Part shown: one piece after another, positions 1 through 38,071 of the stretch
Position numbering within the stretch: position 1 is the stretch's first letter
Layout: every line of letters starts with the position of its first letter
Source of the DNA: an uncultured Lachnospiraceae bacterium
GTDB lineage: Bacteria; Bacillota; Clostridia; Lachnospirales; Lachnospiraceae
Assembly: GCA_902794825.1 (NCBI GenBank)
Contig: CADBIU010000010.1
Span: forward strand, 1 to 38,071
DNA: 38,071 nucleotides
Reading direction: 5' to 3'
The notes under the pieces: generated by a model
Told to the model about the DNA's origin: nothing
Databases searched by the model: none
What the model saw: only the letters and a program-made list of their open reading frames with translations
Position numbers and translations under genes: made by a program

Positions 1-98
1 GCCCAGAACGTAAGAAGCACATAGGTGATGATCTTGCGGATCCTTTCGTTTCTCTGTGACTTTTTCTCTATCGCGGAGAAATCTGTATTTGTATTCAT
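1..98 (-). CDS. Carbohydrate ABC transporter permease, N-terminal fragment (MalG-like)
   Basis: Only the first 32 or so codons lie in the window; the gene runs off the left edge. It starts at ATG 96-98 behind a strong GGAGGG ribosome-binding site, 12 bases after the stop of the upstream permease. The visible protein is a charged cytoplasmic N-terminus (MNTNTDFSAIEKKSQRNERI) leading into a hydrophobic stretch (ITYVLLTFW), as expected for the first membrane segment of a MalG/UgpE-type permease. The identification rests mainly on position: MalF-like and MalG-like permeases normally follow one another and pair as a heterodimer in the membrane. The sugar-binding protein is not in the window and may lie further downstream. 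Confidence 0.7.
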   Translation of the reverse strand, partial: MNTNTDFSAIEKKSQRNERIRKIITYVLLTFW

Positions 99-110
99 TC
101 TGATCCCTCC

Positions 111-1004
111 TTACGCGTAGTGAGTGTTCTTATTGCTGATGAGCAGATTGATGCAGGTGATGGTCAGCACGATCGCGAACAGGATCAGAGCTGCCGCCGC
201 CGCGAAGGACGGATATCCGCCGCTGTCGCCATAGAGCATGTCATAGACATAACCTACGATCGTGTTCATGCCCGCCGCGTTCAGGTTAGTTCCGAAAATA
301 GCGACCACGTCGCTGTAGGCCTTGAACGCGCCGATAAAACCTGTGATCACGAGATAAAAGATCATGGGCGATATCATGGGAAGCGTGATCCTGGTAAAGA
401 TCCTCAGTTTTGAGGTGCCGTCTACTCTCGCTGCCTTGTAATAGTCGGGATTGACACTCGCCAGCGCGCTGGTGAGGATCAATATTTTGAACGGAAGGAC
501 CACCCACACAGTGTAGAAGCACATGACGAACATCTTGGCCCAGTAAGGGCCGTCGATGAAGTCAACCGCCGTGCCTCCGGTCGCAGTGATCAGAAGGTTC
601 ACAAAACCGTCTGAATAAGGGGTCTTCTTGAACAGGATCATGAATACCAGGCCGACTGCCAGCGTATTGGTGACGTAAGGCAGGAAGAATACTGTCTGGT
701 AGAAGTCCCGCAGTTTCGTGATCGAGTTGATCCCCACTGAGATCAGGAGCGCTATTCCTGTAGAGAGCGGAACAGTGATGATGACCAGTATGAAAGTGTT
801 CTTGAGCGCCTGCAGGAAATAGGTGTCCCGCAGCACGTAGGCGAAGTTGTAATCGCCTATGCCGAAATAGGTCTGGGACGCGAAGTTGTATCCCTCTTCC
901 ACGGAGTAGATGATGACGTCAAACAGAGGATAGATCATGAAGACGCCGAGGAAGATCATCGCCGGGAGCAGATACAGCCAGGCTTTGGAATTATTCTTAT
1001 CCAT
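111..1004 (-). CDS. Carbohydrate ABC transporter permease (MalF/UgpA-like)
   Basis: This is a 297-residue integral membrane protein that would form half of the transmembrane channel of a CUT1-type sugar importer. About six hydrophobic segments are visible, the first at residues 9-29. The cytoplasmic EAA-type loop is near residues 190-215 (KAARVDGTSKLRIFTRITLP), the site where the ATPase docks; its core is the usual A-x-x-D-G with a following LP. The start is supported by an AGGAGG site just before ATG 1004. It sits 14 bases after the ATPase gene and 12 bases before the next permease, so the three are one operon. The substrate cannot be told from the sequence. Confidence 0.93.
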   Translation of the reverse strand: MDKNNSKAWLYLLPAMIFLGVFMIYPLFDVIIYSVEEGYNFASQTYFGIGDYNFAYVLRDTYFLQALKNTFILVIITVPLSTGIALLISVGINSITKLRDFYQTVFFLPYVTNTLAVGLVFMILFKKTPYSDGFVNLLITATGGTAVDFIDGPYWAKMFVMCFYTVWVVLPFKILILTSALASVNPDYYKAARVDGTSKLRIFTRITLPMISPMIFYLVITGFIGAFKAYSDVVAIFGTNLNAAGMNTIVGYVYDMLYGDSGGYPSFAAAAALILFAIVLTITCINLLISNKNTHYA

Positions 1005-1018
1005 GGCAGCCTCCTTAC

Positions 1019-2179
1019 TCAGCGAAGAGGAGTGAAACAGCAGCGCACGCGGGCTCCGGTCTCATGATCAAACAGATAGATCCTGCTCGGTTTTATCCTG
1101 AAGTTCACGGTCTCCCCGCTCACCTCCGCAAGTTCCTCCGTGCTGACGATCGTGCGGATCTGACCATTGGCGGCGTTCGCATTTGTGGCTACGATGCTTG
1201 TATCCCTGCCCATGACTTCTACGGCGACAAGTCCGCAGCGCAGTTCTCCGTCCTTCTCGGGATCAAATCCTTCCGGCCGGATGCCGATCGTGACGGGTCC
1301 GTCTTTCAAAGCCGCTCCGGGAGCGGCGTCAGGCGCGCCTTCTTTCCAGCTGCTGTCAGGCTCTGCCTTGATGATCGCGTCTCCTCCTATATACACAATT
1401 CCGTTCTTCACTTCGCCCTCAAAGACATTGATCGGAGGCGTTCCGAGGAACTTGGCTACAAAGAGATTGATGGGATCTTCGTAAACGAGCTGGGGCTTCG
1501 CGATCTGCTGTACAACGCCCGCCTCCATGACTACGATCAGGTCGGAGATACTCATTGCCTCCTCCTGGTCATGGGTGACGAATACAGTAGTGACGCCGGT
1601 CTCCCTCTGGATCCTTCTGATCTCCTCTCTCGTCTGCAGCCTCAGACGGGCGTCGAGGTTGGAAAGGGGCTCGTCAAGCAGGAGCACTCTCGGCACCTTG
1701 ACCAGTGCTCGCGCGATGGCGACACGCTGCTGCTGTCCGCCGGAGAGCTCGCTGGGCTTTCTCTCAAGGAGTTGGTCGATCTGTACCATTCTCGCCGCTT
1801 CCTCAGCCCTTGCGCGCATGGCCTCCTTCGTCATCTTATCCTTCCCCTTGAGATTTTCCATGGGGAACATGATATTCTGAAGGACTGTCAGATGCGGATA
1901 GAGGGCGTAACTCTGGAATACCATGCCCACGCCCCTGTTCTCCGGAGGCAGATCCGTGACATCGTCGTCGCCAAAAAAGATCTTGCCGGAAGTAGGCTTC
2001 TCCAGTCCGCAGATCATGTTGAGCGTCGTGCTCTTTCCGCAGCCGGAAGGACCCAGAAGACCGATCAGCTGGCCGTCGGGAATCTCAAAATTGAAATTGT
2101 TGACGGCGATCACATCTTCTTTGATCTTCTTGTTGCGGTTGGGATACCGCTTGGTCAGGTTTTGCAAAACGATTTTCAT
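1019..2179 (-). CDS. Sugar ABC transporter ATP-binding protein (MsmK/UgpC/MalK family)
   Basis: This 386-residue ATPase energises sugar import by the two permeases encoded just downstream. The motifs are intact: Walker A GPSGCGKST at 43-51, Q-loop Q89, signature LSGGQQQR at 145-152, Walker B LLLDEP at 166-171 and switch histidine H203. The C-terminal third (about 235-386) is the OB/TOBE regulatory region typical of MalK-type subunits, and the length is normal for the group. MsmK-type ATPases in Gram-positives can serve several sugar importers. The start ATG is preceded by AAGGG and lies only 15 bases after the FRG gene, so transcription probably continues from that upstream module. Confidence 0.95.
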   Translation of the reverse strand: MKIVLQNLTKRYPNRNKKIKEDVIAVNNFNFEIPDGQLIGLLGPSGCGKSTTLNMICGLEKPTSGKIFFGDDDVTDLPPENRGVGMVFQSYALYPHLTVLQNIMFPMENLKGKDKMTKEAMRARAEEAARMVQIDQLLERKPSELSGGQQQRVAIARALVKVPRVLLLDEPLSNLDARLRLQTREEIRRIQRETGVTTVFVTHDQEEAMSISDLIVVMEAGVVQQIAKPQLVYEDPINLFVAKFLGTPPINVFEGEVKNGIVYIGGDAIIKAEPDSSWKEGAPDAAPGAALKDGPVTIGIRPEGFDPEKDGELRCGLVAVEVMGRDTSIVATNANAANGQIRTIVSTEELAEVSGETVNFRIKPSRIYLFDHETGARVRCCFTPLR

Positions 2180-2194
2180 TTCCCTTGTTCCCCC

Positions 2195-3025
2195 TTACGC
2201 TTCATTCATTTCAGTCAACAGTTCCTTGCGCACATAATAGTGTCTTCCCAGCCACTCGGAAATACCGTCAAGTCCGGGATAGACTACTCGTTCCGTAATG
2301 TTCTGATGGTCCAAAAAATCCCTGATCTGCCAGCGCAGCTCCTTGGCAATGACATACCGGGCCGTATTCTGTGTGTTCTCATTGAGAAATCCCACAATAT
2401 CGGTCATCTCGATCGGAACAACAGAAAAGAATGAGTATTGACTGATGATCCTCCTGTCGATCGACGGCGGCTCGATCACGACCATACTCTCATCCTTCAT
2501 ATCCAGGTCGTACTCCTCAGGCGACCCGCAGGCTTCGCTGAACATATCTACCGAAAACACGGTCGAATGGTATTTATTCATGATCTTCCGGTATTTGTCC
2601 GGAAGGAGCTCATGCAGTTCATGCACGTCAATTCTCCACACGACGGAGTCGTGTTCCGTCATCCGGTCCAGATCCTGCTCCGCTGTGGAAAAGTGCAGCG
2701 CCATCAGCGGTGAAAATGACCAGTCCAGAAGTCTTGTGGGAAGCCCGTGATGCTGACCGAGTATCATCTGCTGCCAGACATTTCCCTCGATGACCGGCTT
2801 CTCCATGACCGCGTATTTGGTAAAATTCTGAAGCATCGGCATCTCAAGCTGCCTGCTCAGAGATTTACAGTTTCTCATAAGACTGGTGGAGAGCGTAAAA
2901 CCCGAATCACACTCCCCCCTGTAAATACACAGATCTCTGTAGCGTTTCAGTTCAGGTCTGTATGTCTTCTCCCCGATCAGATCCATCAACTGATCCATCG
3001 TCTCAATTCGTATATTCCTGATCAT
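2195..3025 (-). CDS. FRG-domain protein
   Basis: This is a 276-residue soluble protein with the FRG domain signature: YRGE at 35-38 and QHHGLPTRLLDW at 91-102, followed by a hydrophobic helix with SPLMALHFS. FRG domains are named for a conserved Phe/Tyr-Arg-Gly motif. Their biochemical activity is not established, and they often occur in accessory or conflict-related neighbourhoods. No membrane segment or signal peptide is visible. The ATG has a good AAGGA site. The gene lies 9 bases after the GTPase gene and 15 before the sugar-transporter ATPase gene. A joint role with the GTPase is inferred from this spacing only; no target or substrate can be proposed. Confidence 0.85.
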   Translation of the reverse strand: MIRNIRIETMDQLMDLIGEKTYRPELKRYRDLCIYRGECDSGFTLSTSLMRNCKSLSRQLEMPMLQNFTKYAVMEKPVIEGNVWQQMILGQHHGLPTRLLDWSFSPLMALHFSTAEQDLDRMTEHDSVVWRIDVHELHELLPDKYRKIMNKYHSTVFSVDMFSEACGSPEEYDLDMKDESMVVIEPPSIDRRIISQYSFFSVVPIEMTDIVGFLNENTQNTARYVIAKELRWQIRDFLDHQNITERVVYPGLDGISEWLGRHYYVRKELLTEMNEA

Positions 3026-3034
3026 TTTTCCTTC

Positions 3035-4285
3035 TCACTTTTTGGGAAATAATTCTGACAGAAGATCCCCCAGTTTCTTCGGATCGATCACGCCGTCGTG
3101 CTTGTCTGCGTAGTTCTTCACCGCCTTCATAATGCCCGGCATATAGTTGCTGAACAGGGATAGTGCCTCAGCCTCCCAGTCAACCGCTTTGTATTCAGCA
3201 TCGCCCTTATAGACCCGCTCAAACATCGTGATACTGATCTCACCCGCGGCAAATGTGACGATCCCGGCAGTGACCGCGTTGAGGACCGATCCCGCCGCGT
3301 TAAGCCCTGGGATGAGCTTGAGCTGGTTCAGGAGCGTTCTGCCCGCGATGGTTGTCATCCCCACTTTCAGTACACTGTTGACGATTGAATTGACCTGAGA
3401 ATTCTCCCTGATCCCATAGGTCTTCGCGATCGCCCCCATCATGGCCGTCTGCAGAGGCACGAGTACGGCCGCGTCCGGCGTCGGGATCGGAATGGCGCCC
3501 ACCGCGCTTGCCGCCGTTGTAGCGCCGACAACAATTGACTGAGCCATACCGCGCTTAATGCTCACGTCGATGTCCTTTACCGCGTTGTTGGCTATCCGTA
3601 TTCCTTTGGGAGCGAGCTCATTGGTCTTCTCTACCAGTTTATCCAGATTCCTGGGCACGACGCTGAAGGTCTCGTTGATCGGATAGAGCTTCGCTACAAC
3701 AGGTATGATCCCCTCTATGACCAAAGGGTTCTTTGTATGCTTACTGTTATACTTGTGGATGGCATCCTTGGCCATCCGCACATTCTCTTCCTCTTCGATC
3801 TCGGAATACGATTTGGTAAAGACCAGGATGATTGGAACTCCCTTCCAGTCATCCGAGACCGATTTGATATAGCTCAGGACTGACTGGTCGATCCTCTTGA
3901 CTGTTCCGTCAATGCAGAACCAGATCATATGGATCAGTTTCTCCACATTCTTCTGCCTGACGCCCTCTTTTCCGAACTTCGCGATATCGTTTCTTGTCTT
4001 GTGCTGATGGAAAAAATCGAACTCATAACCCGCGGTGTCGATCATCCTGAAAGGCAGAGAGTCGCTCTGATAGACGGCGATCTCTTTTGTAACCGGGTCC
4101 CCGATGCCAGTCCTGGCCTTTTCCTCTCCCAGCATCGCGTTGATCAGTGTGCTCTTTCCGCATCCGGAGGTGCCAAGGAGCATTACATTGATCCTGCCGT
4201 CGTTCATGTCAATGATCTCTTCATAGCCTGACTTGTCTCTGTTTTGTCCCAGACTTATCTCTTTCTTATCTCCAAAAGGAAACAT
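3035..4285 (-). CDS. Era/dynamin-like GTPase with C-terminal membrane-associated helical domain
   Basis: This 416-residue protein has a P-loop GTPase domain at about residues 30-225: G1 GTSGCGKST (38-46), G3 DTAGYE (83-88) and a G4-position VFTKSY (155-160). The usual Asp of the TKxD guanine-specificity motif is replaced, so nucleotide specificity is uncertain. Residues 240-350 form a small-residue-rich helical region (SIVVGATTAASAVGAIPIP, then PLQTAMMGAIAKTYGI) resembling the DUF697/YcjF-like membrane-associating domains often found behind such GTPases. The N-terminus has no signal peptide. The start ATG follows GGAGAG and lies 1 base after the hydrolase gene. Its role is unknown. Membrane association and pairing with the FRG protein are inferences. 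Confidence 0.85.
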   Translation of the reverse strand: MFPFGDKKEISLGQNRDKSGYEEIIDMNDGRINVMLLGTSGCGKSTLINAMLGEEKARTGIGDPVTKEIAVYQSDSLPFRMIDTAGYEFDFFHQHKTRNDIAKFGKEGVRQKNVEKLIHMIWFCIDGTVKRIDQSVLSYIKSVSDDWKGVPIILVFTKSYSEIEEEENVRMAKDAIHKYNSKHTKNPLVIEGIIPVVAKLYPINETFSVVPRNLDKLVEKTNELAPKGIRIANNAVKDIDVSIKRGMAQSIVVGATTAASAVGAIPIPTPDAAVLVPLQTAMMGAIAKTYGIRENSQVNSIVNSVLKVGMTTIAGRTLLNQLKLIPGLNAAGSVLNAVTAGIVTFAAGEISITMFERVYKGDAEYKAVDWEAEALSLFSNYMPGIMKAVKNYADKHDGVIDPKKLGDLLSELFPKK

Positions 4286-4286
4286 A

Positions 4287-4949
4287 TTACTCTCCTCGCA
4301 CCAGTTCCTTCAGCAAAATATCGGCGATCTTAGTACTGTGCACGATATAGCTGCCGTGATTCTCTCCCTTCAGGATCATCAGTTTCGCATTCGGGATCGA
4401 CTCCGCGATCAGTCTTGTCTCTGACTCCCTGATCAGATCCCTGCTGCCTGCCGTAATCAGGGTCTTTATCCTGATCCGCGAAAGCTCCGCCGGTGCGATG
4501 TCAGGCTCGTTCTTCATCAGTTCGATCAGCGGATCATATTTCACAAATGAACTCACTTTCAGGAAAAGCCTGAAGGGCCATGTCGTGCCTTTCGTAGTGA
4601 TGTTCGCTCCGCTCACCACCAGATTTGTGATCCTGCTGCAGTCCATAGCTGCCAGGAGCGCCACGATCCCTCCGTCCGAGAAACCGTAAAATGCAACGTC
4701 GCTGAGGTCCAGTTCCGTCATAAACGCGATCATATCCTCAGCCATGTCCTTATAGTGCAGTTCCCTGCAGTGACTGCTCTGTCCGTGTCCCCGGGAATCG
4801 ATGCAGTAGCAGGTAAAATGCTCCTTGAGAACCCCGACTGCCTCATCAAAGATCGTGTGATCCTCTCCGTTTCCATGCACCATGATCAGCGGTCTGCCCT
4901 GACCCGTTTTCGTATAATAAAGCTGAATACCGTTTACGCCTATAACCAT
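4287..4949 (-). CDS. Alpha/beta hydrolase
   Basis: This is a 220-residue single-domain alpha/beta hydrolase. The nucleophile elbow is GFSDGG at 89-94 (Ser91), the oxyanion region is HGNGED at 25-30, Asp171 lies in GSRD, and His198 in ENHG completes the triad. The substrate is unknown; the compact fold without a large lid resembles small esterases/lipases. I place the start at ATG 4949, which has an AGAGG site 8 bases upstream. An in-frame TTG 12 codons earlier would put coding sequence over the likely -10 box. It is the first gene of the run leading through the GTPase and FRG genes to the sugar transporter. Confidence 0.88.
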   Translation of the reverse strand: MVIGVNGIQLYYTKTGQGRPLIMVHGNGEDHTIFDEAVGVLKEHFTCYCIDSRGHGQSSHCRELHYKDMAEDMIAFMTELDLSDVAFYGFSDGGIVALLAAMDCSRITNLVVSGANITTKGTTWPFRLFLKVSSFVKYDPLIELMKNEPDIAPAELSRIRIKTLITAGSRDLIRESETRLIAESIPNAKLMILKGENHGSYIVHSTKIADILLKELVRGE

Positions 4950-4984
4950 TGTATTATCCTCTATGCTGTCGAAGCTACAAATCA

Positions 4985-4990
4985 ATTATA
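4985..4990 (-). promoter_or_regulatory. Putative -10 element upstream of the hydrolase-GTPase-FRG-ABC operon
   Basis: A perfect TATAAT on the minus strand lies 35 bases before the chosen hydrolase start. No convincing -35 hexamer is visible at 16-18 bases, so the call rests on the -10 box and on its position just after the pgi terminator. Confidence 0.4.
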
Positions 4991-5023
4991 GCGCATTAAT
5001 GCAGTGAATCAGTCTAAATTTTG

Positions 5024-5072
5024 CAAAAAAAGAGAGCATATCAGTAGGGCTGCAATCCCCTGATACGCTCCC
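5024..5072 (-). terminator. Intrinsic terminator after pgi
   Basis: An 11-bp stem (5034-5044 with 5060-5070, one G-U pair) is followed on the minus strand by seven consecutive U. It separates pgi from the hydrolase operon. The plus-strand side is only weakly T-rich. Confidence 0.85.
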
Positions 5073-5135
5073 TTTTATTATTTACTTATTGATTATCCCG
5101 CGCAGGTTCATTCCCTGTGCGCCAGACCTGTCGGA

Positions 5136-6719
5136 TCAGATCTCAAACATATCCGCATACGCCTTCAGAGCGCCGTCGGTGTCGTGAGCCAGAACGCGCT
5201 TAGCAAGGAGTTTGCCGAGCTGTACGCCTTCCTGGTCGAAGCTGTTGACGTTCCATACGAAGCCCTGGAACATAACCTTGTTCTCGAAGTGAGCAAGGAG
5301 TGCGCCGAGAGACTTGGGAGTCAGCTGCTTGCCGGCGATGATGCTGGAAGGGCGGCCGCCTGCGAAGGATTTGTTGGGATTCTCGTCGGTCTTGCCGCAT
5401 GCAAACGCCATGATCTGTGCCGCGACGTTAGCGCAGAGCTTCTTCTGGCTGGTGCTGCCCTGAATGACAACATCCATGCCGATCTGGCTGTCGTTGAATC
5501 CTATAAACTGCATAGGAACGATGTTGGTTCCCTGATGGAGCAGCTGATAGAAGGAGTGCTGGCCGTTTGTTCCGGGCTCACCGAAGATGACCGGTCCGGT
5601 TACATAATTGACGGGCTCGCCGAAGCGGTTGACGGACTTGCCGTTGGATTCCATATCCAGCTGCTGCAGGTGTGCAGGGAAGCGGGACAGAGCCTGGGAA
5701 TAAGGAAGAACTGCTGTGCAGAGATAGCCGCATGCATTTCTCTCATAGACGCCGATCAGGGCATCGAGAAGGGCTGCGTTCTTCCTGATATCAGGATCCT
5801 TGGCCAGAGCGTCAGACTCTGCTGCGCCGTCCATGATCGCCGCGAATACTTCCGGACCAAATGCCAGAGACAGAACAACTGCGCCTACGCAGGAGGAGGA
5901 AGAATAACGGCCGCCGATGTAATCATCCATGAAGAATGCTTCCAGATAGTCAGCGCTCTTCGCCAGAGGAGAAGTCTCACTGGTAACAGCAAGCATGTGC
6001 TTGGAAGGATCTACGCCTGCGTTCTTGAGGGCATCTCTTACGAAGGACTCGTTGGTCAGAGTCTCAAGAGTTGTGCCGGACTTGGAAACAACGATGAAGA
6101 GGGAGTGCGCGACATCGACAGACTTCAGGACTGCCGCCGCGTCGTCGGGGTCAACGTTGGAGATGAATCTCGCTTCCATCTTCTGGACTCCGTTAGTCTT
6201 CGCCCAGTTCTCAAGAGCGATATAGAGGGCGCGGGGACCCAGGTCAGAGCCGCCGATACCGATCTGGACTACTGTGGTGAACTTCTCGCCTGCAGCGTTT
6301 GTGATCTCACCGGCGTGAACCTTATTAGCGAAATCAGCCGCCTTCTTCTGCTGGCCTGTATAGAAATCTCTCTTGTTGACGCCGTCAGCAATGACGTCGC
6401 CGCCCTGCTGTCCGCGGCAGAGCTGATGCAGAACCAGGCGCTTCTCGCCTGTATTGATCACAGCGCCGTTGTAAAGCTCTGCGTATTTCTCTGTCAGCTG
6501 CGCTTCGTCAGCCAGTTCCTGAAGAACTGCAAGAATATTGTCATCAACTGCCTTAGCGGCGAAGTTGTACTTCATATCGCAAGCCATGGGAACGCAGTAC
6601 TCAGCGACACGCTTCGCTCCGTTCTCACCGGACATAACTTCCACCAGATTGACACTGCCTTTGAGCGCCATCAGTTTCTCATAGGATGCCAGCGTGTCAA
6701 AATTTTTCCAAGAAACCAT
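5136..6719 (-). CDS. pgi: Glucose-6-phosphate isomerase
   Basis: This enzyme interconverts glucose-6-phosphate and fructose-6-phosphate in glycolysis/gluconeogenesis, in the cytoplasm. At 527 residues it belongs to the long, E. coli/animal-like branch and not the roughly 450-residue Bacillus type. Visible signatures are GIGGSDLG (154-161), the phosphate-binding SKSGTT (212-217), GGRYSSSS (269-276), catalytic Glu357 in ESNGK, GEPGTNGQH ending at His388, and Lys503 near the C-terminus in GKLLAKRV. The ATG has an AAGGAGGG site. It is flanked by its own promoter and terminator, so it is probably monocistronic, next to phosphoglucomutase. Confidence 0.97.
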   Translation of the reverse strand: MVSWKNFDTLASYEKLMALKGSVNLVEVMSGENGAKRVAEYCVPMACDMKYNFAAKAVDDNILAVLQELADEAQLTEKYAELYNGAVINTGEKRLVLHQLCRGQQGGDVIADGVNKRDFYTGQQKKAADFANKVHAGEITNAAGEKFTTVVQIGIGGSDLGPRALYIALENWAKTNGVQKMEARFISNVDPDDAAAVLKSVDVAHSLFIVVSKSGTTLETLTNESFVRDALKNAGVDPSKHMLAVTSETSPLAKSADYLEAFFMDDYIGGRYSSSSCVGAVVLSLAFGPEVFAAIMDGAAESDALAKDPDIRKNAALLDALIGVYERNACGYLCTAVLPYSQALSRFPAHLQQLDMESNGKSVNRFGEPVNYVTGPVIFGEPGTNGQHSFYQLLHQGTNIVPMQFIGFNDSQIGMDVVIQGSTSQKKLCANVAAQIMAFACGKTDENPNKSFAGGRPSSIIAGKQLTPKSLGALLAHFENKVMFQGFVWNVNSFDQEGVQLGKLLAKRVLAHDTDGALKAYADMFEI

Positions 6720-6779
6720 AATTTTACCCTCCTTATAACTTTGCTTGGTGTGCAGCCTTATACTGCAAAATATACAACT

Positions 6780-6809
6780 ATTATAGTGTATTACCTTTTC
6801 TATTGTCTA
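6780..6809 (-). promoter_or_regulatory. pgi promoter
   Basis: Minus-strand -35 TAGACA (6804-6809), 18-base spacer, -10 TATAAT (6780-6785), about 60 bases before the pgi start codon. The elements match the vegetative sigma-factor consensus closely. Confidence 0.75.
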
Positions 6810-6885
6810 TATTATCACATCCGCATGCACATGTTAGTACACAAATATTTCACATCTATGGATATTTTCAACTTATTGCGCAGCA

Positions 6886-6916
6886 GAAAAAACGGACCGC
6901 GCGTTCAGCGCGGTCC
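6886..6916 (-). terminator. Intrinsic terminator after the phosphohexomutase gene
   Basis: A perfect 9-bp GC-rich stem (6894-6902 with 6908-6916) with a 5-base loop is followed by a run of six U on the minus strand. It begins 10 bases beyond the stop codon. Confidence 0.92.
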
Positions 6917-6926
6917 GGTCGTTTTG

Positions 6927-8618
6927 TCATTCAATACTATGTACCATTTCGCCCACTGCAGTTCTCATATCCCTGACTAATTCCTGAGATTCGTCCATGT
7001 TGTCCGATTTCGCGTAGAAGTAGAACTTGATCTTGGGCTCAGTTCCCGAGGGCCTCATGGCGAACCAGTTGCCGTCGGTCATTTTGTAGATGAGCACATT
7101 TGAGGCCGGAACATCTTTATATCCGTTGATGTAGTCCGTGCACTTATCCACCACAAATCTGCCGAACTTTCCGGGTTTATTGCCGCGGAACACGTCCATG
7201 ATGCGCCCGATCCTCTCGGCGCCCTCAATGCCCTTGAGCACCAGTGATACCTGGTCCTCCGCATAGTAGCCGTATTTTTTATACAGGGAATCCAGATACT
7301 GCAGCAAAGTCATGCCGTTCTTGCGGCACCAGGCTGCCAGCTCCATGATCAGCATGGAGGCGCAAATGCCGTCCTTGTCGCGGATCTCAACGCCGGGCGC
7401 GCACCCGATACTCTCCTCATAGCCGAAGAAATAAGTGTACCCCATATCCTCAGCCTTCGGAATGACGCCGCAGATATTCTTGAATCCGGTCAGCGCGTCG
7501 AACACGCGGATCCCGAAATTCTCGCAGATCACGCGGCCGAAATTTCCTGTGACGATGGACTTTATCATCGCGGCTTTGGGAGGAAGTTTTCCCTTTTCGT
7601 GCATACTCCTTGCCATATATGCGATCAGAAGCGCTCCGGTCTGATTTCCGTTCAGAGGTATATAACCGCCCTTTCCGTCGGAGACCTCAACAGCCATTCT
7701 GTCGCTGTCCGGATCTGTCGCGATCAGGACGTCCGCGCCGACTTTGCGGCCCAGTTCCTCCGACAGGGCAAAGGCTTTGGTATCCTCAGGATTTGGATAG
7801 CCCACTGTAGTGAACTCCGGATCAGGATCCTTCTGTTCGGGAACAATATAAAAATTCTCGTAACCGAGATCCGCCGCCAGTTTCTGCATCGGGATACTGC
7901 CCGCGCCGTTGAGGGGAGTGTAAACGATCGGGATCGTCCTGTCGATTTCGTCATCCGAGCGCTGTCTCATGGACATAACATAGTCCAGATACGCAAGGTC
8001 CATCTCCTCGCCCAGCATCCTGACTTTTCTCTCCTCGATGGCCTCTTCCAGCGGAATCCTCTTAAAGCTGTCAAAGAGGTCAAGCGCCAGGATCTCCTTC
8101 AGCATTCCATCGGAGATCTCGCCGGAGATCTGCGCTCCATCCATCCAGTAAACTTTATATCCGTTGTATTCCTTCGGATTGTGGCTGGCTGTCATGTTGA
8201 TGCCGCCCAGAGCCGCGAAACTTCTGATGGCAAAAGACAGCTCGGGCGTAGGGCGAAGCGAAGGGAACAGGTACGCCTTGATCCCGTTTCCTGCCAGGAT
8301 CTCCGCCGCCAGCTGCGCGAACTCCTTGGAGTTGTAGCGGCTGTCATAGGCAAGAACAAACCCCCGGTTCACATCCTCCCCTGAACCCAGAATAAAGTTG
8401 GCGATGCCCTGAGTCGCGCGGCCCACCGTAAACTCATTCATGCGGTTCGTTCCGGCTCCGAAGATCCCGCGAAGACCTGCTGTTCCGAACTCGATCTCCT
8501 TGTAGAAGCGGTCCTTGATCTCCGCGTCATTGTCCTTTATCGCAATAAGTTCCGCATGAAACGGATGATCCTCCGGGAGCCTTTTGATCCAATCCTCATA
8601 TCTTTCCATATACCCCAT
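6927..8618 (-). CDS. Phospho-sugar mutase (phosphoglucomutase/phosphomannomutase)
   Basis: This 563-residue alpha-D-phosphohexomutase most likely interconverts glucose-1-phosphate and glucose-6-phosphate, linking glycolysis to glycogen and envelope sugar nucleotides. All four active-site elements are present: phosphoserine loop TASHNPKEYNG with Ser145, Mg-binding DPDSDR (302-307), sugar-binding GYEESIG (about 399-405), and phosphate-binding RPSGTEPK (522-529). The length fits the PgcA-type group. The start is ATG 8618, placed by an AAGGAGG site 8 bases upstream; longer in-frame starts overlap the promoter. The motifs alone do not separate glucose from mannose preference, but the pgi neighbour favours phosphoglucomutase. 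Confidence 0.93.
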   Translation of the reverse strand: MGYMERYEDWIKRLPEDHPFHAELIAIKDNDAEIKDRFYKEIEFGTAGLRGIFGAGTNRMNEFTVGRATQGIANFILGSGEDVNRGFVLAYDSRYNSKEFAQLAAEILAGNGIKAYLFPSLRPTPELSFAIRSFAALGGINMTASHNPKEYNGYKVYWMDGAQISGEISDGMLKEILALDLFDSFKRIPLEEAIEERKVRMLGEEMDLAYLDYVMSMRQRSDDEIDRTIPIVYTPLNGAGSIPMQKLAADLGYENFYIVPEQKDPDPEFTTVGYPNPEDTKAFALSEELGRKVGADVLIATDPDSDRMAVEVSDGKGGYIPLNGNQTGALLIAYMARSMHEKGKLPPKAAMIKSIVTGNFGRVICENFGIRVFDALTGFKNICGVIPKAEDMGYTYFFGYEESIGCAPGVEIRDKDGICASMLIMELAAWCRKNGMTLLQYLDSLYKKYGYYAEDQVSLVLKGIEGAERIGRIMDVFRGNKPGKFGRFVVDKCTDYINGYKDVPASNVLIYKMTDGNWFAMRPSGTEPKIKFYFYAKSDNMDESQELVRDMRTAVGEMVHSIE

Positions 8619-8658
8619 ACTGTATACCTCCTTGATCTGTAAATCAGATATCATTTCT

Positions 8659-8688
8659 ATTTTACCATATACATGCTGCAAATGTCAT
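8659..8688 (-). promoter_or_regulatory. Promoter of the phosphohexomutase gene
   Basis: Minus-strand -35 ATGACA (8683-8688), 18-base spacer, -10 TAAAAT (8659-8664) with an upstream TGG giving an extended -10. It lies back to back with the HAD-gene promoter, 11 bases away. Confidence 0.65.
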
Positions 8689-8699
8689 CGGAGCCCGTT

Positions 8700-8728
8700 T
8701 TGACTATATTTGCAATTTCGGCTACTAT
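8700..8728 (+). promoter_or_regulatory. Promoter of the HAD phosphatase gene
   Basis: -35 TTGACT (8700-8705), 17-base spacer, -10 TACTAT (8723-8728). A leader of about 30 bases with an AAAGGAG site precedes the ATG. Confidence 0.78.
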
Positions 8729-8766
8729 TGTAATGAAAGAGTCGAATTCCGACAAAAGGAGAAATT

Positions 8767-9426
8767 ATGAAGAAAAAAGCTGTGATCTTTGATATGGACG
8801 GGCTGATGTTCGATACCCAGTGTATCTACGACAAGGCATTTGACGAAATCGCCATGAAACTGTTCAGGTTCGAAATGTCCCGGGAGATGCATCTTGCTCT
8901 GATGGGCAGAAGCGGGCAGGATATGATCGATACTGCCGCACGCTATCTTCCCGAAGGAGCGGACGCGGAAGCCTTCATTCACCGGACTTTTGATCTGGTC
9001 GCGGAACTTGTCAAAACAGAGCTGCGCGCAAGGCCGGGCCTCGATACGATCCTGACCTATCTGTCAGATAAAGGATATCCCATCGGACTGGCGAGCGGAA
9101 GTGACCGCAAGATCGTCAACAGCAACCTTGAGAGCGCGGGAATCGGTCACTATTTTGCCGCTACTCTGTGCGGCGACGAAGTGATCCTCGGCAAACCGCA
9201 TCCGGAAGGATATATCAAGGCTGCGGCAATGATCGGATACAGACCGGAGGACTGCTATGTTCTCGAAGACAGTCCCAATGGTATTCTCGCCGCATACAGG
9301 GCGGGCTGCGCTCCGATCATGGTCCCGAACGATGTAGAGCCTGATCAGGCCATGCGGGATATGTGCGCGGGAATCTACGATTCTCTTTCTGATGTCGCCG
9401 CGGCAATGGAGAGCGGGGAATTGTAA
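8767..9426 (+). CDS. HAD-superfamily phosphatase, beta-phosphoglucomutase-like
   Basis: This is a 219-residue HAD hydrolase of the capped (subclass I) type. Motif I is DMDGLMFDT with nucleophile Asp9 and acid/base Asp11; motif II Ser110 is in LASGS; motif III Lys143 is in GKPHPEGY; motif IV is EDSPNG with Glu167-Asp168. This combination is shared by beta-phosphoglucomutase, phosphatases of sugar phosphates and related enzymes, and the substrate cannot be fixed from motifs. The divergent position beside phosphohexomutase and pgi suggests a sugar-phosphate substrate (inference). It has its own promoter and terminator and an AAAGGAG site before ATG. Confidence 0.9.
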   Translation: MKKKAVIFDMDGLMFDTQCIYDKAFDEIAMKLFRFEMSREMHLALMGRSGQDMIDTAARYLPEGADAEAFIHRTFDLVAELVKTELRARPGLDTILTYLSDKGYPIGLASGSDRKIVNSNLESAGIGHYFAATLCGDEVILGKPHPEGYIKAAAMIGYRPEDCYVLEDSPNGILAAYRAGCAPIMVPNDVEPDQAMRDMCAGIYDSLSDVAAAMESGEL

Positions 9427-9440
9427 ACAATAAATTGAAA

Positions 9441-9466
9441 GGGGCTTGCGCGGCAAGCCCCTTTTT
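9441..9466 (+). terminator. Intrinsic terminator after the HAD gene
   Basis: A perfect 9-bp stem (9441-9449 with 9453-9461) with a GCG loop is followed by five T on the plus strand. It sits between convergent genes and may also slow transcription arriving from the other side. Confidence 0.9.
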
Positions 9467-9508
9467 CATTGCTCATAAATGCAATTGTTCCCTTAAGGCA
9501 GGCGTCCT

Positions 9509-11785
9509 TCACGCCTCCAGGAAGAAATTACGGTCCACCAGACTCACCGCTCTCTCCTCCTCGGGCTTCCCGATCGTCAGGATCAGATCCGCCTCCTCCG
9601 CGGAGTCCGCGTACGCGGCGCCCTGCGCCTCCAGCATCAGGTCCAGATATCTCTTAAGTGACAAGGTCGGGGCCGTTTCTCTGTACATACCCTTGGGCAT
9701 CGCAAATCGCGAGGCCTTTTCCGGTGCTCTTCCCATGAAGAAAAGCAGTCTTTTTTTCACATCCACATACCCGTAATTGAGCCTTGTCTCCCCGGAGCGC
9801 AGTTCGTGAGTAAAGAAGCAGTTCTTCGGATCGTATAGTTTTACTTTCTCCCCAAATCTCTTTACAGCCATCATTCCGACATAGCAGGTCTCTATCCGGC
9901 CAAAAGACTGCTTTCCGTAGTAAAGGTGGATTGAAGCTTCAGCATTGCGCAAAGGTGCGTCCATATTGATATCGATAAACTCTGCCGCATTGCTATGGGT
10001 GATATCGCCGGAGTGAACGATCCCCGACTTGTTGAAATGGGCATCCCATCCCACATCGATGGTTTCTCCCTCAAGGTCATATGCCTTTGCATGAAGATCC
10101 ACGTCCACACGGTTCTTGTCATTCCAGTAAACAAAAAAGCGAAGTCTTTTCACTTCTTCCGGGATCCGGATCGCCATTCCGCTTGGAAGGTAGCCTCCCT
10201 CCGAAGATTTATTCCCGCCCTCGAGACGGCTGTACGACAGATCGAATTCCTCTGCAGACACAAAGACCTTCTTTCCTGCCAGTTCAGTCCGTGCTTTTTC
10301 CATGTGCGCACGAAGAACGTCTTCCAGGATCGCTCTCACCCTTCCCGAATACGGCGCGGTCCTTCTGTAAAGATCACAGGCCGCTTTATACTCCCGGTCT
10401 ATTTCCCGGATTTCTCTTCGGCACTGACTGATTCTGTTCTTTGCATTCCGGATTACTTCGTCCGCATATCCTTTTGCAAGCATCAATCTGTACTTCGCAT
10501 AAACCGCTTCCGGATTCTTCACAGTCTCCGAACACTGTTCTATGTATCTTTCCTGTTCATCTCTCAGCCGCCGGTAAATATCTTCCTGCGGGGCATTTTC
10601 CTCCTTGAGATCCAGCGCGTTAAAAATGTCTATGATCGTGTGGGCGCTTAGCTTGCCGGCATTCTCCACCAGCCTGTCCCGGATCTCCGCGTCCGGATAA
10701 CCCATCCTTAAGAGCCACCCGATCATTCGCAGCATCATCCCCGGCCGCTTCGCGATGAAGTCCAAAGCTCCTTCGTCTCCCGAAGCGAGCAGATATTTGG
10801 CCTGCGCCTCCCAGGACCTCAGTTCACCGTTTCTAAGTGCCCGCACCGCATCCAGGTGTGCCGCGCTCCGGGAATATATGCTGTAATCGAGGAACTGCAG
10901 AACCGTGATGCATTCCTCTCTTTTGCCGCGGGACAGGATCAGATTGGCCTTAAAATCCGCCGCAGGATAAGACTCCAGGAGTTTTACGATCGCTCTCTTT
11001 TCACTCGTCCTGAAGTGATAGTGATGCCTTGGCAAAACAGCGCCTGTGCTTTTCATCACGTCGCCCGTATGCTGACAGATCTGCCGCCAGAGCAGAACCC
11101 TTCTGTCTGCGGCGTCCCCCGAAATCTTTCCGTCATCCGGCCCGGTTCTCAGGATCGCGTCAAAGAGCACTGTCAGGTTTTCCTTAAAGGGCACCTTAAG
11201 TCCGGCTATATCATCCGGCTCCAGATGCGGAAGCGCCTCGACCGTCAGTTCCTGTCCGGGGAGTGTCAGGCGCTCTCTCTTTTGCATGATCCGCGTGAGC
11301 GCCGTGAGCGGCGCCTCATCTTCGGGTACAAGTTCCAGAACCCTGGCCTTGAGCAAGGTATCATCGCTCTCCGTCTTCTCAGTCGACGTCACATCCGGCA
11401 GCCATCCGCGCCTCACCTCCGACCCGAGGAGCAGTTCAAAACCATAGGTAGAAAAATAGTGGACCATCTGATGCAGGCGAAATTCCGCCTCGCTCATCCC
11501 CATCACCTGAAGCGGAAAGTCAGGATACATGGGAGGCGCCGATACCTTGGGAAGAAGGCTGCGAAAATGCTGTGCGAACCCCTCCAGAGAAGGGCTGCCT
11601 GCGAGCGCGATCAAGTCCTTCGGTTTCAGCGTATAACCGAGATTTATAAGCTCCTCGTTCACTGTAACAGCCTGCGCCAGCTTCTCGTCTGTCAGCTGCG
11701 AACTGTCCTCCGATGCCGGAATATATGCCGCCAGCCTGAGTTCGGATAATAACAGCTTTTCAAATTTGTTAGTGAGGCTTTTCAT
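9509..11785 (-). CDS. Large uncharacterised protein with TerD-like C-terminal region
   Basis: This is a 758-residue soluble protein with no signal peptide or membrane segment. The long N-terminal and central part is alpha-helical and charged, including an RPGMMLRMIGWLLR segment. At about residues 537-665 there is a beta-rich region resembling the TerD/bacterial stress-protein fold: a DVDLHAKAYD motif at 561-570 and GIVHSGD at 588-594, comparable to the acidic Ca-binding signatures of TerD. I recall similar architectures among large TerD-containing proteins such as the MXAN_6230/SCO0854 group, but no RING-like cysteines are visible. The start is set at ATG 11785 with GGAG six bases upstream; a TTG 17 codons earlier is possible. 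Function is unknown. Confidence 0.75.
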   Translation of the reverse strand: MKSLTNKFEKLLLSELRLAAYIPASEDSSQLTDEKLAQAVTVNEELINLGYTLKPKDLIALAGSPSLEGFAQHFRSLLPKVSAPPMYPDFPLQVMGMSEAEFRLHQMVHYFSTYGFELLLGSEVRRGWLPDVTSTEKTESDDTLLKARVLELVPEDEAPLTALTRIMQKRERLTLPGQELTVEALPHLEPDDIAGLKVPFKENLTVLFDAILRTGPDDGKISGDAADRRVLLWRQICQHTGDVMKSTGAVLPRHHYHFRTSEKRAIVKLLESYPAADFKANLILSRGKREECITVLQFLDYSIYSRSAAHLDAVRALRNGELRSWEAQAKYLLASGDEGALDFIAKRPGMMLRMIGWLLRMGYPDAEIRDRLVENAGKLSAHTIIDIFNALDLKEENAPQEDIYRRLRDEQERYIEQCSETVKNPEAVYAKYRLMLAKGYADEVIRNAKNRISQCRREIREIDREYKAACDLYRRTAPYSGRVRAILEDVLRAHMEKARTELAGKKVFVSAEEFDLSYSRLEGGNKSSEGGYLPSGMAIRIPEEVKRLRFFVYWNDKNRVDVDLHAKAYDLEGETIDVGWDAHFNKSGIVHSGDITHSNAAEFIDINMDAPLRNAEASIHLYYGKQSFGRIETCYVGMMAVKRFGEKVKLYDPKNCFFTHELRSGETRLNYGYVDVKKRLLFFMGRAPEKASRFAMPKGMYRETAPTLSLKRYLDLMLEAQGAAYADSAEEADLILTIGKPEEERAVSLVDRNFFLEA

Positions 11786-11835
11786 ATCATTCTCCATTCC
11801 GGCGTCAGTTCCCGGCACATTTCTTCCTAAAGACA

Positions 11836-11949
11836 AAAAACAGGGGCAGGCTATCTGATGACTGACATTTGTACACCAAACGAAAGAGTTTCCTCTTTCA
11901 CCAATGTTAAAAGGATGTCATCACAGGGTGTACAAAGACGCCTGCCCCC
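11836..11949 (-). other. Structured intergenic inverted repeat with U-tract (terminator or leader RNA)
   Basis: An outer 9-bp stem, GGGGCAGGC at 11843-11851 with its complement at 11940-11948, encloses a 7-bp hairpin (11882-11888 with 11893-11899). Two further complementary pairs cross each other: GATGAC 11857-11862 with 11917-11922, and GTACACC 11871-11877 with 11927-11933. They must therefore form a pseudoknot or be alternatives. The minus strand continues into TTTTTT (11836-11841), like a terminator. It lies after the nuclease gene and 50 bases before the TerD-like gene, so it could be the terminator of one or a regulatory leader of the other. No known RNA family was recognised. Confidence 0.6.
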
Positions 11950-12011
11950 GTTCCTTACTTCCATATTCAGTTTACTACATTAATCCCGCGCTGGCTACCG
12001 GAGCTTACAGA

Positions 12012-12809
12012 TCAGTCAGACTGCTGCGCGCGCCGGTTGTTTCCTGTCGCGTAATCGATCTCAAATCCCGGCTGTACATTGTAGCAGAAGGCACAGAATT
12101 GAACCCGCGGATCCTCAACCGATCTGGCCTCCATCAGGACGCCGGCACAGACCAGGTTGCCACCGTCAAAATACGGCCTTACCCTGTACATCACATGATG
12201 GCCTGTTCCCTCCACATACGTGACGACCGACTCCTCAAAGGGCAGCATGCCCTCCACGTTCATATATCTCGTCCCTGTGATAAGGTTGCGCTCATTGGCG
12301 TCCTGCCCTGTGAGCAAATGCCCGATCAGATGACACCTGTTAAAGAGCATCTCGCCGTCGATGTCGCTGTAGCGGTTCGTGTTCCATCCCGTCGGCTTTA
12401 CGGAACTAATATCGCCCCGCTCCTGCGTCGGAAGAGTTTCCGGTCCGACGCACGCGTAAGCTCCCGTGCACCGCCCCAGCTCATCCAGAGGCCAGTACTC
12501 ATGAAAGGCTTCCTCAGTCATCTCTTCCTTTGTAAAAAAAGGAACATCTCCGTTGATATCGGCGTAGGCCCGGCCGGAATAAGCCGGCACCATGTCGAGA
12601 CTGAAATCTTCTCCCGAGTTCTCCTGCTGTCCATCTGTTTTCTGTGTAGACGCGAAGCCGGAGAATTCTTGCGTGCCTGCGCTCTCCTGTCTCCAGATCC
12701 CGATAAAAGCCAGGAACAATAATACCAACAGAACCACGCACGAAACTTTCCTGAGGTTTCGCCGAATGGCATATTGTCTCCGCCGGTCTCTCTTAGTTCC
12801 CTTTTTCAT
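12012..12809 (-). CDS. Membrane-anchored DNA/RNA non-specific endonuclease
   Basis: This is a 265-residue beta-beta-alpha-metal nuclease of the streptococcal EndA/Sda type. A basic N-terminus and one hydrophobic segment (about 23-39) form a signal anchor, with the catalytic domain outside the cell. The active-site region is NRCHLIGHLL (157-166), where His160 is the expected general base, followed by NERNLITGTRYMN (172-184), whose Asn175 would help bind the metal. The family usually has D/N-R-G-H; here the third position is Cys. Likely roles are extracellular nucleic-acid degradation or DNA uptake (family knowledge). The ribosome-binding site AAGGG overlaps the stop of the upstream gene 8 bases away, so the two are co-translated. 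Confidence 0.9.
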   Translation of the reverse strand: MKKGTKRDRRRQYAIRRNLRKVSCVVLLVLLFLAFIGIWRQESAGTQEFSGFASTQKTDGQQENSGEDFSLDMVPAYSGRAYADINGDVPFFTKEEMTEEAFHEYWPLDELGRCTGAYACVGPETLPTQERGDISSVKPTGWNTNRYSDIDGEMLFNRCHLIGHLLTGQDANERNLITGTRYMNVEGMLPFEESVVTYVEGTGHHVMYRVRPYFDGGNLVCAGVLMEARSVEDPRVQFCAFCYNVQPGFEIDYATGNNRRAQQSD

Positions 12810-12817
12810 GGATCCCT

Positions 12818-13438
12818 TTACTCATTGAGATCAATGTTCTGCATCATCAGGTCGTCTGTTCCTACTCCGCAGACATTGACGGTATACCATCCGCAGGTAG
12901 CGCTGTGCGGCGTACCGCCGTCGTCCTCGATCATCTCGAACATGCAGATCGTATAGGTGCCGTCCTTATTAGCTGTGTAGGACACGTTAGGGGGATAGAA
13001 ATCATTTGTTTTATAGTAATGATTCTGAGCAAGCTTGCAGAGCTCATCCGCCGTATATACCTTACTGTAGAGCGTCAGATCGATTTCTTTCCCGAAAACA
13101 GTATCTGTTCCCTTCGCGTCTGTCCCAACCCTGTACTGTGCGTAAGAAGTGTTGTGAGTTGTGCCGTCTTCTCCCTTTACTTCATCAAACAGTAAGATCT
13201 CATAGAAGCCGTCGCCCAGATCCTGACAGGACACCTTGGACGGGTAAAACCCGCTCTCGCTGGTGCGCTTGTAATAATACTGAGACATACAGCTGAGTTC
13301 CCCGGGGGTATATTCCCTTGTTTCCGCATTCTCAGCCCGGGCCGCCGCTGCAGCCGCTCCGGTTCCAGCCGCGCCGAAGATCACGCTGATCCCGAGGAAC
13401 GCGGCAGCAATATAAATGATAAATTTATGGATATTCAT
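12818..13438 (-). CDS. Exported protein with two tandem copies of an unknown domain
   Basis: This 206-residue protein begins with a hydrophobic segment (6-33) rich in Ala and Gly, a signal peptide or anchor. The rest is a tandem duplication. Copy 1 spans about 43-120 and copy 2 about 128-203. Both run YT-x(2)-EL, a YY(K) motif, FYP-x-x-V, a DG-x-Y-x-I strand, a block ending in G-T-x-H, and a Y-x-V strand. The copies are diverged. The domain was not recognised; the pattern suggests small beta-rich modules. It has an extended -10 promoter and an AAAGGA site, and is the first gene of a two-gene operon with the nuclease, so a role at the cell surface with that enzyme is plausible but unproven. 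Confidence 0.75.
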   Translation of the reverse strand: MNIHKFIIYIAAAFLGISVIFGAAGTGAAAAAARAENAETREYTPGELSCMSQYYYKRTSESGFYPSKVSCQDLGDGFYEILLFDEVKGEDGTTHNTSYAQYRVGTDAKGTDTVFGKEIDLTLYSKVYTADELCKLAQNHYYKTNDFYPPNVSYTANKDGTYTICMFEMIEDDGGTPHSATCGWYTVNVCGVGTDDLMMQNIDLNE

Positions 13439-13466
13439 AATATCGTCCTTTCTAAGCTGGACTTTT

Positions 13467-13475
13467 ATTATATCA
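13467..13475 (-). promoter_or_regulatory. Extended -10 promoter of the duplicated-domain/nuclease operon
   Basis: The minus strand reads TGATATAAT, a perfect TATAAT with an extended TGn. The -35 region is weak (TTTGTA at 17 bases). It lies about 28 bases before the start codon. Confidence 0.6.
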
Positions 13476-13580
13476 CTTTTTTGCCAATATACAAATATTT
13501 AAGTAACTGAGACCCCCCGGAGCCGTCTTTTTATTAAGAAATCTGTCTGTTTTCAGACGGCGTCACAGGCAGTTGTGAAC

Positions 13581-13638
13581 TTACTGTAAAAAGATGTTTT
13601 GGATACTTGCGCTATTTCGATCACTTCCGTTACAGTAA
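13581..13638 (+). promoter_or_regulatory. Possible operator and promoter of the ABC exporter
   Basis: TTACTGTAA at 13581-13589 is exactly complementary to TTACAGTAA at 13630-13638, a 9-bp inverted repeat with a 40-base separation. The right half overlaps a candidate -10 TACAGT (13631-13636), with TTGCGC 18 bases upstream as a weak -35. Such an arrangement could be a regulator site, but no regulator gene is adjacent and both halves are short. Confidence 0.35.
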
Positions 13639-13677
13639 TATCAGATATTCCAATTGTTCTCAATTTATGGAGGCGCA

Positions 13678-16600
13678 ATGCTTCAACTTAAGAATATAAA
13701 GAAAAAATATAACACCGGAGGATACGAACAGATCGCCCTAGACGATGTATCCCTCAACCTCCGGGACAACGAGTTCGTAGCGATCCTCGGTCCCAGCGGA
13801 TCCGGCAAGACCACCCTCCTCAACATCATAGGAGGGCTGGATCGCTATGACACCGGCGATCTGATCATCAACGGCATTTCTACCAAGAAATACAAGGACC
13901 GCGATTGGGACTCCTACCGCAATCACACGGTCGGTTTCGTCTTTCAGTCCTATAACCTGATCCCCCATCAGACGGTCCTGCAGAACGTCGAGCTGGCGCT
14001 GACCATCGGCGGCATTTCCGCTGAAAAGCGCAGAGAGATGGCTCTCGACGCCCTGGATAAGGTCGGCCTTAAGGAGCAGTCCCACAAAAAGCCCAACCAG
14101 ATGTCCGGCGGCCAGATGCAGCGTGTGGCGATCGCCCGCGCCCTGGTCAACGATCCCAAGATCCTTCTTGCAGACGAACCCACAGGCGCGCTGGATACAA
14201 AGACATCCGTGCAGGTCATGGATCTCTTAAAAGAAGTGGCCAACGACCGCCTGGTCGTCATGGTCACCCACAACCCTGAGCTCGCCGAGCAGTACGCCAA
14301 CCGCATCGTCCGTCTCAAGGACGGTCAGATCACCGACGACTCCAACCCGCTCATCATTGAGAGCGAGGAACCCGGCGTGCACAAGAACCTGGGAAAAGCC
14401 TCAATGAACCTTGCAACCTCCTTCGGTCTGAGCCTTAACAACCTCATGACCAAGAAGGGCCGCACTTTTTTGACCGCCTTTGCAGGTTCCATCGGTATCA
14501 TCGGCATCGCGCTGATCCTGTCGCTCTCCACGGGATTCCAGAATTACATCGACCAGATCCAGGAAGAGACCATGAACAGCTATCCGCTGACCATTAACGC
14601 GGAGGAGGGAGACCTGGCCAGCATCATCCTTTCCATGCAGGCGATCAGGGATGTCAAGGCAGAAGGCAATTCCCTAGTGGAACAGCAGTACATCACTTCC
14701 TTTACCGATTCCATCAGCAACAACGATCTCAAGAGCTTCATGGATTATCTGGACGCGCACCCCGAGGAGTACGAAGAAGATGTGCGCATGATCAAGAAAT
14801 CCTATGCGGTCTCACCGGTGATCTACACCATCGACGCCACAGACCGGCTCGCACAGATCTACCCTACAAGTTCCTCCGGAGGGGGCATATTTGCCTCCAT
14901 GTCGCTGGGCGGCGGATCCATGTCCACCTTCTCGGAAATGATCGAGCCGGAGCGGATGAAGAATGAGTATACGATCGCTTACGGCAAATGGCCCGAGAAG
15001 TATAACGAGCTCGCTCTGTGTGTCATGGATCCCAACCAGATCTCCGACCTGCTGCTCTACTCCCTCGGTTTCCGCGATACCAAAGAGCTCTCGGACATCA
15101 TGAAGGACCTCTATCTGGGCGAGAAGATCACTGTACACAATGAGCCGATGACCGTCACCTACGATGAGATCCTCGGCAGAGAGTTCAAACTCATCGATCC
15201 CTCGTCAAAATATAAATGGAATGAGGAATACGAGATCTATGAGGATATGTCCGATGACGACGACTACATGAGGGACGTGTATGAAAACGCGGAGCCCCTC
15301 AGGATCACGGCGATCATCTATAAACCTCAGGAAAAGGGCTCGGGATCCTCTTCGACGACCGGCGTCCTCTATCTGCCGGACCTCACTTCCTATGTGATGA
15401 ACAAGGCGTACTCTTCCGATATCGTCCTCGCGCAGTTAAGGGATCCCGATTACGATGTCTTCTCCGGCAAGGCCTTCGACGACGAAGACGACGATGAAGG
15501 ACTCGATTTTGAGGGCATGATCACCGTCGACGAAGACCTTCTCGCGGAAGCTTTCGTCATAAATATGGATCTTGATGGCCTCAGCATGGATCCCAACGCA
15601 ATGACAGACATCATCATGAACTCCTCGAAAGAGGTCGTAGACAGCATCGACGAAGTCACAGGATCCATGGTCAAGGCGGTGAGCCAGGCTGATTCCGCTT
15701 TCGCGAACGGCATCATTGAGGGATATAAACAGATAGCGACTGTCACACTGACCGAGTCCGACGCACCGGAGACGAAACCGGATGTGTCCGGCGCTGCAGG
15801 AACACTGGAAAGTCTCAAGGAAACCATAGAGACAACAGCCAAGGAAGAGGCGAAAAAGGCAGTGGACGCGCGGATCGACAAGACCATCTCCGATCTTCAG
15901 GGCGTTACTACTGTCGCCGAGGCGGAGGCTTACGTAGATTCTCTGGGACTTAATGAAGAGATGACCGCGCAGCTCAAAGATATGATCCGGCAGGGCTCTG
16001 CCGGCAGTGAATCGGGCAACCCCGAGGATGCAGTTGACGTGTCCGGTCTTATAAGCGGGCTGGATTCCATGCGAGGAACTATTGCGGAGCTGGCAGCGAA
16101 TGCCGCCGCCTCCCAGGCTACCGAGGGTATTCAGAAGACAATTGATTCCCTTAACAGCGCATCCACCAAGGCGGAAGCGGACGCTGTGATCAATGAAATG
16201 GACACAGCCGGAATGGGTGGAGAGAACGCAGACCTCATCAAGTCCGCGCTCAAGGCCCAGATTGTCAAGCAGTACGAGGACGGGGTCAGGACAACGCAAA
16301 AGAAGTACATCACTCTGGATTATCTCGATATCTACAAAGAAAACGCCATCTCTGAGGACAAGATCGCGCAGATGCTGGGCTCCGTTGAGCAGATCAAACT
16401 CGATCCGGCTCTCACCACCAGGATCATTAAAGAATCCTTTGACAACTACTATGGAAGCCTGACGCCGGACGAGAACAACATGGTCCCTGTGTCTGATCTT
16501 CCCTCCACCGATGCGGCGATCCAGAAGGCTCTCACCGACAACAGTTCCGGGCTCTTTGAGGAAGGTTATAACCTTGCCAAAGAATACATGGCCCTGCTCG

Positions 16601-17391
16601 TCGCCAAAGGCACAGGCGAAGCTCTTGCAGAGGCTCTTGCTCCCCTTTCCAACATGTTCAGCGGAGACGGGGATTTCATGACCTTTGATACGGACAAGTT
16701 CGCGGAGGCATTCAAATTCAATAAAGACGAGGATGAGCTCAACCGGATCATGGAGACTATGATGAACGGCAAGGACACTTCCTACAAAGGAAACCTTCTC
16801 AAACTGGGATACCAGAGAGAGGATGATCCGACAAGCATCTCTTTCTATTTTGACGACTTTGAGTCCAAAAACAGGTTCACCGACTTCCTCACGCGCTACA
16901 ATGACAACGCGGAAGAAGCCAAAAAGCTTCAGTACACGGACATCACGGGAATCCTGATGGGCTCCGTCGAGACGATCGTCAACGCTGTCACCTATGTGCT
17001 CATCGCTTTCGTCTCGATCTCACTGGTCGTATCCTCGATCATGATCGGCATCATCACCTATATATCCGTCCTCGAGAGGACCAAGGAGATCGGTATCCTG
17101 CGCGCCATCGGCGCTTCCAAGAGGAATATCTCCTCCATCTTCAACGCGGAGACCTGCATCATCGGTCTTCTCTCGGGCATTATCGGCGTTATTGTCACAC
17201 GGCTGCTGCTGTTCCCGATCAACGATATAATCCACAAGGTGACCGAGATCGACGACATCACAGCTGTTCTGGAACCCCAGGCAGCGGTCGCGCTCGTCAT
17301 CATCGCTACGGTACTGACTATGATCGGCGGCCTGATCCCGTCCAGATCGGCGTCCAAGAAAGATCCGGTCATCGCGCTGCGGACCGAGTGA
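13678..17391 (+). CDS. ABC transporter, fused ATPase and MacB/FtsX-type permease
   Basis: This is a single 1237-residue chain. Residues 1-230 are a LolD/MacB-type ATPase: Walker A GPSGSGKT (38-45), signature MSGGQMQR (142-149), Walker B ILLADEP (162-168), His198. One membrane helix follows (about 263-285), then an extracellular region of about 800 residues, then three C-terminal membrane helices with the FtsX-like segment ERTKEIGILRAIGASKRNI. The topology matches MacB-like mechanotransmitting transporters, which act on extracytoplasmic substrates instead of importing. The extracellular part contains a duplicated helical segment. The start is ATG 13678, behind GGAGG; an ATG 8 codons earlier lacks a site. 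It is flanked by a terminator and stands alone. Export of peptides or antimicrobials is a guess. Confidence 0.88.
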   Translation: MLQLKNIKKKYNTGGYEQIALDDVSLNLRDNEFVAILGPSGSGKTTLLNIIGGLDRYDTGDLIINGISTKKYKDRDWDSYRNHTVGFVFQSYNLIPHQTVLQNVELALTIGGISAEKRREMALDALDKVGLKEQSHKKPNQMSGGQMQRVAIARALVNDPKILLADEPTGALDTKTSVQVMDLLKEVANDRLVVMVTHNPELAEQYANRIVRLKDGQITDDSNPLIIESEEPGVHKNLGKASMNLATSFGLSLNNLMTKKGRTFLTAFAGSIGIIGIALILSLSTGFQNYIDQIQEETMNSYPLTINAEEGDLASIILSMQAIRDVKAEGNSLVEQQYITSFTDSISNNDLKSFMDYLDAHPEEYEEDVRMIKKSYAVSPVIYTIDATDRLAQIYPTSSSGGGIFASMSLGGGSMSTFSEMIEPERMKNEYTIAYGKWPEKYNELALCVMDPNQISDLLLYSLGFRDTKELSDIMKDLYLGEKITVHNEPMTVTYDEILGREFKLIDPSSKYKWNEEYEIYEDMSDDDDYMRDVYENAEPLRITAIIYKPQEKGSGSSSTTGVLYLPDLTSYVMNKAYSSDIVLAQLRDPDYDVFSGKAFDDEDDDEGLDFEGMITVDEDLLAEAFVINMDLDGLSMDPNAMTDIIMNSSKEVVDSIDEVTGSMVKAVSQADSAFANGIIEGYKQIATVTLTESDAPETKPDVSGAAGTLESLKETIETTAKEEAKKAVDARIDKTISDLQGVTTVAEAEAYVDSLGLNEEMTAQLKDMIRQGSAGSESGNPEDAVDVSGLISGLDSMRGTIAELAANAAASQATEGIQKTIDSLNSASTKAEADAVINEMDTAGMGGENADLIKSALKAQIVKQYEDGVRTTQKKYITLDYLDIYKENAISEDKIAQMLGSVEQIKLDPALTTRIIKESFDNYYGSLTPDENNMVPVSDLPSTDAAIQKALTDNSSGLFEEGYNLAKEYMALLVAKGTGEALAEALAPLSNMFSGDGDFMTFDTDKFAEAFKFNKDEDELNRIMETMMNGKDTSYKGNLLKLGYQREDDPTSISFYFDDFESKNRFTDFLTRYNDNAEEAKKLQYTDITGILMGSVETIVNAVTYVLIAFVSISLVVSSIMIGIITYISVLERTKEIGILRAIGASKRNISSIFNAETCIIGLLSGIIGVIVTRLLLFPINDIIHKVTEIDDITAVLEPQAAVALVIIATVLTMIGGLIPSRSASKKDPVIALRTE

Positions 17392-17431
17392 TCCCGGCGA
17401 AAGCATCGGCTGGTCAAAATCCAATATACGC

Positions 17432-17464
17432 AAAAAAAGGGGCTGCATGTGCAGTCCCTTTTTG
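17432..17464. terminator. Bidirectional intrinsic terminator
   Basis: A stem of 8-9 bp (17440-17448 with 17451-17459, one G-U on one strand) is flanked by seven A on the left and five T on the right. It can terminate both the ABC exporter and the convergent helicase operon. Confidence 0.88.
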
Positions 17465-17488
17465 TGTGATGAAAAATCCGGTCTTTCC

Positions 17489-19648
17489 TCAGTTTACTAC
17501 CGCCGGAAGAAATTTTTGTTTCTCCCTCTCCACGATCTGACGGATCCATTCTTTGTCCGCCAGTCCGTCTGCCGCATCGGCGATCGCCGAGTCGTGGGCG
17601 AACATGTCGAATTCCTCTTCTTTGACAGCCAGGATCTCCTGCATGGCCTCGTCCACCGTGTTGTCACACAAAAGGTGATAGACCAGCACATTCTGCACCT
17701 GACCCATACGGTAGACCCTGGAAATAGCCTGCCAGGTGAGAGATGGCTTGATCTGCGGCTCGCAGAAGATCACAATGCCTGCCGCCTGGATGTTGAGCCC
17801 GGTTCCGCCGGCCTGGACCTGACAGACCAGGACTGCCCCGTCCTGAACCTGGGAGAATTTATCGATCAGATCCTGCCGTTCCTCCGCCGGCGTGCTCCCT
17901 GTGATCGAGCCGATGACCATAGGCCCCAGAAAATCGCATACTTTCCGGATCGTCTCCCGGAAATAGGAATAAATGATCACTTTTTCCCGTCCTTCCACCG
18001 CCTGTTCACAGAGTTCCATAAGGCGCTGCGCCTTGGAAGAAGTCCTAAGATCATCCTGCAGGAAAGAGACTCGCCGCATCCCCATGAAGTTTCCGCCTAT
18101 TGCCTCTGCACTGTAGGCTGCCGCGTCTTCCGCCGTCATCTCGCACCACTCCTCTTCAATTGTCAGAGGAGGCAGTTCATCGAGCACCATGTCCCTCTGC
18201 CTGCGAAGATATACAGGCGCCAGCATCTCGCGGAAAGCCGGAAGCTGCCTCATTCCCGCGTAAGTGCGGACACTTTTCACCATGTCCGGGCGCACGAAAC
18301 CGATCAGCTCGCACATCTCCCTGACTTTATTCTCCAGGGGCGTTCCTGTCATGAGCAGGATCCTCTCCGATTCATCCTCAAGGGCGTGAATGTACTGCGT
18401 CCTCTTGGCCTCCGGATTCTTAATGTAATGCGCCTCGTCGATGATCAGCATGGAAAGTGTGAGCTGATTGTCGATGTCCCCCACTATTTTGCCCATGCTC
18501 TCGTAGTTGGTCACAGCAGCGCCGCCGAGCTCTTTCCAGCACAGCAGTGAGTCCTCCAGCATAGGGCCGTGCAGGAGATTAACCGGAATGTCGCTGAATT
18601 TCTGGATCTCACGGCACCAGTTGATCATGACGGACGCCGGGCAGACCACCAGGAAACGGCTCTGTGCGTTTTCCCTGTAGAGGTGCGTCATCGCGGCAAT
18701 GGCCTGGATCGTCTTGCCAAGCCCCATCTCGTCGCCCAGAAGCACCCTCTTCATAGTCAGAATGTACCGTGTGCCGAACTCCTGATAGGCGCGGAGATTC
18801 CCCTTAAATCCGCGTAAGTCCAGCGCAAAGGCGTCAATTTCCTCCGCCAGCTGCGCAGGGACACTGCTGTATACCAGTTCCCGCTTTGCGCCTGCTCCCG
18901 TCAGCCGCTCTATGATGGCGTAGTAGGAGGCGCTGTTCTTTTTAAAATCCTCCATGGCGTCGAGCACGCCCATGTTTTCGGCTTCGCCGTACTGGGAGAT
19001 CAGGCTCTTCACCAGGTTATACTCGGCGCTCCTGCAATAGGTCAAAATATCGCCGATCGCCCTGATCGTCTCTACTTTTGTGCCGCCAAAGGAAAAGATC
19101 CAGCGAAGACGGCTCCGGATCGGAACTGCTTCCGTGAGAGCGCTGATCGTCTCGTGCACACTCGCCGTCAGCGGGCCCGCCTCTCTCGCGATCTGCTCTA
19201 TCTTTCTGAACCTGGCGATCTCGTGGATCAGAGTCCTGCTGTGAATGTCGTCCCTGTCGGCCGTCAGCCTTATGCGGGCTCTTGTTGAAAGGCGGTTCAG
19301 GAACTCTCCTATAATGCTCCGGATCGAGGAGATCTGCTTCTCTCCGATCCCTTCGATATTCATCAGTTTCCGGTTATCCGCCGTATAGAGGTCATACAGA
19401 GTGTTGTATCCCGCGTTTTGAAGCGCGCTGATCCGTATGCCGGCCTTAGAGTTCTTCAGTTCCTCAACCGGGATCTCTTTGAGGAATTCCGCAGACTGCC
19501 TTTTAAGCTGCGTCATGCAGGCCTGCTTCACCTTTTCCTCATGACCCTTGTACTCCGCAGTGATCCTCTGAAAACTCCGGTCCAGCATCTGAAGACTCTC
19601 GATCAGTCTGTTTATCTCTTTAAAATCAGGCATTCTTTCCGCTGCCAT
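17489..19648 (-). CDS. SNF2-family helicase with N-terminal helix-hairpin-helix
   Basis: This is a 719-residue ATP-dependent DNA translocase. Residues 72-115 form a helix-hairpin-helix-like DNA-binding motif (IEGIGEKQI at 98-106). The motor follows: motif I GDEMGLGKT (305-313), Ia VCPAS, motif II DEAH (404-407), motif III MTGTP (433-437), motif V QAGGTGLN (612-619) and motif VI SRVYRMGQ (643-650). It lacks a long C-terminal accessory domain. Proteins of this kind remodel protein-DNA complexes; the exact role is unknown. Its ATG overlaps the stop of the UvrD-like gene by one base (TAATG), so the two are translationally coupled and probably work together in repair, recombination or defence. Confidence 0.92.
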   Translation of the reverse strand: MAAERMPDFKEINRLIESLQMLDRSFQRITAEYKGHEEKVKQACMTQLKRQSAEFLKEIPVEELKNSKAGIRISALQNAGYNTLYDLYTADNRKLMNIEGIGEKQISSIRSIIGEFLNRLSTRARIRLTADRDDIHSRTLIHEIARFRKIEQIAREAGPLTASVHETISALTEAVPIRSRLRWIFSFGGTKVETIRAIGDILTYCRSAEYNLVKSLISQYGEAENMGVLDAMEDFKKNSASYYAIIERLTGAGAKRELVYSSVPAQLAEEIDAFALDLRGFKGNLRAYQEFGTRYILTMKRVLLGDEMGLGKTIQAIAAMTHLYRENAQSRFLVVCPASVMINWCREIQKFSDIPVNLLHGPMLEDSLLCWKELGGAAVTNYESMGKIVGDIDNQLTLSMLIIDEAHYIKNPEAKRTQYIHALEDESERILLMTGTPLENKVREMCELIGFVRPDMVKSVRTYAGMRQLPAFREMLAPVYLRRQRDMVLDELPPLTIEEEWCEMTAEDAAAYSAEAIGGNFMGMRRVSFLQDDLRTSSKAQRLMELCEQAVEGREKVIIYSYFRETIRKVCDFLGPMVIGSITGSTPAEERQDLIDKFSQVQDGAVLVCQVQAGGTGLNIQAAGIVIFCEPQIKPSLTWQAISRVYRMGQVQNVLVYHLLCDNTVDEAMQEILAVKEEEFDMFAHDSAIADAADGLADKEWIRQIVEREKQKFLPAVVN

Positions 19649-21615
19649 TACCGCTTCCTCACCTTTTCTCTGCCGAACAGTTCATCCGCCAGCACTGATT
19701 TTGCCCCCGCCGTGAACACAAACAGGCGCTTTTTGGCCCTGGTCATCCCCACATAGAAGAGCCGCCTCTCCTCCTCGAACGCACGGCGCTCCTCCGGCTG
19801 CATATACTTCATACTCGCCGGAACTTCCTCCGGAAACAGCCCGTCGGCCACATCCATCAAGTAAACTGTATCATATTCGAGCCCCTTACTGGCATGAATT
19901 GTGGAAAGTATAAAGGGACAGTCCGGATCCGACTCCTTCCCGCGGAAAATATCTTCCAGATATCCGATCCGGTCCAGCAGCTCAGCCGGAGACTCTGTCT
20001 GCGAACCAATCGCTTTCAAAATATAGATCTTACTGTCCCTGATCCCCGCATTTTCCAGATACTCGCCGTATCCCATGAAGCGCACGATCCTCAAAACCGC
20101 CTGGTCTCCCCGATCATCCTTCATATTCTCCAGATGCGTGCGGATCGATCTCACGCTTTTAAGCGTCATGGGTTTGAGATCCGCATACCTTAAGGCCGTT
20201 TCCAGAATCGGCATCCCGATCCGACTGCTCAGGTCACAGACCAGTGCAGCCGTCTCCTTGTTCAGATACAGCCCCAGCTTGTAATAAACCGCCATGAAAG
20301 CATCTGTATCATGTGGATCATAAGCCAGCTTAATGATATTCGAAATATCTGTCACCGTCCGATGCGTGAAAAAGCCAATCTCCGCATTCCTGATCCGGTA
20401 TGGCACATTATTTCTTTCCAAAAGATCGACCACCGGTATAGCGCTCTCATTATTCCGATACAGAACCGCCGTCTCTTCTTCACACCCATCCGCCACTTTC
20501 AGCAGATAGCTGTACTGGGTCTTGCGGTTCCTGAGCGCGATCTCTCTGACTTCCGGCCCCTCCGCCGCGCCGTCTGCGCAAATCATGTGTTTGGCGTGCC
20601 GGAGCGTATTTCTCTGTATAAAGCGGTCCGCCGCACGAACGATCCCGCTGCCGGAGCGATAATTCTGCTCCATCAGCAATACTTTGGCACCTCGGTGCTC
20701 TCTCTCAAAATTTATCAGCGCCTCCGGACAGGCGGCCCGGAAGCCGTAAATACTCTGGTCTTCGTCTCCGACCATGAAGAGATTGTCATGTTTTGAAGCC
20801 AGCAGGGCAATGATCGTGTGCTGGATCCTGGATGTGTCCTGCGCCTCGTCCACACAGATATACCTGTACTGCTCCTGAAAATACTCCAGTACCTGCGGCA
20901 CCTTGCGCAGAATTGTCAGAGCATACACCATCTGGTCATCATAGTCCATCAGATGCTGGTCCCGCAGCCAGTGGTTGTACCGCTCATAAATCGCGGCGAT
21001 ATTGATGTCACAGTCCGCCGCTCTCAAGGGGCTTCCCTTCTGCTTACCGAGCGCCCTGATCTCCTTTTCCGTCAGCATCTGGTTCTTAATATAGGTGATA
21101 AGTGTCCGCACCTTGCGCAGATCCGCCTCCGTCGGCCAGGTCTGCTCCACCTGCTGATAAATCTGAGTCAGGATGCCCGCCGTACTCTTTTCATCTGTCA
21201 CCAGTTCAAACGGCTTCTTCCCGATCATCCGGCTGTAATACGCTATGATCTTCGCGCAGATCCCGTTGATCGTCCGAAACTCCAGCCGTTCCGCCAGTTC
21301 CGCGCCAAAATATCCCGCAAATCTCTGCGCCATGTCCCGCGTAGCAGCGACCGTATACGTCACTGTCAAAATATTCTCCGGCTTGATCCCACAGTTAAGA
21401 ATCATATATCCCAGCCTCAGTACCAGAACTGTTGTCTTACCGCTTCCGGGCACCGCCAGCAACAGAACCGGTCCTTCCACCGTCTTCACCGCTTCCGACT
21501 GCTGGGCATTGAGCACGATCCGATTACCGGCACTCTCATGCCCGGCATCTGATTTATTGTTTGATTTATTGTTCGATTTATTATCTGAAATTCTGTTTAA
21601 ACTTTCATTTCTCAT
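19648..21615 (-). CDS. UvrD/Rep/PcrA-like superfamily 1 helicase
   Basis: This is a 655-residue 3'-5' type SF1A helicase. It has Walker A AVPGSGKT (54-61), Walker B VDEAQD (255-260), motif III GDEDQSIYGFR (283-293), motif IV QNYRSG, motif V STIHASKGLEYD and motif VI VGMTRAKKRL near the C-terminus. It is somewhat shorter than PcrA/UvrD (about 720-750) and lacks a long C-terminal tail, so it is probably an accessory paralogue and not the housekeeping copy. The N-terminus carries an Asn/Ser/Lys repeat encoded by three 12-base units (21551-21586). Start ATG 21615 has only a weak GAAGAG site. It is coupled to the SNF2 gene downstream. Confidence 0.92.
   Translation of the reverse strand: MRNESLNRISDNKSNNKSNNKSDAGHESAGNRIVLNAQQSEAVKTVEGPVLLLAVPGSGKTTVLVLRLGYMILNCGIKPENILTVTYTVAATRDMAQRFAGYFGAELAERLEFRTINGICAKIIAYYSRMIGKKPFELVTDEKSTAGILTQIYQQVEQTWPTEADLRKVRTLITYIKNQMLTEKEIRALGKQKGSPLRAADCDINIAAIYERYNHWLRDQHLMDYDDQMVYALTILRKVPQVLEYFQEQYRYICVDEAQDTSRIQHTIIALLASKHDNLFMVGDEDQSIYGFRAACPEALINFEREHRGAKVLLMEQNYRSGSGIVRAADRFIQRNTLRHAKHMICADGAAEGPEVREIALRNRKTQYSYLLKVADGCEEETAVLYRNNESAIPVVDLLERNNVPYRIRNAEIGFFTHRTVTDISNIIKLAYDPHDTDAFMAVYYKLGLYLNKETAALVCDLSSRIGMPILETALRYADLKPMTLKSVRSIRTHLENMKDDRGDQAVLRIVRFMGYGEYLENAGIRDSKIYILKAIGSQTESPAELLDRIGYLEDIFRGKESDPDCPFILSTIHASKGLEYDTVYLMDVADGLFPEEVPASMKYMQPEERRAFEEERRLFYVGMTRAKKRLFVFTAGAKSVLADELFGREKVRKR
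21551..21586 (-). repeat. Three 12-base tandem units inside the UvrD-like gene
   Basis: Three consecutive GATTTATTRTYT-like units (plus-strand reading) encode the N-terminal low-complexity stretch at residues 11-22 (DNKSNNKSNNKS). The unit length is a multiple of three, so copy-number change would alter tail length without shifting frame. Confidence 0.85.
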
Positions 21616-21719
21616 AAATCATACTCTTCTTTCCTGGCCGTCGTTCTCCCTTGCACACAGTATATCGTTAATTTCGCGTGTTTTTCCGCCGAAAAACTCC
21701 GATACAGGCCTTTCCGCAG

Positions 21720-21924
21720 CCCTTTATTGGCGGAAAATCCGCCAGTAAAGGGAAATGCAAAAGGGTACTCACAGGGTCCCAGACTACTAGTATATACTTA
21801 CTTGGCCCTTTATTGGCGGAAAATCCGCCAGTAAAGGGAAGTGCAAAAGGGTACTCACAGGGTCCCAGACCACTAGTATATACTTACTTGACCCTTTATT
21901 GGCGGAAAATCCGCCAGTAAAGGG
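21720..21924. repeat. 86-base tandem repeat, each unit headed by a 33-base palindrome
   Basis: A 33-base palindrome occurs at 21720-21752, 21806-21838 and 21892-21924, identical in all three. Each has two 15-base arms (CCCTTTATTGGCGGA and its near-complement, one G-T pair) and a 3-base loop. The spacing is exactly 86 bases. The 53-base spacers at 21753-21805 and 21839-21891 differ from each other at only three positions. After the third palindrome, TTCTCACAAGGGG resembles a shortened continuation of the unit. No T-run follows the hairpins, so they are not standard terminators. This fills most of the 456-base gap between the queF terminator and the UvrD-like gene; I see no convincing gene in it. 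Confidence 0.95.
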
Positions 21925-22001
21925 TTCTCACAAGGGGTATGCCGGTTTTTTTTGACGATATTTCGTTCTTTTTTTGGCAAGTCTCGGCAGCAGGTTTACA
22001 G

Positions 22002-22047
22002 AAAAAAGGAGGCATTTCAAGCCCAAAGACCGTGAAATGCCTTCCTT
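22002..22047 (-). terminator. Intrinsic terminator after the queuosine operon
   Basis: A stem of about 12 bp with one mismatch (22008-22019 with 22033-22045, 13-base loop) is followed by TTTTTT on the minus strand, 25 bases past the queF stop. Confidence 0.82.
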
Positions 22048-22071
22048 ATATTCACTCATATATAAATTCGT

Positions 22072-22560
22072 TTACCGGTTATCCACTGATTCCGGGTTCA
22101 TATCGAACCACATCATCCGGTTCTCAGCGATCTTCTCCCATTTTGTGCCGGGCTTTCCGTAATTGCACCAGGGATCGATGGAAATGCCGCCCCTGGGAAG
22201 GAAACGGCCGCGCACTTCAATGTACTTGGGATCCATCAGTTTGATCAGGTCTTTCATGATCTTGTTGACGCAGTCCTCGTGGAAATCGCCGTGGTTGCGG
22301 AAGGAAAAGAGGTAGAGCTTCAGGCTCTTGCTCTCTACCATGCGCTTGGCAGGCACATATGTAATGATAATATTGGCGAAATCAGGCTGCCCGGTGATCG
22401 GGCAAAGCGACGTGAACTCCGGGCAGTTAAACTTGACCCAGTAGTCGTTCTCCGGGTGCTTGTTCTCGAAAGTCTCGAGCAGATCCGGATTGTAATCAGT
22501 GTCATATTTCACGTTCTTGTTTCCCAGTAAAGTAAGTCCCTCGGTTTCTCTCATATTCAT
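22072..22560 (-). CDS. queF: NADPH-dependent 7-cyano-7-deazaguanine reductase (preQ1 synthase)
   Basis: This enzyme reduces preQ0 to preQ1, the last step before the base is inserted into tRNA. The 162-residue protein is the short, single-domain (B. subtilis) type. The active site is CPITGQPD with nucleophile Cys53 and Asp60, and the QueF signature is ESKSLKLY (76-83), followed by [11 protein letters not shown]. The start is given at ATG 22560 with AGGA upstream; the ATG two codons later, with GGAG seven bases upstream, is equally possible. It is last in the queD-queE-folE-queC-queF operon and is followed by a terminator. Confidence 0.96.
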
Positions 22561-22603
22561 TCTCCATTCCTGTAAGACTGTGTCTCGTCATTTTCCGTCC
22601 ATA

Positions 22604-23290
22604 CTAAATACTCAACGCCGGGTCCTCAACTCCGTTGGCCGCAAACGCTGCCGCTCTGTCGATGCAGGTGCCGCACTTTCCGCAGGGCTTTTCGCCGCCC
22701 TCATAGCAGGACCACGTCAGTTCGTAAGGAACGCCCAGATCCAGGCCGATACGCACAATGTCAGCCTTGTTCATGTTGACAAAGGGCGCCTCAATTCGAA
22801 GCTGGCGGCCGGAGCCCTCCCAGATCGCCTCGTTCATCGCATTGTTGAAGACCGGTGAACAGTCGGGATACGCGCAGCCCGCCGCGTCGTCCGCATGGGC
22901 GCCGTAGTAGATCACGCCGCAACCTTTGCTGAGAGCGATACTGGCAGCTGAGGAAAGGAAGAGGCCGTTTCGGAATGGAACATAAGTGCTGACCGGTTTG
23001 TTTCCTCCTGTTGCCTTAATCTGCTCGGAGTAGCTCTCCTCCGGGATCTCCTCGGTGGATTGCTTTAGAAGGGAGCAATTGCTGTAGCTGAAGATCAGGC
23101 TCAAATCCAGGAATAACTGTTCGACTCCGTAATATTCTGCCACAGCGGATGCCGCCTGAATTTCCTTATCGTGTTTCTGTCCGTAGGAAATGGACAGTGC
23201 TATCACGTTTTCTTTGCCGTATTTGACTATAGCCATGCCGAGCGCCGTCGTGGAGTCCACGCCGCCGCTGCTTAATACCAATGCTTTCAT
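22604..23290 (-). CDS. queC: 7-cyano-7-deazaguanine (preQ0) synthase
   Basis: This enzyme converts 7-carboxy-7-deazaguanine to preQ0 using ATP and ammonia. The 228-residue protein has the PP-loop SGGVDS at 8-13 and four C-terminal zinc-binding cysteines at 195, 203, 206 and 209 (CxxCxxC with an upstream Cys). The start is ATG 23290, with AAGAGG seven bases upstream; a longer in-frame reading would overlap folE by more than 100 bases and lacks similarity to the family. It lies 11 bases after folE and 43 before queF. Confidence 0.96.
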   Translation of the reverse strand: MKALVLSSGGVDSTTALGMAIVKYGKENVIALSISYGQKHDKEIQAASAVAEYYGVEQLFLDLSLIFSYSNCSLLKQSTEEIPEESYSEQIKATGGNKPVSTYVPFRNGLFLSSAASIALSKGCGVIYYGAHADDAAGCAYPDCSPVFNNAMNEAIWEGSGRQLRIEAPFVNMNKADIVRIGLDLGVPYELTWSCYEGGEKPCGKCGTCIDRAAAFAANGVEDPALSI

Positions 23291-23301
23291 CTTCATTCCT
23301 C

Positions 23302-23880
23302 TTATTTTATGCAGAACTGCAGCATCGGATCCGTCCTGAAGCGTCCGCGCAGTTCCGCTGTGTAAGTCTTGGTGTTCGTCTTCTTGATGCCGCGGGCTGT
23401 GACGCAGCTGTGGCAAGCCTCCAGAGTGACCGCAACATCTTCGCTGCCGGTAATCTCAGAAATGATATCCGCGATGTCTCTGCCGATCTTCTCCTGCAGT
23501 TGCAGGCGGCGGCCAACCATGTCGCAGACGCGCGCTATTTTGGAAAGGCCGATAACTTTGCTGCCGGGCACATAAGCCACAGTCGCTTTCATGTCATACA
23601 TGAGCGCCATGTGATGCTCGCAGTATGAGAACATGTCGATATCCTTCATGACCACCACTCTGCCCGGGTCGGAGGCCATTTCCTCGTCAAATCCTTCTTC
23701 GAAAGTCTTGCCGAACATCTCCGCGATCTCGTGATTTGTATAGTTCATGCCTTCGAAAACTTCCGAGTACATCTTTGCCACTCTTTTCGGCGTGTCTTTG
23801 ATGCCTTCGCGCTCCGGGTCATCTCCCAGAGCGATCAGGATTCCCCTTATATGCTCTTCTATCGCTCTCTCGTCAATCAT
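23302..23880 (-). CDS. folE: GTP cyclohydrolase I
   Basis: This enzyme opens GTP to 7,8-dihydroneopterin triphosphate, the shared first step of folate and queuosine synthesis. The protein has 192 residues. Zinc ligands are Cys87 and His90 in CEHH, and Cys159 in [11 protein letters not shown]. The GRRLQLQE segment (124-131) and GSKVIGLSK (106-114) are also typical. Placement between queE and queC indicates that this copy feeds preQ1 synthesis, although the product could also enter folate synthesis. The start ATG has GGAGAGAG upstream. A GC-rich 6-bp hairpin sits in the 57-base gap after queE. Confidence 0.97.
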
Positions 23881-23937
23881 CTGATCTCTCTCCGCCGCGC
23901 GTCACGCGCATTTCTCGAAATCCCATTGTTGTCTCTA

Positions 23938-24600
23938 CTACACGCCCCGTTCATTCGGGTCCCAGATCACCTTATGCATCTGGATCTGGATCCTGGCCTT
24001 GTTCATCCGCTTATTCAACATAAAATCAACGATCTCTGCCGGCTCTATCCGGCCGAAGACCGGGCTGAAGTACACATGACACCGGTCGAGAAGACCGTAC
24101 TTCTCTATGATCTCGCCTGCCCTCTCCAGATCGGCCCGGCTGCCGGACACAAATTTCACCGTGTCCTCTTTCTCCAAAACGCTGAAGTTCTCCGCGATCA
24201 TCCGGTCCTCATATCCGCTGGACGGAAGCTTGTAGTCCATCGTGAACAACGGCCTGCCCTCGGGAAGTTCAGCGAAGGGGCGCAAATCCACAGCTCCGTT
24301 TGTCTCTATCTCGACACGGACGCCGCATTCCGATATCAGAAGGCTGATCAGTTTGTCCATATCCTTTTGAAGAAGGGGTTCTCCGCCGGTCAGCGTCACA
24401 TTTTTGATTCCCGTTGATCTCACATATTCGCAGATCTGCGCGGGACTCATCTCCTCATAAGGACACCCGGGCTCATTGGCCCACATCGTGTCGCAGTAAC
24501 TGCACCGAAGGTTACAGCCGGTGAAGCGCACGAACACAGCCAGTTCTCCGGCGCGGGTTCCCTCGCCGTTAATGCTTATGAATTTTTCCGCAACTCTCAT
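23938..24600 (-). CDS. queE: 7-carboxy-7-deazaguanine synthase (radical SAM)
   Basis: This enzyme rearranges 6-carboxy-tetrahydropterin to 7-carboxy-7-deazaguanine using a 4Fe-4S cluster and S-adenosylmethionine. The protein has 220 residues. The cluster ligands are Cys29, Cys33 and Cys36 in CNLRCSYC, the standard radical SAM C-x3-C-x2-C; TLTGGEPLLQ follows as the SAM-binding GGE motif, and the N-terminus SINGEGTRAG is typical of QueE. The start is ATG 24600 with AGGGG eight bases upstream; an ATG at 24624 overlapping the queD stop is possible but lacks a site. Confidence 0.95.
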   Translation of the reverse strand: MRVAEKFISINGEGTRAGELAVFVRFTGCNLRCSYCDTMWANEPGCPYEEMSPAQICEYVRSTGIKNVTLTGGEPLLQKDMDKLISLLISECGVRVEIETNGAVDLRPFAELPEGRPLFTMDYKLPSSGYEDRMIAENFSVLEKEDTVKFVSGSRADLERAGEIIEKYGLLDRCHVYFSPVFGRIEPAEIVDFMLNKRMNKARIQIQMHKVIWDPNERGV

Positions 24601-24616
24601 CTGATCTGCCCCTGTA

Positions 24617-25033
24617 TCACTCATACGCCGCGTAGTTTGTCGGTGTCTCATATACTTCTACGCGGTGTACCGGAAATCCCGCGGCTGCAGTCTCCTCGTA
24701 GAAGTACCGCGCGAAGTTTTCCGCGGTCGGCCTGAAGGGCACCTCCACTATGCGGAATTCTTCCTCTGTCAGCGCCTCGATCGTCTTCCGCCTCAAAGAG
24801 CCGCTCTCACAGATCAGGCAGTGATCCAGTTTGTCGCACATACCGCCGAGGAACTTCTTCAGATCTCCAAAATCCAGAACCATTCCCCTCATCTGCCCTT
24901 CGCCGATGAGCTCTTCCGCCTGCAGCTCCACCACCACTCTCCAGCGGTGACCATGCAGATTGCTGCACTTTCCGGCATATCCCTTCAAAAAATGCGCCGA
25001 GTCAAAACTGCTCTCAGATCTGATGTAGTACAT
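24617..25033 (-). CDS. queD: 6-carboxy-5,6,7,8-tetrahydropterin synthase
   Basis: This enzyme converts dihydroneopterin triphosphate to 6-carboxy-tetrahydropterin. The 138-residue protein has zinc ligands His14 (in FDSAHFL), His27 and His29 (in NLHGHRW), catalytic Cys23 and the Asp70-His71 pair; the C-terminal EVYETPTN carries the conserved substrate-binding Glu. It is the first gene of the operon, directly behind a structured leader and terminator, so its expression is probably controlled by preQ1. The start is supported by a GGGAGG site. Confidence 0.96.
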   Translation of the reverse strand: MYYIRSESSFDSAHFLKGYAGKCSNLHGHRWRVVVELQAEELIGEGQMRGMVLDFGDLKKFLGGMCDKLDHCLICESGSLRRKTIEALTEEEFRIVEVPFRPTAENFARYFYEETAAAGFPVHRVEVYETPTNYAAYE

Positions 25034-25054
25034 CGCTTTCCTCCCAAACAGAGC

Positions 25055-25084
25055 AAAAAAGCTCCACGGCCTGCACCGCGGAGC
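25055..25084 (-). terminator. Attenuator terminator in the queuosine operon leader
   Basis: A 9-bp stem (25061-25069 with 25076-25084, one G-U) is followed by TTTTTT on the minus strand, 22 bases before the queD start codon. Located between the promoter and the first gene, it must be read through for expression, as expected of a riboswitch expression platform. Confidence 0.88.
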
Positions 25085-25115
25085 TGAAGTTCATCTTAAA
25101 TCTAAATGAAAACAC

Positions 25116-25189
25116 CGATATATGCATACAGCATATATCGCAGCTGTCCTGGTTTTGTTTAACGACAGGATGGCACAAACGAACTGTCG
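25116..25189 (-). promoter_or_regulatory. preQ1 riboswitch, class III-like
   Basis: In transcript order: a P1-like stem CGACAG (25189-25184) with CUGUCG (25168-25163); the single-stranded segment UUAAACAAAACCAGG (25162-25148); then a perfect 10-bp hairpin (25140-25131 with 25125-25116, 5-base loop). From memory, class III preQ1 riboswitches have a stem followed by UUAACAAAACAAGG and an accessory hairpin, which this matches well. The genes controlled make preQ1. The aptamer is followed by an intrinsic terminator, so preQ1 would be expected to switch transcription off. Class assignment (III versus a variant of I) is uncertain. Confidence 0.68.
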
Positions 25190-25207
25190 GCGCGAGCGCG
25201 CTAAATC

Positions 25208-25235
25208 AGTATAACATGACGGCCAAAATAGTCAA
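25208..25235 (-). promoter_or_regulatory. Promoter of the queuosine operon
   Basis: Minus-strand -35 TTGACT (25230-25235), 16-base spacer, -10 TATACT (25208-25213) with an extended TGT. It would start a leader of about 170 bases that contains the riboswitch and attenuator. Confidence 0.82.
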
Positions 25236-25247
25236 GCGCCGCAATTA

Positions 25248-26684
25248 TCACAGAGCCTTGTGGTTATCAACGATCAGGTTCTTATAGAAATCCACCGCGC
25301 CCGGCAGGCAGTCATAGCGCAGCGCCTCGTTGACGCCGTGGATCCCCTTCTTCTCCTCCTGCCCGTACACGATCGGGGCAAAGCGGATACAGTTATTGCA
25401 GATCTCATCGTAAAAAGTGGCGTCAGTCGCCGCTGTCAGAATATAGGGACTGCTGATGCAGCCGGGGAATGTTTTGGCGGCGGTGTCTGCTACATAGCGG
25501 TACACTTCGCCCTTGTGATCGATCATTCTTGTGCAGGCCGTTCCGTGGACTACTTCCATCTCCAGGTCATATTTGGCGGCGATCCTTCTAATAACTTCAA
25601 GGCTCTCCTTCATATCCTGGTGGTGGACGAAGCGAAGATTCGCGCCGAGAGTCGCTTCCTGCGGCATTACATTGTAAGCATTGGAGCCGGAAGCCATCGT
25701 AAAGGTGATCGTCGTCCTGAGCATAGCCGCGGCCTGCCCGCTAATACGAGGCGTAAACCACTCGATCGGATAGCGGAAGAGCCACAGATTCTCAAGGATC
25801 AGCCGGATCGGAAAGGAAGCCGCGGGTGCCAGCGCCTCCAGCATGGCCCTCGTCTCCGGTTCCATTTCGCTGCGGAAGGGACAGTGACGCTCCACATCGC
25901 ACACAAAGGCCGACAGCCTTTCGATCGGTGAGTTTTTCTGCGGAGTGCTGGCGTGGCCGCCCTTGCCCCGGGCAATAAACTTCACGTTGGCCCTGCCCTT
26001 CTCCGATATGCCGATCATGGCAAAATTCCCTTTGATCCCCATCATCGGGTCCGTGTAAAGACCGCCGCCCTCGTCGCATACCAGCCAGGGCTTTACACCG
26101 CGCCCCCGCAGTTCTTCCACCAGAGCGGGACATCCCGGACCTCCCCACTCCTCTGTACAGGAAGTAGAGAGCCAGATGTCCTGTTCGGGCTCATACCCCT
26201 CCGCAAGCAGTTCCTCCACCGCCTGGAAAAAAGCCATACATGAGCACTTCGTATCTACGGATCCGCGCCCCCAGACCTTTCCTTCAGAGATTTCTCCTGA
26301 AAAAGGAGGTTTGGTCCACTCCCCGGAGACCGGTACTACGTCCTGATGTCCCATGAGCACCACCGGATAATCATCCGATCGCCCCTTCCAGTGATAGAGC
26401 AAACTTCCGCCGATCTCTGTTTTGTCCAAACGGGCGTGTACCAGAGGAAACAGTTCCGCAAGGATCTTGTGATATCCCAGGAATGTCTCACGCTGGTCTG
26501 TGTTCGGATAGGAAATTGTGTCGTATTTCACCATCCGCGACAGTTTTTCCGCATAGGGAAGGGCGCGCGCATCGTCTTTTGACGGAACATAGTCCGACTT
26601 CCGCGCCGGGATCATCAGCGTATGCGCGAGCGCCGCGGCTCCCAAAGCCAACAGCAGCAACAGAATTCCGATCAGAATTTTCAT
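25248..26684 (-). CDS. Membrane-anchored M20-family metallopeptidase
   Basis: This is a 478-residue zinc aminoacylase/carboxypeptidase-type protein with a long N-terminal hydrophobic segment (2-20), a signal anchor or signal peptide. Metal and catalytic residues are visible: His113 and Asp115 in GHQDVVP, Asp144 in GRGSVDTK, and the Glu178-Glu179 pair in STSCTEEWGGPG. A dimerisation/lid domain follows from about 220 (GKGGHAS), and a final metal ligand lies near the C-terminus. It resembles the PM20D1/carboxypeptidase-S branch more than PepT or DapE. The natural substrate, a peptide or N-acyl amino acid, is unknown. It lies upstream of the queuosine promoter and appears independent. Confidence 0.9.
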   Translation of the reverse strand: MKILIGILLLLLALGAAALAHTLMIPARKSDYVPSKDDARALPYAEKLSRMVKYDTISYPNTDQRETFLGYHKILAELFPLVHARLDKTEIGGSLLYHWKGRSDDYPVVLMGHQDVVPVSGEWTKPPFSGEISEGKVWGRGSVDTKCSCMAFFQAVEELLAEGYEPEQDIWLSTSCTEEWGGPGCPALVEELRGRGVKPWLVCDEGGGLYTDPMMGIKGNFAMIGISEKGRANVKFIARGKGGHASTPQKNSPIERLSAFVCDVERHCPFRSEMEPETRAMLEALAPAASFPIRLILENLWLFRYPIEWFTPRISGQAAAMLRTTITFTMASGSNAYNVMPQEATLGANLRFVHHQDMKESLEVIRRIAAKYDLEMEVVHGTACTRMIDHKGEVYRYVADTAAKTFPGCISSPYILTAATDATFYDEICNNCIRFAPIVYGQEEKKGIHGVNEALRYDCLPGAVDFYKNLIVDNHKAL

Positions 26685-26729
26685 ATATCCTCTCCCGCTT
26701 TACTCTTCATTAGTCCACGACTTTTTGTG

Positions 26730-26735
26730 TATAAT
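26730..26735 (+). promoter_or_regulatory. Putative -10 element of the acetyltransferase gene
   Basis: TATAAT at 26730-26735 in the divergent gap between the peptidase and the acetyltransferase. The -35 region is poor. The start codon is 56 bases downstream, with AAGGAG unusually far (about 12 bases) from it. Confidence 0.4.
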
Positions 26736-26791
26736 GAACTTGCCCAAACAACACACTGACAACTGAACACCACAAGGAGATCAACTGCACT

Positions 26792-27475
26792 ATGTCACGC
26801 AAATATATCGATATGACCAAGTACCCCAGACTCGACCACTTCAGGCATTTCCTGACTATGCAGCAGCCTTGCGTATCCATTACCGTTCAGGTCGACATCA
26901 CCGACTGGCTCTCCAGGCTCAAGGCGTCCGGCTGTCCCTTCTTCCTGAGCTTTCAGTACGCCGTCGTGCGGGCTGCCAACCGGATCCCGGAATTTCGCCA
27001 GCGCATTGTCGATGATAAAATCGTGGAGTATGATTACTGCAACCCGTCATACATCGTATCTCTTCCTGACGACACCTACCGCTACTGCAATGTGAACGTC
27101 AACCAGCCCTTCGCGCAGTACCTCAAAGAGAGCCGCGTCAAACAGGACGCCGCTCTTCACTCTGAGCACCTGGAAGAGGAAGAAGGCGATGTTCTGGGTC
27201 TTCTCTTTATATCCTGCGTCCCCTGGTTCAACTATACGGAAGCCATGATGCCCTACCCGGGCGGCAGTTTTTCTAATCCGAGTTTCTGCTGGGGAGGATA
27301 CAGGACGGAGAAATATCTTGCCCTTGAGGATGGCCGGGTAACGGAAAAGGTCAAAACATCGATCCCCGTCACTCTCTTCTTCAACCACGCCCTCATCGAC
27401 GGGATCCACGCAGGCCGGTTCTTCGACAATCTTGGTGATGAACTGAATAATTTTAATTTTTCGACAAAGGAGTGA
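26792..27475 (+). CDS. Chloramphenicol acetyltransferase-family protein
   Basis: This 227-residue protein has the overall CAT pattern. The N-terminus DMTKYPRLDHFRHF resembles the CAT start, a central region has FFLSFQYAVVRAANRIPEFR, and the C-terminal catalytic motif is NHALIDGIHAGRF (198-210) with His199 as general base and Asp203. Classical CATs read HHAVCDGxH, so the first His is replaced by Asn here. Such chromosomal CAT-like proteins are common in Clostridia and need not confer chloramphenicol resistance; another acyl acceptor is possible. It stands alone between divergent and convergent genes. Confidence 0.85.
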   Translation: MSRKYIDMTKYPRLDHFRHFLTMQQPCVSITVQVDITDWLSRLKASGCPFFLSFQYAVVRAANRIPEFRQRIVDDKIVEYDYCNPSYIVSLPDDTYRYCNVNVNQPFAQYLKESRVKQDAALHSEHLEEEEGDVLGLLFISCVPWFNYTEAMMPYPGGSFSNPSFCWGGYRTEKYLALEDGRVTEKVKTSIPVTLFFNHALIDGIHAGRFFDNLGDELNNFNFSTKE

Positions 27476-27491
27476 CGCAGGTCACTCCTTT
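27466..27491. terminator. Symmetric hairpin shared by two convergent gene ends
   Basis: A perfect 11-bp stem (27466-27476 with 27481-27491) with a 4-base loop. Both stop codons lie within it: each arm encodes Lys-Glu-stop, one for the acetyltransferase and one for the large anchored protein. Four to five T or A flank the left side, so minus-strand termination is the more likely function. Confidence 0.7.
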
Positions 27492-29914
27492 ACCATTGTG
27501 ATCGTATAGTTTCCGGTCCCGCTCATCTGTGTGATCCGGAGCTGATAGCCCTGCCCTTCTTTCAGGATCACAGACAGATCGCTTCCACTGCCCATCTCAT
27601 CGGCTCCCTCGAGTCTGTCCCCCAGCTGACTGTAGACATACATCTTCACGCTGCAGCCGTCCTGCATGTTGCCGATCGTGATCCGGTACTTTCCGGAATC
27701 GGCAGCTGTAAAGGTATAAGTCTTCTTCTGATCCTTATAAGTGACAATGCCGGGTACGATGCTCTTCCCGCTGATGTCTGAGGCGGATTCCTGCTTGCCG
27801 ACCGCCAGTGCGTACTCCCCTGTCTTCCCGGACTGCGCCGCGTCGATCCTGTAAGTCTCACCCGCGTTCAGTTCCAGTGTAACGCCGCTTCCGGCCGCCA
27901 GAATATCCCCGAAGACTTTTCCGCCTCTCGCGTCATATATGTCCGTCTTCAGCGCAAGTTCCTTATCGGCTCCGCTGACATCAAAGCGGTAAGTACCGCT
28001 GTTCTCCGGCACAAAGGAGTAACTGTTGCACTGCCCCTTAAACTCCATGCTGTCACGGACAAGTTCATAGGCTGAGACATCCGCCTGTGCTTTATTCTGC
28101 CCGAAGCGCAGGACATATTTGCCCTCTCCTTCCACTGCTTCCACGGAAACAGTATAAGTCTTGTCCTTTTCGAGGACGCAGTTCACTTCGCTTCCGTTCA
28201 CAAGGCCGGTCTGTTTCACGATCTCCGCGCCTTCCGGTCCTTTGACCAGAATCTGCGCCTTGAGCGTGCCCTCCACTCCGGTGAGGAAGAAACTGCATGG
28301 TCCTCCCGCCGCTTTCACTGTGTAATCCTGCTTCTTTACGGTGCCCTTAAGTTCCCCGGGATACTCTGCAAAGGCGACTTTTACCGCCGTATACTCGTTT
28401 ATCTCCGGTTTAAGACCGCTCTCGGCCTCTTCAATCTGCCCGTTAAGCGCATCCAGAGCATCGCAGGAGTAGAGCTCTGAGGCTTCCTCCACGATCCTGT
28501 ACGCCTCGTCAAAATCCCCGGCGTCAACAGATCCTGCGGCTTCCCTGGTCACATAAGCCACAAACGCGGCCCTGAGATTTTCCGCTTTCTGTGTGAGCTG
28601 CTCGTCCTCGGGCAGTATCTCCAGAGCCTTGTCGATCCTGGCAAAAGCTTCCTCGAAATCACCGTCCGCCGCCATCTGGTCGGCCTCCCTGAAAGCATTG
28701 CTGCGCACAAGGGTGTGATATTTTGACAAACAGGACTCCCTGCTCTGTTTCAAATCCGTATTATCAGGCAGAAGCGCTATTGCCGCATCGATCTGCTCTA
28801 TGGCCGCAAGATACTCTGCCTCCGTCTCCGGACTTTCCGCGGTCTTCAGCAGCTGATCCACACAGGCTTTCACATTCTTCTGCGCGTCCCCATAGACAGT
28901 CGACGACTCCTCTATCTTAAGAAAAGCCTTGATCGCCGCGACATACTCGCGGTTCTCCATGAAGGTCACGCCTTCCTTAAAGCTTGCCGAAGAGACCTCG
29001 TAGAGTTCCACCTCCGCCAGAGCGCCTTCCGCCATTTCCGAGAGTTCGTCCTTCTCAAACCCCGTCAAAATATTCAGATACGCGCAGGTATCCTGATACC
29101 CGCACAGTTCATCCATATATCTGTCTCTGACAGTATTCACGGCCTCCCGGGCTTTGGGATCCGCTTTCTGCTCCTTCGCCTCATGCCCCAGGATCTCGCT
29201 GTTGTAGATCGTCACCGCGTTTGCGTAATGGGCGGCGTCAATGCTCTTCCCAAACCTCTTCACGGAAGTGTCCCGCATATACCATACAGCTGCGGCTGCC
29301 GCTGACAGCATCAGCGCCAGGACGATCGCCTTGACCGGTGATTTCTTCCTGCGCCGGAAAGTGGGATCCTCTTCCTGCACCTTTGAACCGCCCCGCGCGC
29401 TCTTAGCCGCTCCGGAATTTCCCCGCGCACCGCTGCCTCCTGCCGCTTGACGTCTCTGCGCGCTCTCACCCGCCGCGCTGCGCGCTCCGGTCTTACCGGC
29501 CTTGCCCTGCGTCGGTCCGCCGGGCGTCTTGCGATACTTAAGGGGTCTTATAAATTCCGTCTGCGATTCTCCCGGAGCCGGAAGCGCATATCCCTCAATC
29601 CGGATACGGATGTCCAGCCCCTCATCGTCCTCCAGATAGATCTTCTCGTCCCAGAGTTGTCCGGACAGCACTTTCAGCGGATCCACAGTAAACAACCGTC
29701 TGCCGTACTCGTCATAACACTCCGCCGTGATCGCGACCGTCTCGCCGTTTTTGATCTCCCAGAACAGTTCCTCAGGCACGAAATACCTCAGAGTCTCCGG
29801 CTGTCTGGTGCACAGAATGCGAATGTTGTTGAGCAGATTCTGGTCAGACTCACAAACATAAGTATGCGCTATATTCGGTTCGTCAAGTCTTGAGATCAGA
29901 AATTCCCGCTTCAT
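27482..29914 (-). CDS. Large anchored protein with TPR-like and PPC-like repeats
   Basis: This is an 810-residue protein of unknown function. Residues 1-125 are a cytoplasmic domain, followed by a Gly/Ala/Ser/Arg-rich linker (130-180), a basic patch (RRRKK, 187-191) and one membrane helix (193-212). The extracellular part has helical TPR-like repeats at about 310-485, where repeated x-A-x(4)-A-x-x-ALEILPED-type segments recur, then three beta-sandwich modules resembling bacterial pre-peptidase C-terminal domains (about 515-607, 622-707, 720-808). Each ends in a G-x-Y-x-L/I strand. An AAAGGA site precedes the ATG. A scaffold or surface-sensing role is a guess; there is no catalytic motif. Confidence 0.8.
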   Translation of the reverse strand: MKREFLISRLDEPNIAHTYVCESDQNLLNNIRILCTRQPETLRYFVPEELFWEIKNGETVAITAECYDEYGRRLFTVDPLKVLSGQLWDEKIYLEDDEGLDIRIRIEGYALPAPGESQTEFIRPLKYRKTPGGPTQGKAGKTGARSAAGESAQRRQAAGGSGARGNSGAAKSARGGSKVQEEDPTFRRRKKSPVKAIVLALMLSAAAAAVWYMRDTSVKRFGKSIDAAHYANAVTIYNSEILGHEAKEQKADPKAREAVNTVRDRYMDELCGYQDTCAYLNILTGFEKDELSEMAEGALAEVELYEVSSASFKEGVTFMENREYVAAIKAFLKIEESSTVYGDAQKNVKACVDQLLKTAESPETEAEYLAAIEQIDAAIALLPDNTDLKQSRESCLSKYHTLVRSNAFREADQMAADGDFEEAFARIDKALEILPEDEQLTQKAENLRAAFVAYVTREAAGSVDAGDFDEAYRIVEEASELYSCDALDALNGQIEEAESGLKPEINEYTAVKVAFAEYPGELKGTVKKQDYTVKAAGGPCSFFLTGVEGTLKAQILVKGPEGAEIVKQTGLVNGSEVNCVLEKDKTYTVSVEAVEGEGKYVLRFGQNKAQADVSAYELVRDSMEFKGQCNSYSFVPENSGTYRFDVSGADKELALKTDIYDARGGKVFGDILAAGSGVTLELNAGETYRIDAAQSGKTGEYALAVGKQESASDISGKSIVPGIVTYKDQKKTYTFTAADSGKYRITIGNMQDGCSVKMYVYSQLGDRLEGADEMGSGSDLSVILKEGQGYQLRITQMSGTGNYTITMVKE

Positions 29915-29924
29915 TTATATCCTT

Positions 29925-30152
29925 TCAATTGCCGCTCTCGCCGATTTGCTGCGATCTGACGGCTTCCATTACCAGCCTGACCGTCTCTTCCACCCGCACC
30001 TTCTCATCTGAGACCAGAAAAGCCTTCACTGATTCATCGGCGCGGTAATAGTCGCTCGCATATATGCCAAAAGATACAGCCAGCACTGTGAATGCCGCAG
30101 CCGCCGCAATAATGACCTTCTTCACTATATAGCTTTTATGATCCTTCTGCAA
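29925..30152 (-). pseudogene. Probable remnant of an anchored alpha/beta hydrolase gene
   Basis: This 75-codon reading frame has a membrane segment (about 11-32) followed by ASDYYRADESVKAFLVSDEKV. From memory this resembles the N-terminal signature of anchored alpha/beta hydrolases common in Clostridia, whose catalytic domain should continue for about 200 more residues. Here the frame ends shortly after it. The best start is TTG 30152 with no good ribosome-binding site. It ends 10 bases before the large anchored protein. It is either a decayed remnant or a genuine small membrane protein coupled to the next gene; I favour the former, weakly. Confidence 0.4.
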
Positions 30153-30189
30153 TTCGGTTTATACCTCGCGCTTTTATTTATCTGCCGGC

Positions 30190-30219
30190 AAAAAAATGCG
30201 CTCTGAGCGAGCGCATTTT
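30190..30219 (-). terminator. Intrinsic terminator after the foldase gene
   Basis: A perfect 11-bp stem (30193-30203 with 30209-30219) with a 5-base loop is followed by a TTTTTTT run on the minus strand. Confidence 0.92.
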
Positions 30220-30242
30220 CTTACTACATTCAGGTTACAGGC

Positions 30243-31448
30243 TTATTCTACGGCTGCATGTTCCGCGATATACGCTTCCACCTTTTCGGGCAGGACGTAC
30301 TGCTGGATCAGATAGGGCCTGCCGTACATCGTCTCGATATCTTCGGTAACGCCGTTCTCTGTCTTGAAGGCTTCATAGTCCTCATCTGTGATCGCGATCC
30401 CTGCCTTGGCTGCCAGATCCTGGTAAGCCATGTTGTTGAGGCAGAACTTCTTGGCGTCTTCCTCAAGGACCTTTTCGTACTCCTCGGTATTGGCCGCGCC
30501 CTTGTACTCCATGACACTGCCGTAAGAGAAGTCCATGCCATACTGCGCGTACATCTGGGCCATGTAGTTGAATTCTTCCTCGTTGAGCGTCATCTGAAGA
30601 GCCTTAAGCTGCTTGAGATAAGCATCCGGATATTTGTCAGCGGAAATATTGTCGCTGATGTACTTGCTCACTGCGCTATTGAGATTGTTCTTATAATTGG
30701 TATCTTTCAGATACTGTTTGTATTCCTCAACAGTCTGTGCGTAGTCAGCGAGATTGGTCTTGACGAATTCATCGTTAAACTCGGGAAGTTCCTTAATTCC
30801 GTTAACTGTTACCGCAAAAACCGCTGCCTTTCCGGCCAGATCAGGGTTATTCGCATACTCTTCCGGGAAAGTCACATTGACAGTCACCTGGTCGCCTGGA
30901 TGCGTCCCGATGAGCTGCTGTTCAAAGTTGTCGATGAAAGAGCCGGAACCGATCGTCAGATCATATCCCTGCGCGCTTCCGCCGTCAAACTCAGTGCCGT
31001 CGATCGTTCCAACATAGTCGATGTTGACTACATCGCCGTCTTTGACAGCGAGAGCAGCGTCAGCATTCAGGGCCCTGTGATTCGACAGCTGAGCATTGAT
31101 ATCCTCCTGCATCTTCTCGTCCGTATACTCCACGTCCGCGCTGGCGATCTTGACAGCGTTTACGTCAAAAGTCTTGACGTAATCAGCCACATTGACGTCT
31201 TTAATAGTGCCGTCGTCATTCAGCATAGCGCTGTAATCAGTGGAAGCCACAGTCTTGTTCTTCTCAATATACCATCTTCTGCCATAAGCAGCGCCGATCA
31301 GTGCGGCAATCAATACGATGATCCCGATCCCGATCGCTTTATTTCTTGTCGCCGCGCGTTTAACCTGCTCGCGCTCATCCTTTGCGCGCTCGCGCTTTGC
31401 CTTGCTGGCGCTCATTCCATCATACTTCGTGTTCTTGTTCCCGGCCAT
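30243..31448 (-). CDS. Membrane-anchored FKBP/trigger-factor-like foldase
   Basis: This 401-residue protein has a basic N-terminus (SKAKRERAKDEREQ) and one membrane helix (37-56), and is otherwise extracytoplasmic. An FKBP-type peptidyl-prolyl isomerase domain lies at about 136-219: GDVVNIDYVGTIDGTEFDGG, then IGSGSFIDNFEQQLIG and PGD. The remainder is helical and resembles the trigger factor C-terminal/SurA-like chaperone arms. The likely role is folding of exported proteins at the membrane surface. The start is ATG 31448, ten bases after GAGGAG; an upstream in-frame start would lie in the leader. It has its own promoter and terminator. Confidence 0.87.
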   Translation of the reverse strand: MAGNKNTKYDGMSASKAKRERAKDEREQVKRAATRNKAIGIGIIVLIAALIGAAYGRRWYIEKNKTVASTDYSAMLNDDGTIKDVNVADYVKTFDVNAVKIASADVEYTDEKMQEDINAQLSNHRALNADAALAVKDGDVVNIDYVGTIDGTEFDGGSAQGYDLTIGSGSFIDNFEQQLIGTHPGDQVTVNVTFPEEYANNPDLAGKAAVFAVTVNGIKELPEFNDEFVKTNLADYAQTVEEYKQYLKDTNYKNNLNSAVSKYISDNISADKYPDAYLKQLKALQMTLNEEEFNYMAQMYAQYGMDFSYGSVMEYKGAANTEEYEKVLEEDAKKFCLNNMAYQDLAAKAGIAITDEDYEAFKTENGVTEDIETMYGRPYLIQQYVLPEKVEAYIAEHAAVE

Positions 31449-31550
31449 AACGGTTATTCTCCTCTCAGTTTCATCTTCACGGTCCGGATTCAGGCGGAAC
31501 CGGGCCGATCTCTGCGGATTGCAGGCGGTCTGATCCTGCAAAACATTGCT

Positions 31551-31578
31551 ATTATAACAGATTTTCGCCGTTCGTCAG
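31551..31578 (-). promoter_or_regulatory. Promoter of the foldase gene
   Basis: Minus-strand -35 CTGACG (31573-31578), 16-base spacer, extended -10 TGTTATAAT (TATAAT at 31551-31556). It gives a leader of about 100 bases with no obvious structured element. Confidence 0.68.
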
Positions 31579-31599
31579 TGTTTATTATGTGAAATTTTG

Positions 31600-31616
31600 A
31601 AAAAAGACTCAGTCTT
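31600..31616 (-). terminator. Weak terminator overlapping the stop of the O-antigen-ligase-like gene
   Basis: AAGAC (31604-31608) pairs with GTCTT (31612-31616) and is followed by six T on the minus strand. The stop codon TGA is the loop. The stem is only 5 bp, so efficiency is doubtful. Confidence 0.45.
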
Positions 31617-33066
31617 CTCGATCTGCGTATCTTAAATACAGGCCGGCCATAAAACTGAAAACAGCTGCTGTGATCGGATAAACCGTGCAAAACAGTGATT
31701 GCCCCCAATAAGCCGCCAAGGGGAAAAAGAATACGGCCGTGTTGCTCTTCCATAGTTTCTTTCCGAAAAACAACGCCGTCAGATATCCCCAGAAGGACAT
31801 GTACAGGACAAGACCGACTATTCCCTGTGTCAGAAGCACCTGCATAATATCACTATGAGCAGTCACCACATTGCTTCCGGTCTCGGCGAGATGCGCAATG
31901 AAAGCCTGAAAGACCATCTCAGGTCCGATTCCCGTTATCTTATATCGAAGAGGCAGTTTGCAGAAGTACTCCCAGCTGATCCTCCAGATCTCCCCCCGGC
32001 CGTTTCCCCATCCGTCGTTAAAATTCATGACCATGCTCACGGCAAAACCGCAGATTGCAGCTATGATCAGCACCTCCAGCGCGATCAACAGGTACCGCTC
32101 TTTTTTGCTTTGTATCAGTCTCCCGGCCGACAGATAAAGAATGATGCCGCCTGATATCAATATCTCCGGCACAGGACTGCACAGCATTTTCCATGAAAGA
32201 CCTGCAAATTCCGCTCTTTTAGCTTCAAACAGCGGAAAATACCTCACAAATAAAAGACATCCCCCATATAGCACCACCAGAACCGATGACCGCTTCAGAT
32301 ATTGTTCCGCGTGATCATCTGCGCCAAAGACGAAAAGCAGCATGAACAACATACAGATACCGATCCCGGCATAGCTGCTGTCGCTTTCCGCCATAATGAA
32401 TCCCATAAATCCAACTACTGCAAACAGACCGTACAGTAATTCCGTCGCCCGCTCCTTACACGACAAAAAGGCCCCCCAGAACAAGGGAAGCAGCAGGCAC
32501 AGATATCCCGAATAACTGTTAGAGTTCCCGATGGTCGTCATATAGACATAATACTGCTCTTTGATCAGTCCGTTCTGAAGTCCGAACACATTGATTCCGG
32601 CCGATTGGATCACTGCCAGAGAGTTGATAAAGATATTTACTGCCATGATCGGAAGCAGCATATAGGAATGAAACCGGAGATTCCCGGAAACGATGATCGT
32701 AGTCAGGATCAGCACCACTGTCATGATCGATCCGACTTTCCATCCTCTGCTCCCGGTCAGCGACAGTTCCGGGTTTATAGACATGAATGAAGAAAACAGC
32801 GACCACAAACCTATGATCAAAAGCAATATCGAGGATATCCTGACGCTGCTTTTACGCCTGCCGCCATCAAAAAAGATCCCTGCGGCCGCAAGAACCGCTG
32901 CAGTAAGGACCGCGGGGACCGCGGCGTATAAAAAAACCCTGGCCTTCAGTTCGATCAGCCCAAAATAACTCCCTTTGATGTATAGAGGTACAAGTATAAG
33001 GGACACCGCGCCGAGATAAACAGCGATCCGGTTTTCCATTTTTCTTAGGCTGTGTGTCTGATTCAT
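31609..33066 (-). CDS. O-antigen ligase/Wzy-like polymerase family membrane protein
   Basis: This is a 485-residue protein with about 11-12 hydrophobic segments. The large extracytoplasmic loop near residues 380-420 contains the signature of the Wzy/WaaL family: GIGPEMVFQAFI followed by TAHSDIMQVLLTQGIVGLVL, with the expected A-H-x-D/N pattern. NSNSYSGYLCLLLPLFWG earlier is also typical. These proteins polymerise or ligate glycan chains on lipid carriers; in a Gram-positive the product could be capsule or another surface glycan. The start is ATG 33066 with AAAGAG seven bases upstream. It follows the K+ channel gene by 49 bases in the same direction. No glycosyltransferases are adjacent, which is unusual. 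Confidence 0.82.
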   Translation of the reverse strand: MNQTHSLRKMENRIAVYLGAVSLILVPLYIKGSYFGLIELKARVFLYAAVPAVLTAAVLAAAGIFFDGGRRKSSVRISSILLLIIGLWSLFSSFMSINPELSLTGSRGWKVGSIMTVVLILTTIIVSGNLRFHSYMLLPIMAVNIFINSLAVIQSAGINVFGLQNGLIKEQYYVYMTTIGNSNSYSGYLCLLLPLFWGAFLSCKERATELLYGLFAVVGFMGFIMAESDSSYAGIGICMLFMLLFVFGADDHAEQYLKRSSVLVVLYGGCLLFVRYFPLFEAKRAEFAGLSWKMLCSPVPEILISGGIILYLSAGRLIQSKKERYLLIALEVLIIAAICGFAVSMVMNFNDGWGNGRGEIWRISWEYFCKLPLRYKITGIGPEMVFQAFIAHLAETGSNVVTAHSDIMQVLLTQGIVGLVLYMSFWGYLTALFFGKKLWKSNTAVFFFPLAAYWGQSLFCTVYPITAAVFSFMAGLYLRYADRED

Positions 33067-33115
33067 AATGATTCTCTTTCTGATGTTAATCCTGCGATGT
33101 AAGTACTGTCTTTCA

Positions 33116-34645
33116 TCACTCAAAGATCATACCAAGCATCTCCCATGCATAGGCGTCCTTTTTCTGTTCTGCGGGGGCGAGTTCCGCATAGGGCTGCATC
33201 AGCGGATGCAGTCTTTTCTCATTGTCACGTTTTTCGCTTCGGCACCAATTGTGCATCAGGTAAAAATGCATCCAGCGCCGGTGCTCCATCTCCTGATATT
33301 CTTCTCCTCTCATCTCCCTTGTGCTGCGGTAGACCTCATAAGCCCGCCTGCAGTTCTCGGGAGTTACGGCGGTGATCGTCTCATCTCCGAGTAAGTACCG
33401 AATTTTGACAAGCAGGTGGTCCGCCGCGGCAATATTGGACTGCTTGAGGAAATAACTCAGGTCCTCCCACTTTGTCGGGCTGGAGGATCCGCGGTTGTAG
33501 ATATCGTTCATCATCACAGCCTGCCTGTTCAGGGCGTCTTTCATGACATACTCCCTTGTCAGGATCTGCTCTCCTCTGCCAAAAGACTGCACACCCGGCA
33601 TTTCCTCCGACAGCCGGACATGTACATTCTTTCTGATGCCGAACCAGGTGCTGAGTTTCTCCAGCACGTCAAGATTAAGCGAGTCGTCGTCCCTGCAGAT
33701 GATGATGCGGTCGGCCTTTCTCAAAAGGTCCATCTTCTCATGCCACTTTTCTTTGTGGAATACAAGCCTGTCCTCCTGCGAATCTCCGGAATTCAGCGCG
33801 CGGACAAGTTCGCCGTGCATGTCGGCAAATCCCGCTTCGTCTTCGAACACATGGTATTCCACGGTTCGATCGGGCGTGTACACATTGGTGAGCAGCGCTC
33901 TCTCCAGCAGCGCGCTCCCGTATTTTCCGCATCCGATCAGAACTACTGTCTTTTCCCTCAAAAGAAGAGGATGATACTGCCAGTACCATCGTCCCAGGCA
34001 CTCCGCTTTCCCAAACAAATGCATATTGTCGGGCACTGAATCGATCATCATGTCTGACATGCAGTAGCACTCAATGGACTTTTCTGCCGCCGCCAGTCCC
34101 GCGCAGTAATTCTCCCAAGGGTCCTCACCCATGAAAATGGCCGTCATTCTGCCGTCCCCTTCTCTGAGGTCCTTAAGAGCGGCAATATCAGCGTCCGTGC
34201 AGAGTATATTGCCCGAGCCCGCATCTCCGGTATTCTCACCTTGAAAGATGAGCACACAGTTTTCTTCCCTGCCCAGTTCCTGCGCCAGAGTCAGGGAATC
34301 CCTGTTTGCGGATCCAAAGACATACCACTGCTTATCCCTGTTTCTGTACAGTTTCGCTATCGGCAGAAACTGTTCTCCGATTATGCGGATGGAGACACTG
34401 ATCACGGCGGATAAAACCCCCAGACTGCACAGTGCCAGAATGATCCCCAGAACTCTGCCGGCACCGGTTACAGGAGACAGATCCCCGTAACCCACAGTAG
34501 TCAGGGTGATCAGTGAATACCATATGGCATCCCAGATCGTTCTGATCGAAGCTCCGTCCGCGCCCGACTCCACTACTGTCAGAAGGACTACTATGACTGC
34601 ATAGGCGCCGATCGCCCCTGCCACCAGTTTCAGATTTCGTTTCAT
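33116..34645 (-). CDS. K+ channel with two RCK-like domains and a C-terminal RyR-like domain
   Basis: This is a 509-residue protein. Two membrane helices (about 7-24 and 64-90) flank a pore helix and the selectivity filter TVGYGD (50-55), a two-TM potassium channel. The cytoplasmic part starts with a Rossmann-like module (about 107-200) and a second one at 233-320 beginning TVVLIGCGKYGSALLERAL, as in tandem RCK/TrkA-N domains. Residues 450-500 resemble a ryanodine-receptor (RyR) repeat: MEHRRWMHFYLMHNW, then HPLMQPYAEL. The RyR domain would be expected to sense a ligand or partner and gate the pore (inference). GGAGG precedes the ATG, which is 1 base after the stop of its paralogue. Confidence 0.88.
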   Translation of the reverse strand: MKRNLKLVAGAIGAYAVIVVLLTVVESGADGASIRTIWDAIWYSLITLTTVGYGDLSPVTGAGRVLGIILALCSLGVLSAVISVSIRIIGEQFLPIAKLYRNRDKQWYVFGSANRDSLTLAQELGREENCVLIFQGENTGDAGSGNILCTDADIAALKDLREGDGRMTAIFMGEDPWENYCAGLAAAEKSIECYCMSDMMIDSVPDNMHLFGKAECLGRWYWQYHPLLLREKTVVLIGCGKYGSALLERALLTNVYTPDRTVEYHVFEDEAGFADMHGELVRALNSGDSQEDRLVFHKEKWHEKMDLLRKADRIIICRDDDSLNLDVLEKLSTWFGIRKNVHVRLSEEMPGVQSFGRGEQILTREYVMKDALNRQAVMMNDIYNRGSSSPTKWEDLSYFLKQSNIAAADHLLVKIRYLLGDETITAVTPENCRRAYEVYRSTREMRGEEYQEMEHRRWMHFYLMHNWCRSEKRDNEKRLHPLMQPYAELAPAEQKKDAYAWEMLGMIFE

Positions 34646-34646
34646 C

Positions 34647-36521
34647 TTAACCCTCCGCCTGTTCCTGTCTCAGAATCCTGGGAATGATCAGGACATTGTT
34701 GATATCAGACTGCTTATAGTTAACATTTCTTCCCGTAACCTTTTTTTCTTTCTCAGACAGCTTGTCCAGCTGATCGTAGGGGATCAGGCAGGCGTGGCTC
34801 CTCTCGTCGGTATCCTTGCCGATCCTGGGATTCGCGGGCTTTCCCTCCCGCAGATTCTCTATGTATTCCTCAGCCCTTTTATCAAACTCCTCTTCGGTCA
34901 TCGCTCTGTATCCGTTGCAGAAGTGGAAAGCGCACCAGCGCATGTGCTCCATTTCTCCCAGCACGTTGAGTTTCTCTTCACCAAGCAGTTTTTCCCAATT
35001 GTCGTTCATTGCCTCCTCCCTGGTGCTTCCGGAAGCCCTGACGATAGCAGGCAGAAATTCCGCGGACGCCCTGGAGGACATTTTGCTGAAAGAGTCGCAG
35101 GTCACCCACTTGTCCCAATCGGACCTGTCAGAATCATCATAAACACTGTTGATCAGGATCGCGTTTCTGTCCTCATTCACAGCGGAAAGCATGTCGTAAG
35201 AATACACATTTTTGGTCAAAATCCCGCTCCCGATCGCCTGCTGGTAACTGACATGATCCTTGACGCACTTGAGAACGCAGATATTTTCGGCGTTCATCCT
35301 CTTGAGGTATAGCATGAGATGGTCAGCTATTTCTGTATTCATCTCGTCATTTCCGGTGCACACGGCAATGTATTTCACTGTGCCCAGGCGGCTTCCAAGG
35401 TAGTCGTAGAACTCTTTGCTCCTGCCGTCGTCATTGTGCAGTTCGATCTCATACTGATTTACAAGATCCTTGCACTCCGCAAAGAGATAGCCGGCCTCCT
35501 GCCCGCTCATAGGAGAAAACACCGCGGCGTGGAAACGACTGCCGACAAACTGGCCGTTCATGATGAGGTGGCGCAGGACCGCCTGCCCGCACTCCCCCAG
35601 TCCCACAACTATGCAGTCAAAATCCTGCACAGCCCGCCCGCTCTCATCAAAACTCACACATTCCCAGGGCGGACACAGCCTGATCATTGCCCTCGCCATA
35701 AGTTCCGAAGCCTCGAACACATTTACATACCCGAAGCCGTACTCGTCTTTCGAGACCTGCAGCATGGAGGCGATGATCTCCTCAGTTCCGGCCAGAGTCA
35801 GGCTCGTTTTTGCAGGGGAGACTTTCATCTCTTCAAACGCGTCTTTGAGTTTTAAGGCATAGAAAAGATTCTTCTGTGGATTCTGGTCGAGCGCAAAGAT
35901 CTCTATTTTGTTCCTGCTGCTGATCTTTAGTTTCCGAAGTTCCCGCTCAGAAGACTGGGCGATCCCTTTGCCGGTAATGACCGCCATCCCCATATTGATG
36001 ATTTCCTGCGCCCTGGGCTCCGCGTCGTTTTCGCTGATCATGACCACTGCGCAGTTCTCATTGGCAAGGCACTCGCGGCCCACTTTTATACTGTTGTCAT
36101 TGACGCCGTAAATGATCGTCAGATCCCCGTTCAGCGCCAGAAACAGCCTCAGTTTCCTGAGTCCGGCAGATCCCACCGTAACCATTGCGGCGCTTGCAAT
36201 GGAATAAAATGCCATCAGATGGAAGAGCCAGAAGCAGAATACCCCAAGCCCCGTCTGCATCCAAACCGACCCGCTGATCGCGGACATATCATTTTTGCCC
36301 AGGAACATGCCGATCACGGAAAACGGCGTCCTCACAAGCGAAAGGAATGCGTTCCCGGTGACGTCTGTATAGCCTTTTCCGTATATGATGCTTCCGCCCA
36401 GGACGGCGATCACCATCAGATACGCCGTCAGTTTCGCGGAGTAAGCCGGCTTAAAGGCCATATTGATCACCAGCGCCGTGAATATGATAATTGACAGAAC
36501 AATAACCCAAATTGCAGTCAT
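34647..36521 (-). CDS. Membrane protein with RCK-like domains and RyR-like domain, lacking a K+ filter
   Basis: This is a 624-residue paralogue of the neighbouring channel. The N-terminus has about three membrane helices (1-22, 32-48, 90-115) but no T-V-G-Y-G-type filter. A Rossmann-like module follows (IIYGVNDNS, about 136-215), then a second with VVGLGECGQAVLRHL at 305-319. The C-terminus carries a RyR-like domain (about 523-596: EMEHMRWCAFHFCNGYR, then SHACLIPYDQL). The shared architecture suggests a regulatory subunit of the channel. The start is ATG 36521 with AAGGAAGGA upstream; an in-frame TTG at 36539 overlaps the hydrolase stop. It lies 14 bases after the hydrolase gene. Confidence 0.85.
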   Translation of the reverse strand: MTAIWVIVLSIIIFTALVINMAFKPAYSAKLTAYLMVIAVLGGSIIYGKGYTDVTGNAFLSLVRTPFSVIGMFLGKNDMSAISGSVWMQTGLGVFCFWLFHLMAFYSIASAAMVTVGSAGLRKLRLFLALNGDLTIIYGVNDNSIKVGRECLANENCAVVMISENDAEPRAQEIINMGMAVITGKGIAQSSERELRKLKISSRNKIEIFALDQNPQKNLFYALKLKDAFEEMKVSPAKTSLTLAGTEEIIASMLQVSKDEYGFGYVNVFEASELMARAMIRLCPPWECVSFDESGRAVQDFDCIVVGLGECGQAVLRHLIMNGQFVGSRFHAAVFSPMSGQEAGYLFAECKDLVNQYEIELHNDDGRSKEFYDYLGSRLGTVKYIAVCTGNDEMNTEIADHLMLYLKRMNAENICVLKCVKDHVSYQQAIGSGILTKNVYSYDMLSAVNEDRNAILINSVYDDSDRSDWDKWVTCDSFSKMSSRASAEFLPAIVRASGSTREEAMNDNWEKLLGEEKLNVLGEMEHMRWCAFHFCNGYRAMTEEEFDKRAEEYIENLREGKPANPRIGKDTDERSHACLIPYDQLDKLSEKEKKVTGRNVNYKQSDINNVLIIPRILRQEQAEG

Positions 36522-36535
36522 TATGATTCCTTCCT

Positions 36536-37456
36536 TCAATTACTGTGGATAAAAGCCGCGATGTCCCCGATCACATCTTCTCCGATGTGCTGCTCCACAC
36601 TGTACTCTTTCGACGCCTTGAGAATGTCATTATAGATTCCTTTCACAAAGACGTGGTTCAGTTCAGGATACAGTTTATATTGTGTGTTCTCCCTGTCGGC
36701 AAGAAGTTTCTTAAATTTCCGGTAATCGCGCTTAGCAAGTACCTGGAAGTCCTTGCCGCCCTGAAGGATCAGGACCGGCTTATTGCTGGCCAAAAGATAG
36801 TCTGCTGCAGTCTTTTGCCCCATCTCCTTGAAGTAGTAAAGCGACAGGTTTCCCGCAAATTTCTTTTTCTTTGCTTCCTCGTCGCTCATCTGATATAAGC
36901 CGCGAAATCTCTTTTTATAAAATCTGTACTCAAGTCCGATGATCTTCTTAAGGATCGAGCTGCCGCGTCCGGCCTGTCTTAGCTGCCTCAGCACAATTTC
37001 TTCGAGGCGGTAAGGAGTTCCCGCCATCATTATAAGCCCCTTCACGTCCGCGCCTTCCGCATCGATCCTCGGAGCGAGCATGGCTCCCATGCTGTGGCCC
37101 AGAATATAGATGCGGTCGTGATCGATCCGCGGATCTCTCTTCAGCATCTGTACTGCGAGCAGCGCGTCTTCGATCGTCTCTTCCTTCACGGTGAGGTGCT
37201 TATTCCTGATCATCCTGCGGGCGTGTACAAAAGTGCGCTTGTCATAGCGCAGGGAAGCAGCGCCGTGTCTCGCAAGACCTTCAGCAAGGTCCTTGAAGGG
37301 CGTCAGCTTCAACACCTTCTCATCCATATTGCTGGCTCCGGAGCCGTGCACCATCACAACGGCGGGCACCGGCTTCGATAGATCAGACGGAAGCGTCATA
37401 AGTCCATTCAGCGGATACTCTGTTCCCGCTCCCACAACGATTTTTTCACTGTACAT
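36536..37456 (-). CDS. Alpha/beta hydrolase (dienelactone hydrolase/acyl-peptidase-like)
   Basis: This 306-residue cytoplasmic enzyme has no signal peptide. The oxyanion/entry motif is VHGSGASN (36-43), the nucleophile elbow is GHSMG (120-124, Ser122), Asp236 is in GGKDFQV and His268 in NHVF. An inserted helical lid (about 150-215) is rich in Arg/Lys. The family includes esterases and peptidases, and the substrate is unknown. It is the first gene of the operon with the RyR/K+ channel pair, behind an AGGAGG site and a recognisable promoter, so it may make, modify or destroy a ligand of the channel, which is speculation from gene order. Confidence 0.88.
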   Translation of the reverse strand: MYSEKIVVGAGTEYPLNGLMTLPSDLSKPVPAVVMVHGSGASNMDEKVLKLTPFKDLAEGLARHGAASLRYDKRTFVHARRMIRNKHLTVKEETIEDALLAVQMLKRDPRIDHDRIYILGHSMGAMLAPRIDAEGADVKGLIMMAGTPYRLEEIVLRQLRQAGRGSSILKKIIGLEYRFYKKRFRGLYQMSDEEAKKKKFAGNLSLYYFKEMGQKTAADYLLASNKPVLILQGGKDFQVLAKRDYRKFKKLLADRENTQYKLYPELNHVFVKGIYNDILKASKEYSVEQHIGEDVIGDIAAFIHSN

Positions 37457-37488
37457 GTCAGCACCTCCTGTTTATAAGGTCCGCCTTT

Positions 37489-37517
37489 ATCATACAGCAT
37501 TTTCATCCACTCGTAAA
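37489..37517 (-). promoter_or_regulatory. Promoter of the hydrolase-RyR-channel operon
   Basis: Minus-strand -35 TTTACG (37512-37517), 17-base spacer, -10 TATGAT (37489-37494), about 33 bases before the start codon. It is a moderate match. Confidence 0.52.
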
Positions 37518-37576
37518 ATTAACGGCGTAAAATCGTTAAAGCAGATTTGCGCTTTCTATGTTTTGGCAAAACAGGC

Positions 37577-37615
37577 AAAAAAAAGGTACCTGCAGTCTCT
37601 GTGACTGTAAGTACC
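37577..37615 (-). terminator. Intrinsic terminator after the YccF-family gene
   Basis: Stem GGTAC/GTACC continued by a second 5-bp stem across a small internal loop (37585-37615), followed by eight T on the minus strand. Confidence 0.88.
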
Positions 37616-37629
37616 CTCTGAATTTCCAT

Positions 37630-38007
37630 TTACAGGATGTGCTCGCGCTCAACCCTTGCTCCGAAAGGCATGAGTGAAAGCTTCGCGATCTTGAAATACT
37701 GTTTTCCCCACGGGATTCCGATAATGGTTATGCAGAGTATAATTCCGATGAGTGCGTTGCCGATTGCCATCTCGATCCCGCCGAAGATGATCCACAGGAT
37801 GTTGAGCAGGAAAGAAACTGCGTTTTCATCATCATAAACGATCTCTTTGCCAAACGGGTCAAGAGAAATGCTTGCCAGTTTAAAACACTGCAGTCCGACC
37901 GGGATGCCGACTACGGTGATGCACCAGAGACAGCCCGTAAGTACCCATCCAAGGGCGCTGAAGAGTCCGCCGAAAAGCAGCCAAAGTATATTCAATAAAA
38001 GTCTCAT
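37630..38007 (-). CDS. YccF-family (DUF307) membrane protein
   Basis: This 125-residue membrane protein is made of two halves of the same YccF domain. Each half runs LLNILW, an FGG-containing hydrophobic segment, CIT(V/I)(V/I)GIP, a Phe-Lys pair, and an (D/M)PFG end (about residues 3-55 and 66-118). Four membrane segments are expected. The family function is unknown. The start is ATG 38007 with AGGAGG, and a strong terminator follows, so it is likely monocistronic. The promoter region reaches the window edge. Confidence 0.93.
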   Translation of the reverse strand: MRLLLNILWLLFGGLFSALGWVLTGCLWCITVVGIPVGLQCFKLASISLDPFGKEIVYDDENAVSFLLNILWIIFGGIEMAIGNALIGIILCITIIGIPWGKQYFKIAKLSLMPFGARVEREHIL

Positions 38008-38071
38008 GATCTAATCCTCCTGTATTTAAAACTATATCGTTTTCGTGCTTCTATCTAATATACGGAAACGC

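What the first reader, a model, noticed from the sequence alone, without database searches (positions are those of the whole stretch)
33116..36521. Paired RyR-domain proteins, one with a K+ channel pore: a candidate ligand-gated heteromeric channel
Seen: two adjacent genes (1-base gap) encode the same architecture of N-terminal membrane region, two Rossmann/RCK-like modules and a C-terminal region with RyR-repeat hallmarks (E-H-x-R-W and H-x-x-L/C-x-P-Y-x-x-L). Only the downstream protein has a K+ filter, TVGYGD. Known: RCK domains gate potassium channels by binding nucleotides or ions; RyR domains occur in eukaryotic calcium-release channels and in some bacterial proteins of unclear role. Inference: the filterless paralogue is a regulatory subunit, and the RyR domains sense a common ligand, possibly a stress or infection signal.
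Basis: partly seen in the sequence, partly recalled or inferred. Interest (0 to 1): 0.78.

Follow-up and report, generated by a model that had tools for sequence, protein, structure and literature searches.

The report
Bacterial potassium channel with ryanodine-receptor domain
Two neighbouring genes in a bacterium related to gut and rumen Lachnospiraceae encode a potassium channel and its sister protein that both carry a ryanodine-receptor-like pocket, and in many relatives they sit beside TIR-type enzyme genes, which suggests that the channel is opened by a small immune-type signal made from NAD.

Summary
P0002 (33116-34645) is a two-TM K+ channel (TVGYGD) with tandem RCK domains and a C-terminal RyR domain; P0001 (34647-36521) is a paralogue without that filter. 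The RyR pocket is telling: H455, W458, H480, D497 align, at equal spacing, with H75, W78, H100, D117 of phage RyDEP, which hold 2'/3'cADPR (preprint PMC13232231). They are kept in 81, 81, 78 and 78 of 81 channels, P0001's counterparts in 65 of 66 ORFs.

Of 80 relatives kept (best of 218), 31 loci carry TIR genes; 25 have one downstream on the same strand, 11 of them within 60 bp; 28 large TIR genes were seen against about 1.6 expected. Two membrane-TIR designs recur, and the linkage is scattered over the channel tree. 49 loci show none. The window's own locus has none either, but its genome holds a like TIR cassette elsewhere.

Best reading: a Thoeris-like pathway whose effector is a K+ channel gated by an ADPR-type signal. 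Signal, gating, complex and defence role are untested. A 2025 survey of TIR systems could not be read, so priority is uncertain.

The parts
34647..36521 (-). P0001 ('A'), 624 aa: membrane region, tandem RCK, divergent RyR-like C-terminus, no K+ filter. A TTG start at 36539 is also possible.
36291..36308 (-). P0001 residues 72-77, conserved Met-Phe-x-Gly-x-Asn at the place where the selectivity filter would lie
   Evidence: M72 61, F73 59, G75 58, N77 57 of 66 ORFs
35202..36125 (-). P0001 tandem RCK/Rossmann modules, about residues 133-440 (bounds read by me from the model's secondary structure)
   Evidence: Foldseek LjCASTOR and BK gating rings
34686..34970 (-). P0001 RyR-like region, residues 518-612, pocket residues H526, W529, H576, D606
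   Evidence: 65 of 66 ORFs each, the other a gap; hhalign to P0002 family; no Pfam match
33116..34645 (-). P0002 ('B'), 509 aa: K+ channel, tandem RCK, RyR domain
34481..34498 (-). P0002 selectivity filter TVGYGD, residues 50-55
   Evidence: GYGD in 79 of 81, the other two gaps
33611..34330 (-). P0002 tandem RCK modules, about residues 106-345 (bounds read by me from the model's secondary structure)
   Evidence: Foldseek GsuK, Slo1, MthK
33152..33304 (-). P0002 RyR domain (Pfam match residues 448-498), pocket residues H455, W458, H480, D497
   Evidence: PF02026 in 46 of 46; RyR1 chimera E 1.9e-18; residue counts and RyDEP alignment
36536..37456 (-). EstD-like alpha/beta hydrolase directly upstream, possibly in the same operon
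   Evidence: in 3 of the 80 related loci

Best explanation
P0002 and P0001 form, or contribute to, a ligand-gated cation channel whose RyR domains bind an ADP-ribose-type nucleotide (2'cADPR, 3'cADPR or a relative) made from NAD+ by membrane-anchored TIR enzymes. Proposed path: a TIR protein with an extracytoplasmic TPR or beta-propeller domain senses a cue at the cell surface; its cytosolic TIR domain makes the signal; the signal binds the RyR pocket and moves the tandem-RCK gating ring; the P0002 pore opens, K+ leaves and the cell is depolarised or arrested. P0001 is a paralogous second subunit that senses the same ligand. Shown by sequence: domain content, pocket residues, linkage to TIR genes, a hydrophobic segment in the TIR proteins, the glutamate position. 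Inferred: the ligand, its direct gating of the channel, the heteromer, the direction of flux, the cue and the biological purpose (anti-phage defence most likely, but not shown). For the window's own copy the TIR partner would act in trans.
For: Pocket: H455, W458, H480, D497 of P0002 have the spacing (+3, +25, +42) of H75, W78, H100, D117 of RyDEP (abstract, passages and section 5 read) and align with the gp78 sequence directly; 81, 81, 78 and 78 of 81 channels keep them. Linkage: TIR genes in 31 of 80 loci: 28 of 48 in A-B order, 3 of 17 without adjacent A by the rule, 0 of 15 in B-A order; 25 loci have one downstream on the same strand, 11 of them within 60 bp (overlaps included); 28 TIR ORFs of 340 aa or more in 1.294 Mb against about 1.6 expected from 267 PF13676 hits in 214 Mb of the same 80 genomes (two different TIR models, and the background includes the linked genes). 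In 11 of the 24 genomes that were chosen for a TIR beside the channel, the single PF13676 hit of the genome has the frame length of the linked TIR (G067, G068, G073, G076-G080, G082-G084). On the channel tree (quick method) starred branches force at least 9 changes of the TIR label. Two TIR designs, both with W-x3-E: 19 of 19 (~685 aa, TPR) and 9 of 9 (~1100 aa, propeller). Own genome: on contig C3 a surface-protein-like gene, a 282-aa and a 706-aa TIR gene, the TIRs 53% and 57% identical to members of the TIR pairs directly downstream of channels in L098 and L097. Other backgrounds: Arcobacter plasmid RCK + RyR + DUF4062, DUF4062 being a TIR-like NADase (abstract of PMC13174449); B. fibrisolvens plasmid with a TIR gene before an A-type gene. 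Fold: GsuK is the nearest solved channel, and ADP and NAD+ activate it (start of the abstract of PMC3510474 as shown in the listing).
Against: 49 of 80 loci show no TIR gene in the stretch held, including the window's nearest relatives and all 15 B-A loci; some of these stretches are short. TIR presence near the channel shows association, not a pathway. RyDEP's ligands need not carry over: 2 of 8 tested phage homologues did not form a stable complex in the mobility shift, and the human RyR3 R12 domain was solved with AMP-PCP, so the ligand could be ATP or ADP. P0001's RyR match is not seen by Pfam. Genus-level co-occurrence is moderate and uncorrected for relatedness: 17 of 21 genomes with the channel profile against 15 of 41 others match the TIR-propeller profile, some only in its TIR part. 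In the Arcobacter triad the RCK protein has no channel match, so it supports RyR with RCK and an NADase, not a K+ pore. No PADLOC model matches either window protein. The 80 loci are the best-scoring of 218, so they favour close kin.
Confidence: 0.6

Rival explanations
1. A housekeeping multi-ligand K+ channel of the GsuK/MthK class: RCK and RyR domains sense ATP, ADP or NAD(H) and set K+ flux to the energy state; TIR neighbours are incidental or a later use of the same channel.
For: Foldseek nearest is GsuK, activated by ADP and NAD+ (start of abstract in the listing). The human RyR3 R12 domain was solved with AMP-PCP and shares the ligand residues. TIR-free loci exist, including all 15 in B-A order.
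Against: 28 large TIR genes against about 1.6 expected, tightly spaced on the same strand, with linkage dispersed on the tree. The family is patchy: the RCK2+RyR profile matches 21 of 62 genomes of the genus and 25 of 391 of the class, several of the latter only in part.
Confidence: 0.22
2. The RyR domains are not sensors but glycosidases or sinks: with the RyDEP His/Asp pair kept, they destroy or soak up the TIR signal and so end or damp it, with the channel as localiser.
For: H75 and D117 of RyDEP are its catalytic dyad and both are kept in P0002 and P0001.
Against: None of the eight tested homologues cleaved although six bound; only RyDEP itself cleaved. Fusion to a tandem-RCK gating ring and a pore points to gating.
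Confidence: 0.1
3. P0001 is itself a pore-forming subunit with a non-canonical filter, so the pair makes two channels, or one heteromer of altered selectivity, rather than one channel plus a regulator. (Compatible with the best explanation, so its odds are not exclusive.)
For: TM, short helix, loop, TM then tandem RCK in the model; conserved MFxGxN at the filter place; CASTOR gating ring as best fold match; A-type gene next to TIR without an adjacent B gene in B. fibrisolvens.
Against: No Pfam channel match in 48 members at E 0.01. No oligomer was modelled. A filter role is inferred from place and conservation only.
Confidence: 0.3

Closest known systems
GsuK / MthK / Slo K+ channels (tandem RCK gating ring)
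   Same: Pore, K+ filter, RCK modules; Foldseek top hits
   Different: No RyR domain, no paired paralogue, no TIR linkage known to me (recalled); GsuK is activated by ADP and NAD+ (listing)
Thoeris defence (ThsB TIR + effector)
   Same: TIR genes beside a gene with a pocket for ADPR-type signals; 7 of the 10 linked TIR proteins scanned pass the ThsB_TIR cut-off
   Different: The candidate effector is an ion channel with RyR, not the SIR2-SLOG or macro-domain ThsA (effector types from the abstract start of PMC11204291); the TIRs appear membrane-anchored with outside TPR or propeller; defence not tested; PADLOC has no match for the pair. Newer Thoeris types (e.g. type VI) could not be compared.
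RyDEP, phage RyR-domain anti-Thoeris proteins (PMC13232231)
   Same: PF02026 member with the four ligand residues at equal spacing
   Different: Stand-alone, 138 aa, of phages, destroys or sequesters the signal; here the domain is fused to a channel of the host
Animal ryanodine receptors (RyR repeats)
   Same: Ion channel bearing RyR repeats; profile match E 1.9e-18
   Different: Ca2+ release channel of about 5000 aa with other domains; here a small K+-type channel with RCK and one RyR unit per chain
CASTOR/DMI1-type channels
   Same: Gating ring is P0001's best fold match; non-canonical filter (recalled)
   Different: No RyR domain (recalled); sequence identity 13% in the fold alignment

Membership tests
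RyR domain family (PF02026) | Match to the family profile | tested here: met
   P0002 family: 46 of 46 at E 0.01, the window protein itself below the curated cut-off. P0001 family: 0 of 48, so not met there
RyR domain family (PF02026) | Ligand residues of RyDEP/RyR R12 (His, Trp, His, Asp) | tested here: met
   81, 81, 78, 78 of 81 channels; 65 of 66 ORFs for each in A
RCK-gated K+ channel | Two-TM pore with K+ filter | tested here: met
   P0002 only: Ion_trans_2 E 2.3e-14, TVGYGD; not met for P0001
RCK-gated K+ channel | Tandem RCK gating ring after the pore | tested here: met
   AlphaFold + Foldseek GsuK E 1e-6, CASTOR/BK rings; single chains only, no ring modelled
Thoeris | TIR gene beside the effector gene | tested here: inconclusive
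   31 of 80 related loci yes; not at the window's locus, where a like cassette is elsewhere in the genome
Thoeris | Known ThsA effector (SIR2-SLOG, macro) | tested here: not met
   No such Pfam or PADLOC match in P0001/P0002
Thoeris | TIR makes an ADPR-type signal; anti-phage activity | not testable with these tools
   Only the W-x3-E position was checked: 28 of 28 in the two large TIR classes, 2 of 21 in the small one
Animal ryanodine receptor family | MIR, RIH, SPRY domains and RyR pore | tested here: not met
   None in the Pfam scan of the window proteins

The most novel reading that the evidence does not exclude
The cADPR-to-ryanodine-receptor axis of animals has a bacterial counterpart: TIR-made ADPR signals opening RyR-domain ion channels as an immune or surface-stress response, so that the RyR repeat is an old receptor for NAD-derived signals that was joined to ion channels before or apart from the animal receptors.
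Probability: 0.4. Interest if true: 0.92.

Novelty: new variant of a known kind. Interest (0 to 1): 0.78.

Why it matters
If true, it adds an ion-channel effector to TIR-based nucleotide signalling, gives a small bacterial model in which direct gating of a RyR-domain channel by ADPR-type molecules can be tested (whether cADPR acts directly on animal RyRs is an old dispute, recalled), and puts the phage RyR-domain proteins that destroy or sponge these signals beside host RyR-domain receptors. The membrane-TIR design also suggests that such signalling can start at the cell surface.

Tried and rejected
Tested and dropped: P0001 in phages gave no match. P0002 in plasmids gave 14 records, 13 of them matches to the pore stretch only. 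The class-wide search found 25 of 391 genomes, several only partial matches, too few for a co-occurrence test, so the genus was used. The stronger genus contrast at E 1e-100 (15 of 21 against 3 of 41) was chosen after seeing the data and is not leaned on. PADLOC was negative for the pair and gave only weak TIR or TPR matches for linked proteins. The ~281-aa TIR class is degenerate: 2 of 21 rows show W..E, and both are ORFs cut by contig ends (L083, L128). The idea that the pair is always kept together is rejected. ORF calls in scripts were greedy and mechanical; some starts overextend into the neighbouring gene (e.g. L081, L070), and in L068 the A gene reads as two overlapping ORFs, both counted among the 66. 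The promoter/terminator scan was not used.

Prior art: searches of the held library for RyR domain with potassium channel, RCK domain, TIR or bacteria, for nucleotide-centric systems with RyR, for Thoeris with ryanodine, potassium channel or ion channel, and for TIR domain with potassium channel and RCK showed no description of this arrangement in the titles and abstract starts that were listed; some searches listed 30 of 35, 20 of 34 and 15 of 239. Of the papers found, parts of three were opened: PMC13232231 (abstract, passages, section 5, part of the references), PMC13174449 (abstract, passages), PMC13142454 (passages). Two works likely to bear on it are not held and were not read: the Yirmiya 2025 preprint on TIR-based systems and Burroughs 2015 (gkv1267, recalled as relevant).
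Full report
WHAT IS THERE. Two minus-strand genes lie one base apart. P0001 (34647-36521, 624 aa) comes first and P0002 (33116-34645, 509 aa) second. P0002 has a two-TM K+ channel pore with TVGYGD (Ion_trans_2 E 2.3e-14). AlphaFold models are confident (pLDDT 88.5 for P0002, 91.2 for P0001). Foldseek against the PDB finds GsuK (E 1e-6), then Slo1 and MthK for P0002, and the LjCASTOR gating ring (E 4.6e-4, the only hit under 0.001) with a BK gating ring at 4.6e-3 for P0001. TM-scores normalised by the query are low (0.28-0.40 for the channel hits of P0002, 0.31 for P0001), so these hits support the RCK type of architecture and not a close relation. The two families align profile to profile over 394 columns, probability 99.5, E 3e-23.

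RyR DOMAIN. The window's P0002 matches PF02026 below the curated cut-off (21.5 vs 27.4 bits), but all 46 members of its alignment match at E 0.01 or better, and the profile matches a RyR1 chimera and full-length RyR1 chains in the PDB (E 1.9e-18 and about 1e-15). P0001's family does not match PF02026 (0 of 48); its RyR-like tail is inferred from homology to P0002 and from conserved residues, with a longer stretch between them. No structure comparison of the RyR part alone was made.

LIGAND POCKET. A 2026 preprint (PMC13232231; abstract, passages, section 5 and part of the reference list read; [quoted passage not shown] P0002 has H455, W458, H480, D497: the same order and spacing (+3, +25, +42). 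The gp78 sequence, fetched from the phage record, aligns accordingly. Across 80 loci plus the window the four are kept in 81, 81, 78 and 78 of 81 channels, and the P0001 counterparts H526, W529, H576, D606 in 65 of 66 ORFs with one gap (one locus, L068, contributes two ORFs of a split A gene).

NEIGHBOURS IN RELATIVES. A scan of named genomes with the RCK2+RyR part (A1, 11 rows) found 218 relatives; the best 80 were kept (L064-L143), by their titles mainly rumen and gut Clostridia and other Firmicutes assemblies. By my scripts, 48 have A then B, 15 have B then A, 17 no adjacent A by the rule used. One of the 17 (L081) does have A, under an overextended B ORF; three have too little flank; 13 have at least 2 kb on both sides and no A. 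So A and B are together in 64 of 80. In 51 of these 64 the gap or overlap is within 20 bases, which fits translational coupling.

TIR LINKAGE. TIR-domain ORFs lie in 31 of 80 loci: 28 of 48 A-B, 0 of 15 B-A, 3 of 17 others. Two designs recur: a ~281-aa plus a ~685-aa TIR gene, the latter TIR, hydrophobic segment, TPR, often with a long surface-protein-like gene between channel and TIRs; and a single ~1100-aa TIR, hydrophobic segment, beta-propeller protein. Of 49 TIR ORFs, 44 are on the channel's strand and 41 are downstream; 25 loci have one downstream, 11 of them within 60 bp. The TIR density of the same 80 genomes is 267 PF13676 hits in about 214 Mb, so about 1.6 are expected in the 1.294 Mb of loci; 28 TIR ORFs of at least 340 aa were seen. 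The two counts use different TIR models (PF13676 for the background, a model built from three linked TIRs for the loci), so the ratio is approximate. In 11 of the 24 genomes that I had chosen for a TIR beside the channel, the genome's only PF13676 hit has the frame length of the linked TIR. On the channel tree (81 rows, quick method) starred branches force at least 9 changes of the TIR label, 12 changes are the fewest when contig-short loci are left out, and the window's clade sits inside a 38-row starred group with 16 TIR-linked members. The W-x3-E position, which I recall as the NADase glutamate, is kept in 19 of 19 and 9 of 9 of the two large classes and in 2 of 21 of the small one, those two being contig-cut ORFs.

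OTHER BACKGROUNDS. An Arcobacter plasmid has an RCK protein (no channel match), a RyR protein (PF02026 E 4e-10) and a DUF4062-TPR protein in a row near a type I restriction subunit, an integrase and a transposase; DUF4062 is reported as a TIR-like NADase with an anti-phage role (abstract of PMC13174449). A Butyrivibrio fibrisolvens plasmid has an annotated TIR gene before an A-type gene with no B beside it.

THE WINDOW'S OWN GENOME. No TIR gene lies near the pair. The genome (84.6% complete assembly) has six TIR loci over the cut-off. On contig C3, a surface-protein-like gene (28% identical to the one in L070), a 282-aa TIR and a 706-aa TIR-TPR gene form a like cassette, the TIRs 53% and 57% identical to members of the TIR pairs directly downstream of channels in L098 and L097. 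A TIR-propeller gene on C13 is also present; its open frame is 693 aa against 1085 in the near-identical relative G012. In the genus, matches to the TIR-propeller profile (some only to its TIR part) occur in 17 of 21 genomes with the channel profile and 15 of 41 others (Fisher p 0.001, relatedness not corrected); one of the 21, G027, is a weak and interrupted match.

MECHANISM. The best reading is a TIR-made ADPR-type signal that opens a RyR-domain K+ channel: surface cue, TIR activity, signal, RyR pocket, RCK ring, pore. Shown: genes, domains, residues, linkage. Inferred: everything dynamic. Topology of the TIR proteins (N-terminus in, sensor out) is inferred: by a simple hydropathy rule 38 of 48 TIR proteins show exactly one segment after residue 120, nine show two or three (neighbouring windows in the examples printed), one none, and the seven examples printed have basic residues just before it. 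P0001's role is open: regulator, or second pore type with an MFxGxN loop in place of the filter.

VERDICT. It is best filed as a Thoeris-like variant with an ion-channel effector, not as Thoeris itself, since no known ThsA effector is present and no activity has been measured.

Noticed in passing
window 2195-4285 (-): An FRG-domain protein (PF08867 E 1.4e-21) directly beside a GTPase (MMR_HSR1 E 7.7e-13).
   Followed up: no
L063 5214-5519 (-) and 5647-9207 (-): Beside an A-type gene without a channel gene: a stand-alone RyR-domain protein (PF02026 E 3e-35; second pocket His is Thr; 56% identical to a stretch of phage contig MT837259.1 from human faeces) and a 1186-aa protein kinase whose middle shows RyR-like EHxxW and HPC motifs by eye.
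   Followed up: partly
L152 4940-8663: Arcobacter plasmid: RCK protein, RyR protein and DUF4062-TPR protein in a row near restriction, integrase and transposase genes.
   Followed up: partly
L153 3517-6249: Methylobacterium plasmid: 910-aa RyR-domain protein a few genes from a SIR2-family protein.
   Followed up: no
L154 3236-11487: Butyrivibrio fibrisolvens plasmid: TIR-propeller gene, A-type gene, then an EAL-domain gene; a relative of the EAL protein also follows the B-A pair in L130.
   Followed up: partly
L123, L132, L133, L139, about 3 kb after B: In four B-A loci a gene of one cluster follows the pair; the member in L123 matches nucleoside hydrolases (PF01156 E 5.5e-21), possibly linked to nucleotide turnover.
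   Followed up: no
L070 10930-13458 and 22 other ORFs of the same cluster (23 in 18 loci): A long gene often lies between channel and TIR genes; three of eight members shown have a hydrophobic start like a signal peptide, and the L070 copy has no Pfam match. A relative lies before the TIR pair of the window's genome (L155 6222-9206).
   Followed up: partly
L061 8586-10448 and L062 6842-8704: A-type genes 63% and 60% identical to P0001 without a B gene beside them, while a B-type gene of the same genomes lies on another contig.
   Followed up: partly
L068 2-1293: The A gene reads as two overlapping ORFs in different frames; broken or an assembly error.
   Followed up: no
G000:C13 31885-33519: The TIR-propeller frame of the window's genome is 693 aa against 1085 aa in a near-identical relative; may be broken or an assembly error.
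   Followed up: no
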